Shown here one piece after another: positions 1 to 64,000 of a stretch of DNA of 64,000 bases (the stretch's first letter is position 1; each line of letters starts with the position of its first letter). The stretch spans positions 10,941,461 through 11,005,460 of the forward strand of contig NC_037267.1 of assembly GCF_000002425.4 (NCBI RefSeq), written 5' to 3'. Origin of the DNA: Physcomitrium patens. Taxonomy: Eukaryota > Streptophyta > Bryopsida > Funariales > Funariaceae. A program made the position numbers and the translations under genes. The notes under the pieces were generated by a model. That model had not been told where the DNA came from and did no database searches. It was given only the letters and a program-made list of their open reading frames with translations.

Positions 1-1270
1 TTATTAATTTGAGTATTGGCATTGTGTGCAGTTAAGGTGTTGGATTTGATTGGATTGCTAGAGTTGCACAAAGATATTACTTTATCAATCCTTATTGACT
101 GAGTCACTTGTTTATTGAATTATTTTCACCTTTACTCTCCATCACCATTGATAGGGAGACTTGGACAACCGATTTGAATTGTGGCTGCTGTAGAATAAAC
201 AACTTATTGCATGATTAGACCTTTAGCCAAATTCCTATCATATCAAATGTTTTGTATCAATCCGCTTTCTTTATTGAAGGCAAGAAGTAACAATTGGTTG
301 AAGTACAAGATGCATTGCGATTGAATGAATGAAGGCTTTCACTCTTTGTCCAAAGTGTTCTTATTCATTTCTTCTCTCATTGGTTCTAAAGTCAATAGTT
401 ACATATCATATTATGTTGGTAGGCCAAGCATGTTATGTATGTTAGTAGATCTAATTTTAGCCATGTCATTATAAATCAGAAGATAAAAAGGAATGTGGCT
501 ACCATAACCTATCATAAATTTGGAAGTTTCAATAGAAATCAGTAGTAGAAAAGATCAAACTTTGTCATTGGAGAAGGATTGTAAGTTCTACTACTGTAGG
601 CATTACCGAGTAGCTAGTGACTTTACCAACAAAATCAAGGTGATTGGAAGATTGCAAGATCAAGAGGCCAAGTTTCTTCTTCGATTTATATCAAGCTTGA
701 AAGAATTTTAATAGTATAAAATAATCAAAGGTTGATTCTAAATTTAATGAATTTATTGATGGATGAATAATTATTCTTGGATGAAGTTAGGTCATGTATT
801 AAATGAGATTAGGATTTAATTTAATGAATTCTCATTTAGAAAAGTCATTCTTAGATGAAAACGCATTCATGGATAAAAAATTGTTAGAAGAAGGTTTAAA
901 TTTGAAATAAATCTTTATTAGATAATTAAATAAAAAAATAATATAAAAATAAAATAAAATAAAATAAAATTGAGATAAAAATAATAATGTTTTAAGTATG
1001 TGTAGTTTTAATATTATTGGGTGGTTTATATTGTGGATTTTGATTGCTTAAATATGAATTTAAATTATTAAATGGATTAAATTTTCTTAATAAGAAGTAG
1101 AAAGGATTTTTATTTAATTATTTATAAATTAATTAATAATTTTAAATTAGATAAAATAATCTATTAAGCTAATTGTTTTATTTTATAATTCATATGTTAT
1201 TAAAATTTTTAGACATTAAATAAAAAACTAATTAATAATTTTTAGAAATTTAGATAATTAAATTTTTGTA
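1..1270. other. Unassigned stretch
   Basis: No gene is recognised. The first 700 bases have more balanced composition and one 63-codon plus-strand reading frame (520-711) that resembles nothing I know; 720-1270 is AT-rich with runs such as AAAATAAAATAAAAT. It may be decayed repeat or host intergenic DNA. Confidence 0.4.
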
Positions 1271-1299
1271 GATTAAAAAAAAGCTTCCAACTAGAGGGG

Positions 1300-2810
1300 G
1301 TTTATTTTGGTTCACAATGGACTTCTACTTACTTTGTAGGACTATAAAAAGAAGAAGAAGATATATTATAAAAATAAATAAAAGATATAGACATATGTAG
1401 GAGGGAATTAGAATTGATTTTAGCAAAAATTACTTATAGAAGATAAAAATTGATATCTGGAGATGACTGGTTGTTAATCTAGATTGAAATCAGACCTCAA
1501 GGCATAAAACCATATACTTATGGTGACTCCATAGTTCTTTTGCTAATCAAAGAATGAAGCTTGAGAGAAAACTTTATAGGTTTTCTAAAAGCATTAATTT
1601 CAAGTGATTTGAGTTTGAAATAACTTTGTAAGAGTTTTATAAGAGCTTTGCAAAGTCAAGGTGGTTTTAGGTGACTATGAATTTTTTGAAATAAAATAGG
1701 ATTTATAATTTAAGAAATTTCATAAATTTTGGAGTAGATCTATAAGTGAAATTTTGTAGAGTTATGAAAGTAGCTATGTCAAATATATTTTGTGAAGTTG
1801 AGTTTAATTAAAGAATTGGATTGGAGATTATTAAAGTTCATATAGATTAGGATCTTTGAAATTGGAATTTTAGGCCTAGTAAGATTATCTAAGATTTGCA
1901 AAAATCTGCAGATTAGATTGAAGTGATATTTATTGGAACTAAAAGTTGACTTACCTTTTAGCACTTGTGCAAAATTTGAGAGCAAGTTAATAATTCAATT
2001 AGAAATTATTGCTACTGGAATATCAATATTAAGGTCAAAGATAGAAACCAACCAACATCTGAATGGATTATGATGTTTTTGTCTTATCTTATAAGTTTAA
2101 TTTTTTTGAAATTTATTACACTTATTATTACTTAAGAGATTGAAAGGTGTATAAAATTTTAAGCAAGATCAATAGTTTAGTCAATAGATATTGAGGTTCA
2201 AAAATTGCCTTAAGATTGATTTGAATTGGTTAGATTTTGATTAGGTTTGATTTGAATTGATTAGGATTTGATTAAGATTTATTTTAGAATTGATTAGAAT
2301 TTATTTTAGGATTTAGGATTTAGGATCTAATTAAGGTTGGTTTAGAATTAAATATTTCTTTAGAATTTCTTTTAGATTCTTATAAATTTCTTTTAAACTT
2401 CTTTAGATTTTCTTTTGGATTCTTTTAAGGATTATTTTTGATTTATTTTTAATTTTATTTTAGATTTCTTAGGGTTTTTTTTGGATTTATAAAATTGTTT
2501 CTTTAAGATTTTATAAAAAATTATTTATGGTTCTTATGGATTTCTTTTGGATTTCTTTCAAATTTTTTTAAGAGTTGTTTTTTTTATTTCTTTTTAATTT
2601 CTTTAAAAGTTCATTAGGATTTCTTTATATTTTTTTTATAATTTATTCAAAAATTTAATTGGTCTTAATCAATACTTGATTATGTTTATTAAGCTTTAAT
2701 TAAAAATTATACATGATTCTATTAGAGTTGTTAGGACTTCTTGTTGCAAATTTCTTTTACCTTCACAACCAAGTCCTCGGCATATTTTCAAGCAAAAATT
2801 CATGTATTAT
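1300..2810 (+). repeat. Long direct repeat H1 (possible 5' LTR of old element H)
   Basis: This stretch is repeated in the same orientation at about 25600-27060. Shared landmarks in order are a block beginning with ATGGACTTCTA and TACTTTGTAG, an ATTGAAATCA block with AAGGCA, a long TTAGGATTTGATTA-rich tract, and a common right end around ATTAAGCTTTAATTAAAA followed by TATTTTCAAGCAA. Two direct copies flanking gypsy pol fragments suggest long LTRs of one old element, but the outer ends and a target duplication were not resolved, and the gag region expected after a 5' LTR is missing. Confidence 0.45.
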
Positions 2811-3320
2811 AAAAACAAAAACTTTTGTAAAATTGGAAGATTTAAAATATAATATAGTATTTATTGATCATGGTTTTGAAATCAATTTAATATCAAAAGA
2901 ATTATATAAAAAGAAAAAAATAGCATATGGATATTAAACAAAGATGGATGATAAGAACAACAAATAATTTAAAGTAAGTTTTGTATGGAGCTTGTTTAAA
3001 TATTAAGGTAATAATAAGAGATGTTATTCATGAACAAAATTTCGTTGTACAAGATATATCTATATATCCTATTATATTTAGACAACCGTATATTATTGCT
3101 ATATAAATAGAAATAAAAGTAATAGATAATAGTTTAGTGTATATAAAGATAAGAAGTCAAGATAGAAAGAGAGATGTATAATTTTTAATAATTTTTATAA
3201 ATCATGAAAGAAATTAGAATAGTTTGAAAGAACATTCTTTGCCATGAATATATAAAGAATTTTTACTTGAGGCCATTGTAAAGTGGATTTGCAATGGTAG
3301 AAGGGATGATAGCTTTCAAT
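2800..3320 (+). pseudogene. Gypsy protease relic of element H
   Basis: The frame from about 2815 reads like a retropepsin: FIDHGFEINLISKELY matches the usual IDxGSEINLISxELY pattern with the catalytic D-T/S-G eroded to DHG. Further on, decayed frames give a VIHEQNFVVQD-like and a QPYI-like block, as in the C-terminal part of gypsy proteases. Stops interrupt the frame after the 74-codon open part (2713-2937). It continues across insert G1 to the pol fragment at 4934-5266. Same strand as H1 and H2. Confidence 0.5.
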
Positions 3321-3328
3321 TGTCATGT

Positions 3329-3984
3329 TGTGATTTGGCTACTATGTAAAAATAATGCACATAAATATTTAATGTATAATTTACTATATAATGTGATAAG
3401 AGCCACATTATTAGATTTTAGTTAGTCACAAAATATGGTTAGATTACTACTTTGAAATGGTAAGTTTAAAAGAGTTATTGTTGAAGTTGATTTTATATTG
3501 ATAATAGTTTTATATATTTACAGCCACCTTTATTAGACATTGGTGACTTGTAATTTTTTTTTTATTTATTTTTATTTGATATTTAAGACATACATTATGT
3601 AAATCTTATAAAAAAAAGGATTGGAGAGGACTTTTGGAAGCAAAAAAGAATAGTTAGGATATCTATATAAATGAATAGAGATGGATGATAAAAATCTCCA
3701 TTGTTATTGGCCAAAAGGTATGCCTAATGGACTTCTAGGAGGATGTGTGAGGCCTTATTAGATATTAGGGTTACACTTTGGGAAAAATTCAAACCTGAGA
3801 AGCTAGGATCAAAGAGTTTAAGTTTTTGGCTATAGTTTTAGTAAAAATTTTGTGCAATTTGGAGTTTTCATGAAAGAAATATATGCACTCAAAGTAATAG
3901 TATTGATTTTGTATCTATTGTCACTCTTTTGGATACAACGTGCACATATAGAAAGGAATGAAGGATTGGCAATTGTGATTGGAA

Positions 3985-4015
<31 letters not shown>

Positions 4016-4933
4016 ATGCTTTTTATATATTGTTTGATGAATTCTAAGCTAAGAAAAAGAAATTATAAGAAGCTGAAGTTAGTACTTGTAATCTAAGTAT
4101 AGTAAGTAATTTAATTTATTAATAGTTATGTTTTGAACCATATCTTGAGCAATTTAACAAGATTTTAGCTAAAAATTTCAAAAAATATGAGTTATCATGT
4201 TAATAAACTTTATATTTAAATTTTATTATATTTAAAGTTTGGATTTTTGAAATATAGAAAAAATAGTATTTAGGTGCTTGTAAAATAGGATTTACTACAC
4301 TTACTAGGATTTCTAAGATGCCAAACAATCTGTAGTAGATTTAAAGTTTTTTTTATAATAAAGCTTAAAGATAATTTCTAAATTATTTAATAATTTTATA
4401 AAAATTGAATAGTTGGATAAAGAGATATGAATTTTTAAATTTAAAGAGAAAAAATCCTTTGTAGGAGAAAAATATTTAAAAAGATTTTTGTATAATTTGG
4501 TCATTTAATACAAAGTAAAGGAGTTTTTGGAAGCCATGATTTTATATATATTTTAAAAATGGAGATATGGAGCTATAAAAAAATTATGATATAAAAATGG
4601 ATATTTATAAGATTATAGATTTTCTTTGAACTTATGAAAAATCAACTTACCGGCAAATAGTTAATTAGTTATGATTTGATATAGCAAAGGATGTTAGGGC
4701 ATTTCTAGATACTTTAGAAAGCCTTATGTATAAAGCTTCTTAAATATAAAAGCATTTTATCAATAAAATATCTTTTGATACTATTATATTTATTTAAATT
4801 CTATAATAAGAATACATCACTAATTAGAACTTTTTCAATAAGTTAAAATAAAACTCTCTACAAATAGGTACATGGTGTATTTTCAAATAGCAAATCATGC
4901 CATATGACATTATGTAATAAGAAAAATAAGGCC
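3329..4933 (+). repeat. Dispersed repeat G1, inserted in element H
   Basis: A 1.6 kb repeat starting TGTGATTTGGCTACTATGT. A second copy, G2, lies at 39422-41005 in the same orientation. It separates two pieces of H coding sequence. Its right end (GGTACATGGTGTATTTTCAA) resembles the right end of H1 and H2, so it may be a solo LTR of a related family. A run of about 20 T lies near 3987-4010. The part at 3925-4425 is missing from G2. Short frames inside show no recognisable domain. Confidence 0.5.
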
Positions 4934-5266
4934 AAAATAGAATTATCATAGGATAGATATATTTCATTAAAAAGTATAAATAATTTGGAAATGATAGAAA
5001 AAAAAAAATTTCAAATATATGAAACATGAATTGAAGAAATATAGACTGATTGATGAAGATTAATACATATGAAGAGTATTTAAAGAATGTTATTATAGAT
5101 AATTTAAAATTTTTATTAGATTTAGATTTTGAAGGTCATGAAAAGATAATAAATTTTCATTTTAAGTAATTTTTATGATGGAATGAAAAAATATACAAAT
5201 AAGTATGAAGTAGAGGTGAATACAAAATATAAGACCATTACAAAGAAGATTAAATCAATGGCATTG
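4934..5266 (+). pseudogene. Gypsy pol fragment of element H, 5' side of C insertion
   Basis: Decayed plus-strand frames read TYEEYLKNVI, LDLDFEGHEK and, just before the break, KYKTITKKIK, resembling the linker between protease and reverse transcriptase in gypsy polyproteins. The coding logic resumes at 23068 (PLPSNF, then DPRKIGHEF). The gap is the 17.8 kb element C stack. Non-functional. Confidence 0.5.
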
Positions 5267-5796
5267 TATCAAAGACATGAATCTCAAAGAAAAAAGATCT
5301 CAATATATTTTTGTGAAATTCAAAAAGACTAAAAAATCACTCAAAGATGATAATGTATTGAATTAAAATAGCTATTGCTAAAAACAAGAAGATTAAAAAA
5401 TCTTAAAATAAGCCTAAAGACTAGAAAAGAATTGACAAGAATGAATAAGGCTTTATTCTTGCCTCTATATATATTTTCTAGCTATAAGCTATGTGGCAAT
5501 ATTCTATAAGATTTCTAACATACGTTGACTTTGCTCAACATATGACTAACTTGTAAGGTAAGTTATCTATATGTGTACCATATAGTTAGCTTGTTTCATA
5601 AATTACTAATATGTATATTATATGGCTAACTTATTGGCCAATTTTTTAGCTTATAAATTAATTAAAAATACATGTAAAGTCAAAGCAATATTTATAAAGC
5701 TTCTAGGAGCTTCTTTAGAAGTTATTATGAAATTAATTTATTTTTATTTATATATTTCTACTTAATCATATAGGTAATTATTAGACTAAATATATA
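5267..5796 (-). repeat. 3' LTR of element C
   Basis: It aligns along its length with 22562-23067 and with the B LTRs. On the plus strand it begins TATCAAAGACATGAA, the decayed form of the family terminus TGTCA. The polypurine side abuts at 5797, where the minus strand reads AAAGAGAAGATAA. The R-start motif is at 5432-5442. Confidence 0.7.
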
Positions 5797-5970
5797 TTAT
5801 CTTCTCTTTTAAGAACAAGTTCTATGAAGAGCAATCATCATATAATAAAAAATTTAAGATATGACAAATTATATTTGTCACATGTCCTTATCTTTATTCT
5901 CTTTGAAAATAATTGATAAGTAATCTCAATCATCAATAGTATTTCATACTAGGGTAGAAAGACTACCTTG
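5797..5970 (-). pseudogene. 3' small-ORF region of element C, left part
   Basis: On the minus strand this is a decayed copy of the conserved small reading frame between pol and the 3' LTR. It ends at the insertion site of B. The other half lies at 18018-18100, and the two parts meet at the CCTTG target duplication. Confidence 0.55.
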
Positions 5971-6529
5971 TATCAAAGACATGAACTAAAAGATGATGTA
6001 TAAATCAATGAAATTCGTGTCAAAGAAAGAGTGATAAAATAGAAATAAGAAAGTATGTATATTAAAAGAAATTAGAAAGGCTTATTGCCAAAAAGATAAG
6101 AAAATTTGAGACTCTTGAAACTAGACTAGAAGCAAGAAAAGAATTGACAAGAGTGAAGAGGGCTTCACTCTTGTCTATATATATACTATCTAATTAGAGG
6201 CTATGTGGTGATGTTCTATAGGACCTCTAATATGTGTTGACTTTATAAGACACATGCCTTGACTTACAAGGCAAGTTTTTCTATAAATGGACCACATAGT
6301 TAATTTGGTCTTCAAGCTAAAAATATGTGTGGTACATAGCTAACTTATTGACCACGTTTTCAACCCAAAAAGTCAATTAAAGACACTTATAAAGTCAAAG
6401 CAATATCTATAAAGCTTCTAGGAAGCTTTCATAGAAGATATTATAGAACAAACTTATTTTTATCTACCTCTACTTACTTCTATCTATTTATATATATAAT
6501 TACTAGCTTACATATGTATATCCATGACA
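5971..6529 (-). repeat. 3' LTR of element B
   Basis: 559 bp, aligned with 17477-18012. On the plus strand it starts TATCAAAGAC (decayed TGTCA) and ends CCATGACA. It contains a perfect 13-bp palindrome, 6146-6158 paired with 6163-6175, next to TATATATA, and the R-start motif at 6144-6154. Confidence 0.8.
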
Positions 6530-7499
6530 TTACCTCCCCTTCTAGATAGGAGTTCTATAAGGAGTGGTCATCATATGTTGAAGAAATCTATAATATGACA
6601 AATTCTATTTGCTACATACTCAGATCTTTGTTCTCTTTGAAGATGGTTGATAGGACTTCTCAACCATCGATAGTATTCTATACCAAGGCAAAAAGACCAC
6701 CTTGTTAACTGATCGTTGTTGAGGCCTTTGTAACTTCTTTCAAATAAAATATTTGGAATACTGTCAAGAATTGTTCCTACCTCTAATAAAATTACCAAAC
6801 ATCAGGAATCTCTTCCAAGGTCATGATATTAAACACGTTATATCTCGCCATCTATTTGAGAAAAAATATGTCGTTCTTGAGGATCTTCATCTTCATTACA
6901 TTGTCTTGAAGGTTGTGACAATCGCAATGTCTCATCTGACATGCCAGCAAACAAAGGCTCTTTAGTTGAATCCGCTAGTTGTTCGTTCTCCATCTTTTCA
7001 GCTTCATAACTACAAAGAAGCTACAAACAAAGATCAAAAGTAGAATGTTATCTTACCTAGATCTTATTTTTTTTATAAAAAAGGTTTTCATCTTGATTTT
7101 GATAGATGTTGTCCATGAAAAGTTTCTACCACCTTTGTTGCATTTGCAAGATTCTTTACTAGCTCCCATATACATTTACAAACATCATATCTATGCTAAT
7201 GGACAAGATATTCTAATTTATTTTGGTGTCGCCTTGAATCTAGGACTTCTTCCATTTTGAACTCTTCATTATTGTCCACTTCTATAAGAGGAAGTAGAGC
7301 TTGTTTTCTTCTTGATATGTCCACTATCTTGTATGGTTCAAGAAGAGACATGTAGAATACTGGATGAATTTTTATTGACTCCGATAGGTGTGAACGATAT
7401 GTAACTCAATTGATTAGTGTAGAAATAGAAAATGGTCCAAGCCCTCGATAGTCCAGCTTGTCACAAGGACAAGTGGTCTTCATATTACGATAAAGTAAT
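6530..7499 (-). pseudogene. Chromodomain region and 3' small ORF of element B
   Basis: Minus-strand continuation of B pol after the A insertion. The first codons downstream of A read KLDYRGLGPF, matching [10 protein letters not shown] of element A, followed by a broken chromodomain-like stretch. At 6798-6571 there is an open frame of 75 codons holding YRWLRSPINHLQREQ, which aligns with YRWLQGPLNHLPREQ in A (13432-13476). It is the best preserved older copy of the extra 3' gene. The function of that gene is unknown. Confidence 0.65.
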
Positions 7500-7504
7500 C
7501 ATAC
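7500..7504. repeat. Target-site duplication CATAC, left copy
   Basis: CATAC at 7500-7504 is repeated at 14060-14064, directly outside the two LTRs of element A. A 5-bp duplication is normal for Ty3/gypsy integrases. It shows that A inserted as one unit into element B. Confidence 0.9.
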
Positions 7505-7543
7505 TGTTAGGGACATAGTCCTTAGACCTTTCTAAAGACAAGT

Positions 7544-7561
7544 TTCTAGAACCTTCTAGAA
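7544..7561 (+). promoter_or_regulatory. Heat-shock element HSE1 (four perfect units)
   Basis: TTCTAGAACCTTCTAGAA: TTC, GAA, TTC, GAA blocks, each separated by exactly 2 nt, which is the consensus for heat-shock factor trimers. It is about 250 bp upstream of the TATA box and conserved at 13626-13643 in the 3' LTR. Binding is inferred from the motif. Confidence 0.75.
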
Positions 7562-7572
7562 AGAAGTCTCTA

Positions 7573-7590
7573 GAAACTTCCAGAAGATTC
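7573..7590 (+). promoter_or_regulatory. Heat-shock element HSE2 (four perfect units)
   Basis: GAAACTTCCAGAAGATTC: GAA, TTC, GAA, TTC with exact 2-nt gaps, 11 bp after HSE1. Repeated at 13655-13672. Further two-unit sites follow: GAATATTC at 7594-7601, GAAGATTC, and GAAGCTTC three times before the TATA box. Confidence 0.75.
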
Positions 7591-7808
7591 CTTGAATATT
7601 CTCTTAGAATATTCTTCAAAGATTCTCTAAAGATTCTTTGAAGATTCCCTAAAGATTCCCTTAGAAGGCTCTAAAAGATTCTTAGAATATTCTGGTAGAT
7701 TCTAGGAAGTTACTTGAGAAGCTTCCTAGCTCTTGGGTAGTTGCTCGAGAAGCTTCATAGTTCTTGGGAAGCTTCTTGATGCGCTTCTTTAGAACCATAA
7801 GCCAGTAG

Positions 7809-7816
7809 TATATATA
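7809..7816 (+). promoter_or_regulatory. TATA box of element A 5' LTR
   Basis: TATATATA followed by GGAG, 32 bp before the predicted RNA start at 7841. The 3' LTR has the same box at 13891-13898. Confidence 0.75.
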
Positions 7817-7819
7817 GGA

Positions 7820-7849
7820 GTCGAGGCTGAAGAGTTCTTCAGTCTCGAC
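7820..7849 (+). repeat. Palindrome at the U3/R junction
   Basis: A 14-bp inverted repeat with a 2-nt centre: 7820-7833 pairs with 7836-7849 throughout, with one G-T (G-U in RNA) pair at 7826/7843. The right arm contains the predicted RNA start. The left arm GTCGAGGCT resembles the primer site GTCGAGACT. A palindrome of different sequence sits at the same place in B (6146-6175). Confidence 0.8.
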
Positions 7850-7851
7850 AA
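7841..7851 (+). promoter_or_regulatory. Predicted RNA 5' end / self-primer
   Basis: AGTCTCGACAA is the exact reverse complement of 7980-7990. It lies 32 bp downstream of the TATA box, where transcription should begin. By analogy with Tf1 of fission yeast, this RNA end would fold onto the primer site and, after cleavage, prime reverse transcription. Confidence 0.7.
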
Positions 7852-7979
7852 CACATCTCTTGAAGCTCTAGCTCAATTCTCTTGGCGTTGCTCTTGTATT
7901 CATCTGATAATCTAGTTCTTGTCATTTCTTCTTGAACTTCTTGTTTAGATTTCTTGTTTGTATTTTGGTCCGTGACAGT

Positions 7980-7990
7980 TTGTCGAGACT
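7980..7990 (+). other. Primer binding site (self-complementary, not tRNA-type)
   Basis: TTGTCGAGACT starts after a 2-nt spacer (GT) behind the LTR end. It pairs over 11 of 11 bases with 7841-7851. I recognise no complement to a common primer tRNA 3' end here. B, C and D have the same 2-nt spacer and 11-nt complement with different bases. Confidence 0.75.
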
Positions 7991-8001
7991 ACCTTTATCT
8001 T

Positions 8002-8105
8002 AATATCAGAGCTGAATCCTTCTTGTTTGAGAGCGGATTACCCCTCTTCTTGAAGGTATTCTAGCGCTTTAGGGGTTGCGGATTACCTTCTTCTAAACTG
8101 ATATT
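8002..8105 (+). repeat. Leader hairpin unit 1
   Basis: Arms AATATCAG (8002-8009) and CTGATATT (8098-8105) are perfect inverted repeats closing a 104-nt unit with two internal copies of GCGGATTACC (near 8033 and 8078). It is untranslated leader between primer site and gag. The role is unknown; packaging, dimerisation or translation control are possible. Confidence 0.7.
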
Positions 8106-8116
8106 TTCTCAATCAC

Positions 8117-8220
8117 AATATCAGAGCTTAGTTCTTTGAGGCAGAGAATGGACTACCCCTTTCCTTGGAGATACTTGAGCGTTCTAAGGGTTGCGGATTA
8201 CCCTCTCTTGGACTGATATT
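8117..8220 (+). repeat. Leader hairpin unit 2
   Basis: Same layout as unit 1: AATATCAG at 8117-8124, CTGATATT at 8213-8220, with GACTACCCC and TTGCGGATTACCC inside. The unit length of 104 nt is the same as unit 1. Confidence 0.7.
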
Positions 8221-8268
8221 AATTCCTTCTTTTTGTTTAGCATAGCTAGTAAAAAAGACTGTTAACAT

Positions 8269-8375
8269 CGATTTCAGAGCTTTGCCTTCTTGATAGAGTG
8301 CGGATTACCCCTCTTCTCGAAAGCATTGAGGCATTTTTAGAGGTTGCGGATTACCCTCCTCTAAAACTGAAATCG
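8269..8375 (+). repeat. Leader hairpin unit 3 with changed but still pairing arms
   Basis: Arms CGATTTCAG (8269-8277) and CTGAAATCG (8367-8375) pair perfectly although two positions differ from units 1 and 2 on both sides. Internal GCGGATTACCCC and TTGCGGATTACCC blocks are kept. The compensatory changes support an RNA stem. Confidence 0.7.
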
Positions 8376-8494
8376 TTTAGTGTTTTTTTTTTTTTTCTCC
8401 GAGTAGGTTTTAGTGACAGGTAGTGCTACAATTTCTCCAAGAGACTTAGCAATTTCTTCTTCTCTCAAAATTTTAATCCATCTATTCTCTAAAT

Positions 8495-9544
8495 ATGGAA
8501 GTAGACCAGGTCATAGACAATGCATCTCCACAAGTAGACAATAGAGTGGCAACTCTTGCAGATCTTCAAGCTCTTATGAATAGTGTACGAAAGGAGATTG
8601 CATTTCTTCGCAATCCAAGTAAAGAACCTCAAATTGATCTAGTGACCGAAGAAGCTAGACGCGAAATTCATAGCCTACAACAAGAGATTATTCGACTGAG
8701 AGAAGCAAGACATGTGTCACATACGACCCCTATAGATACTTCAAGGATTAGTACGAAAGAACCAAAAGCGAGTATGCCAGACAAGTTTGACGGAACAAGA
8801 GCCAACTTCCGAGGTTTTGTGCAACAAGTACGGCTTTACCTACGCCTATACCCTTCTCGTTATCCGAATGGATTTACCTAGGTTGCTTTCATAGGTACTC
8901 TTCTATCAGGAAATGTTCGCTCTTGGTTTGCTCCACTATTGGAGAAGGATTCTCCAATATTGTACGACCTAGAGGCTTTCATAGAGAGACTTACTGCTGC
9001 GTTTGGAGATAGCGATCGAGAAAGAGTGGCTGAAAGAAAGATACAAAATCTGCGACAAGGATCACGTTCTGCTGCAATTTATGCTGTAGAATTTCAACAG
9101 CTTACATGTGATCTTGATTGGAATGATAAGGCGTTCATGACACGATTTCGATATGGACTGAGAGATGATGTCAAGAACTTATTGATCACCATGCCTAAGG
9201 CGGATACTTTAGAAGAACTTATATCTCAGGCAATTATTTGTGACAACCGCCTCTTTGAATTACGACAAGAAAGACGATCAGGCTGGAGAAATGATGGAGC
9301 ATTTGCTACATTTTCAAAAGGTCCAGAGAATCACTCCACAGATCCTGAACCCATACAAATTGATGCGGTACGTTTCAAACCCCTCACAACTGAGGAAAGG
9401 AAGCGACGGTTTGAACAAAACTTGTGTTTATATTGCGGAGAAGCGGGCCATAAAGCTGTAGATTGTCGGAAGAAACAGAAGCTTCAAACAACAAGACTCA
9501 GGAATACAAGCATGCAGGAAAACAAGGACGCCCAGCCACAATAG
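8495..9544 (+). pseudogene. gag of element A, one premature stop
   Basis: Structural protein of the virus-like particle, about 350 codons from ATG 8495 to TAG 9542-9544. The N-terminal part has a helical region rich in E, Q and R (REIHSLQQEIIRLREA), then the capsid-like domain (KFDGTRANFRGF, then AAIYAVEFQQLTCDLDWND), and a CCHC zinc knuckle CLYCGEAGHKAVDC near the end for nucleic-acid binding. A single in-frame TAG at 8879-8881 follows GFT; both sides are in the same frame and otherwise sound, so it is one point mutation (from CAG or TGG). The end overlaps the pol frame. Confidence 0.9.
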
Positions 9545-12500
9545 GGACCGTGCGGCTGGACATCTCAACATCCAAAATTAATCAAGGTCCCTTTCTCTCA
9601 GCTCAACCTTCAGATTATTTTATGGTACCTTTACATCTGGGTATTCAAGAACTACAAGTCGATGCTTTATTAGACTCGGGTGCATCCGCTTGCTTTATAG
9701 ATGAAGAGTTTGCCAAGCTTCACAATATTTCTCTTGTAAAGAAACTTAAGCCTGTCCATGTAGAAGTCATAGACGGACGACCATTGTCTTCGGGCAATGT
9801 TATCCATGAAACTAAACCATTGAAGGTACGTCTTGAAAACCATGAGAGCAATATTGTGTTTAATGTTATCAAGACCCCTTCATGTCCTATCATTTTGGGA
9901 CTATCTTGGCTTGATAGATATAATCCATTGATAGATTGGAAGTTGCGGAAAGTGACATTTCCAACAAACTCCTTGAAGGTGGAATCTGCCAAGACAATGT
10001 CTAGAAACAAATCCTTGTTTATAGGTGCAAGGGCTTTCATGAAGGAAGCTAAGCAAAATACACCTCTTGTCATCTTCGCAACTCCGACTCGAGAAGATGC
10101 AACTCCGACTTTGGTTATTCCAAAGCAGTATGAAGAATTCAAAGATGTCTTTGAAAAGAAGAATGCTGATATGCTGCCAGAGCATCGACCCTATGACTGT
10201 GCCATTGAATTACAAGAAGGAGCACAACCACCTTTTGGACCAATCTACAATTTGTCGCAGACGGAGTTGATTGAGTTGCGGAAGTACATTGACGAGAATC
10301 TAGCCAAGAACTTCATCCGTCATTCGAAGTCGCCAGCTGAGGCACCAATCTTATTTGTGAAGAAAAAAGATGGCTCACTACGGATGTACGTGGACTATCG
10401 AGGTCTCAACAAGGTGACAAAAAAGAATCGCTACCCACTGCCTTTGATCTCTGGTCTTCTAGAACAACTTGGGCGTGCAAGGATCTTTACAAAGATTGAC
10501 CTAAGGGGAGCTTACAACCTTGTGCGAATCAAGGAAGGAGATGAATGGGAGACAGCTTTTCGAACAAGGTATGGCCATTTTGAATACAATGTCATGCCAT
10601 TTGGTCTTACTAATGCTCCAGCGGTCTTTCAACACATGATGAATGACATCTTTCGAGAGCATCTAGACGATTTTGTTGTCATCTATCTAGATAATATTTT
10701 GATATTTTCTAAGAACGAGGAAGAACATGAGAAGCACGTTCGTTTGGTACTCAAAAAACTACGGGAGCGAGGATTCTATGCCAAATTGGAAAAGTGCTTA
10801 TTTCACCAAACTGAGATGGAGTTTTTGGGATTCATCGCGACTACGGAAGGCTTGAAGATGGATCCAAAGAAGGTGGAAGCAATCATGTCTTGGGAAGTTC
10901 CGAAGACAGTTAGGGACGTACAATGTTTTCTTGGATTTGCTAACTACTATCGGATCTTCATCAAGAATTATTCTCAAGTTGCTGCCCCCCTCACTCGGTT
11001 AACGTGTAGGGACAAGCTCGAATGGGGACCTATCGCAGAAAAAGCATTTCAAGATTTGAAGATGGTATTTACTACAACTCCAATCTTGGTACATCCGGAC
11101 TTTACAAAGGCCTTTTATTTGGAGACAGATGCGTCGGATTTTGCTTTGGGAGCTGTACTTTCACAGATGGGCGTAGATGAGAAGCTCCATCCAGTTGCGT
11201 TCTATTCTCGAAAATTCTCTGCTGCTGACATCAACTATGAGATCCACGATAAGGAACTCCTTGCTATAGTAGATTCTTTCCAAGAGTGGCGCCACTTTCT
11301 CGAAGGAACTGCACATCCAGTGACCGTATATATGGATCACAAGAATTTGGAGTATTTTATGTCGGCTCGGGTTTTGAATCGGCGTCAAGCTCGGTGGAGT
11401 ATGTCGCTATCCAGGTTCGACTTTGTTATTACTTATCGGCCTGGGAAGCAACAAGGGTTGTCCGATGCATTATCAAGGAGATCATATCTCGCGCCAAAGG
11501 CTGAAGATGCAGCATTTGATCAACAGTGCACGACATTGTTGAAGCCAGAGAAATTTCGGCTCAACGCAGCTATTGTACCAATTGATGCTGACTTCCTCGA
11601 CCAGGTACGGGCCGCAACCATTGAAGATTCTCTAGCCCTTGATATCAAGCAACATGCTAGTGATGATAAATTCAAGATGGAAGGAGATCTAGTATATTTC
11701 GAAGAGCGGTTGTATATCCCAAAAGGGCCAACACGACTCCGAGTTCTTCAATCTCGTCATGACTTTCCAGCTGCGGGACATTTTGGATTCAATAAGACCT
11801 TGGAACTTATTTCCCACGATTTCTGGTGGCCTCAAATGTGGAAGGATGTGAAAGATTTTGTTGTATCTTGTGACATTTGTTCAAGATCCAAAAACCCTCG
11901 ACATCGGCCTTATGGACTTCTACAGCCATTGCCTATTCCGCGCCGACCATGGTCTTCGGTTTCCATGGACTTTATTACGGATCTACCACCATCGAATTCA
12001 TTTGACAGCATTTTTGTTGTTGTAGATCGGCTTACAAAGATGGCGCATTTTGTCCCTTGCAAGAAGACATCGTCAAGCGAAGACACAGCAAGACTCTTTC
12101 TTGATAATGTGTATCGATATCATGGTCTACCAGATGATATCGTATCGGATCGAGGAACCTAGTTTGTGTCAAAGTTTTGGAAATCTCTTTTTGAAATATT
12201 GAAGGTAGATATCAAGCTTTCTTCGGTATTTCATCCTCAAACGGACGGCCAAACAGAACGAGTGAATCAAGTTTTAGAGCAATATTTACATTGCACCATC
12301 AACTATCAACAAGATGATTGGGCCGCATATCTACCGCTAGCCGAGTTCGCATATAACAACACCCTTCATGCGTCAACTCAACAAACGCCATTCTTTTCCA
12401 ATTATGGATACCATCCGAAGCTTGACTTATGGAGTTCGTCAACGATTAACAATCCGGCAGCTGAAGGATTGGTGAAGGAGCTTTCGCAGCTTCAAACTAC

Positions 12501-13119
12501 ATTGAAGCTTCAATTGCAAACTGCCCAAGAATCTTACAAGGCGTCCGCGGACAAATTTCGGAATCAGGCACCTAAATTCACGATTGGAGACAAAGTTTGG
12601 CTGCTTCGACGAAATATTAAGACCAAGCGGCCATGTGATAAATTGGACTATCGGAGATTGAGACCATTTGTTATTCAGAAGCAGATCAATCCTATAGCGT
12701 ATCATCTGGAGTTACCAGCTACTATGAAGGTACATCCTGTCTTTCATGTTTCTTTGTTGGAACCTTATCGAGAATCGTCTTTTCCTAGAAGAGTACAATG
12801 TCCACCACCTAGCATAGAAATAGAGAACCACGAAGAATACGAGGTGGAAAAGGTCCTGGATTCACGGCAAAGACGGGGTAAATTAGAATACTTTGTGCAT
12901 TGGAGCGGTTACGATATTAATGAACGAACATGGGAGCCGGCCGAAAATCTCGCGAATGCACCGAAAAGGTACAGGAGTTTCATCGACGATATCCTGAGAA
13001 ACCCAAGTCGGTTCGACGATAGCTTCTTACTCAAGCTTGCTCATCCAGAAAACAGAAAAGAGGAGAGAGCACCACCAAAATCCATAGTTGATGTAGTCAT
13101 TCTCTCCAAGATAGCGTAG
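9463..13119 (+). pseudogene. pol of element A: protease, RT, RNase H, integrase, chromodomain
   Basis: Frame -1 relative to gag, overlapping it at 9463-9544; the nominal ATG at 9463 need not be used, and I see no canonical slippery heptamer. Order of domains: aspartic protease with LLDSGAS (residues 69-75), reverse transcriptase with KIDLRGAYN and MPFGLTNAP, RNase H with TDASDFALGA, integrase with the HH-CC zinc region (CDIC), MDFITD, DRGT and the E of TERVNQ, then a chromodomain with [17 protein letters not shown] and TWEP. Two defects: TAG at 12160-12162 right after DRGT in the integrase core (CAG expected), and YLDN at 10684-10695, where RTs need YXDD. The chromodomain places it among chromoviruses; the sequence style is Tcn1/fungal-like. 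Confidence 0.93.
12838..12993 (+). other. Chromodomain of element A integrase
   Basis: [21 protein letters not shown] and [10 protein letters not shown] form a complete chromodomain of about 50 residues at the pol C-terminus. Such domains steer integration towards histone-marked chromatin in chromoviruses. The aromatic positions Y, W and W are present. Confidence 0.85.
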
Positions 13120-13167
13120 AACTTTGTTAGTAGCCCAAGTTTGTTCTTATTGTTTTAGCCTTTGAAT

Positions 13168-13536
13168 ATGGATAGCCAAGATACTACACTTGTCATGTCA
13201 TCTCAAGCAACTAGCTCACGAAGATGACCGCGAGATGAAGAACCGCCTGCACCACGACGACGTTGAAGGATTCCGAGCAACAGATCGCTGGTGATTGTAA
13301 TTGAGGTCGAGCCTGCCTACAATGGTCAGCCAGAAGGTGTCCTGCAAACACTCCTTCAAGTGTTTGCAGGACAATTTCACAATGAAGACACGGAGGTTCA
13401 TGCTTGGTCAGAAGTTGAAGGCGTGGGCCACTACCGTTGGCTTCAAGGACCATTGAATCACTTGCCTCGTGAACAACAATTGGAGTTCATAGTAGAGGTT
13501 ATGCGACAGATCTTCATTTTCTTGCGTTGGTATTGA
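13168..13536 (+). pseudogene. Third small frame of element A, between pol and 3' LTR
   Basis: A reading frame from ATG 13168 to TGA 13534-13536 (122 codons) downstream of the pol stop, interrupted by TGA at 13225-13227 and 13264-13266, each one C-to-T step from CGA. The C-terminal half holds WSEVEGVGHYRWL and PLNHLPREQ, matching element B (6798-6571) at the protein level while most codons differ, which points to past selection on a protein. Similar relics are in C, D and I. It lies where other retroelements carry env-like or accessory genes, but I recognise no domain and no membrane segment. Confidence 0.6.
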
Positions 13537-13572
13537 CTGACGATAACATTGCTTCTCGGAGACCTCGAAGCT

Positions 13573-13585
13573 AAAGGAGGAGGTG
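13573..13585 (+). other. Polypurine tract of element A
   Basis: AAAGGAGGAGGTG ends one base before the 3' LTR at 13587, the usual site for plus-strand DNA priming. B has AAGGGGAGGTAA at the same place. Confidence 0.8.
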
Positions 13586-13586
13586 A

Positions 13587-14059
13587 TGTTAGGAACATAG
13601 TCCTTAGACCTTTCTAGAGACAAGTTTCTAGAACCTTCTAGAAAGAAGTCTCTAGAAACTTCCAGAAGATTCCTTGAATATTCTCTTAGAATATTCTTTA
13701 AAGATTCCCTAAAGATTCTTTGAAGATTCCCTAAAGATTCCCTTAGAAGGCTCTAGAAGATTCTTAGAATATTCTAGTAGATTCTAGGAAGTTACTTGAG
13801 AAGCTTCCTAGCTCTTGGGTAGTTGCTCGAGAAGCTTCATAGTTCTTGGGAAGCTTCTTGATGCGCTTCCTTAGAACCATAGCTCAGTAGTATATATAGG
13901 AGTCGAGGCTGAAGAGTTCTTCAGTCTCGACAACACATCTCTTGAAGCTCTAGCTCAATTCTCTTGGCGTTGCTCTTGTATTCATCTGATAATCTAGTTC
14001 TTGTCATTTCTTCTTGAACTTCTTGTTAGATTTCAAGTCTGTATTTTGTGTCCGTGACA
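13587..14059 (+). repeat. 3' LTR of element A
   Basis: 473 bp, same length as the 5' LTR. Both perfect HSEs (13626-13643, 13655-13672), the TATA box (13891-13898) and the palindrome (13902-13931) are conserved. Followed by CATAC (14060-14064). Confidence 0.95.
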
Positions 14060-14064
14060 CATAC

Positions 14065-16310
14065 CTTATTGCCCATGTGGAATGGTGGTTGTTCCTTTTA
14101 ATAGACATCCGTATTGGTCTTTTGTTGTTCTTGAGCTTCTTTTAACTTCGCCTTTATTCTTGCATGTAGCTCTGATAAGTGATTTGCCAAATCTTTCACT
14201 TTTAGAAACAGAAGACTATGGTTGTTCTAGAATAGGTAATAGTTGAAGAAGTCCGTAAAGTCCATGACGAGGAATTTTTGATCTTGAATAAATATTGTAT
14301 GATTGAACAAAGTCTTTTACACCCTTCCACATTTGTGGCCACCAAAAATCTCTGAATATAAGCTCCTAAGTCTTGTTGTATCCAAAATGTTTTGCTGCTA
14401 GAAAGTCATCACATGCTTGAAGAATACATAATCATTCTTTTCTTTTTGGAACATATAATCAACCTTCAAAATAAAGTAGGTTGTTTTTAAACTCAAACTT
14501 AGAAGTATCTTGAGGCTTAGAAGAAGGATTCTTGATATTGTAAATAAGAAGATCAGAAGACATATTTGATTGGATTTGTTTTACAAGAGTTGAATCAATA
14601 GTCAATGTTGAAGTTTATCATTTGTTCATATTTGTGATAATACGGCACTTAAAGCAAAATCAAATGCATTTGTTTCCATAAAAAATGCCTTAGAAAAGTC
14701 GATGTGATACAAGATTAATACAAAAATAAATGCCAACTTCAAAGTTTCAAAAGATGCTTTAATTCCTTTGTTCCAGTCAAGTTTATCTTTGCAAGTCTAA
14801 CATATAAATAGGCTACAATTTGAAAAAAATCTTTGATGAAGATCCGATAATAGTTAGAAAAGGCCAAAAAGCATTAGAAATTTCTTATCATTTTTGGAAT
14901 CTTCCAATCCATAATTATTTAAAATTTTTTAAGATCCATCATAAGTCCATTATTTGAAATGATGTATCCTAAAAAGTCGACTTGAATAGTGTAGAATACA
15001 CACTTTTCTATCTTGGCAAAGAGTCTCGCATTTCTTAATTTTTGTAACACACGACAAATATGAAGTTCATGTTCATCTATGTTCTTAGAATAGATCAAGA
15101 TATCGTTCAGATAATAGACAACAAAATCGTCTAAAAATTCTCAAAAAATATCATTCATTAGATGTTGAAAAGCTGTCAATGCATTTGCAAGTCCAAAAGG
15201 TATGATGTAGTATTCAAAATACCCATACCTAGTTTGATATGCAATCTTCCATTCATCTCTTTCTTTAATACGTACTAAATTATATGCTCCTTATAGAATT
15301 TATTTTTGTTTAGATCTTAACTTGATTCAATTGATTGGGAAGTCTTGATATCAAAGATAGATGATACCTGTTCTTGATGGTGATCTTGTTGAGTCTTTGA
15401 TAGTCAATACACCTCCGCAATGACCTATCTTTCTTCTTCACAAATAAGATTGGAGCTCTTGCTGGTGATTTAGAATGGTGTATGAAATTCTTGGCCATAT
15501 TTTCTTTAATATATTCCTTGAGTTCAACGAATTCATTTTGTGATAAACTATAGATTGATTCAAATCGCAATTGTGCTCTTTCTTGAAAGTCAATTGAGTA
15601 GTCATAGGGACGATACTCTGGAAGAGAATCCACATTCTTCTTCTCAAATACAACTTGAAATTCTTGATATTGGTTGAAAATGCTACTTGAAGTCTTTGCA
15701 TCATTAGAAACAAGTGTGGTATAAATGACACAAGGTGTCCCTTTTTTTGTAGCATGCAAGAAAGCTCTTGCACCTACAAATATAGATTTAATTGCATTAG
15801 ACTTATGACTTTCTACTGGATTAATTTTACTCTTAAATATGCTTTTAGAAAAGTCATGAGTATAAAAAATCTAATCTATGCAAGGATTATATTTTTCTTA
15901 CCATGATAAATCTAAAATGACTAAGTTAGAAAGAGATTTAATTATATTAAAGATTATGCAACTACTATGACTATTTATTGCTACATGTATAGGAAGTGTT
16001 TCATAAATAACATCTCCAGAAGACAACAGATAACCATCTATGACTTCTACATGAATAGGTTTGGTTTTCTATACTAATGGTATTTTATGAATTTTAACAA
16101 ATTCTATGTCTAAGAAATAAGTTGAGGCTCTTGAATCTATCAAGGCAGAGGCTTTATAAATATTAGGTCCTAAACACACATCTATTATAAAACAAGGAGA
16201 GGATTTTCAAGAGAAGATAGGACCTTCATTAGAAATTATACAAAATTCCAACTGCATGGTTCCTATTATAGCTGGACAAATTTGTTTTCCGACATATTGT
16301 CTTTTTTGAC
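14065..16310 (-). pseudogene. pol of element B (broken), part upstream of A
   Basis: Minus-strand pol relic. The protease active site reads DSRAS near 16130, against DSGAS in A. A 149-codon open piece (15759-15310) covers the RT N-terminus with YRPYDYSIDF, HSKSPARAPILFVKKKD and IDYQRLNKI. The YXDD motif reads YLND near 15100. The integrase begins (DFWWPQMWKGVKDF) but jumps from the WSS-S position straight to the linker KVKDLANHL near 14210, losing the catalytic core. The frame is then cut by element A at 14060. Confidence 0.75.
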
Positions 16311-16329
16311 AGATGTGCTCTTCATTTTG

Positions 16330-17270
16330 TGATTTTGTCACTTTTTTGGACAATGTTGAGCAGTGTGTTTAGGTTCTCCATAATATAAGAACAATCTTTC
16401 TTGACAGCGACAAGTCTTTTCTTGCTCGGTAAGAAGTTTAAAACATATGGCATTAATTTACATATTCTCTACTTTTGAATGTATGTGTTGAAGAGATATT
16501 GGTATTTCCATTGAATTGTAATAATGTTGAGGCCTATTTGTGTGACTTTCAAATCAAAATTTAAAAAGTCGATTATAGCATTTCACAGCAAAGTCAATTA
16601 TTTGACTCAATGTTTGAGGATCAAGTAAGTTGAGCATCAAGTTCTTTACCTCATATTATAATCTATAGAGAAATTGGCTAATAAATGCAGCATTATCTCA
16701 CTTGATATCAGTTGCAAGTTGTCAAAATTATGAAGCATATAATATTACAGATCGATTGCCTTGTCACAAAATAAAGATCTTGTTGGTTGCAACATGAATT
16801 ACATCATGTTTTCTATACACAGACCCGAATTCTACCAAAAATACCTCCAAATTATTCAATATTGGATCTCATCATTCAACAAAAGATGAAAGCATTAATA
16901 ATGTTGAACCTAAAAGAAGTGTATCAATGAATCTAACTTGTGATTTTGGAGTTGGATAGCTTTGAGGTTGAAGTTCAATCACAAGTTATACTTGATTAAT
17001 AAATCCTCAAAACTTGGATCTTGTATCATCAAACTTCTTGGACAAAGCAACTCTTGATTCTTTAACACTTGAAGGATGTTCCACCATGGGTGAAAGGATA
17101 TGATTTGGTGCAAATATTGAAGGAGCTCTAATCATCTCTATATCCTCACTTCCTGCCATTCTTGTTGATCCTTGTGGTGGTAAACTAAGTTGATCCATCG
17201 CAAGCATCAACTCCCTCAATTACTCTTGCATTTGTGCCATTGCACTCTTCATTTCAATAAGCTCTGCCAT
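16330..17270 (-). pseudogene. gag of element B (broken)
   Basis: Starts at the ATG on the complement of 17268-17270 (MAELIEMKSAMAQMQE, then a stop), continues with LAMDQLSLPPQGS and KKFDDTRSKF, matching KFDGTRANF of A, and ends with a decayed zinc knuckle FLYYGEPKHTAQHC near 16345-16440, in which the first cysteines are lost. Several stops. The leader upstream holds one hairpin unit with arms at 17350-17357 and 17448-17455. Confidence 0.7.
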
Positions 17271-17349
17271 AATAAGACTCAAAAAAATATCTAATACTAC
17301 TCAAGATAAGTAGATGAAAGGACTTGAGGACAAAGAAAATATTAAAAAT

Positions 17350-17455
17350 AATATCAGTTTAAAAGAGGATAATCCATAACTTCTAATATACTTATGTCTT
17401 ATCATGAAAAAGAGGTAATCTACTCTTAATCAAGATAAGACAAAGCTCTGATATT
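17350..17455 (-). repeat. Leader hairpin unit of element B
   Basis: On the plus strand AATATCAG (17350-17357) and CTGATATT (17448-17455) are the same arms as units 1 and 2 of element A, with the GATTACC cores recognisable but decayed. The spacing of 106 nt is close to the 104 nt in A. Confidence 0.65.
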
Positions 17456-17463
17456 GTAAGTAT

Positions 17464-17474
17464 ACTCTTATCAA
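17464..17474 (-). other. Primer binding site of element B
   Basis: On the minus strand TTGATAAGAGT, 2 nt after the 5' LTR end. It pairs with the R start ACTCTTGTCAA (from the 3' LTR, 6144-6154) at 10 of 11 positions; the one mismatch is a C-to-T step in the primer site. Confidence 0.65.
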
Positions 17475-17476
17475 TC

Positions 17477-18012
17477 TATCAAGGACATGAACTAAATTCG
17501 TATCAAAGAAAGAATGACAAAATAGAAATAAGGAAGTATGTATATTAAAAGTAACTGAAAAGGCTTACTGCCAAAAAGACAAGAAAACTTGAGACTCTTG
17601 AAACTAGATTAGAAGCAAGAAAAGAATTGACAAGATTGAAGAAGGCTTCACTCTTATCTCTATATATACTATCTAACTAGAGGCTACATCGCAATGTTTT
17701 ATAGAACCTCCAATATATGTTGACTTTGTATAACACATGCCTTGACTTACAAGGCAAATTTTTCTATATGTAGGCAACATATTTAGCTTAGTCTTCAAGC
17801 TAACAACATGTGTGACATATGGCAAACTTGTTGATTATGTTTTTAATCCAAAAAGTTAACTAAAGACACATATAAAATCAAAGCAGTATCTATGAAGCTT
17901 CTAAAAAGCTTCCATAGAAGATATTATAGAATTAACTTACTTTTACCTACTTCTACTTACTTCTACCTATTTATACAAGTAATTACTCGCTTACATGCAT
18001 ATGTCCATGACA
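17477..18012 (-). repeat. 5' LTR of element B
   Basis: 536 bp, aligned with 5971-6529. The plus strand starts TATCAAGGACATGAA and ends CCATGACA, followed by CCTTG. The palindrome is partly decayed here (17629-17641 with 17646-17658). Confidence 0.8.
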
Positions 18013-18017
18013 CCTTG

Positions 18018-20096
18018 TTATTTGATTATTATTGAGGCTTTCATAACTTCCTTCAAATAAAATATTTAGAATACCTTTAAAAATCATTCTTACTTCTAAT
18101 AAACTCATCAAATATCAAGAATCTCTTTTAAAGTTATAATATAAAATATGTTATAACTTGCCATCTATTTGAAGAAGAATATCGCATTCTTAAGAATCTT
18201 CATCTCGATTATATTGTCTTGAAGGTTATAAAAATAATAATGTCTTATTTGATAATTCAACAAATGATACTTCTTGACTTGAATTTGCTAGTTATTGGTT
18301 CTTTCTTTCTTTAGGACTATAAATACATAGAAGTTATAAAAAAAGATAAAAGATAAAATGCTATCTTTTTACATATTATTTCTTTTAATGCAAAGATTTG
18401 CTATTTTTTATCTTGATTTTGATAGATGTTATTAATAAAAAGCCTCAACCTTCTTTACTACATTTATAAGATTCTTTGCTAGCTCCCAAGTACATTCACT
18501 AATATCATATCTATGCCTATGAATAAAATATTTTAATTCATTTCAGCACTACCTTGAATCTAAGACTTCTTCTACATCAAACTCTTGATTATTATTTATT
18601 TTCATAGGAAGATGTGGCATTTGCCTTTTATTTTGAGATACTCGTTATCTTATATGGCTCAAAAAGAAACATATGGAATATAGGATGGATCTTCATAGAA
18701 TTTTGTAGATATAATTAATAAGTAACAGGATTGAGTTATTCACAAATAGAAAAAGATTCAAGTCTACAATAGTCCAATTTATCACACAAACAACTAGACT
18801 TAATTTTTCGATCAAGTAGTCATACCTTGTCACTAATATTGAATTATAGTTGTTTCTTATAATAGATATTTGTATTGATTTTTTGTCATTTTTGAGCTTC
18901 CTTTAATTATGCTTTTATTGTTGTATATAGCTTTAACAAACAATTTTCTAAATCTTTTGCTATAAAATTATCAACTTTTGAAAAGTCAAAAATATCAAAT
19001 TTTGGATGATAATCATTATATGCAAAGAAAGATATTTATTGAATAGAAGAATGTATCAAATTATTATATACAAACTCTATAAATAATAAAAAATTTGTCT
19101 AATCATCTTGATGATAGTTGATGGTATACTTCAAATACTACTCCAAAACTTCATTCATCTCTTCTATTTGCTCATCAATTTGAAGATAAAAAATTGAAAA
19201 GAGCTTTATATCTACTTTTAGAATCTTGAAAAGTTTTAATACAAATTGAGTCCTACTATTCAATATAATATTTTTGGACAATCCATAATAGCAATAAATA
19301 TTATCAAAAAAAAACTTAGCTATTTTTTTACCTATAATAGATTTTATACATAATACAAAAAGTGCCATCTTAATAAAACGATCTAATTTCATGAATATAA
19401 AATCATATGAATATGAGATTAGAAGATTTGTAATAAAATCCATAGAAATAGAAGACCATGATTGTTCCAAAATAGATAATAGTTAAAGAAGTCCATATGA
19501 TTGATGACAAAGAGTTTTTTATCTTCAAAAAATATCATGTAATTTTTCAAAGTCTTTAACTGCTTTTTACATTGAGGCTACTAAAAATCTCTTGATATTA
19601 GCTCCAAAGTCTTATTGTATCCAAAATGATCAGCTATTGGAAACTCATAATGAGCTTGAAGAATATGTGATTATATTTTATTTTCTAGAATATATAATTG
19701 TTCCTCAAAATAAACTAGATTATTTTTGAACTCAAACTTGAAAGTATTATGAGACTTAGAAGAATTATTCTTAATATTGTGAATAAAAAGATTAGAAGAT
19801 ATACTTGATTAAATTTACTTAAAAATAGTTGGATCAACAATTAATGTTGATTTTATTACTTGGAGATGAAAATGTTCTTGCTTCAAGAGAATCATTCTTT
19901 ATTAATCAAAAGCTCTATTTTTTTTTTTTTTTTTTTCGGTATAGGATAAAAATGTCTAAAAAAGACATTTGACAAACTTTTTTATTTTTTGGCTTTAAAA
20001 ATGATCTTAAAATCAAATCTTGATAAAGGCACGGTTTAACGAACTTAGCAACAATTCAAAATATGTTTTAACATGAAATATTTGAGGTTCTTGTGA

Positions 20097-20133
<37 letters not shown>

Positions 20134-22345
20134 ATTAGACTTCACGTATCTTCTAAATAATAAAAATATTCTTAAAATAAATCCATAATTATAAGAAGCT
20201 CTTTATTATAGATCTCATAGTTAATCTTAACTGCTAAAAATTTTGTAGAATGAAAAGCTATAGGATAGAACTTATCATCTACTTCTATTTGTAACAAAAC
20301 ATCACTTATAATAAAATTTGATGCATTTGTTTCTATGAAGAATGCCTTAAAAAAATCAATGTAATTTTAACTTGGAGCAAAAATAAATGTTATCTTTAAA
20401 GCTTCAAAAGATGCTTCAAATTCTTTATATGACTTAAATTTATCTTTATATATCAAACATATAAGAATCTTCCAATCTATGATAGTCAAGACCTTCTTCA
20501 CATCCCTCATTAAATTATTGTTGGAAATGATGTATCCAAAGTAGTTAATTTGAAATACATACTTTTAATCTTAGTATATAATCTTATATTTCTAAGTTTT
20601 TATAACACACAACAAACATGAAATTCATCTTCTTTTGTATTTTTAAAATAGATTAAAATATCAACTAAATAGCAAACAATAAAATCATTAAAAAATTCAC
20701 AAAAAATATCATTCATAAGATGTTGAAAAACAACTTGTACATTTGTGAGTCCAAAAAGCATGATATTATATTCAAAATGTCTATACTTAATTCAAAAAGT
20801 AGTCTTCTATTTATTTCTTTCTTTAATGCAAATCAGATTGTATGCTCTTTGAAGATTTATTTTTATATGGATCTTTTTTTTATTGAGTTGATCAAGAAGT
20901 CTTAAAATCAAAGATAAAAAATACCTATTCTTAATGGTGATCTTGATATTAAGTCTTCAATAGTCTATGCACATTAATAGAAATTCATTTTTTTTTCTAC
21001 AAATAAAATAGGAATTCTTGCTAGAGATTTTAAATAGCATATGAAATTCTTAGCCAAGCTCTCATCAATGTACTTCTTAAGTATAGCCAAATCATTTTGC
21101 AATAAGTTATAGATTAATCTGAATGGTAGTTGAGTTCTTTCTTATAGATCAATTGAACAATTACAAGGTCAATGCTCTAAAAGAATATCTATATTCTTTT
21201 ATTCAAAAATATCTTAGAAATCTTGATATTGGTTAGAAATATCACTTGACATCTTTTTACTATGAAAAATAGGCATGGCATATATAGCAAAAGATGAGCC
21301 TCTTTCTATTGCATGCATAAAAGCTCTTTTACCTAACAATAAATATTTAAATATACTAAACTTATATAATTCTATTTGATTAATGGAATTTTTGTTTAAA
21401 CTATTAAAAAAAGTAAGATTAAAAAAAATCCAATCTATTTGAAGGTTTTATTTTTTTAAGCAAGTTTCTAAAATAACCAAATTGGAAGCAAATTTTATCA
21501 CATTAAATATTATTATGTTATTATGATCTATAATTGCTACATTTAAAAGAATAATTTGATAAATAATATCTATAAAAAAAATAAATAACCATCTATGATT
21601 TCTATGCATATGGATTTAATTTTTTTGATCAAATCAATAATAAATCTTTGAGGTTATTCCTCAATTTATAATAAAATTGATTGATAAAAGCTTTGTCATT
21701 TTAGTCTACATTATAAATAAGATTTTACAATTCAACAACATATATGGTAGTTGACTATGTTTTTTATTGTAAAGATAAGAGCTTAGACTTTATTAATCTT
21801 TCTTGATAACTTTCTTTGAATAAAGCCGTAAATACTTCTAAGAATAAATTCAAATCATAAAAGAGTCATGAATCATTTTTTATTTAAGCTGCAAACTAAG
21901 AAAGAACACTTTTAGATAGAAGTGCATCAATGAATCCAACTTGAGCAATTCTAATAGGATATTGGAAGGAATGCAATTTTAGATAGAACTTGACTTATTG
22001 TAGAAATCTTCAAAATTTTGATTTTGTTCCATTAGGCTTCTTGTACATACTAATCCTTGTCCCCATAGTACTTATGGATGTAAAACTTCTTAAACTTGAT
22101 TCTAAGGTTAATTTATTTGCTTCTTTCAAGTGCACAACTTCTTAACATAGACTTTGAACTTCTTCCATAAGCGTAGAATTAGTATTTTTATAGTTGAGAT
22201 TGATAATGTATAAAATTTCTATCCTAAGAATGTTGAGAAGTTTGTGAAGATTTACAATAATTGCAAATCTATTCTTACTTTCATCAAGAATAGCATCCAT
22301 AATTTTTTCTTTCATTTCAAATAATTTAATAAATCCACAAGTCAA
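18018..22345 (-). pseudogene. gag-pol relics of element C
   Basis: Minus-strand relics. Gag starts near 22345 (DESKNRFAIIVNLHKLLNILR; the same stretch occurs in D near 29670). RT lies near 21100-20450 with the YXDD position reading YLVD around 20660. Integrase is the 110-codon piece 19470-19138 with SMDFITNLL, the HPQTDGQ-like IFYLQIDEQ and MNEVLE. The chromodomain and small-ORF region follow at about 18830-18018 and continue at 5970. Stops throughout. A run of 18 T at about 19919-19936 and an (AT)n tract at 20100-20129 interrupt it. Confidence 0.7.
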
Positions 22346-22548
22346 ATTAGAGGAGGATAATCCAACACCTCTAATATCAAATAAAGTTTTTTATAAATAG
22401 GGATAATTTACTCTCTTTAAGAAAAAAATGAAAGTTAAAAAAAATAAATAATTTATTTAAAAATAGATAATCTATAAATTTTAAAATACTATAATAGAAT
22501 TGAAGTAATTCATTCATTTTTAAAACAAGAGAAGGATAATGAATTAGT

Positions 22549-22559
22549 ATTCTTATCAA
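22549..22559 (-). other. Primer binding site of element C
   Basis: On the minus strand TTGATAAGAAT, 2 nt after the LTR. It pairs with the R start of its 3' LTR (ATTCTTGTCAA, complement of 5432-5442) at 10 of 11 positions, the exception again a transition. Confidence 0.6.
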
Positions 22560-22561
22560 AA

Positions 22562-23067
22562 TGTCAAGGACATAAATCCAAAAAAAATAAAATCTCAATA
22601 TATTATTGTATCACTCAAAATGACTAAAAAATCACTCAAAGATGGTAATATATTGAACTAGAAGTTTAAAAAATCTTGAAACAAGATCAAAGACTAGAAA
22701 GGTATTGACAAGAGTAAAGAAGGTTTTACTTTTTTTTCTATATATATTCTCTAACTAAAAGGTATATAATAATATTCTATAGAATTTCCAATACATATTG
22801 ACTCTAATAGACTTATGACTTAATTTGCAAGGCAATCTATCTATATGTGTGCCACATAGCTAGCTTGTTCCATAAGCTACTAACACATGTGTTACATGGC
22901 TAACTTGTTAATCAAATTTTTAACCTATCAATTAACTATAAATACATATAAAATCAAAGCAGTATCTATAAAGCTTTTAAGAAGTTTTTTTAAAAAATGT
23001 TATGAAATTAATCTACTTTTATCTACTTCTACTTAATCATATAGATAATTATTGGAATAAATATATA
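22562..23067 (-). repeat. 5' LTR of element C
   Basis: On the plus strand it begins TGTCAAGGACATAAAT and aligns through to AAATATATA near 23067. The R-start motif is at 22705-22715. Confidence 0.7.
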
Positions 23068-23325
23068 TTTGTAATATATTGCCACTACCATCAAATTTTT
23101 AAAAAAAGATTAAAAAGGCTCTATGCAACTTAATTTAAAAGATCCAAGAAAAATAGGTCATGAATTTAAAGATGAATTGACATTATATGGTTTGAAAGTT
23201 ACACTTACAAATAATAAGTCAATTAATAACTTCTATAGAAAAAATCTTCTTAATATGATTTATTTTATTTTTATTTGTTATCTTATTTTAATATATTGTT
23301 TCTATTGTTCAAACTGTTCTTGACA
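23068..23325 (+). pseudogene. Gypsy pol fragment of element H, 3' side of C insertion
   Basis: Resumes the H frame cut at 5266. The open piece from 23123 contains NLKDPRKIGHEFKDE, typical of the region ahead of the RT fingers in gypsy elements. It runs into insert F' at about 23325 with no RT motifs left. Confidence 0.5.
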
Positions 23326-25230
23326 GAGAAAGAGTAGATCAAAGAAGCTGATTAATAAGAATGTGAAATTGATCCAATCCAACAACTCATGGCAACCCTC
23401 AAAGTACCTAAGTCTTCAGTTGATAACCGCTCTAAGTACGAGCTCCTTCAATTCAAGAACCTCAGAGTCAGCATGATGAGCATATCAAATTATGCACCAC
23501 CGGCTGGTCTAGAGCACAATGACGTGATCAGTTTATTGATGCGTATCATAGTAGATTAATCCTCATTCTGACCTGTCGCTACTTTGTTGCCAACTGCACC
23601 GCCACCAGTACAATAAAAAAGAACAAAAAAAATACTGTAGTCAAATGAACGTCAGTGACACGAGCTGCCAACAACCAAAAAATAACATGAGGGTGACACA
23701 GCCAGCAAATTACCAAGATCTAGACTAGAACTACACAGCTAGTCCTCTATGCTCTGCTCCAACACTGCCACCGACGGGGCAGAGAACAAACAAAAACTCA
23801 ATCTAGCTACAATCCAGCAATGCACTAAGTCAACCCAGATACAACATCGTCGACCAACTCAACTGCCAAATTGCAACACTCCACCAGTGTCCGCCGCAAT
23901 TATTTATTCCACAAAGCCTAACAATGACCCGAACAGGAGTCCAACTCAACGACACCGCCTTAGGAAGAGACTAATCAAAAGCAACGCTAAAAAAACAAAA
24001 CCGACCACAATAAGGGCAGTGTAAGTACTTGCTGCCGCAACCAGTTGCAACTCCAATGAGCAATCGAGATTGCCACCACCTGAACATAGCACTGTACAAA
24101 AACACCCACCTGGACCAAAAATCGGCCACTGAGGGAGATCGATGCCAGGCAAGAACAACGCACACAGCAAGTGACCTCGAGGAAGAAGTATGTGCCACCC
24201 AGTAATGCCATAGGAAGAAAAAAGCCACGGTTTTAACACGGATCACGCCTTGATTCCATTAGGCAAACTCTCCAACAGCTCCAAAATTCTGCCGCCAATC
24301 AGAATGGACAACGACATCCTCTCATTAGCACTGCTGCCACTGCTCTTTAAGGGATGGAACACCGACCAGCATGAAACTTGAAGTCACTCTCCACCGTAGC
24401 CACACACATACAGAAGAAACAACCCCGAAAGAATTCCGGAGCTGTCGGAGCTTGGACAGTGCACCGAAAAAAAACCAACATGAGTGAGAGAAAGGACTCC
24501 GAGCGGCTGGACACCTATCAACGAGGAGGCTGCCGCCATCCAGGAGCAGCCTCTCGTCTCTTCGATCACCTTTCATTTCTTTATAAATTTTTTTTTTTTA
24601 TTATTTTTCCTACTCCTTTTTCTGTTTTTTTTCTTTTAAGCTGCTTTCTTTCTCTTCTCCTCTTTCTTGTTCTTCTTTCTTCTTTCTTTCTTCTCTTCTC
24701 TCTTTTTTTCTTGTCTCTTGTTTCTTTTTCTTCTTTCTCTTTTTTCCTTCTTCTCTACTTCTTTCTATTCTTTCTTTCTTCTTTCTACTCTTTTGCTACT
24801 CCTTGAATTATATATATATATATATATATGATTATTTATTTATTTTATGTTTTCTAATTTATTTTTTTCTTTCTATTTAATTGTGTAAAACTACCAAGAT
24901 GATTTTTTTTCTTTTTTCTTTTTGGGTTTTTTTGAATCAAAGATCTCATTTAATTCTAGCTCAATCAAATATTTAATGAAAATAAGACTACTACAAAAAA
25001 TCTTAATTTTTTATTGGCTAATTTAAAGAAAAGATTTATAATTTAAAATCCTATCTTCAAGGTAACCCTATAAGAGATCCATTCTTGCAACCAACATTTT
25101 ATTTTATTTTTATATTTTTTTTCTATTTATCTCAAAATTCTTCTATTAATTCACTAAAATAGTGCCTTAAAGCATCTTGAATATATTTTTAGTGCTAAAA
25201 TATACTAGACAGTCAATTTTGTGACTTACA
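23326..25230 (+). repeat. GC-rich insert F' (inverted relative of F)
   Basis: Boundaries approximate. The interior (23360-24580) is much richer in G+C than its surroundings, followed by a pyrimidine tract (24560-24800), an (AT)n run (24808-24829) and an end region with AATTCACTAAAATAGTG and GCATCTTGAA. The last three parts recur in reverse order and orientation at 37605-37950. Short frames occur in the interior (for example ATG 23388 to 23555, 55 codons), none recognisable. Probably a non-autonomous element; class unknown. Confidence 0.5.
24808..24829. repeat. (AT)n microsatellite
   Basis: Simple TA repeat behind the pyrimidine tract of F'; F has the same arrangement at about 37705-37737. 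Confidence 0.9.
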
Positions 25231-25600
25231 AACTTGATAGTATAAAATTGAAGATATCTATAGCAAAAGTAAATTAAAGTATTTAAAGAAAGAGGTGAAA
25301 ATATTTTTTTAATGAAAAACAAAATCTATTACAATAGATTGAAATAGGAGTAGGAAAGAAAGTTAAAGATGAAGAATTTGACTAAGATGAAGAACATTCT
25401 ATATCAATATGATAAAAAAAAACTTAATGCATGGCGAAGGATATATAGGTTCAAGAGAGGTGGATGTTGTGATGTAACATGGCTAATAGTAAAAGAGTGA
25501 AGAAAATATTATATTATAGAAGATCTTATTTCAAAATATAATAGAAATTTATCTTTAAAATATAAATAATAGTCAAAAGATAATAAAACTATAACTATAA
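25231..25600. other. Unassigned AT-rich stretch
   Basis: Between F' and H2. Nothing recognised; may be remaining H sequence. Confidence 0.4.
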
Positions 25601-26279
25601 ATGCTGCTTTTTTACAAAATGGACTTCTATTTACTTTGTAGAGCTAGATTTATGCATTAAACAAGATAAATTAGACAAAGTGGACTTCTATTTACTTTAT
25701 AGATTAAACAAATAAAGGATTTAGGCATATATACAAAGAAGTCAAGAGTCTATTTGAGCAAAGTATACTTCAAAAAAATAAGATTTGATACTTAGAAAGG
25801 GCCAAATTCCAACTAAGATTGAAATCAAATTCCAAGGCACAAAATTGCACACCTATAATAATTCCAAGGTTTTTTTGCAAATCAAAGGATGGAATTTGGC
25901 AGAAGACTCCATAGAATTTCTTTGAGCATGTAATTTGAGCAATTTCAATTTGTAATGATTTCATAAGACCTTTGTAAAGTTAAGGTTATTCTTAATGAAT
26001 CTAGTTTTATGAAATAAAAAAAAGAATTTATATTTAAAAGAATTTTATAAATTTGATAATAGATCTAGAAGTGGTAATTTATAGATTTACAAATATAGTT
26101 ATTTTTATTATATGTTCTAAATATCAGTATAATCAAATAATTAGATTGAACATTATTGAAATTAAAGTAGGCTATAGTCTTAAAGATGGCATTTTGAAAG
26201 TCAGTGAGGATTCTAAGATCTTTAGCAATCTACTAGTTGGATTGAGATAAAAACTTATATATGTGGATAGTAAACTTGA

Positions 26280-26328
<49 letters not shown>

Positions 26329-27060
26329 AATTTTAAGAGGTGTTTGATAGTAGAATCAAGAGATTTTGTCTTAGAAAGATTAGCATCAAGATTAAAAAAG
26401 TAGGGCAATCAACATCCAAGTGGATTTTAGAATTTATCTTCTATTTGGTAAGTCTGATTTTTTTAAAAATGTTTGTACTTATTTCCAACTTAGTTTTTGA
26501 GAGATGTTTAAAATTTGAGTTGAAATCAATAGTTTGATTGTTAATTATAGAAGTTTTAATTTTCTATAGGATTTGATAAGAATCTATTTAAGATGTAGAG
26601 TTGGTTTAGGATGTAGGATTTTATTAGGATTTTTTTAGTATTTGATTAAAATTTATTTAGGATTTAATTAATATTTTTTAAAATTTTAAATAAGACTTAT
26701 CTAAAATTTGTTTAAAACTTGTCTAAGGTTTGTTTAGGATTTTTTAAGATTTATTTATGATTTTTATAGGATTTGATTAGGATTTTTAAAAAAATTGATT
26801 AGAATTTAATTAATATTTAATTATTATTTTTAAAGATTTTATTAATATTTAATTAGGATTTTTTTAGGATTTTTTCTATATTTTTTAATAATTTATTTGA
26901 AATTTTAATTAGACTTGATTAATATTTTATTATCTTTATTAAGCTTTAATTAAAATTTATATATGATTCTATTAGAGTTATTAGGACTTGTTGTAATTTT
27001 CTTCTATCTTCTATAGCTAGGTACTTGGTGCATTTTCAAGCAAGCCTTTACATAATATGA
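25600..27060 (+). repeat. Long direct repeat H2 (possible 3' LTR of element H)
   Basis: Direct copy of 1300-2810 with the same block order and the same right end (AGCTTTAATTAAAATTTATA, then GTACTTGGTGCATTTTCAA). Includes an (AT)n/(GT)n tract at about 26286-26329. With H1 it frames the pol fragments of H. Confidence 0.45.
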
Positions 27061-27660
27061 CAATGTTTGGTTTTAGAACTGGCATTATTATATTATATAG
27101 TGCAACTCGAGTACAATATCAGGGTACTAAGTAGCACTTTATAATAAATTGATAGCAAAAAGAATGAGACAACAACATCAATTGTCTAGCATCATTGAAC
27201 CATAATCATTGAGGAAGCAAAACAAATGCAATTATAACTTGTCCCATGTCATAATTACAATTAGTGTCACAAAAATTTTGAATGAAAAGTACCATATTCT
27301 TGGCATTCTATCAAGACAATGATACAAAAATCAGAACAACGTATTGCTTCTACTTTGATAGAATGTAATTCATTCCTAGTTAGCTTCAATGCACCTACCT
27401 CAACACCACTAAATAGAAAATCAAGAACCTCTAAAGATAAGAATCAACCATGAAGTACTTTCATTGTTTGCTCAAAAGTGCAAAACAAAGAAGAATGACA
27501 AAAACGGCCAAAATTGTTGGATTGCAATCAGAAGAGAGAGGAAAAAAAAACAAAACAAAAAAAAACCACAAAAAATCAGGCACAAATATAGAAAGCAATT
27601 AAAACTTTGTGAAATCATGTAATATTTTTTTAAGATTAAAAACTATTTTTTTATTAATTT
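27060..27660. other. Unassigned stretch
   Basis: More balanced composition up to 27560, with an A-rich run at 27541-27580. No gene recognised on either strand; could be host sequence displaced by the insertions. Confidence 0.35.
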
Positions 27661-28278
27661 TAAAGAATTTTTCAACCATTATATATACAAAAACATCTAT
27701 AATCTTTTATTTTTATGGATTTTATCATAGAGCTTTTCAATTTAGTTTCAAATAACTCTATATTTGTGATAGTAGATTATTTTACTAAGATGGCACATTT
27801 TTAATCATATGCAAAATCTATCACAAGCAAAGAAAAAAGCTTTTTTTGATAATATCTATTTAAAAAAAATGAAGATCCAAGCAATTATTTGCTATAAAAG
27901 AAACAAGGTGCAATAAAAAAATATATTTTATTTTCTATCTTTATTTTTAATTTATATGTATTTATGGCACTAAAAAAATGGAGAATTGATAATTAGTATA
28001 TTCAACTTAGGGGCTATTGTTTGCTAAATTATTAAACAAAAAATAGAGATTGTTTCAACCTTTAAGATAATATAATTTTTTAAATCAATATGTTATTTCT
28101 TGAATAGATAGTAAAATATAACATATTTGATATGATAATTTTAGAAGAGAATTTTGATATTAGTTGATATTACTAGAAGAAAGAGCAATCTTTGATAATG
28201 TTTTAAATCTTTTATTTGAAAAAAATTATGAATGCTTTAACAATGATCAAATATTAAGGTGGTCTTTTGCCTTAATAT
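27660..28278 (+). pseudogene. 5'-truncated chromovirus I: integrase and 3' small ORF
   Basis: Begins inside integrase: MDFIIELF, then SIFVIVDYFTKMAHF, matching SIFVVVDRLTKMAHF of A. The following part is decayed and shortened. Near 28170-28275 the small-ORF region is readable (LLFEKNYECFNNDQILRWSFAL). It is cut by element D at 28279 and continues at 45793-45827 and 46382-46495, ending in its own 3' LTR (46496-47033). Confidence 0.65.
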
Positions 28279-28373
28279 TGTCATAGATATACATATTTAT
28301 TTAAATAAAAAGTGTTAGGTAGATGATAAATGAAAGTAAATTTGATGTTATCTTATGGCAAAGCTTCTTAGAG

Positions 28374-28948
28374 TAGAATAGGACCAACCAATCTCAAGTA
28401 TCCAAGGCCTTTCTAATCAACAATAATATAAAACTTCATCACAAGATAAGGCAAACTGGACCAAGATAAAATTAAACAAAATTAAATAGAATGAGACATA
28501 GAAAATAAAATTTAAGCAACCAAAAATAAAATAAAATAGAACTAAAGAAAAAAAATAAAAAGATACAAAACCAAATTTTACTAAGAGAAAGGGTTTGAAG
28601 CCATACTTGACCAAATGCCTCAAAAGGCCCTGACTAGTCCTATTTATACTTTGTTCTACTACCCTAAACTTTCTAGAATGTTCCTAGATAATGGACCTCA
28701 CTTAGAAAACTTTCTTAAACTCCTTCTAGAATATTCTATAATGGGCCCTATCTAAATAATCTCCCTAAGTTTTTTTCTAGAAGGTTCTAAAATAGGCTCC
28801 ACCTAAATAACCGCCCTAAATTCTTTCTAAAATGTTCTACGATAGATCCTACTTAGTCTATTAATCTAATTCTAATTCTAGAAACTTCTATGGTTCTAAC
28901 TATCTATTCCTATATATTAATAATACAAATATCTTATCTATATTCTAT
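28374..28948 (-). mobile_element. Insert J: LTR-like sequence with HSEs and TATA box
   Basis: Foreign to the D LTR it interrupts; ends approximate. Read on the minus strand, a cluster of heat-shock elements (28671-28683, 28724-28736, 28775-28787, each three perfect units) precedes a canonical TATAAATA (28641-28648). The layout resembles U3 of element A, so a solo LTR of a related family is likely. No TG...CA ends or target duplication found. Confidence 0.5.
28671..28787 (-). promoter_or_regulatory. Heat-shock element cluster in J
   Basis: Plus-strand TTCTAGAATGTTC (28671-28683), TTCTAGAATATTC (28724-28736) and TTCTAGAAGGTTC (28775-28787): three-unit TTC-GAA-TTC sites with exact 2-nt gaps, 23 to 139 bp upstream of the minus-strand TATA box. 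Confidence 0.65.
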
Positions 28949-29205
28949 TACATAGAGACTTTATAGACAAGTATTTGTCTTTACATATGTTTATACTTGA
29001 TTGATAGGTTAGAAATATAGTCAATAAGTTAGCCATGTATTACAAATATAGATAGCTTGTAATTTAAGTTAATAATATAGTATGTATATAGAAAAGTTGC
29101 CTTATAAGGTAAGACTTGTAACTTGTAAATTAGACACATTTTGGAAGTCTTATATGATATTGTCACATAGCTCTTATAAATACTTGTCTATAAAGTCTCT
29201 ATGTA
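28949..29205. repeat. 28-bp perfect inverted repeat inside the D LTR
   Basis: 28949-28976 is the exact reverse complement of 29178-29205. Other LTRs of the family lack the second copy, having AGTTAGATAG-like sequence there instead. It looks like a templated copy made during break repair. Confidence 0.75.
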
Positions 29206-29412
29206 TATATAGATACAAGAATAAAGCCTTATTCACTCTTGTCAACACCATTCTAGGTTTTAGTCTTCTTTCAAGTCTTTTTAGTTGTCTCATCTTTGCT
29301 AATAGCCATTTTAGTTTCAATATTGTATTAAATTTGAATAAATATCTATTCTTTTGAGTTACATAAGAGTGTATTGAATTTTTGGTTCTTTAAGATTGAT
29401 GTCCTTGATAAT

Positions 29413-29423
29413 TTGACAAAAGT
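29413..29423 (+). other. Primer binding site of element D
   Basis: TTGACAAAAGT, 2 nt after the LTR end, pairs with ACTCTTGTCAA (29235-29245) at 10 of 11 positions. Confidence 0.65.
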
Positions 29424-29812
29424 GCTAACTTATTGTTCTTGTCTTGTTTTTAAAAATGAGTAGACTATCTCACTTCTAATATTGTATTTTGAAGGTTGTG
29501 AATTATTTACCTTCAATTTAATATTTTAGTTTCTTAGTAGTGATTTTTTTCTTTAAGATAGTCAATTATCTTATTGTAGAAATTTTCATTTGATATTAGA
29601 GGTTATAGATTACTTTCTTTTAATTTGAATTGTTTATAAAAAAATATATATATAGATGCTACTTTTGGTGGAAGTAAGAATAGATTTGCAACCATTATAG
29701 ATCTTTATAAGCTTATCAACATTCTTAGGGTGGAAATATTACATATCTCTAATGTCAACCATGAAAAGAATATTCCAATACTTATAGAAAAGATCAATAA
29801 TGAAGTTCATAT
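29424..29812 (+). pseudogene. Leader and gag 5' end of element D
   Basis: The leader to about 29640 holds decayed hairpin units (TAATATTG, GAATTATTTACC, TTGATATTAGAGG). Gag then reads GSKNRFATIIDLYKLINILR, matching element C. It stops at EVH where copia element E inserts; IQSLHQKVVQLKET continues at 35084, the same order as EIHSLQQEIIRLREA in A. Confidence 0.65.
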
Positions 29813-30119
29813 TGAAGATCAACAAGATCTTATATAGTTGCCACTAAATAGAGTTAAACTATAATAAATTATTAATAGTCAAAAGATAGCAAAGATTTAA
29901 AAGAAGTTATTATAATAGCGATTAGGATTTTAGGTGGAAACTAAATTAAGAGGAATTTAGGATTTAGTTGGATGTAGGAAAGAAGGATGAATATGATTAT
30001 AGATGAAGACTCTAACTACAAGTAAAGAGTATTGGAAGTGAGAGATATCTTACTCCACACTTTTCTTGAGTGCAACGTTATTGATGTTAAGTATTATGGC
30101 TTCTAATTTCTTATTTCTA
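29813..30119 (+). repeat. 5' LTR of copia element E
   Basis: Matches 34773-35080 through TATAGTTGCCACTA, ATAATAAATT, GTAAAGAGT and TATTATGGCTTCTAA. Confidence 0.75.
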
Positions 30120-30714
30120 ATATGTTATGGACCAATTCATATTTTCTTGTGAATTTCTTTAAAGTTATATGAAGTCTTTGTTGTTGTGTAGAATAGATTA
30201 TATTATTGTTGCTGGTGTTAGGATTTTGAAACTCCTAACTTTTAGATTCAGATCTAGATCTAAATCTTTCTTTGCTCCTTCTTATTTTTAAGTACATCTT
30301 AGATTTAGGATTTGATTTACACCTAATAGTGATATTATAAAATATTAGTGTTATATTTTCTTACTGATTTAGAACTTTGGTGGACTAACTTTATAGAATT
30401 TCATGTATTTAAAGAGCTTAAAGTACTTAAAAGACCTCTTGTTGTGCCTAGATGTGATTTGTGAGTATAAAAGTGATACAAGAGTAGAAAATCTGGTTTG
30501 AGACATTTATATAGTTCATTGGACTTGTGAAAGATTCTAGAAGTTAAGTTGACAGTGTTTTGAAAGTGAAAATACTAGTTTATTCATAAAAAAGGCATAT
30601 TGAGATTGTAAGGCAACAATACCTTCTTGCTGATTTTGAGAGCTTTAGGACTATTTTTTTGATCTTTTTTGATACATCTCTCCTTTAAATATAGCTTCAA
30701 GTGAAGATGAAGGC
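30120..30714 (+). other. Untranslated leader of copia element E
   Basis: No gene seen between the 5' LTR and gag. No convincing complement to the initiator tRNA found next to the LTR. Confidence 0.4.
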
Positions 30715-31490
30715 TTGAGAGCAATTGAAAAGTTTAGAAGTAAAAATTTCTATCATTGGAAGGTCAAAATAGAATCTTTTTTTGCTTATTTGGACCTATG
30801 GAATATTGTAGATGAAAGTGAAGAGCCTCCAAGCATACATGGGAATATAAAGGAGAAAAAAGACAATAAATGTTGTGAAAAGAAGGTATTTGGATTGATT
30901 GCAATGAATGTTGATGAAGCCAACTTTTCCTCTATTATTTCTTGCAAAGAATTAGTGGAAGCAAGAAAGACTCTTTGTAACATCTATAAGAATAAGAACT
31001 TATACAAAATCATCTATACAAAGAAAAAGTTCTTCAAGTTTTAAGGTGGAAGAGGGTAAAGACCTCATAGCATACATCAACAAAGTAAAGGTATTTTTAA
31101 ACCAACTTGCAATTGTAGACAAGCCCTTAGAGGAGGAAGATGTTATCATGATTCTACTCATTAGATTTTAGAAATCCTACAACTACTTCATTGTAGATTT
31201 GGAATCCATCGAGATAAAAGAACTCACAATAGACTATGTCACAGTAAGACTTAGTCATGAAATAACTAAGAGGAAAGAAAAAAAGCTTCAAAATGAAGAT
31301 TTAATATTCTATTCACAACAAGGCAAGGATAACTATTCAAACCAACAAGGTAATATCAAAACTTACTTTATTTGTAGTAAATTAAGATATTTTATTCAAA
31401 ATTACTACAAAGATAGAAAGATAAAAAGGGAGAATACAAATAGTATATAAGATGAGTTTGGAAGATAAGATTATATATTTATAGCAAAAA
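30715..31490 (+). pseudogene. gag of copia element E
   Basis: Open 30715-31044: EKFRSKNFYHWKVKIESFFAY and LIAMNVDEANFSSI resemble copia gag proteins (an N-terminal F-x-G-x-N-Y/F-x-x-W motif, here KFRSKNFYHW). After a frame break at about 31040 it continues to a 31199-31450 piece ending in a zinc-knuckle-like FICSKLRYFIQNYYKD, where most cysteines are lost. Confidence 0.65.
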
Positions 31491-32780
31491 ATGGCACCTC
31501 CATAGCTACCATGTTAAGATGGATTATAAATTTATATTGTTCCAAGCATATGATACTTTATAAGTATTCATTTGATACTTATGAGGCTATTTCAACATCA
31601 AATGTGATTTTGGCAGATATTGACATATAAAAAGCCATTGGAATTGATTCTATCACCATGGAAGTAGTTGTAAACGGATAAACCAATAGAATTAAATTCT
31701 AAAACATCCTTTATATGCCTAAAATAAAACAAAATTTACTTTTGATGACTAAACTTGTAATATAAGGTTTTATGATTCAATTCAATAAGAATAGATGTTT
31801 TGTGAGAATATTGTATAGAAACATGGTTGCTAAGGACTCTAAAGAAGAAAATTTATACTACCTCAAGTATAAGAAGGTCAATAGAGTGGAGATAGCTGCA
31901 ATTGCTCAGTTTACATCAAACCAAGATAAGTTGAATATATGGCTTTGTTGCCTTGGCCATTTAAATGTAAAGAATATAAAAAAGCTTAAGTCTATGATAA
32001 GTGGCTTAGATCTTGGCAAAACAAGCTAAAATGTAATACAACTTATATGTGAAGGATGCATTAAGGTAAACAATAAAGAGCTTCATTTCTAAGTGGTGTA
32101 GCAATATGTGCTACAAAGTTATTGGAGATTATCCATTTTGATATATGTGGTCCTATAAAGATCATAAGTATTAGAGAAACAAGGTATTTCCTCATTTTTA
32201 TTGATGATTTTTCAAGAAAGATTTGGATCTATATTCTTAAAGCCAAGAGTGAGTGCTTTTAAAAGTTTAACAAATTTAAAGTATTTTTTTAGAAACAAAG
32301 TAGGTAGAAGATCAAGGTGTTGTATATAGACAATAGAGGTAAGTATATATCTAAGTAATTTGATATTTATTCGAAGAATAAAAGAATTGCTAGACAAAAA
32401 ATAATTCTATATATTTCTCAAAGGCTAAATTAAACCATTGTAGAGATAATAAGGAATATGCTTCATACTCAAAATCTTAGTTATGAATTTTATGTAGAAT
32501 TTGTGGTGAATGTAGTATATACAAGGAATAGATGTCCAATAAGAAATTTTACATCAATGACTCCACAAGAAGCTTGGAGTCGGAGACAACCTTGCATTTT
32601 ATATATGAGGATCTTTAGATGTATTATATTTGCGAAAACATTAGATTATATGAGGTCCAAACTTGATGCAAAAGGTACAAAGTGTATTTTCTTGAAATAT
32701 TATGAAAGTACCAAGGTATATAGGCTAATGTATTTGGATACCAAAAAGATCATTAAAAGTTGTAATGTTTAATTTTTGAA
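31491..32780 (+). pseudogene. Protease and integrase relics of copia element E
   Basis: The open piece 31772-32029 contains LWCCLGHLNVKNIKKL-type sequence (observed WLCCLGHLNVKNIKKLK), the GAG-pre-integrase HLGHxN motif. Then ICGPIK and YFLIFIDDFSRKIWIY match the copia integrase core, and 32458-32772 holds NRCPIRNFTSMTPQEAW and MRIFRC, its C-terminal end. Stops separate the pieces. Confidence 0.7.
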
Positions 32781-33189
32781 GCATAGGAGTACTTACGAGT
32801 ATTTGGAGATGTATTTAAGTAAGAACAATGGTGTGTTTGTAGATACATCTTTAATTCCAGCAATAAAAAAAGATGAAGAAAATGATGATGATAAAGGTAT
32901 GAATAAAGATAGAGAGGCAAAGAAGATGGAAAAAAAAGGCTTTACAAATTTTTAGGATGAGTAATGAAGATGTTGAATATTATAATAATGATGATGATAA
33001 GGAGTACCAATCTTTGAATGAAAAAAAGATAAGTTTTAACAAAAAAAAGCTTGAAAGAGAGCATAGAATGCAATAAGATGAATCTTCTTCAAATAAAAAG
33101 AAACATTTCTTGAAAAAAAGAATACCACATGGAAAATGGTAGAAGAACCATATCTTTCTTCAAGTAAGTGAAGAATATAGAAATTTTGC

Positions 33190-34772
33190 TCTCTTTGCTG
33201 ATCCATTGTCTTTATAAAATACTATAAAGTTTGAAGATGCAATGAAGTAGAAAAAAGCTATGAAAAAAGAGTACTAATTTCTTATGGACAATGTTACATG
33301 GGAATTGGTATCTCTTCCAGAAAATTGATCTAATTATAAATGGGTATTTAGAACTAAAAGGAATGCAATAGATGTAGTAGTGAGGTACAAGGTAAGATTA
33401 ACTATTAAAGGATATTGACAATTATTGATGTTGACTTTAATAAGACTTATGCACCTATTGTCAACTTCACCACCATTAGAACCATTGTGGCAATTGGGGT
33501 AGTAATAGATTTAAAAATGCACTAAATGGATGTAAAGACAATCTTTTTGAATGAAAAATTATAGAAAAATATCTACATGAACTAGTCTCAAAGATTTATA
33601 CAACACAAAGAACACCTTGTTTGTAAGTTGAATAAATCTTTGTATGAATTGAAACAATCACCAAAAAAATGGTAACAACATATTGACACATTTTTTTATT
33701 AATAATGGATTTGTAAGGAGTGAGGCTAATCATTCAGTATATATAATGCAATCTCAAGAGTTTTTGCTGATTGTAATCATCTATATTGATGATTTGATCA
33801 TCTTGGCTAATAATATAGAAAAGATGGATTGAATAAATGCCATATTAGAAAAAAAACATAAGATGAGTGATTTGAGAGAGCTCCACTATTGCTTAGCAGT
33901 AGAATTTATAAGAGATCATAGTAAGAAGACCATTACAATGAGCTAAAGTAAGTATATTAAAGAAGTATTAAAATAATTCAACATGGAGGAATGCAAGTCC
34001 ATTGGAATATATTTAAAAGTCAATTTAAAGTTGATGAAGTTCAAAAAATGAAGAGAATACATAAATTGAAGGTGAGATGCATAGTATTTTATATAAAGCA
34101 GTAGTAGGCTCACTTATATATCCAATGGTGGCTATAACAATGGATCTTGCATTTAATATTAGTATTATGAATCAATACATGTCTAAAGTAGGATCTTTAT
34201 ATTGGACAATGGTGAAAAAGATATTAAGGTACTTAAAAGATATAAAGAACTTCAAATTATACCTTGGTGGTAAAAATATTAATTAACAAGGTTATTGTGA
34301 TGTAGATTGGAGTTGAGATGTAAATGATAGAAGATCCACAATGAGATATATATTCTTTATTAAAGTGAGAGTTATTTCATGGAATTGTAAGAGACAACCT
34401 ATCATTGTAAGAACAACCACGAAGGCTGAATATATAACAACAAGTCATTATGTAATAGAAGCATGTTGGATAAGATATTTCTTAGAAGACATTGGACTAG
34501 TTCAATTGGAAGTAACTCCAATAATGTGTGACAATCAATGATATCTTGCATTTGCCAAAAATCTATAATACCATTCAAGAATCAAGTACATTGATATTTA
34601 ATATCATTTCATATAAGAAAAAATTGAAGATGGAATAATTGGTATGAAGTATTGTATTACAAAAGACATGCTTATTGATGTCCTTAAAAAAGCATTGATA
34701 AAGGATAAACACCACAAGTTGATAGAGATACTAGATTTTAAAGACTTTTAACAATTAACAAAGTATAAGTAT
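33190..34772 (+). pseudogene. Reverse transcriptase and RNase H relics of copia element E
   Basis: WVFRTKRNA and YKVRLTIKG, then MDVKTIFLNE and LNKSLYELKQSPKKW are copia RT blocks. 34077-34286 has VGSLIYPMVAITMDLAFNIS and LRYLKDIKNF, and 34341-34541 has SWNCKRQPIIVRTTTKAEYI from RNase H. The end reads KYIDI and EDGIIGMKYC. Stops in all parts. Confidence 0.75.
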
Positions 34773-35080
34773 TGAAGATCAGTAAGATTTGGTATAGTTG
34801 CCACTACATAGAGCTAAATCATAATAAATTGCTAATAGTCAAAAGATAACAAAGGATTAAGAGAAGTTACTATAGTGGTGACTAAGATTTTAGGTGGCAA
34901 TTAAATTAAGACGAATTTAGGTTTTGATTGAATATAATAAAAAAAGATAAATATGATTGTAGATAAAGACTCCAACTATAAGTAAAGAGTGTTAGAAGTG
35001 AGAGTCATCTTATTCCACACTTCTCTTTAGTACAACCTTACTGATGCTAAGTATTGTGGCTTCTAACTTCTCTTTCTTCA
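34773..35080 (+). repeat. 3' LTR of copia element E
   Basis: Partner of 29813-30119. Immediately followed by the resumed gag of element D. Confidence 0.75.
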
Positions 35081-35966
35081 ATAATTCAAAGTCTACACCA
35101 AAAAGTTGTACAGTTAAAAGAAACAAGTAGATTAAATTCATAATTAAATCCAAGAAGTCTTGCTACTATTAGTATAAAGGATGCAAGGATAAGTATGCCA
35201 GAGAAGTTTGATAGAACAAGATGAAGTTTCAAAGGTTTCTACAACAAATAAAGTTCTATCTAAGGTTGCATCATTCTCAATATTTTGATAGATTTACTTA
35301 AGTTGGATTCATAGATGTATTATTTTTTAGAAGTGTTTTCTCTTAGTTTGTATCTTTGATGGAAAAGGATTCACAACTATTTTATGATTTAAATTCATTC
35401 TTCAAAGTTTTTATAGTCATATTTAGAAAAAAATGATCAAGAAAGCATAGTAGAGACTAAACTCATATTTTTATGACAAAGATCACGTTTAGCCACCATA
35501 TATACTATTAAATTCCAAAACATTACTTGTAATAAATATTAGAATAATAAGGCCCTTATTAATCAATTTTAATATAGACTAAAAAATAATGTCAAAGATT
35601 TATTATTGATAATATCAAGAACATATTCATTAGAGCAATTTACTGCTTAAGCCATTGCATGCTACAATCAATTCTTTGAAAGATGCCAAAAAAAAAAAAG
35701 GATTTGGATGGAGAGGTATAAGTCAAGTCATGGTAATAGCTTCTAAGTTCACACAAGCTTATTCATCAAAATCAAAACCCATGCAAATTGACATAATATA
35801 TTTCAAATCTCTTACTAAGAAAAAAAAAATACTTGACACCATCAAAAAAAGGTTGTATTTATATTATGGAAAATCTAATCACAATACTCAATATTATTCA
35901 AAGAAGCAATACAACCAAAAAATAAAGAGCATGGTTGCCAAAGAGTATAATGTATCGAAATACTAA
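35081..35966 (+). pseudogene. gag of element D, rest
   Basis: IQSLHQKVVQLKET, ISMPEKFDRTR (A has SMPDKFDGTR) and the zinc-knuckle relic LYLYYGKSNHNTQYY, in which cysteines of CLYCGEAGHKAVDC have become Y through G-to-A changes. The last 103 codons (35655-35966) are open. Confidence 0.7.
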
Positions 35967-36039
35967 TTTTTCTAGCTATAATAGGAATTATGTGGTTAGA
36001 ATTTTGTATGACACCTAATAAAGATCATATCCTTTCTTT

Positions 36040-36482
36040 TGATCTTTCATCTTATTTTACAATAGAAATTTATTTAAGACCAAAAATCACAAATTCTTAG
36101 CTTTTTTAGATTTAAGAATCTCAAATTATATTTATAAACAAAGAATTTATAAAAAAACAAGAAATATCCTTAGTTAAAAAAACAAAAGCTATGTACATAG
36201 AAGTAATAGGTGGTCATTTTTTATCTTCCAAAGATATTAACTATGAAATTTTTCTTTTAGAATAAAAACTCAATAATATTTAATGTGCTTAGATTTTCTT
36301 TTAATTCAATTATTTTAATATTATTATGGCTAAAAAAATATAATCTCCATATAGATTGATTTTTTTATAATCTTAATTTTTCTTGTAGTTTAATCCAAGA
36401 TTTTCCTAATTAAGTAGAAATCCACAAGTCCAATATGTCCAAAATCTTATTGGTAGGTACAAGAACATTTATATATGGTATA

Positions 36483-36524
<42 letters not shown>

Positions 36525-37600
36525 TATATATATATTATATATGCCACATCTAATTTTGACAAAGAAAAGATTTTAAGTGGCATTCTAAGCCAATATCAAG
36601 ATTATTAAGATGTTTTTTAAAAGAAAGATGTAGATATTTTTTCAAAGTATTGTCTTTGTAATTATTCCATCAATCTTGAAGAAGAAGCTCAACCATTTTT
36701 TGAACCAATATATAGTTTATTGTAAAATAAGTTGATTGCTGTCAAGGAATACATTAACAAGAACTTGGCTAAAATTTTTATATACTATTTTAAATCTCTA
36801 ATATGAGCTTCTATCTTATTTGTGAAGAAAAAAGATAAATCTTTGCAAATATATGTAGACTATCAAAAATTCAATAAGATCATCTTTAAGAATAGGTATC
36901 ATCTACCTTTAAATTCAAGATTTTTTTATCAACTTAATCAAAAAACAATCTATACAAAAATAGATTTACAAGGAGTAACAATCTAGTACAAATCAAAGGA
37001 GATGAATGGAAGACATCATTTTAAATAAAGTATAGATATTTTGAATATAATATCATGCTTTTTAGATTGACAAATGTCCTAACTACTTTTTAGTATCTAA
37101 TGAATGATAATTTTTATGAATTTATTAATGACTTTATTATTTGTTATTTAAATATCAATTTAATCTATTTTAAGAATATAATAGACTATAAAATTTATGA
37201 TTTTGTATACTACAAAACTTAAATATGTAAGATTATATATTAAGATAGAAAAGTGTGTATTTCATACTACTCAAATTAACTTTTTAAGATACATCATTTC
37301 AAATGATGATCTTATGATGGATCTTAAGAAGGTCCTAACTATCATGGATTGGAGATTCTAAAAATAATTAAAGATGTATAATATTTTTTAGAATTTTTCA
37401 ACTATTATTGGATCTTCATTAACTTTTTTCAAGTTACAGTTCTTTCAATACATCTAATATATAAAGAAAAACTTAAATAGAGTAAAGAAGTTGAAGTATC
37501 TTTTAAAGGTTTGAAGACAACTTTTATTTTTATTCCAATCTTATATCATATTGACGTTTTTAAGGCATTCTTATAAAAAAAATACATCAAATATTGCTAT
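36040..37600 (+). pseudogene. Protease and reverse transcriptase relics of element D
   Basis: Decayed frames give the EVIDGR-like IEVIGGH stretch of the protease (36200), an (AT)n run at 36486-36530, then RT blocks: SILFVKKKDKSL, VDYQKFNKI, KNRYHLPL, and the YXDD site reading YLNI near 37144. It breaks at about 37600 (NIAMGAM) where F is inserted and resumes at 39251. Confidence 0.65.
36486..36532. repeat. (AT)n microsatellite
   Basis: About 45 bp of TA repeat inside the protease-RT interval of D. Confidence 0.9.
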
Positions 37601-37700
37601 GGGTGCTATGAATCACGGAATTGACTCATTGGGGTGTTGGTACTTAAGATGCCTTAAGACACTACTTTAGTGAATTGGTATAGAATTTTTTAGATTAAAA

Positions 37701-37739
<39 letters not shown>

Positions 37740-39250
37740 AAGAATAGCAAAAGAATAGAAAGAAAGAAAGAAAAAAAAATAAAAAAATAAAAAAAAAAAT
37801 AAAAGAGGGGGGGGAAGAAAGAGAAAGCAAATCAAATAAAGAAGGAGAAAAGAAAGAGAAGAGGAGAAGAAAAAAGAGATGAGAAAAAGAAAATAAAAAA
37901 GAAAATAAAAAATAAAAAGAAAAGAAAAAGGGGAAGAATACCTTACCTGCTCAAAATTCTTGGAATGAGGGTGAGATCTCAAATTTCCGGAAGGAGGCTG
38001 CCGGGGTCCAGTGAAGTGCGCCCAAGACAGTGTTTTTTTTCTCCCCTTCTGTTTTTTTTGGTGTTCGTGGTAGTGCTCCATGAATTACTTTGAGGCCAGG
38101 CTTGGTGAGCTGGGCCTTTGCAACAGCATTAGTAGAAGCTGAGAATTTTTCTTTTTTTCTGTGTCACACTTAACGCACTGTAGAACGTGCGACAATTTTT
38201 TCTTTGTTTAGACTCTTGTCTCTGTTCTGTTGGCGACTCGGCATGCCCAAGCGGGCAGCTAGAGCCTTTCTGTGCTTCCATTACAATAGCGTGGCGACTA
38301 AAGCCGCTGAAGATCAAGGTTGTTCTCTGCTCTGTCGGTAGCGACGCGGATGCGGTTGGAGTGCACTATTACAAGGAATGCAGGAGTTCTGGCCGGTAGG
38401 CGAAGGTGTGGCTAAATTTGGAACCAAGGTTCATTGCATGGAAGTCACAAGCCTCTTCGTTACAAGCCGTCTTCGTACTTTTTCCTGGTCGATCTGGAGG
38501 TGCTGCTGTCGCTCGGTTGCACCACAGAGTAATCGTGGTGGTTCTGTTACGGTTGTGCGACGGTGGATTTTGCGCAGTGGCTCCTTCCTCTACTGGTGGC
38601 TACGAACCGTGACTTGTTGAGCAGAGCGGCGTTCGGCGAGTAGGAACGGCAGTGCTGAATCTTGGGCTCCGCCTGCTACAAGCTCTTCTGATTATTTCCT
38701 TCTTGTTTACGACGTAGAGATCCAAAGAACCGGGACATTCCACTTGTTGCAACTCTGGCCAAAGTGCGGTTCAAGTTAGAAAAAATTTGCGGTCGTTGAT
38801 TCGGTGGAATGGCAACGGAATATTTCTTTCCTCTTGTTGTCTAGGATGTTGTGGAGGCCGCATAGCTCACCGTCAATCAGTACAGCCACCTTTGCTTCGC
38901 TGCTAAAAATCAATCGCGAAGGTGGCGCGGCGATGCATAGTGGGCGTTATTCAAGATTCTAGTCCGGGCAAGGACATCTGCCAATGGGAGGTGTATCATC
39001 GGCATTAACATTGACGGGAACAAAACATAAGCTGGTTCTCCTAGCGGTGTCATTCGTCAGTGCATCGAGATGTACAAGATTTGATATTGCAAACAAGTGG
39101 TCTCAATTGTGAATCAAGAGAAAATACATTTTGGTTGAGTAAAAAAACAGAAGGGATTATTAGATCGAGTGTTCATGAGGGTCTTGATGCGTGCAAAACT
39201 CAGTTGAATTTTGACCCCTCTCCAACACCCAATGCCGGTTTTAGCATGAA
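37601..39250 (-). repeat. GC-rich insert F in element D
   Basis: Splits the RT/RNase H frame of D. From left to right: an end region TGAATCACGGAATTGACTC, an (AT)n run (37705-37737), a purine tract (37740-37935), then about 1.1 kb of balanced, CpG-containing DNA with no recognisable protein. The left 350 bp match the right end of F' in inverse orientation; the GC-rich interiors do not obviously match each other. Confidence 0.55.
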
Positions 39251-39421
39251 TGAATTTTGTCACAAATGGGAGCAAATGACAAGGGTTATCTAGTAGCTTT
39301 TTATTCTAAAAAATTCTTGATAGGTGAGATTAATTTTTAAAATCCAAGACAAAGAGCTTCTTACAATGGTGGTGCCATTACTATTTAAAAGATGCTTATA
39401 ATCTAGTCATTGTTGTTGTAT
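39251..39421 (+). pseudogene. RNase H fragment of element D
   Basis: TCACAAATGGGAG opens the resumed frame (LSQMG in A), followed by YLVAFYSKKF, matching HPVAFYSRKF. Ends at insert G2. Confidence 0.65.
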
Positions 39422-41005
39422 TGTAGTTTGGCTACTATGTAAAAAAAATGTATATAAATATTTAATATATAATTTATTATATAATGTGGTAAGAGCCATA
39501 TTATTAGATTTTACTTAGTCACAAAATATGGTTAGATTACTACTTTGAAATGGTAAGTTTAAAAAGGCTATTATTGAAATTGATTTTATATTGATAATAG
39601 TTTTATATATTTAGAGCCACCTTTATTAGACATTGGTGATTCTTAAAATCTTATTTTATTTCTTTTATTTGGTATTTAGGACATATATTATATAAATCTT
39701 ATAAGAAAAAGAATAGGAGAGGGATTTTGGTAGCAAAAAGAGTAGTTAAGGCATCCATATAGATGAATGGAGATAGATGATGAAAATCTCTATTGTTATT
39801 GGCCAAAAGGCATGTCCAATGAGCTTCTAGGAGGTTGCTTGAGGCCTTATTAGAAATTATGGTTACTCTTTGGAGAAAATTTGAACTTAAAAGGCTAAGG
39901 TCATGGAGTTTAGATTTTTGGCTATAGTTTTGGTATAAATTTTGTGTGATTTGGAATTTTTATGAAAGAGATATAGGTGCTCAAAGTTAAAGTATTGGTT
40001 TTATTCCTATTGTCTGTCACGGACATAAGTAGAAGTAAGTAAATTTCATAAAGTCTTCTAGAGTAGCTTCTTAGAAGCTTCATAGACGTGGTTTTGACTT
40101 TAGATGTGTTTGTAGGTTAGAAACTTGGCCAAAAAGCTAACCATGTATTGGTAGCTTCTGGAACAAGTTAACTCCATGTAGTAGCTTGTGGAACAAGCCA
40201 ACTATATGGTGCATACATAGATAACTTACCTTGCAAGTTAAGACATGTGGCTAACAAAGTCAACACATGTTGGAGGTCCTATAGGACATTGCCACATAGC
40301 TCTTAGTTAGATAGTATATATGGAGGCAAGAGGGAAGCCTTCTTCAGTCTTATCAACCCCTTTCTAGTCTTAATCTTGTTTCAAGACTTTCTAGTCTTCT
40401 TATTTTTGGCAATAGCCATTCTAGTTAATATTACATCACCTTTTGAGTGACTTTTTAATTCTCTTCAGTGATAGAAGAGTATATTGAGGATTCTCTTTCT
40501 TCAAAGATATGAATTTTTAAAGTTCAAGGAAAAAAAATCCTTTGTAGGAGAAAAAAAATTTCAAAGAGTTTTACTATAATTTGGTCATTTTATGCAAAGT
40601 AAAGAAATTTTTGGGAGCTAAGATTTTATATATATATATGTTAAAGATAAAGATATGGAGCTATTACAAAATTATGATATAAAGATGGATAATTATAAGA
40701 AGATTATGGATTTCCTTTGAACTTATGAGAAATCAAAGTTACCGACAATAAGTTAGTTATGATTTGGAGTAGCTAAAGATGTTAGGACATTTTTAGATGC
40801 TGTAGAAAGCTTTATGTATAAAGCTTCTTAAATATAAAATGATTTTTTTAATAAAATATCTTTAGATATTATATTATTTTTTTAGCTTTTATAATTAGAA
40901 AATATTACTTATTAGAACTTGTCCAAAAAGTGAAAGTTGAACTCTCTATAGCTAAATACCTAATGTATTCTCAGATAGAAAATCACTCTATACATCATTA
41001 TATAT
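39422..41005 (+). repeat. Dispersed repeat G2, inserted in element D
   Basis: Second copy of G1 (3329-4933), starting TGTAGTTTGGCTACTATGT. It is interrupted by a gypsy LTR (40015-40502) and lacks the part matching 3925-4425. The flanks TGTAT and TATAT may be a worn target duplication. Confidence 0.6.
40015..40502 (+). repeat. Solo LTR inside G2, 3' end missing
   Basis: Starts TGTCACGGACATAAG and follows the B/D LTR family to TATATTGAGGATTCTC, but the last 20 or so bases are absent. About 500 bp of G is also missing right there, so one deletion removed both. It is less eroded than the D LTRs. Confidence 0.65.
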
Positions 41006-42276
41006 ACAAATGACAAGAATCTTAAGTAATTCATGTCAAAACGTATTTTGAATTATTGCTACATCCATTGAAGCATGTCTTTGTTAAGATTTGATTTTAA
41101 GATTACTTATTGACTCAAAAAATAACAAGATTTGTTAAATACCCTTTCTATATATTCTTATCTTGCATCCAAAAAAGAAAATGCAACTTTAAATTAATAA
41201 AAAATAATTCTCTTGAAAGCAGAGCATTTTCATCTTCGAGCAATGAAATCAATATTTTCTATTGATTCAATATTTTTTAAGCAAGTTCAATCAAGTATAT
41301 CCTTTAATCTTCTTATTCATGATATTAAGAATAATTCTTCTAAATCTTATAAGACTTCTAAGTTTGAATTTAAGAATAATCTATTCTTTTTTTAAAATAA
41401 TTATATATTCCAAAAGATAAAGTTTAATTATGTATTCTTTTAGTTCATCATGATTTTCTAATAGTCCAATATTTTGGATATAATAAGACCTTAGTGCTAA
41501 TATTGAGAGATTTTTATGCATTCAAATATAGAAGATAGTTAAAGACTTTGTACAATCATATGATATTTATTCAAGCTCAAAAATTCCTTGTCATTAATCT
41601 TATGAACTTGTTTAATTATTATCTATTTTAGAAAAACCATGGTCTTTTTTTATGAATTTTATTACAAATCTTCTAATCTCAAGTTTGTATGATTCTATAT
41701 TTATAATAATAGATTATTTTACTAAGATGATATATTTTGTACCATGTATAAAATCTATAATTGATGAAGAAATAGCTAAATTTTTTCTTCACAATATCTA
41801 TTGCTATCATGGATTATTCAAGGATATTATTTTGAATAGGATGACTCAATTCATATCAATATTTGAAGAATTTTTTTAAGATTCTAAAAATGAACATAAA
41901 ACTATCTTCAATTTTTTATCTATAAATCAATGAACAAATAAAGTATATAAACTAAGTTTTGGAATAATATTTGAAGTATACCATTAATTATGAATAAGAT
42001 TATTGAATAACTCTTTTATCATTGGAAAAATTTTCTTATAATAATATAATATATTTTTCTATATAATAAACTTCTTTCTTTGTTAATTATGGTTATCATC
42101 TACAACTTGATATTTTTGACTTTTCAAAGTTGATAATCTTATAGCAAAAGGTTTAACAAATCATTTTTTTGAGCTTCATATAACAATAAAGGTACAACTA
42201 AAAGAAACTTAAGAACAACAAAAGAAAAATATAGATACCTATCATGTGAGCCTTAAATTATACACCAAAATTTTAT
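41006..42276 (+). pseudogene. RNase H end and integrase relics of element D
   Basis: Resumes with a DHKNL-like block, then the open pieces 41213-41395 (IFFKQVQSSISFNLLIHDIKNN, as in FLDQVRAATIEDSLALDIKQH of A) and 41652-41879 (MNFITNLL, IIIDYFTKMIYFVPC, NIYCYHGL). Then VLE-YLKYTINYE and YTPKF near 42270. Broken by stops and by insert L. Confidence 0.7.
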
Positions 42277-42491
42277 TTACTTAATTTTTGATTTTTTGAT
42301 AAGATATAATATTATTTATTTGTTATTTGTAAAAAAAATAGGTATTTTTTACCTAAATTATGAATCAAGGCCTTAAATTATCAAATTTATTTTAATAGAA
42401 TCTAGATATAAAAAATTAGATTCTAAAAAATATTAATTTTTGTTTAAGATGAGATTGTTAGAAAAGGTGGACATAGTTGTAATTGTAGTAT

Positions 42492-42690
42492 GGTGAAAAA
42501 TGATAAGAAGTTATTTCATTCTTGAAGCCACAAGAAATGGTGAAAGAAAAAGATGAAGAACTATTCTATTCTTAAAGCCATAAGAGATGGTGAAAGAAGA
42601 AGATAGAGAGTTATTTTGCTCTTAAAACCATAAGTGATGGTGAAAGAAGAAGAAGGAAAGCTATTCTATCTTTCAACCATTACTTCTATG
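42492..42690 (+). repeat. Tandem repeat, about 50-bp unit, four copies
   Basis: Units begin GGTGAAAGAA and run to ATAAGAGAT-type ends, with TATTCT in the middle. Copies differ by a few bases each. Confidence 0.75.
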
Positions 42691-43439
42691 ACAATAAATC
42701 AAATTGACTCCTAAAAAATTCCTTTTTTAAAAGTTAGTAAGTTCTTTTATATAATTTTTTATTAAATAAGTTATTAAGAACTAAAATCTATCCATTGATT
42801 GATATCTATTATGATTTATCATCATCTTGTGGTATATAGATGCCAACCATTAGTTTTTTCCACAAATGGCATTAATTGAAGATCATAGAGGTATAGATTG
42901 ACCTCTTAATGACCAATGGTGCTAAAAATATTGATTGATAGTTAGAATTCTTTAGAATAGGATGAAGTAACATATAAGTTATATCACTTGCATGGATTTG
43001 TTAAAAGAAAGACTCTCAAATTAGTTGTTACTTATAAGTTATTGTTGATAAATGGCTTGAGGACTTGGGTACATAAGGCCTTCTCAAAGCCTTGTTCTTC
43101 ATCTCTCTTTCTTTCACCTTTGATTTGAATCTTTGGTAAAGGTGGTTCATTGAAGCACTAAAGAATTGTAGTATTTTTATTTGTTATTAATTTATATTTT
43201 AAATTATTTATTTTATATTCTTATTGGTTCTCTTAGAATTTTTTGTTAGTAGGAGTGTTTTTTGGTCAGACATATTCATTATGTAGGAGAAAAAAAATTA
43301 GTAAGGTTAAACAAAAAAATCATCAAATTTAAAGTTGAATTAAAAAAGTTATAAGGATTTGAAGTTGGAAGGTTTTTTGATATTGCTATTGTACTTTAGA
43401 AGATTGCTACTGCTGTTACTCTATCATGGAGGTTTTTTG

Positions 43440-44010
43440 CTATTGCTATATATTGTTTTCATCTAGTGGCATTATTCCATTCAATAGTGTTGTTTTCAAT
43501 CAACAGTATTATTTACATTCAATTGCGATATTTCATTGAGCGATGTTGTTTCCATCTAGTAGTATCATTTTCATCCAATTATATTATTTTCATCTAACAA
43601 TGTTGTTTTTATCTGAATGTCTTGTTTTATCCAATGGCATTATTTTCATCCAATAGTGTTGTTTTTTTCCAACTATTTATTTCATCTAGCTGCACTTTTT
43701 TCATCCAATTATGTTATTTTCATCTAACAATGTTGTTTTCACCTAACTGTGTTTTTTCATCTAAAAACATTTTTCCATCCTTTAGTATTATTTTCATTCA
43801 ACTATGTTGTTTGATCCAAATATATTATTTTTATTTAGTTTAGCTTTTTTTATTTAATAATGCTGGTTTCATTGGACTATATTATTTTATCCAACAGTAC
43901 TATTTCTATCTAGTAGTGTTATTTTCAATCAACTATGTTGTTTCATGTAACTGCACTATTTTCATCTAATTATATTATTTTCATCCAATTATGATGTTTC
44001 ATCTAAATCC
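43440..44010 (+). repeat. Tandem repeat, about 22-bp unit, over twenty copies
   Basis: Degenerate units of the form ATTTTCATCCAATTATGTT alternating with TTTCATCTAACAATGTTG-type units. Long frames here are artefacts of the repeat. Confidence 0.8.
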
Positions 44011-44303
44011 TTGTTTTCTCTTTTTTTCTTCATTTGGCTACTTTTATTTTATTATTTCTATCTTATTCTTCTTTTCTTTTTTTTCTTTTTTTTATCACTT
44101 GTTTTAAGTTATATCAAATAGTAACCATTGCTTGAAAGGCATTATCTAAGGAGTTAGAACTACAATCACTTAATTAACTAATTAACCATTAAAAAAATTA
44201 CACAATTAATTTCTAGTACCTTCTAAATTTGTAGTTTAATTATTTTTCTTCTTAAAGTGGATAGAGAGAATTTTTAGCTCACATATTGTAAGGAACAACC
44301 TCA

Positions 44304-45288
44304 ATTTTATATTAGCAAGAAGGTATTGTTACTTCATTGCAATATCAAGAGTAGTCACCTTTGTGAGAAGTTAGATTTTTGTAAGCTTCAACCATTTCTT
44401 ATTTGTATAGAAATCAATCCAATTGCTTATTAGTTATATCTATCAAATTCTATGAAGATTCATGTTATCTTCTACGTATCTTTCTTTGAACCATATAAGA
44501 CAATGAATATCTCAAAAAGAAGACAAATGCCACATCCTCTTATAAAAATGGATAATAATCAAGAATTTAAGGTAGAAGAAGACTTGGACTCAAAGCAATG
44601 CCAAAATAGGTTAGAATATCTTATTTATTAGTGCGGATATGATATTAATGAATGCACATTGAAGACAATTAAGAATACTATAAATTTAGTAAAAAATATT
44701 GGTACTTTTTATTAATAATATCTATCAAAATTAAATTAAAGAATAAAAAAACTTTACTATAAAAAAAATGTTTTTCAAAAAAGATTTCGTTTTACTTTTT
44801 AGTTTTATTTGTAGCATTAAGAAGATGAAGAATCAAGAACTATTATATTCAATTCAAAAGCTATGATTTTCTAACTTAATAGATGAAATATTATGATTAT
44901 CACAACCTTCAAGACGATGTAATCAAGATGAAGATCCTCAAAAATGACAAGTTCTTTCTTGAATAGATGGCAATGTACAACACGTTTGATATCACAACTT
45001 TGGAAGAGATTCTCAATATTTGATGATTTTATTAGAGATAGGAATGTCTCTTAAAGGTCTTATAAATATTTTGTTTGAAGGAAGTTATAAAGGCTTCAAT
45101 AATAATTACACAATAAGGTGGTATTTTTACATTAAAATAAGATATTATCAATGATTGAAAGGACCTATCAACTATCTTCAAAAAGAACAAAGATCAAAGT
45201 ATGTAGCAAATATAATTTGCCCCATCTTAGACTTTCTCAACATATAATGACTATTCATTGTAGAATTCGTTCTTAGAAAGGGAGATAA
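44304..45288 (+). pseudogene. Chromodomain and 3' small ORF of element D
   Basis: PFLICIEINPIAY, MKIHVIFYVSFFEPYK, then FKVEEDLDSKQCQNRLEYLI and GYDINE match the A integrase tail and chromodomain, which reads [11 protein letters not shown] there. Near 45120-45240 the small-ORF relic reads YQWLKGPINYLQKEQRSKYV, close to the B copy. The end AAAGGGAGATAA precedes the 3' LTR. Confidence 0.7.
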
Positions 45289-45792
45289 TATCATATACAT
45301 ATATATTTACTTAAATAAAAAGTATTAAGTAGAAGTTAAATGTCAATAGATTTGATATTATCTTGTGGAAAAGCTTCTTAAAAGCTTCATAGATACGTAT
45401 TTGACTTTATACATATTTATAGTTGGTTGATAGGTTAGAAACTTAACCAAAAAATTAATCAAGTAATATACATGTGGATTACTTATGATATAAGCTAACA
45501 ATGTAGTACACATATAAAAAAACTTGCCTTGCAAGTTAAGACATGTGACTTGCAAATTAGACATGTATTAGAGGTCTTATAGAACATCACCATATCGTTT
45601 TTAGTTAATAGTATATATGGAGGTAAGAGTGAAGCCTTCTTTATTCTTGTGAATGTCTTTTTAGTTCTTAGTCTTATTTCAAGACTTTTTGGTCTTTTGT
45701 CTTTGACAATAGTCATTCCAATTTTAATACTATATTAGTTTTAAATAATTATCTATTGAGTTTTTGGCTCTTTGAGATTTATGTCATTGATA
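45289..45792 (+). repeat. 3' LTR of element D
   Basis: Starts TATCATATACATA (decayed TGTCA) and ends GTCATTGATA. Followed by AGTAT and the small-ORF sequence of I. Confidence 0.75.
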
Positions 45793-45827
45793 AGTATAAA
45801 ATACTACCAATGACTAAAAAGACCTAT

Positions 45828-45831
45828 TGTC

Positions 45832-45875
<44 letters not shown>

Positions 45876-46381
45876 TAAAGAAGTTAATTTGAAATAAATG
45901 AAAGTAAGTAGATTTAATATTATCTTATATGAAATCTTTTTATAAGCTTTATAAACATAGATTTGATTTAATACATATTTGTAGGTGATTAATAGGTTGA
46001 AAACTTGGCTAATAAGTTGGCTACATCTTACATATATTGGTAACTTATAGTATAAGTTGGCCATATGGTACATATACAAAAAAACTTATTTTATAAATTA
46101 AAGACATGTCTTGCAGATATAATACATATTAAAGGTCATGTCGAACTTTACCATATAGTTTTTAGTTAGATAGTATATATAAAGAAAAGAGTAAAAACTT
46201 CTTCACTTTTATTAATAATTTTTTTACCATTTATTTTGTTTTAAGAACCTTTAATTTTTTGGTCTTTGCAATAGCCATTTTAATTTAATATTATATTATC
46301 TTTTAGCACTTATTAATACTTTTTTAGTGACATTAGAGTATATTGATTCTTTTTGTTTTTTTGCAATTCACATCCTTGATA
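45828..46381 (+). repeat. Solo LTR K
   Basis: 554 bp from TGTCACAAATATATA to CATCCTTGATA, flanked by CCTAT at 45823-45827 and 46382-46386. No internal region: a solo LTR formed by recombination. Includes an (AT)n run at 45838-45870. The host sequence on both sides is the small-ORF region of I. Confidence 0.8.
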
Positions 46382-46495
46382 CCTATCAACTACTTATAAT
46401 GAAAATAAAGATCAAAGTATGTAGAAAATACATCTTAGGCTTCTTCAACAAATTATCATCCTTCTTTATAGAATGAGTCTCTAAAAAAATGATGA

Positions 46496-46499
46496 TGTT

Positions 46500-46543
<44 letters not shown>

Positions 46544-47033
46544 CTAAATTAATGGAATTAAATGATAATAAATAGAAATAAATAAATTTAATAATGGCTT
46601 ATAAGAAGCTTCTTAGAAGCTTTATAAATACAAATTTGACTTCATACATGTTTATAAGTAATTGATAGATTAAAAACTGAGCCAATAAGTTGGCTATATA
46701 TTATACATGTTGGTGACTTAAGATATAAGTTGGTCATATGATAGACATGTAAAAAACTTGTCTCACAAGTTAGATCCATGTCAAAGGTCTTATAGAACAT
46801 CACAACATAGTTCTAGATTAGATAGTTTATATAGAAGTAAGAGTAAGAAAGGTCTTATTATTATCAATGTCTTTCTTGTTCTTAGTCTTATTTTAAAAGT
46901 GTCTAATCTTTTTATATTTAGAAATTACCATTCTAATTCTAATATCATACTCTCTTTAAGTAAATATCTATTCTTTTTTAATAACAAAAGTGTGTATTGA
47001 GATTTTTATTGTTTATGATTCATATCTTTAATA
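46496..47033 (+). repeat. 3' LTR of element I
   Basis: Starts TGTTACAAATATATA directly after the decayed polypurine side of I and ends ATCTTTAATA. Contains an (AT)n run at 46506-46539. The 5' LTR of I is not in the window. Confidence 0.65.
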
Positions 47034-47040
47034 ATATGTT

Positions 47041-47219
47041 GCAATATCATAAGGATCTTTATTCTTTGTATTTTATAGATTTTTTTGAACTTCAATTGTA
47101 GATATTCCAAAATCAATTACTTTCACAATAATATATTAAATGATCTTTTGCAACAAAATTATTTGCATAATATTAAACAAAATATTATAAAGCTTTAGAT
47201 CACAATGTGCATTTCTTGC
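47041..47219 (-). pseudogene. Protein kinase relic (catalytic loop to activation segment)
   Basis: One minus-strand frame reads HCDLKLYNIL (kinase catalytic loop HxDLKxxN), about 30 codons later VKVIDFGIST (the DFG magnesium-binding motif), then TKNKDPYDIATY where kinases have the GT-x-x-YMAPE region. Two stops interrupt it. It ends close to the outer edge of element I (47033), so that insertion may have cut an already dead or living host gene. Family not determined; the rest was not found. Confidence 0.55.
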
Positions 47220-47878
47220 TAGTAATATATTAATAAAGTTAATATTTTACTTTATAATTGCTAATAAAATGACTAATATAATTATTATTATTTTTTAAAA
47301 TAAATTTATTTTATGTTATTTTTTTAAAATATGGAATATCATAAATTATTTTATTTATAATAAAAAAATTAATTGTTTTTTTTCAAAACTTTTTGCAAAA
47401 TATGGTTTAAATATAAGAATTTGCTAATATTTTTAAAATGTAGTTTTAAATATTGGAAATAAATCATGGATTTTATTTCATGTGTGCACATATTATATAC
47501 AAACCATGTGTTTGATTATAATTTATTGATGAAAAACCATGTTTCATCAAGAAATTGTTTTAAAATAATTAATGTTTTACAATTGCTATGTAGTAAGTTT
47601 TAAAATTTGCCTCTTAAAATCATCTGCCACTATTCTACAATTGTGGTATTTTCTTTTATTCTTTTAGCACTTCTGCATTCAGATTGATTGTCAGCTTTAA
47701 TCCGATTCCATAAACAAATCAAGCATTCTGTAATATCCATTAGCTTCCGTTAAAATGACATCCTTAAATCCAATCCGTAAAATGATGAGAGACAAAATCT
47801 AATATTGTTCAAGGGGAAAAAATTAATACGAACTCCAAAAAAATACTAATAATAATAACTATAAAATCACATCTTTTT

Positions 47879-47918
<40 letters not shown>

Positions 47919-48120
47919 CTTTAACAAACTCTAAACCCTATGTACACATACACACATCATACTAAAATACTCTCTTCTTCTTTTTTTTTATTATTACAGA
48001 TAATCCACTAACTTTTCAACGAAGTTTAGGTTTTCAAAAAGGAGAAATCTTATCGTGCTTCCCAGGAAAGAAAGAAAGCAAAAAAAGTAACAAGTATTAA
48101 AAAGTGAAGGAAGCTGTGTT
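47220..48120. other. AT-rich flank with poly(A) run
   Basis: No gene seen. A run of over 30 A lies at about 47887-47920. Composition becomes balanced after 48,000, the start of the genic island. Confidence 0.5.
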
Positions 48121-49683
48121 TTTATTTTATTTTCTGATTTGTGGCGGGGTGTCGCGTTTCTGCTAGGAGTCGACGGAGACATCCGCCGCCTCGGTTTGAT
48201 CCCAGCCCACCACAAAACAAGGATGGAATCTGCCCGTTAATAAAAGAACTGGTCCTCGCCCAACAACGTTCACATGGCCGTTGTTCCCATTGTTTGATTG
48301 TTGACACTTTTCGACTTCTTCAACACGGGGTTCTTATTTTCTACTGGCTTGCTTGGAATTCTACACATTGCGAGACGGAAACCGCACTATTCTTTGCCTC
48401 TAGACGTTGAAACATCGAGATACATTGAAATCCGAGCATCTGTTGTCCTCCCTGTAATTTCGGGCCCAGTGTACAGTAGCGCATCATTGATTTGTTCGAT
48501 GTCGTACATCGCATTAGTTCTGAGTCACCTAGGTTTGTCGCGAAGTGCCTGTCCGCAGGACGAACTTCCAACATCATCGTCTGTACGAGCGGCGCGGTCG
48601 CTACCTTTGTGAGAAGTGAATGGATCTCTGGGACTGAATTACAATTATCTGCTTGGAGGGAGTGAAGCAATTTGATGGGAAAGAGTACGTGTCTTTGCCA
48701 TGGCAGCGTTTTGCTTTCGCGTTACTTTGTGAGAGGAAATCGATACTCGGCAGCTGCAGGCTGCTATTGTTGCTGGTAGGTGCCTCCAACATTTGGCCAC
48801 AATCATTCACGCCATATCATCAATGCATAGGCCGGCCGCGTGTCGTGACTTGAAATTGAGATCGTTTCCCCACTCACAATGGAAGCGACATCTGGAGTAC
48901 TCATGGTAAAAATTCATAGAGTTCACTACAATCATCAATTCGGTAGAAAATTGCGCTACTTCAGTGTAGAATGGTACGATCTGGATTCTCTTTGTCGGAT
49001 ACTTTGGCGGATGGGAACAGCAGCTGGAAAGGCCACTTGTTGGATGCTAGCCACATTAGACACGGACAAGTCGCAGGAACAGACGCATTGGCGCTGGTGT
49101 GCCAGCGGATCACTTTATACTGCTGACTCATGTAATTCACAATACTTGCTCACTAGTAGCTTTTCAACACCTTGATAATGGAAACAATGAAAGAACTCTA
49201 CCCGAGTTGGGGTAGTTACCACTAACGTTGAACTAAGTAGAAGCTCAATAAAACTGAGATTCAATGCGAGATTGGCGTTATGTTAATTGATGATAAGTTG
49301 ATGAGTGCAAGTGCTACGGAAGGTCCCAGAATTGGAAAAAAACTGCGCAAGACTTCGCAATGTAACTGCGATGGTCGGTTATATACAGACAAAAGGAGGC
49401 TTCATTAACAAGTAAATCCGAGGCTGCATGTATGGCACAACGTAGGATAAAGAACCGTGACAATCTCCCTAAAATTAAAACTTTTCCATATACATTGGAT
49501 TTCTCAAAGTTTACCATGTTAGAGGGGTTACGGTAATACCGGTTCAGTATCTTTAAGAGCAAAGAATGAACAAGTTCTACACATTATGTTGCAACATCCT
49601 GAACTGTTAGAAGTTTGCAAGTATAATGTCAGGCCTATAGAAAGCTATCTGTGAAAATTCAACTACACATACAAATACACTCA
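48121..49683. other. Genic-island flank, no gene recognised
   Basis: Balanced base composition, unlike the repeats to the left. Several overlapping frames of 60-109 codons on both strands, none with a recognisable motif or codon pattern. Part (towards 49683) should be the 3' untranslated region of the PI4K-gamma gene; the rest may be non-coding transcript or an unrecognised gene. Confidence 0.4.
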
Positions 49684-50115
49684 TCAACGAATTTCTCGTT
49701 TAAGGTTGTTGATGCGGGAGTCCATCGTCTCTGACATCGCATTCAAAAAATCACACTCACTGGCAGATGGATGCAGATTTTTTTCCACTTCCTCTATCAT
49801 TTCTTCCATCGTTGACATCTTAAAGAGGGTCTCGCGACACATCATGGAACCAATATGATAAGGGGTCAACCCAGCAGCTGCACCTTTTTTCAGAAGCATT
49901 GTAGACAACCGAAACACTCTTTTACATAAAGTTCGCAAAGACCATCCGTGCTTCTGGAGAAGCGCCAAGTCCTCCTCTGCATCCAAAGACTCGATATACT
50001 TCAATGTAGACGGTGAGAACGGTTCCTCCGCTTGCGACCAATAGATCCACTCGAACGTAACATCTTCGAACTGCACAGTTTAACACAAAGCACTTAGTAC
50101 ACGCATACACGCACG

Positions 50116-50160
<45 letters not shown>

Positions 50161-51644
50161 ACATCAAGAACTAGGAGGATTCACAATAACTGCACAACAC
50201 GACGCAACTACAAAATTCTTACCTTCTCAGGTAGGCAATATCCGTGATCGATTGGTACAAGCTTCATATCATTGTTCTCATCTCTGCAGACAAGAATGTT
50301 CCCGCCATTTCTATCAGTGTTGGCCAGTCGCATGTCAAGGACAGCAATTTTGTGCACATCTTCCACGTCAAATTTCGCAGTCCCCATATCTTCACAGCTG
50401 GTGAAGGAACGCACAAACTGCTGAAGAGAGCCAAGCTTGGGCTTCTTTACAACATCCAAAGTGTCATCAGAATATCGAAAAGCCTCGTGTGCACATCGAA
50501 CCAACATTGTAGGAGGTACACCAGCAAAACCAAGGGGATGCTTCTTAAAAGAAGTTCTCCGCCCTTCCTTAGGATGATCGAGCAAGTAGGCAACCACTTC
50601 CCGCATGGCCCCTTCTCCTACTCTCGTACCTCTCTTCAAACCTTCACTGCTAGATACCCTTGAAATTTTGGCAAAACCACGAGGATTGTTTATTGCAAGT
50701 GGCTCCTCGTCGACAGGCTTGAAGATCGCAACACTTTCTACACCATAAGAATTCTTAAGAAAATACGCCCCACCAGATCCTTCCGATGCCAAGGCAGGCG
50801 CATAACCTCCCTGAAGACCAGCCTTCGCTTGTTCAAGAATGTCAACTAAGACATCTGGAATCTCATACCGTAAAATTCCACACGCAGGCTCCAAAACATA
50901 TACAGGTTGAACCGCATTCTTGGTCGTACCTCCATTCTTAAAATTGTAACTTAGTTGACGATGAGGTATAGTATACTTGGACTGGTCTGTAAGAGGGACC
51001 TCCTGCACTTCCTGAAGGAGAGCCTTCCCCTTTGAAAGAACAGGTTCGTCTGCTGATACGGAAAGTTCCACGTCTTTGCCAACAACCCTCGTCCGGACTT
51101 TCGATGATCGCCTTAATACAAGATGAACCACAGCATCGTCCTCAAGACACAATTCATCAATGCACTTCTGGTCTTCTAAATTTTGCCCTCTGAGAACCAA
51201 CTGTTGCGCATTCAAAGCTAGGCCCTCTTTCTCAGAGATCTGCTTCTTCAGATCGCGAACACAATGGCTACGTTCAACTTTGTAAACGTACTCAGTTCCA
51301 TCAGCCGACTTGATAGTGACATCGACAATATCATCGAGATACAGAACTAAATGTAACTTTTCTCCGTTCGAGACACCATAATCCCTGACCAGGCGGTCAT
51401 TGCGAGTCAGCTCCCTAACCCCATATACAAGCCTCTGTTGTCTAGTGTAGAATCCTTTGTAAGCCTGAATCTTCATTTTAACGGACGATATGGTGTCGGA
51501 CCTGAAGACCTGCATGGGGGTGGTAGTTTCGGAGCCAAGTGTTGCAAGATAAATTTGTATAGCCTCCACCGACGGCATAGCCCCGCGATGAAGTGCGGGT
51601 AAAAAAGCTTCCGCCGGAGACATAACGAGCCCAGAGGCAGCCAT
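49684..51644 (-). CDS. Ubiquitin-like-domain phosphatidylinositol 4-kinase gamma family protein
   Basis: Two coding exons, 51644-50223 and 50070-49684, join in phase 0 across a 152-bp GT-AG intron (PEK then FEDVTF), giving 602 residues. The first ATG in frame is at 51642-51644 (context AAAATGG); the longer open frame upstream has no ATG. Domains: two ubiquitin-like domains at about 28-103 and 106-178, a linker, then a PI3/4-kinase-type domain from about 285, with VAIFKP (K309), the catalytic loop DRNGGNIL (444-451) and the metal-binding DHG in PIDHGYCLPE (466-468). This is the plant PI4K-gamma/UBDK architecture; some family members in flowering plants act as protein kinases on ubiquitin-pathway proteins instead of on lipid, so the substrate is open. 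All key residues are present and there are no breaks. Confidence 0.95.
50071..50222 (-). other. Intron of the PI4K-gamma gene
   Basis: Minus strand begins GTAAGAATTTTG and ends AACTGTGCAG. It carries a (GA)n/(CT)n run at about 50123-50156, giving a pyrimidine-rich CT tract on the coding strand upstream of the acceptor. Confidence 0.9.
50123..50156. repeat. (GA)n microsatellite
   Basis: About 17 GA units, within the intron; length is likely to vary between individuals. Confidence 0.9.
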
Positions 51645-54620
51645 TTTGACCAATTCCACCAAAAACCAATGGAACTTGTTCAAGCAACTCCTTAACGCAG
51701 CCGACAAGTAGCGCCTCCGCTTCTAGACGCTTACTTCCTTCAACCCCTCATGCTGATCGATGAAGCGACAGATATTGTCTCGATGTCTAGTCAAATACGC
51801 ACGCGGCCGACGCGATATACTTCACACTTTAGGTTTCACAATTTAAGCAAGTACATATGTATTCACAATGACATTAGTAGCTATATCCGCTGTATCATAC
51901 AATCTATACTACATAATATTCACAATCAAGACAGCTGCAAGCTCAGCTCAGCAGCTGTGAAATCCAACAACTACATCGAACTACTCATACAATTTTCCTG
52001 GTTACAAATTCCATCGCAATTCTTTTGTTCGGTTGCTGCAAAACAGCATGCGAAACCCGATTACAATCCTTAGACGAGGACCTCGCCTAACACTAAGTGT
52101 TGCAACCCTTCTCGTGCTCTGTCCCAACCTTGAGTATGTTGATGTTGAACGTGATCAATACCAATCCCCTCTCCGACTATCAAGTATGATGTAATATCCA
52201 CACGGCACAGAATATGGCTTATCTTCGATATTAGTGTAAAGGACTTGCAGCACAAGGACTGAAGTCTCCGAGACACAACTCTGAATAATGCGATTCCAGT
52301 CTTCACCAACTCATTTCCTCAAATTTCGTATCGAGTTTGATGTTTAAGAAAAAAACCTTTCGAATCGTCTCGCCGGAAAAGACACGTGATCAATGCCAAC
52401 AGATGTACTCATATAAATCTTCGAGTCAAGATCAACTGCGCCAGACACAAGCTCTCAAACGTACAGCATAACACAACATACTAGACATATCAACAGGGAG
52501 TTTCTTCAACCGACGCGATGGAGAAAGATAGAAAAGAAAAAATAAACGATCAACCCCGCTCTTAACACGCATGCCTCGTTCCCTCCGACACCTCTCACGG
52601 GTACACTCTGTTTACAACTGCAGCACAGCCACTGCCACAACCGTCCATCACACCCTAAACGCTACATGAACTCGCTCCTTACGAGACGCGAAACTCCCCT
52701 CGAACCACCAACATGTCGCACCCCTTCCAAAAAAACGTCCAAAAATCGGTCAAATTGCTCTGCTCTCAATGCCTGGACACTGAAATTCGTCTTCCTACAA
52801 ATGTCCCCTTCCCGCGACCACCGCAGCTTCTCTTACTCCTCAATTCCTTCAAACTCGCCGTCTGGTTAACAACATTACGCTCAAGTGGCTACCAGCGCCA
52901 CTTGAATTCCTGCCGTTCATCACCAACTCCGAGCACCTGCGAGAATGATTCTACAGCCTCCACCTCACACCCGTACCCGAAACACAAATAAGAATCACCA
53001 CGCTCAAAACTCGTCCGAGGGTGGCTACGGCAAAAAACTCCAAACACAGGAGCATAGAACAGAGGATCGTTTCCGCGTGAGAAAGTAAGGCTCACACCAT
53101 AGAAGGCGCAAGTGAAATAGAAGGGCCTAGAAGCACCGTGGAAACTGAGGGATACATTCCTTCCGTGTGAACAGTGCCACTAGAAGCCCTTTAGAGCAAG
53201 ACTTTGCATAATCATCCTTTCCACGATAATGCTCATTTAGTTACTGAAGACATTCACCGTAATAAATATGAAAAATCATATTTGTTTGCATCCTCATAGT
53301 GCACTGTCCAAATATCATTATAATGTAATATAATTTGGCACGTATACGAAATGATCTCCTATGAGAAATTATACTTGTTTTTATTTTCATGTCGTCAATT
53401 AAACATTGTAAAGACACACGCACACATCATGCGACGGATGACAGTCCATCGACTGAGGAATAGTTACACGTGTTAGCGTGTGAGGTTCGGTTGCTGACTC
53501 ATTAGTACTCAACTTACCAATCACACACCAACAGCCAGAGTTCCTGGAGTCAATCTCACCTTCCTGAGCACCGGAACCGAGAAGCTCCCCCCCCAACGAT
53601 ACTATTGTGGACGGCATCCATTTCAGTCAGATCGTCACCAGAATCATCCCGCTCCAGAGACTGCTTTAGCCCTAATTTCACAATCAATCCAAAATGATTC
53701 TGGCTTTGATCTTACTGAAATATATTCAAGGGTGAATGAGGGCAATGAGCCAGAGTGAAGATACATTATCTAAAAATTGCACAGTGACACAGAGATAAAA
53801 CAACAATAAAGGAATAGTGATAGGTCCTAGACTACGATCTCATCCTGAGCAAGTTTGCATTTTCATCCACACGGGGTATTTTTAAGAATACCATGATCAG
53901 ACACTGATTGTGGAAAATATCCACGATTACTGGAAATTAACACAGGAGTCTTCTGGTAATTCCTATCTCGGCGTGCACCCCAAAGCGAAAGCGCGAGTTC
54001 AATGAGCCATGCCAGAGTTGGAATGTGGCGAACAAGGAGCTCCGTCCAAAAAGGATGGATTGCGCGCTCGCTCACCTCTTGGAGCGAAAGGGAACATGCG
54101 CAAATGTCAGATGCGGGTGATGGACAAAAGGCAGAGGGGAAGGGAGTCAGCACCCGCAACACCCCTGCGGAATTTCCCAAAATTGTGGTGGTGGGTGATA
54201 AGAATTGCCGGCACTTTCCCGCAATTCGACGAGTCAGAATCCTGGCGATGTCTCCGCCTTTGTGTCAGATCATCCCACTTGTGACGCACACTACATTATT
54301 TTGGACCAGGAGGTGGGGCGGTGGCCATGGTGGGGGCAATGGTGCGGGAACAGCTGCCAGAACGACGCCTAGCGTTATTCCGGGTGGAGATATCTGTGGC
54401 AGCCCGTAACGGGTCCATGTGGATGAATGAATGGCGATGTGGTTTAGTCCTGTACGTGTTATGTCCGATGTTTATCGTCCAGTTAGGATGAATGAAACCT
54501 ATCCACACGTCACCCTTCGTGGGCTCAAACCAAATTTAATTATTCCCTATTTATTTTTGGTTTTAATAATCGAAATTGGATTATGTATTGATGTTCGTAA
54601 AAACTCTGTCTACATGTTTT
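51645..54620. other. Upstream region of the PI4K-gamma gene
   Basis: Balanced composition. The part next to 51644 must hold the 5' untranslated region and promoter. Frames up to 135 codons (54002-54409) show no known domain and overlap similar frames on the other strand, so I call no gene. A diverging neighbour cannot be excluded. Confidence 0.45.
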
Positions 54621-55580
54621 ACTAAATGGGACATGAGCCCAAGAATAAATATTCGCATGGTGAAAAGAATACACTGATTTCGTACATGAAGCTTGGGAGA
54701 GATATCTTCTGCACCACGTGAAAAATAAATTAAGTTAATGCTTCTCAATTAATTAATTATTTTATATGTGAGATAGCAAAGCCTTACACATGATCTTTTC
54801 ATATACTGGCCCTCATGTTAGACTGCTCAACCTGATCTTTGGTCATTTTCAAGGTAATTATTCCACGTGTTCTATTTTCTGGGAATATCTGGAGCCATTT
54901 TCGTGTTATTTTATGGTGATGTACACAGTAGGCAATGTAACTTCAGGATAACCAAATTATGATCTTTGGTTCCGAGACATATATATTTAAAACATTAAAC
55001 CTAGCAGGTATAGATATAAAATTTCATTACATGTTTCGATACTTTGCAGCAACGATACTACAACGTATTCAATAAACTAATTCAATAAACTAATTTAATT
55101 TTTGGTGCTTCAGTACAAGAATATATTATTATCTATGGAAGATATTCATTTTTTAAAAAAACTTGTAAGATTCTTAAGCTTTAAAAATTAAAAATTAAAT
55201 TAGTTTATGGAATTTAGACTTTTTTCTAACATAGGTTTATTTGGTTATAATAGATCATAGATTTCTAAAACCCATATTATCAATCAAGTCTTTATATATT
55301 ATTATTACGCCAACTATTAATAGATGTTTGATCAAAATATATCTTGAAATAGTGTTCATTATTTTGTTGTAACAATAACTTAACTCAATTAAAAACTTTT
55401 CACATAAACTCTATTTTGACCTTCTTACATAGGTTCTTAAAAAAAAAAACTATATATAAACTAAGTTTTATGATATATGCGTATATATATATATATATAT
55501 ATATATAAATGGACTTTATATTTTTTGTTAAATCAATTATTTTTTAATTTTTAAAAAATGAATCCTAAAACTTGAAATAC

Positions 55581-55615
<35 letters not shown>

Positions 55616-55920
55616 AAAGAGAAATAAAATAAAATCTTACATAACTCTAATATATATTATAAATATCATGTTCTGTTTTCTTATCACTCTGATTTTTTAT
55701 TGTGATGTTTTATTTTTTATTAATATTTGTGTAACTTGTGATGATTTATTTATGAAATAACATATGTTATAACTAAAATTAATAAATCTCAAGCTAATAA
55801 ATAATAATTTAGGGTAGTGTTTTGAAAACTGATATTATTATTACAATATACAAGCTTTAAATTAAATATGTGTGTATATGTATGTTAATATAAGTATGTG
55901 TATATGTATAGTTTAGAAAA
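54621..55920. other. AT-rich intergenic DNA with microsatellites
   Basis: No gene seen. (AT)n runs at about 55481-55507 and 55592-55615, with (CATA)n just before the second. Confidence 0.5.
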
Positions 55921-56310
55921 AAAATCAAATAAAAATGTATTAGATAGACAATATCTTCTTAAAAATATATTAAGTCTATCTCTTAGATATAAGTTCAATC
56001 TAGATGAATCTTTTAGATTCTAGAAAAAGATTCTTAAATTTTCTTACATTAATGAAGCCACTATTGAATAATTCTTTAACATAGAGACTTTTCTTATGAG
56101 CCTTATGGTCTTTATGAAGCTTCTTTATGTCTTTCTTGTTAATTATTAGATATAAAAATAAGAACAAGATCACCTTTATTCTTATAAACTCTTTTACTTT
56201 GTGTTATAATATTGATTTGAGGTTTTCTATTGACTTTGTATTTAGAAATGGCCATTTCAATATCTTCTTATTTTAAAAACATATACTTTCATGATTTGTT
56301 TGTTTGTTTG
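55920..56310 (+). repeat. Decayed LTR relic
   Basis: AAGAACAAGATCACCTTTATTCTT, followed by TTTAGAAATGGCCATTTC, matches the R/U5 part of the B/D-type LTRs (AAGAATAAAGCC...TTATTC, AATAGCCATT). Single LTR, ends unclear. Confidence 0.45.
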
Positions 56311-56890
56311 TTTTTAAATTGTTTTAATATTTTTGTAAATAGTAGTATTTTATTTAAACAATTACATGTAGAACTATGTCTTTCTTAAATGTGCAACTTC
56401 ATCAAACTAAATACTTTAACTAAACTCTTTTAAAAAACATATTAAAAATCTTATTAAAATTTATGCATTTATTAAATTCTTTGTAAGCACAAAATAAAAA
56501 TTATATACTAATTAATAACTAAAAAGTGTATCAATATCTTATCAATTTTTTTTTATCTTTTATAAAGTGCAAAGAATCTTAATTTTATTTTTTTTATTTT
56601 TTTATTTTAAATACAAAGAAAATCAATACAAACTCAATATGTAATAAACTTAGTAGTATTTTATTTTTTATATCCAAAAATAAATTAAAAAACCTGTTTT
56701 CAATTTTAATTAAAAGAAAAAATAAAGAAAATTTAAGAATAAAAATTGAAATCTTAGAACAAGTAAAACAAACCATAACAAATTAAATTTCTGAATATTA
56801 TTAAACCAAAAGACCTTTAATGTGTATTTTTTCTAAAAAAAATATTAACCTAATTTTTAAATAATTAGTATATATTGCAACTTTTACAAG

Positions 56891-56927
<37 letters not shown>

Positions 56928-58640
56928 TAATAATCTTATTTTTATTATGGTATCATTTAAGCAAAGATAATAAGTAAGAATGTTATATTAAATTTTATAT
57001 CAATTGAATTTGAAGAATTATTAAACAGATGTAAAAATATATATTACTATTTTAAGATTAATAAGATGTTTTTGAAGAAACTAAGATAAAATTAGTAATA
57101 TATATATATATATATATATATATGATTGTCTATTACTTCTATAATTTATTATTATACATTGTTTCCAATATTTGTCTTTGTAATTTGAGACATTTATTTA
57201 TACTTATTTTAATTTATTATTAATACTATTAGTTTAAAATTGATGCCACAAAGCTCAAAAAACTTACTTAAATTTTATTAAGAATTTTGTTGAATTAATG
57301 TAATAATATGTATATAGACTGCATAAATGAATTTAGTTATAAATAAGTCAAAACATTAAAGTTTATAAAACATCAATAGATAAATTGTAACAAGGCTTTT
57401 AAAAAAGATACTAATATTATGTAATTTGACTTCAACTAGTCACGTTTTGTCTTTCTCTAAGATCTTTTAAATCTCTTCTTTTATTCTTTTGAGACCAAAG
57501 AATGAATGATATGTAGTTTAAGTTTTAAATAAAAGTATAGAATAAAATTGAATCAAAAGGCTTTGTAGAATTTACAAGTAATTTATTTTTATTATACTTT
57601 GAATTATTTTATTTTAAAAAAAATCTTCATCTAGGTTTTTTCTAATTACAATAAAATATTTTATTTCAAAATTTCTAATTTCCTTTGAAATAGTATCAGC
57701 TTTTTCATATTAGAATCACAATAGCTTTGTTCAAACCAATGACTAACTTCAACAATACTTGTCTTATAACATTTGTCTTTTTAAATTTAGAGTGTAGCAT
57801 TTTTTCAATGGTTAGATATTCTCAAATTTTTATTAGATTGTTCCTTGGGATCTTATTCACTATACTATTCTTTAATTTAAAAAAATATTTTTTCCTAAAA
57901 TAACAAATTTTTCCTTAAAAAAATAATTATTGCTATATTTTATATTTACTGATAGATTTTTTAATTAAAATTTTAATATATCTAGCATTCTTTAGACAAT
58001 ACAAATTTGAACTTAGTGTTTGCATAGGAAAAATGTAAATGAGAATTAGTTTTTATTTTATAAAAGTTTTGCAATAAATTTTGGAATTAAGATATATAAC
58101 CAACTTGTAAGCAACTTTTTATGTTGATATCTTTTTAAGAATATAAAAAAATGAAAGAAATCAGAAATATAGTAATAGAAATAATAAAAAAACAATAGCA
58201 AAAACAATAACATTTTAAGATTAAAAAAAATATGTAAGAAAAATGACAAAAGTAATTTTTTAAAAAATAATATGACTTAATTAACAAAATTTAACCATCA
58301 ATAAATGTATAATATTAAAAAGAATAATAATAACTAGTCTTAAAAAAATTAAACTATTCTATAAAAAAATATTAATGATTTTTAATTTATTTTTAATATT
58401 TTATAAAATATTTTTTTAAAAAAAGAAATTTAAAAACCTAAAAAATATTATTATTTGTTTAATATAAGAAAATTAATTCTATTTTATATTTTTTTCTATA
58501 ATTTTATATTTAAATGTTTTAAATACAACAATTATTGGATAAAATATTTAGTTTTTTTCTACTTACAAACTTTAATAGTTACAACTTCTTGGCTTTTTAT
58601 GTAAGCTTAAAGACCTCTTATCATCATCATCTATGTTTGT
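56311..58640. other. AT-rich intergenic DNA
   Basis: Very low GC. (AT)n runs at about 56896-56924 and 57100-57123. Nothing else recognised. Confidence 0.5.
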
Positions 58641-58940
58641 ATTAATAATGATTTGGATAATAAGAATAAATAGAAATAAATTGAAATAAAAATTTTAATA
58701 AAATCTTATAAAAAAGCTTTTAAAAAGCTTTTCACAAAGTTTCATCTTTACAAGTATCTATAGATGATTGATAGGTTGAAAACTAGGCCAACAAGTTAGA
58801 CATATATTTGGAGGTTTAAGCTATACATATTAAAATTTTGGCAACTTAATTTACACATTGCTATATAGCTTCTAGTTAGATAGTTTATGTAGAGATAAGA
58901 ATGAGATCTTTCTTATTCTTTCTAGAATAGATATTAATTC
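58641..58940 (+). repeat. Decayed LTR relic of the B/D type
   Basis: GATTGATAGGTTGAAAACT, GCCAACAAGTTAG and AGATAAGAATGAGATCTTTCTTATTCTT follow the B/D LTR order, including the palindrome before the R start. Ends lost. Confidence 0.55.
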
Positions 58941-58969
58941 GTTTTTGAAAGATATTGGTAAAATATATT

Positions 58970-59711
58970 AATAGTCTATATAATAGAAAATTCAAGAGGA
59001 CGGATGAGTGATTTAGTTATTAAAAGCGGTTAGTTATAGAATTATGGTTAGAATCTGGAGAATCAGGGGAAAGTATATAGGAGTTGTAGAAGTTAATTAG
59101 GGTGCCAGACAGTGAGAGTCGTAAGCCAAGGGCCATTGTTGTGATAGTGTGAGCTAGGATAAGCTTAGTGCTACCTCTTTTCTTTTGTTTGTTATTTTCT
59201 TTGACTAAGAGGATTGAGAGTTTCTGAATATTGTAAAGTGAATTATGGAATGGAAATGTGATTGGTATTGTTTGAGAAGAAGAAAGATTGAAAGGTGAAA
59301 TATGATTGTAGTTCAGCAGAGAGAATGAGTCTGTATTTGTGTGAAACACTGTAATATGAATGGCAGTTCTGTGTGAAGAATTCCAGTGATTGGAACGAGG
59401 GTAATTGTGTGCTGAAAGTTGTGAGGGCGTAGTATTACAGTTGGAGATTATGAGGGTGAATATATTGGTGGAAATAACAGTTATTGGTATGACTGAATTG
59501 CTATAAGGAAGAGACCGATAAGGTGAAGGAGAAGATTATAGTTTCCTTGTGTGTTTAGATATTGGAAATAGAGACGATACATTCAGGAGCTAATTAATTG
59601 TGTGACCATAACATGAACGCTTAAGCAACTAGTCATTCCCCGTGTTCGAATCCTCTTATACGAGTTTATGCTGGGAGGTTTCTTCCAGAATAAGTAAAAC
59701 GAGCAATCACA
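58970..59711 (+). repeat. 5' LTR of element N (left edge uncertain)
   Basis: Ends GAGCAATCACA at 59711. TATATAG at 59074-59080 is the likely TATA box. The stretch CCCGTGTTCGAATCCTC near 59650 is a motif often seen near the 3' end of plant gypsy LTRs. The 3' LTR is outside the window. Confidence 0.55.
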
Positions 59712-59714
59712 TTT

Positions 59715-59732
59715 TGGCGCCGCTGCCGGGGA
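59715..59732 (+). other. tRNA-type primer binding site of element N
   Basis: TGGCGCCGCTGCCGGGGA, 3 nt after the LTR end. This is the sequence type usual for plant Tat/Athila-like gypsy elements, primed by a host tRNA. It contrasts with the self-complementary sites of A-D. Confidence 0.75.
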
Positions 59733-59787
59733 GTGATAATAGCTTTGAGTGTTAGGAATTAATTACCAAACGTGTGAGAAAATTGGC

Positions 59788-61990
59788 AATGGAAGACGAT
59801 TTCAATAGTGTTTGAAGCAAGATTATGTTTAATAAGAACGAGAGTATTGCATCGAGGAAAATAAATCAGTTGAGAGAAAGACAAGGAAGAGCGCAAGGAA
59901 GGAACTTGCTTAGAGAGGAGCAAGAACGTAATCTTAAAAGAAAAAATCGACAAAATTGGATTAAATCATGGTTGCAAGTTTGTTGACTCATCCGAACATA
60001 TCAAGAACTAGACAGATTGTTAATTCTACAATCGTATGTACCATTAGAAAAACTGCCAAGAACACTCGCGAGAAATTTTGTTAACATTCCAGTGGAAATC
60101 TTGAGGCCGTTAATTAAAAGAAAAGAAGGCATAGAAGAATTTGGTACTCCATTGGATATTTTTTCAGTAAAGGGTACCAGTGAAACTAGCAATAGTGGCT
60201 CTTCTGATTAGCACAAATTGGTTGCCAATAAAGATAACTATATTGTATTTCAAAATCCGACATTTTCACCTGCAATTCAACCAATAAAACTAATTGCAAA
60301 AAATAATAGTAAATCGAGGAGCACTAAGAGCTCGAAAATTAGAACAAGGAAAAGTAGAGATTATTTTAAAATGGAGTTTAGCGGAATAAGAAATTTAATG
60401 GCGTCAGGAGGACCAACCGTTCCGATTACAGTACAAATGGGTGCAGTAGGCGATCGTATGACTAGTGTCGTGCCATTACCTACTTTTTGGGATTTGCCAG
60501 GTGCGGATCTAGATCAATATTTGTCTCAATTCTTGATGACGTGTGTAGCCAATAATGGAATAACAGAAGACATTTGGTTAAGATGGCTGCCAGTGACATT
60601 GAAAGATACGGCATTTGAATGGTACAACCGCCAACTAGTGGATCAATTTCTGAATTGGGAAGCATTGAAGAATACATTTTTATCTCATTTTCGGCCAATT
60701 GGTTTTGAGGACCGCCTTTGAGAGAAGCTAATAAACAACAAAATGATCCTAGGGGAGGCGGTGGAATCGTACTATGGCCGAGTGGCTGATATACTCAGTA
60801 AGTGGCCGAATCACCAAATGCTGGAGGCATTTATCTTATCCATATTAATCAATGATTTGTATCCACCAAAACTAAAAATGTTTGTAAAGGAAGCTCAATC
60901 CGTTACGGTGGCTGCATCCCTTAATAGAGCCAAGGTTTGGGAGGAATTCTATTATGATCAGTTTTTAATTGCAGGAGCCACGATGATTCCAATTCAAGGT
61001 AGATATCAAAATCCGACTTGGAATGAATCAGTGGGTAGTTATCCATGGATATTAGAAACAGGGGCCAATTCCAATACCAATATTCAGAGGCCAGTTAATG
61101 TCACCCCATTGCAAGCTATACCACTGAACGTGACAACAGCGTATGCTCCATATTTTCCGTATCAACAATAAGTGTTTACTACGGCACAGATATCAATAAT
61201 GCCAGTCCTAAAGATTCCAATGAAACCTTGTTATTGAATTTGACGAAGAAAATGGAAGAAATGGCCATCAATATGGCCAAAGATGAGGAGAAGAGGCAAA
61301 AGCCTACCAATACTAGGACCAATGTATGGTGCAGTAATTGTAAGGACCACGGTCATTCTGTAATAGTATGCCCCTCACCCTCACAAATAATGGGTCAATG
61401 TATATTTTGCGGAGATAAGCACCTAACAGCAAATTATTAGAATTGGCAAAGACAACAACAACAATTTAGTAATCAGACCATGATCCCACCAACCCAGTGG
61501 GACGTCAATTAAGTGCAAATAGGAAATACGTTTGGATGGAATGGAAATTGATTTAATCGATAAAATTGAGCATTCAATAACTTTCAAAGTTTCAATTTTA
61601 ATCAAAGATCTGCATCGAACCCCTAGAGCTACAGTAAGAAGCAACAAAGGTATCAACAATATGCTCTATCGACGTCATCAAATCAAGTTCCCTTAGTACC
61701 AACGGGACAACTAGGATCATTTTCTAACCCTACATGGAATAAGCCTAGTAGGTATATACAGGTGGAGGCACCCAATATGCCTGATGGAGGTGCAAGAAGA
61801 CCACTTCGTTGTTTTCGTTGCAGACAGATTGGTCATTATGCCAATGAATGTCTCAATCCCAGAGCCAGTGACGATTATGCACCAGTTTGTGAGAATTGCA
61901 AGCAGTCGGGGCATACGTATCAGCAATATAATACTCCATTCAATATCAATAATCGAGATCAGTAAATCCAAAGCTAAGGAAAATTTGAGG
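59788..61990 (+). pseudogene. gag of element N (stops and one frame change)
   Basis: Starts MEDDFNSV then a stop (59812-59814). A frame change follows by 60017. Main body 60218-61171: LPTFWDLPGADLDQYLSQF, LPVTLKDTAFEWY and FLSHFRPIGFEDRL form a capsid domain of the retrotransposon gag type. Zinc knuckles: CSNCKDHGHSVIVC (near 61330), CIFCGDKH (partial), CFRCRQIGHYANEC (near 61812) and CENCKQSGHTYQQY, whose last cysteine is lost. Several TAG, TAA and TGA codons; not translatable as one protein. Confidence 0.75.
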
Positions 61991-62028
61991 AGATAAATCG
62001 AGGTCCTCAAGATTCTCCAGTAAATCGG

Positions 62029-62950
62029 GTGGAATGTGTCCAAGCCGTTCTTACCCGGAGTCAGCAAAAGAGAAAAGGACCAATTCAACATTTGGATAAT
62101 CGAGATGCGAAAGTCCAATTTGATCCAATTAAGGGACTATCCAATCCAGGTCCTATTACGGGCTTCGTATTCAGTATGAGACCTGACGCGGTGGAAGAAT
62201 CCAATGAGGTCCCAATTACGGAGGCTTTGGTTCTGTTCCAAGCAGTTCCAATCTCTACGCAGTTCCGAGAAACGACCTATCTGTTGAAAGATCTTCTAAG
62301 GGGCGAGAATTCCAAGGAAGCTCTGGCTGCTGTTTTGATTTCGAGTCCAAGGCGAAAGAATATCTTACTTCACGGAGTTAAACTCAAACCAATGAAATGC
62401 AAAAGAGCATTGGGAATTACTCTCAATATGGAACCCTATGACATTCTGAAGGATTTGGATGTTATTCAGCCTTCAATTACAATGAAGCAACTTTTGGCTA
62501 TAGCACCGGAATGTCGATCTACATTGAATTTAGCGTTAATACGATGAAGATCTCGTACTAAAGAAATTCATGAAGTTAGCTTAAACCTTGATCCGGCAGC
62601 ACCAACAATCGATGTATCAATCGATGGTGTTTTAATTCCAGAGGTACAAGTCGATGGTGGCTCTAGTGTGAATTTAATGAACGTGGATACAATGAAGGAC
62701 TTGGATCTTAAGCAATTGCTACCTACGACATTGATCTTGCGAATGGCAGATCATAATCGGGTAAAGCCAATGGGAATCTTACGCAATATTGCCACTGTAA
62801 TCGTGGGATTGATATACAAAATCGATTATATTGTATTCTGATTACAGAGTTCTACATTATCGTATCCCATTTTATTGAGCAGACCTTGGTTTTAACAAGC
62901 CAAAGCTAAGAACGATTGGGGCCGAGGCACATTGACAATTGGAAAAGACT
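62029..62950 (+). pseudogene. Protease region of element N
   Basis: The open frame 62029-62547 (172 codons) is a linker with no catalytic motif. After a TGA at 62545-62547 the same frame goes on to ISVDGVLIPEVQVDGGSSVNLMN, the active site of a retropepsin (DGGSS for D-T/S-G), and ILLSRPW near 62870, the C-terminal protease motif. Stops follow. Confidence 0.65.
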
Positions 62951-63201
62951 GGGACTAGATTGTTCTACATATGTACCCGATACAATGTCATGGAGAATCT
63001 CAAATGCCAAAATCAGAATTTACATCGGACAACGAGAGTCAATCGATTGAGGCAGATGACGATGCTATAGGTTCACCGTAATTTGGGGTAGGACAAAACA
63101 CTTCAACAGCAAAGGCAGGAATCTACCAATGTGCAAGTCCCAGCGAATATTTACTACATCAGGAGAATGCAACTAACTCGGATCATACTATTGCCAAATG
63201 G

Positions 63202-63769
63202 ATGAACAATTCCGCAGTCAATAAAGTCAGCACATTCGAACCAGATTTGGGTGGTTCCCATATGTCGGATAATACAAGATATTCAGATCAGGAGAAGACA
63301 ATTAAATCAGAGGTTGTTGAAGACCCTGTGTGTCAATCCATTAACTTGGGCACCAATGAAACGCCACAGCTAATTAAAATATATGCTAGTATTATTGGTA
63401 CAGAATTGGATGCTTGAAAACAGTTTTTTGTCTGTCACAAATCTGCCTTTGCATGGTCATATGTGGATTTGAAAGGGATTCCAGTTGACGTGTGTGAACA
63501 CCAGATTATTTTGGAGGAGGGTATTATGCCAGTTCGTCAAAGGCAACACTGGCTTAACCCAAAATATTTCCTTTTAGTGAAAGAGGAATTGGATAAACTT
63601 CTCAACATGGATTTTATTTATCTTGCTCCGCATAGTGCATGGGTGTCGCCAATCGTGATGGTACAGAAGAAGAATAGGAAAATCAGGATATGTCAAGATT
63701 TTCGAAAGTTAAATGCGGCCACCAAGAAAGATTACTTGTCATTACCTTTCACAGACAGTATGGGTAACA
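63202..63769 (+). pseudogene. Reverse transcriptase N-terminus of element N
   Basis: After a linker (63202-63417) the frame from 63463 reads DVCEHQIILEEG, RQHWLNPKY, WVSPIVMVQKKNRKIRI, QDFRKLNAATKKDY and LPFTDSM: the finger domain of a gypsy RT. It is cut at about 63769 before the catalytic YXDD block. Confidence 0.75.
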
Positions 63770-64000
63770 TGTTGACATTATCACCAGGTAGTAAAAGAAT
63801 AGGAGTGAGGCACCAGTTAAAGTCATTATGTGGTGTTGTTTTGGGTTGGCTAGAGTGCCATTTTCTTATATTTCTTGTATTTTTGAGAGTAGTAGTCCCA
63901 AATAAAAGTTAAAAGTGAAGAGCTAGTCACAAGAAAGAGAACACATGGTGGAGACCCACAGGCAAGAACTATTCCGGGCTCGCAATAATTCAATTTTGGA
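63770..64000 (+). repeat. Putative LTR start of a further element
   Basis: The RT frame of N is lost exactly at TGTTGACATTATCACC, a plausible LTR terminus beginning TGTTGACA. The rest runs off the window, so class and length are unknown. Confidence 0.4.

Follow-up and report, generated by a model that had tools for sequence, protein, structure and literature searches.

A probably self-primed chromovirus of Physcomitrium patens with a predicted hairpin across its RNA start

The window, the whole stretch of 64,000 nucleotides of Physcomitrium patens that was analysed (NC_037267.1, positions 10,941,461 to 11,005,460), contains LTR retrotransposons that are called elements A to D here (Table 1). 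Element A is a complete insertion of a chromovirus that is abundant in the genome of this moss. Its LTRs are identical to each other in 461 of 475 aligned columns, and the order of protease, reverse transcriptase (RT), RNase H and integrase, with a chromodomain (Pfam), marks it as a Ty3/gypsy chromovirus. It appears that A lies inside B and B inside C, with B and C on the minus strand. The integrase region of B is interrupted by A (7118-7519 and 14204-14614), and therefore A was inserted into the coding part of B. Between A and B, identity is 50-59% in the pieces from protease to integrase and drops to 34% in Gag, which indicates that the two are old separate families. A further LTR start with a TATA box and hairpin-like arms at 45609-45653 (start near 45643, plus strand) is possibly the 3' LTR of D. 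The window also carries a host gene for PI4-kinase gamma with ubiquitin domains (50208-51707, minus strand), with 100% identity to Physcomitrium patens over the aligned 95% of the query.

In the leader of A, the outer stems of the tandem units were seen by eye to change in step. The stem AATATCAG/CTGATATT occurs twice and GATTTCAG/CTGAAATC once, and each unit has GCGGATTACC-like motifs. This tandem-unit leader is perhaps a packaging signal.

Table 1. Positions of the features of elements A to D within the window
Feature	Positions	Strand	Remarks
A, 5' LTR (TG...CA)	7505..7977	+	LTR pair and ends
A, 3' LTR	13587..14059	+	LTR pair
A, target-site duplication CATAC, left copy	7500..7504	+	
A, target-site duplication CATAC, right copy	14060..14064	+	
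A, TATA box TATATATA	7809..7816	+	32 nt before predicted RNA start
A, U3 tail arm of hairpin	7820..7832	+	complementary to 7837-7849, one G.U
A, hairpin loop	7833-7836	+	
A, 3' arm of hairpin	7837..7849	+	CTTC plus RNA positions 1-9
A, predicted first 11 nt of RNA (putative self-primer)	7841..7851	+	
A, spacer between LTR and PBS	7978..7979	+	2 nt
A, putative self-primer binding site (PBS)	7980..7990	+	11/11 complementary to 7841-7851
A, structured leader with tandem repeat	7991..8390	+	z -3.3, 0/100 shuffles fold as well; repeat family D17
A, Gag ORF	8939..9544	+	Pfam PF03732
A, protease, RT, RNase H, start of integrase	9463..12162	+	Pfam
A, downstream ORF with SH3_Tf2-1 and chromodomain (end of integrase)	12166..13119	+	Pfam PF24626, PF00385
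A, purine-rich stretch before 3' LTR, likely polypurine tract	13573..13586	+	named by eye
A, U3/R hairpin in 3' LTR	13902..13931	+	this copy would be transcribed in full and be masked
B, RNA start in 3' LTR	6144..6154	-	U3 arm 6163-6175
B, PBS	17464..17474	-	10/11 with 3' LTR start, 9/11 with own 5' LTR start
B, 5' LTR RNA start	17637-17627	-	
C, RNA start in 3' LTR	5432..5442	-	
C, PBS	22549..22559	-	10/11 with 3' LTR start
D, RNA start	29235..29245	+	
D, PBS	29413..29423	+	10/11

The preliminary description had noted that the predicted RNA start of A, at a fixed distance from the TATA box, is the exact complement of the site behind the LTR, and both the exact pair and the distance were found as described. 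It had also given 10 of 11 pairs for B, C and D; this was reproduced, but B and C reach it only when the RNA start is taken from the 3' LTR, as the 5' copy gives 9 of 11. A-D all have a spacer of 2 nt, provided that the LTR of A and C is read as ending in CA and that of B and D in TA, an altered CA. Its statement that every mismatch is a transition does not extend beyond the window, since 12 of the 51 mismatches among 100 genomic copies are transversions by a hand count. In element B, one mismatch between the 5' LTR start and the PBS is a transversion too. Neumann et al. recognised self-priming by an LTR complement of at least 10 bp starting 0-5 bp after the LTR (PMC6317226), and A shows 11 of 11 at 2 nt.

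In the assembly of Physcomitrium patens (470 Mb in 101 contigs), the exact pair of A at the right spacing was found at 1,638 places, and the reversed-pattern control gave 0; this pattern is its own reverse complement, and both strands give identical places. A search for an LTR end followed by a PBS beginning with TTG gave 2,794 and 2,699 sites (5,493 together; reversed control 0). A pattern running from the TATA box to the LTR end had 2,821 and 1,797 matches against 8 and 25 in the reversed controls; some of these places were counted twice and each match covers the first 80 letters, with the PBS beyond them, and no copy count was derived from it. The first 100 listed of the 5,493 sites (L031-L130, all on contig C1) were taken as a sample, and they show two main PBS types, the A-type TTGTCGAGACT (40 copies) and the B-type TTGACAAGAGT (60 copies). 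Their RNA start was set by the alignment column, independently of complementarity. Perfect pairing of 11 of 11 positions was present in 61 of these pattern-picked copies (24/40 A-type, 37/60 B-type), and among the other 39, 28 had one mismatch, 10 had two and 1 had three. As the sampling pattern fixes the LTR end and 5 of the 11 PBS positions, these values overstate perfect pairing for the whole family and do not bear on PBS conservation. The major letter at the RNA start reached 0.973 in the A-type and 0.971 in the B-type; neighbouring positions had 0.93-0.97 and the PBS is partly fixed by the pattern, and conservation of the start and the PBS was therefore dropped as evidence.

The position of the predicted start is regular in the sample. 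The -1/+1 step is pyrimidine-purine in 100 of 100 copies, and TATATA first occurs at -32 in 39 of 40 A-type and at -31 in 58 of 60 B-type copies. When the RNA from the start to the leader was folded as a single strand, the predicted best structure held at least 8 of the 11 start-PBS pairs in 54 of the 60 B-type copies; in the A-type this was so in only 19 of 40.

The two types differ at 3 of the 11 positions, and all three differences are compensated in the PBS and in the U3 arm. The earlier observation that the bases differ between families while pairing is kept is thus borne out, both by A- and B-type and by the loci from outside the host genome described below. Covariation of the start with the PBS, proposed before as a check, is seen as compensation between the types, but within-type covariation was looked for in the 100 copies and none was seen. 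In the B-type, a changed start position 2 and a changed PBS position 10 were combined once (L112). Because of this absence of within-type covariation and the 12 of 51 transversions, the start-PBS mismatches look like decay after insertion.

Relatives came from a scan of bacterial and archaeal assemblies, which yielded 15 stray eukaryotic loci (L151-L165). These retrotransposon contigs lie in assemblies of bacterial and archaeal species, 9 of the 15 under one Trichormus label, which presumably hints at a fern symbiosis. An exact 11-nt pair is present in 7 of the 15 loci (L151, L154, L155, L156, L157, L162 and L164), all of which have a 2-nt spacer following CA, with the TATA box 32-34 nt upstream of the pair. 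L151 has an A-like pair, and L154, L155, L162 and L164 share the pair AAGGCGAACAA/TTGTTCGCCTT. L156 differs from them at one position, and this change is compensated in the start, the PBS and the U3 arm. L157 has a 12-nt match that resembles the B-type except for one base inserted in each partner, and for the TATA distance its pair begins one base inside this match. In an unbiased scan of the 15 loci, 67,812 11-mers were tested; 8 places had an exact complement about 100-210 nt upstream, and 6 of these 8 lie 2 nt behind an LTR end (L162 was found in this way), which exceeds what chance would give. The other 8 loci lack an intact signature, some of them without the needed flank, and a relaxed search of the nine loci without a first match gave only scattered one-mismatch matches. 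In L153, by our own reading of the scan, the 5' copy is decayed and the hairpin of the other LTR copy is intact. L162 contains a Pol end, an LTR, a PBS and then a further Pol start, which looks like a tandem arrangement of elements. A search of viral contigs for relatives gave 4 and 374 pattern stretches, none of which was confirmed, and megablast of 700 bases of L155 against plasmids found no match.

Immediately upstream of the predicted RNA start, the sequence is complementary to RNA positions 1-9, and the pairing continues for 3-4 more pairs into U3. This hairpin is an addition to the preliminary description. It gives a predicted three-way fit of U3 tail, RNA start and PBS, with a hairpin of 12-13 bp, in the A-type, in the B-type and in 6 of the 7 paired outside loci. 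The stretch 13897-13937 in the 3' LTR of A folds at -22.8 kcal/mol (z -6.5), and 0 of 200 shuffles fold as well. Over 13 positions, Watson-Crick or G.U pairs make up 472 of 520 in the 40 A-type and 755 of 780 in the 60 B-type copies, and the outermost pair accounts for 26 of the 48 that are broken in the A-type. Outside the host genome, 8 or 9 of RNA positions 1-9 are paired with U3 in 6 of the 7 loci; the exception is L157 with 2 of 9, which pairs 11 of 11 with its PBS yet has no hairpin. The arms of L154, L155, L156, L162 and L164 have other letters and nearly the same geometry. In L154, L155, L156 and L164, the U3/R hairpin is the only perfect 9-bp hairpin (loop 3-12) of the contig; the same scan found none at the start in L151, which has a G.U in the arm, or in L157. 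A complement of nine out of nine arose in 393 of 200,000 shuffled upstream sequences. Weaker hairpins are found in D and in the 5' LTR of C. The hairpin cannot serve as a marker by itself, because a window-wide scan of its geometry mostly finds AT repeats. Its extra pairs would not derive from copying between start and PBS during replication, since they lie upstream of the RNA start.

The effect of the hairpin on the primer was calculated in a two-strand model at 37 C. For RNA beginning at +1, the computed start-PBS pairing had a median of 0.94 in the A-type and 0.97 in the B-type, and with 26 nt of U3 in front the modelled medians were 0.005 and 0.000. With U3 in front, the pairing fell below 0.1 in 30 of 40 A-type and 55 of 60 B-type copies; with a shuffled U3 tail, the median was 0.96 and 7 of 100 were below 0.1. 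Among the outside loci with their U3, the model predicts masking (at most 0.06) in L151, L155, L156 and L164, partial masking in L154 (0.29) and L162 (0.24), and none in L157.

These calculations suggest how the two copies of the primer may be told apart. The R region stands twice in the RNA, and the primer would be its first 11 nt. To our knowledge, how self-primed elements avoid using and cutting the 3' copy of R is an open point, and the hairpin would be a simple answer to it. An RNA begun at +1 would start inside the 3' arm, so that the hairpin could not form and the start would be free for the PBS. Where U3 is transcribed together with R, as in the 3' LTR and in read-through RNA, positions 1-9 would be locked in the hairpin of 12-13 bp, and only RNA begun at +1 would have a free primer. 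With the primer hidden in these two contexts, RNase H would be unable to cut off the 3' end of the RNA. We tentatively put forward, with slightly more doubt than trust, that self-primed chromoviruses keep the primer sequence in three fitting places and that the U3/R hairpin acts as a proof-reader of the start site, by which RNA from the element's own start alone is copied.

It is unlikely, although it deserves attention, that the function of the hairpin lies in 3' end formation or minus-strand transfer instead of masking. The whole hairpin would be transcribed only near the 3' end of the RNA, as such a function would ask for, but it uses positions 1-9, which a primer-less strong-stop DNA would not need as acceptor; a joint role is still compatible with this. 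We regard it as improbable that the inverted repeat is a protein site at the DNA level and the PBS match a by-product. The repeat does sit between the TATA box and the start in the A-type, the B-type and 6 of the 7 outside loci, as a promoter palindrome would; however, the families vary in sequence yet keep the complementarity, also with the PBS, which lies outside the promoter, and the G.U pair kept in 40 of 40 A-type copies would be a mismatch in DNA.

Priming by a tRNA has very little in its favour as the mechanism of these elements. TGG is absent from the first 19 nt after the LTR in A-D, and the best 3'-anchored tRNA match to the PBS site was 7 of 11 in A and 5-6 in B-D, in a set of 20 of the moss's own tRNAs (15 distinct ends, 20 of 63 listed matches) with the initiator tRNA outside it. 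A comparison with the host tRNAs had been proposed earlier, and it gave no good complement among these 20; likewise, a TGG-led complement of a tRNA 3' end, as in tRNA-primed elements, was not found at the LTR of A-D. The remaining candidate for a true primer site is a conserved TATCAGAGC motif downstream of the self-primer site (8003-8012 in A, 10-14 nt after that site in the sampled copies), which occurs in 32 of 40 A-type and 42 of 60 B-type copies (74/100). The primer site of the plant initiator tRNA-Met is TGGTATCAGAGC, which we take the motif to resemble, and the full TGGTATCAGAGC is present in 3 of 40 A-type copies, L054 among them, and in 0 of 60 of the B-type. The motif lies, however, at least 23 nt after the LTR end, and it is the primer site that sets this end. 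A TGG to pair with CCA is present in only 3 of 100 copies, and the motif was not seen by eye in the leader of the A-like L151. In the A-type, the motif is also inside a predicted duplex between leader and LTR (z below -2 in 34 of 40) and inside a leader stem.

Chance or the shared ancestry of near-identical copies is practically out of the question: copies of one type are closely related and represent few independent events, but at least 4 sequence types have full complementarity at the same place and the reversed-pattern controls gave 0, and this explanation is already contradicted by the compensated types.

Taken together, the most likely primer of reverse transcription in element A is the 11-nt 5' end of its own RNA, and the U3/R hairpin would lock the 3' copy. 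Self-priming is favoured because of the compensation between families, the right position relative to the TATA box and the LTR end, and the lack of fit to the tested tRNAs, with the compensated pairs carrying the case. The earlier suggestion that this group of plant chromoviruses primes itself is supported on the same grounds. Self-priming in the manner of Tf1 is thus the best explanation and well supported, as far as the sequences and a predicted RNA start allow. By analogy with Tf1, transcription would start about 32 nt after the TATA box, RNA positions 1-11 would fold back to pair with the site 2 nt beyond the LTR, RNase H would cut after position 11, and the released 11-mer would prime minus-strand synthesis. 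The RNase H domain found in A (Pfam) is consistent with the cleavage step at the level of sequence. The three-part sequence signature could be used for annotating self-primed elements.

Self-priming in moss elements is not new, as a prediction for the class is already in print. Neumann et al. 2019 predicted it for the majority of the Tcn1-clade chromoviruses of mosses and clubmosses, and also for TAR copia elements (PMC6317226), and the preliminary description, which knew of no plant example, has therefore been overtaken on this point. Their plant Tcn1 clade includes moss chromoviruses with predicted self-priming, as A is; unlike here, the available account of that clade gives no compensation or genome-wide counts. 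Its main text does not contain the words hairpin, palindrom or inverted. The U3/R hairpin is not described in the available texts of PMC10085805, PMC6317226, PMC5445492 and PMC3601003, and it is new as far as our literature searches reach, although an older description may exist. Novikova et al. 2010 reported for SM-Tcn1 of Selaginella, also a Tcn1-like element of a non-seed plant, evidence for neither tRNA priming nor self-priming (PMC2864245), and in the latter it differs from A. The fungal GalEa copia elements, with their Conserved Hairpin Site, similarly lack a classical PBS and have a hairpin near the priming region, but this hairpin immediately follows the 5' LTR, and U5 yielded no complementary sequence (PMC5445492). 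RLG1 and RLG2, which are named families, are expressed in the moss (PMC7466625), RLG1 reportedly in protonema. The proposed role of the hairpin could be tested on short RNAs, in a moss that expresses such elements.

In a quick tree built from A together with 24 chosen proteins, A was joined with sequences from a chytrid, a smut, a protosteloid, a fish and a frog, apart from Tanacetum and Closterium (100). A second tree placed the families with a hairpin in two clades (A, L151, B and C; L153-L156, L162 and L164) and the hairpin-less L157 in a third, with B and C as short pieces, several long branches and no clade labels. Both RT/RNase H trees carried long-branch warnings, and among their sequences none bore the label Tf1, Tcn1, CRM, Tekay, Galadriel or Reina.

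The Tf1/sushi group comprises Tf1, Tf2, Tj1, Tosmo1-3 and Tcry1 of fission yeasts and others (PMC7175516, PMC10085805). It is established, as the preliminary description stated, that Tf1 uses the first 11 nt of its transcript as primer (PMC7175516). The group and A are both chromoviruses; the group has a self-primer at the 5' end of the RNA that is complementary to a PBS after the LTR (PMC7175516, PMC10085805), as is predicted for A, and A also resembles the group in its SH3_Tf2-1 domain and chromodomain. The available accounts of the group mention no U3/R hairpin, Tf1 being compared by its description only. A further difference is the moss host, and the "pretzel" of three duplexes, two of them between the flanks of the PBS and the LTR, is seen here in part. 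Its leader-LTR duplex had a median z of -3.25 in the A-type (34 of 40 below -2) and was predicted in 1 of 60 B-type copies, and the U5-LTR duplex in 0 of 40 and 4 of 60. In the 7 outside loci, z was below -2 for the U5-LTR duplex in L155 (-3.5) and L156 (-2.8) and for the leader-LTR duplex in L154 (-2.2).
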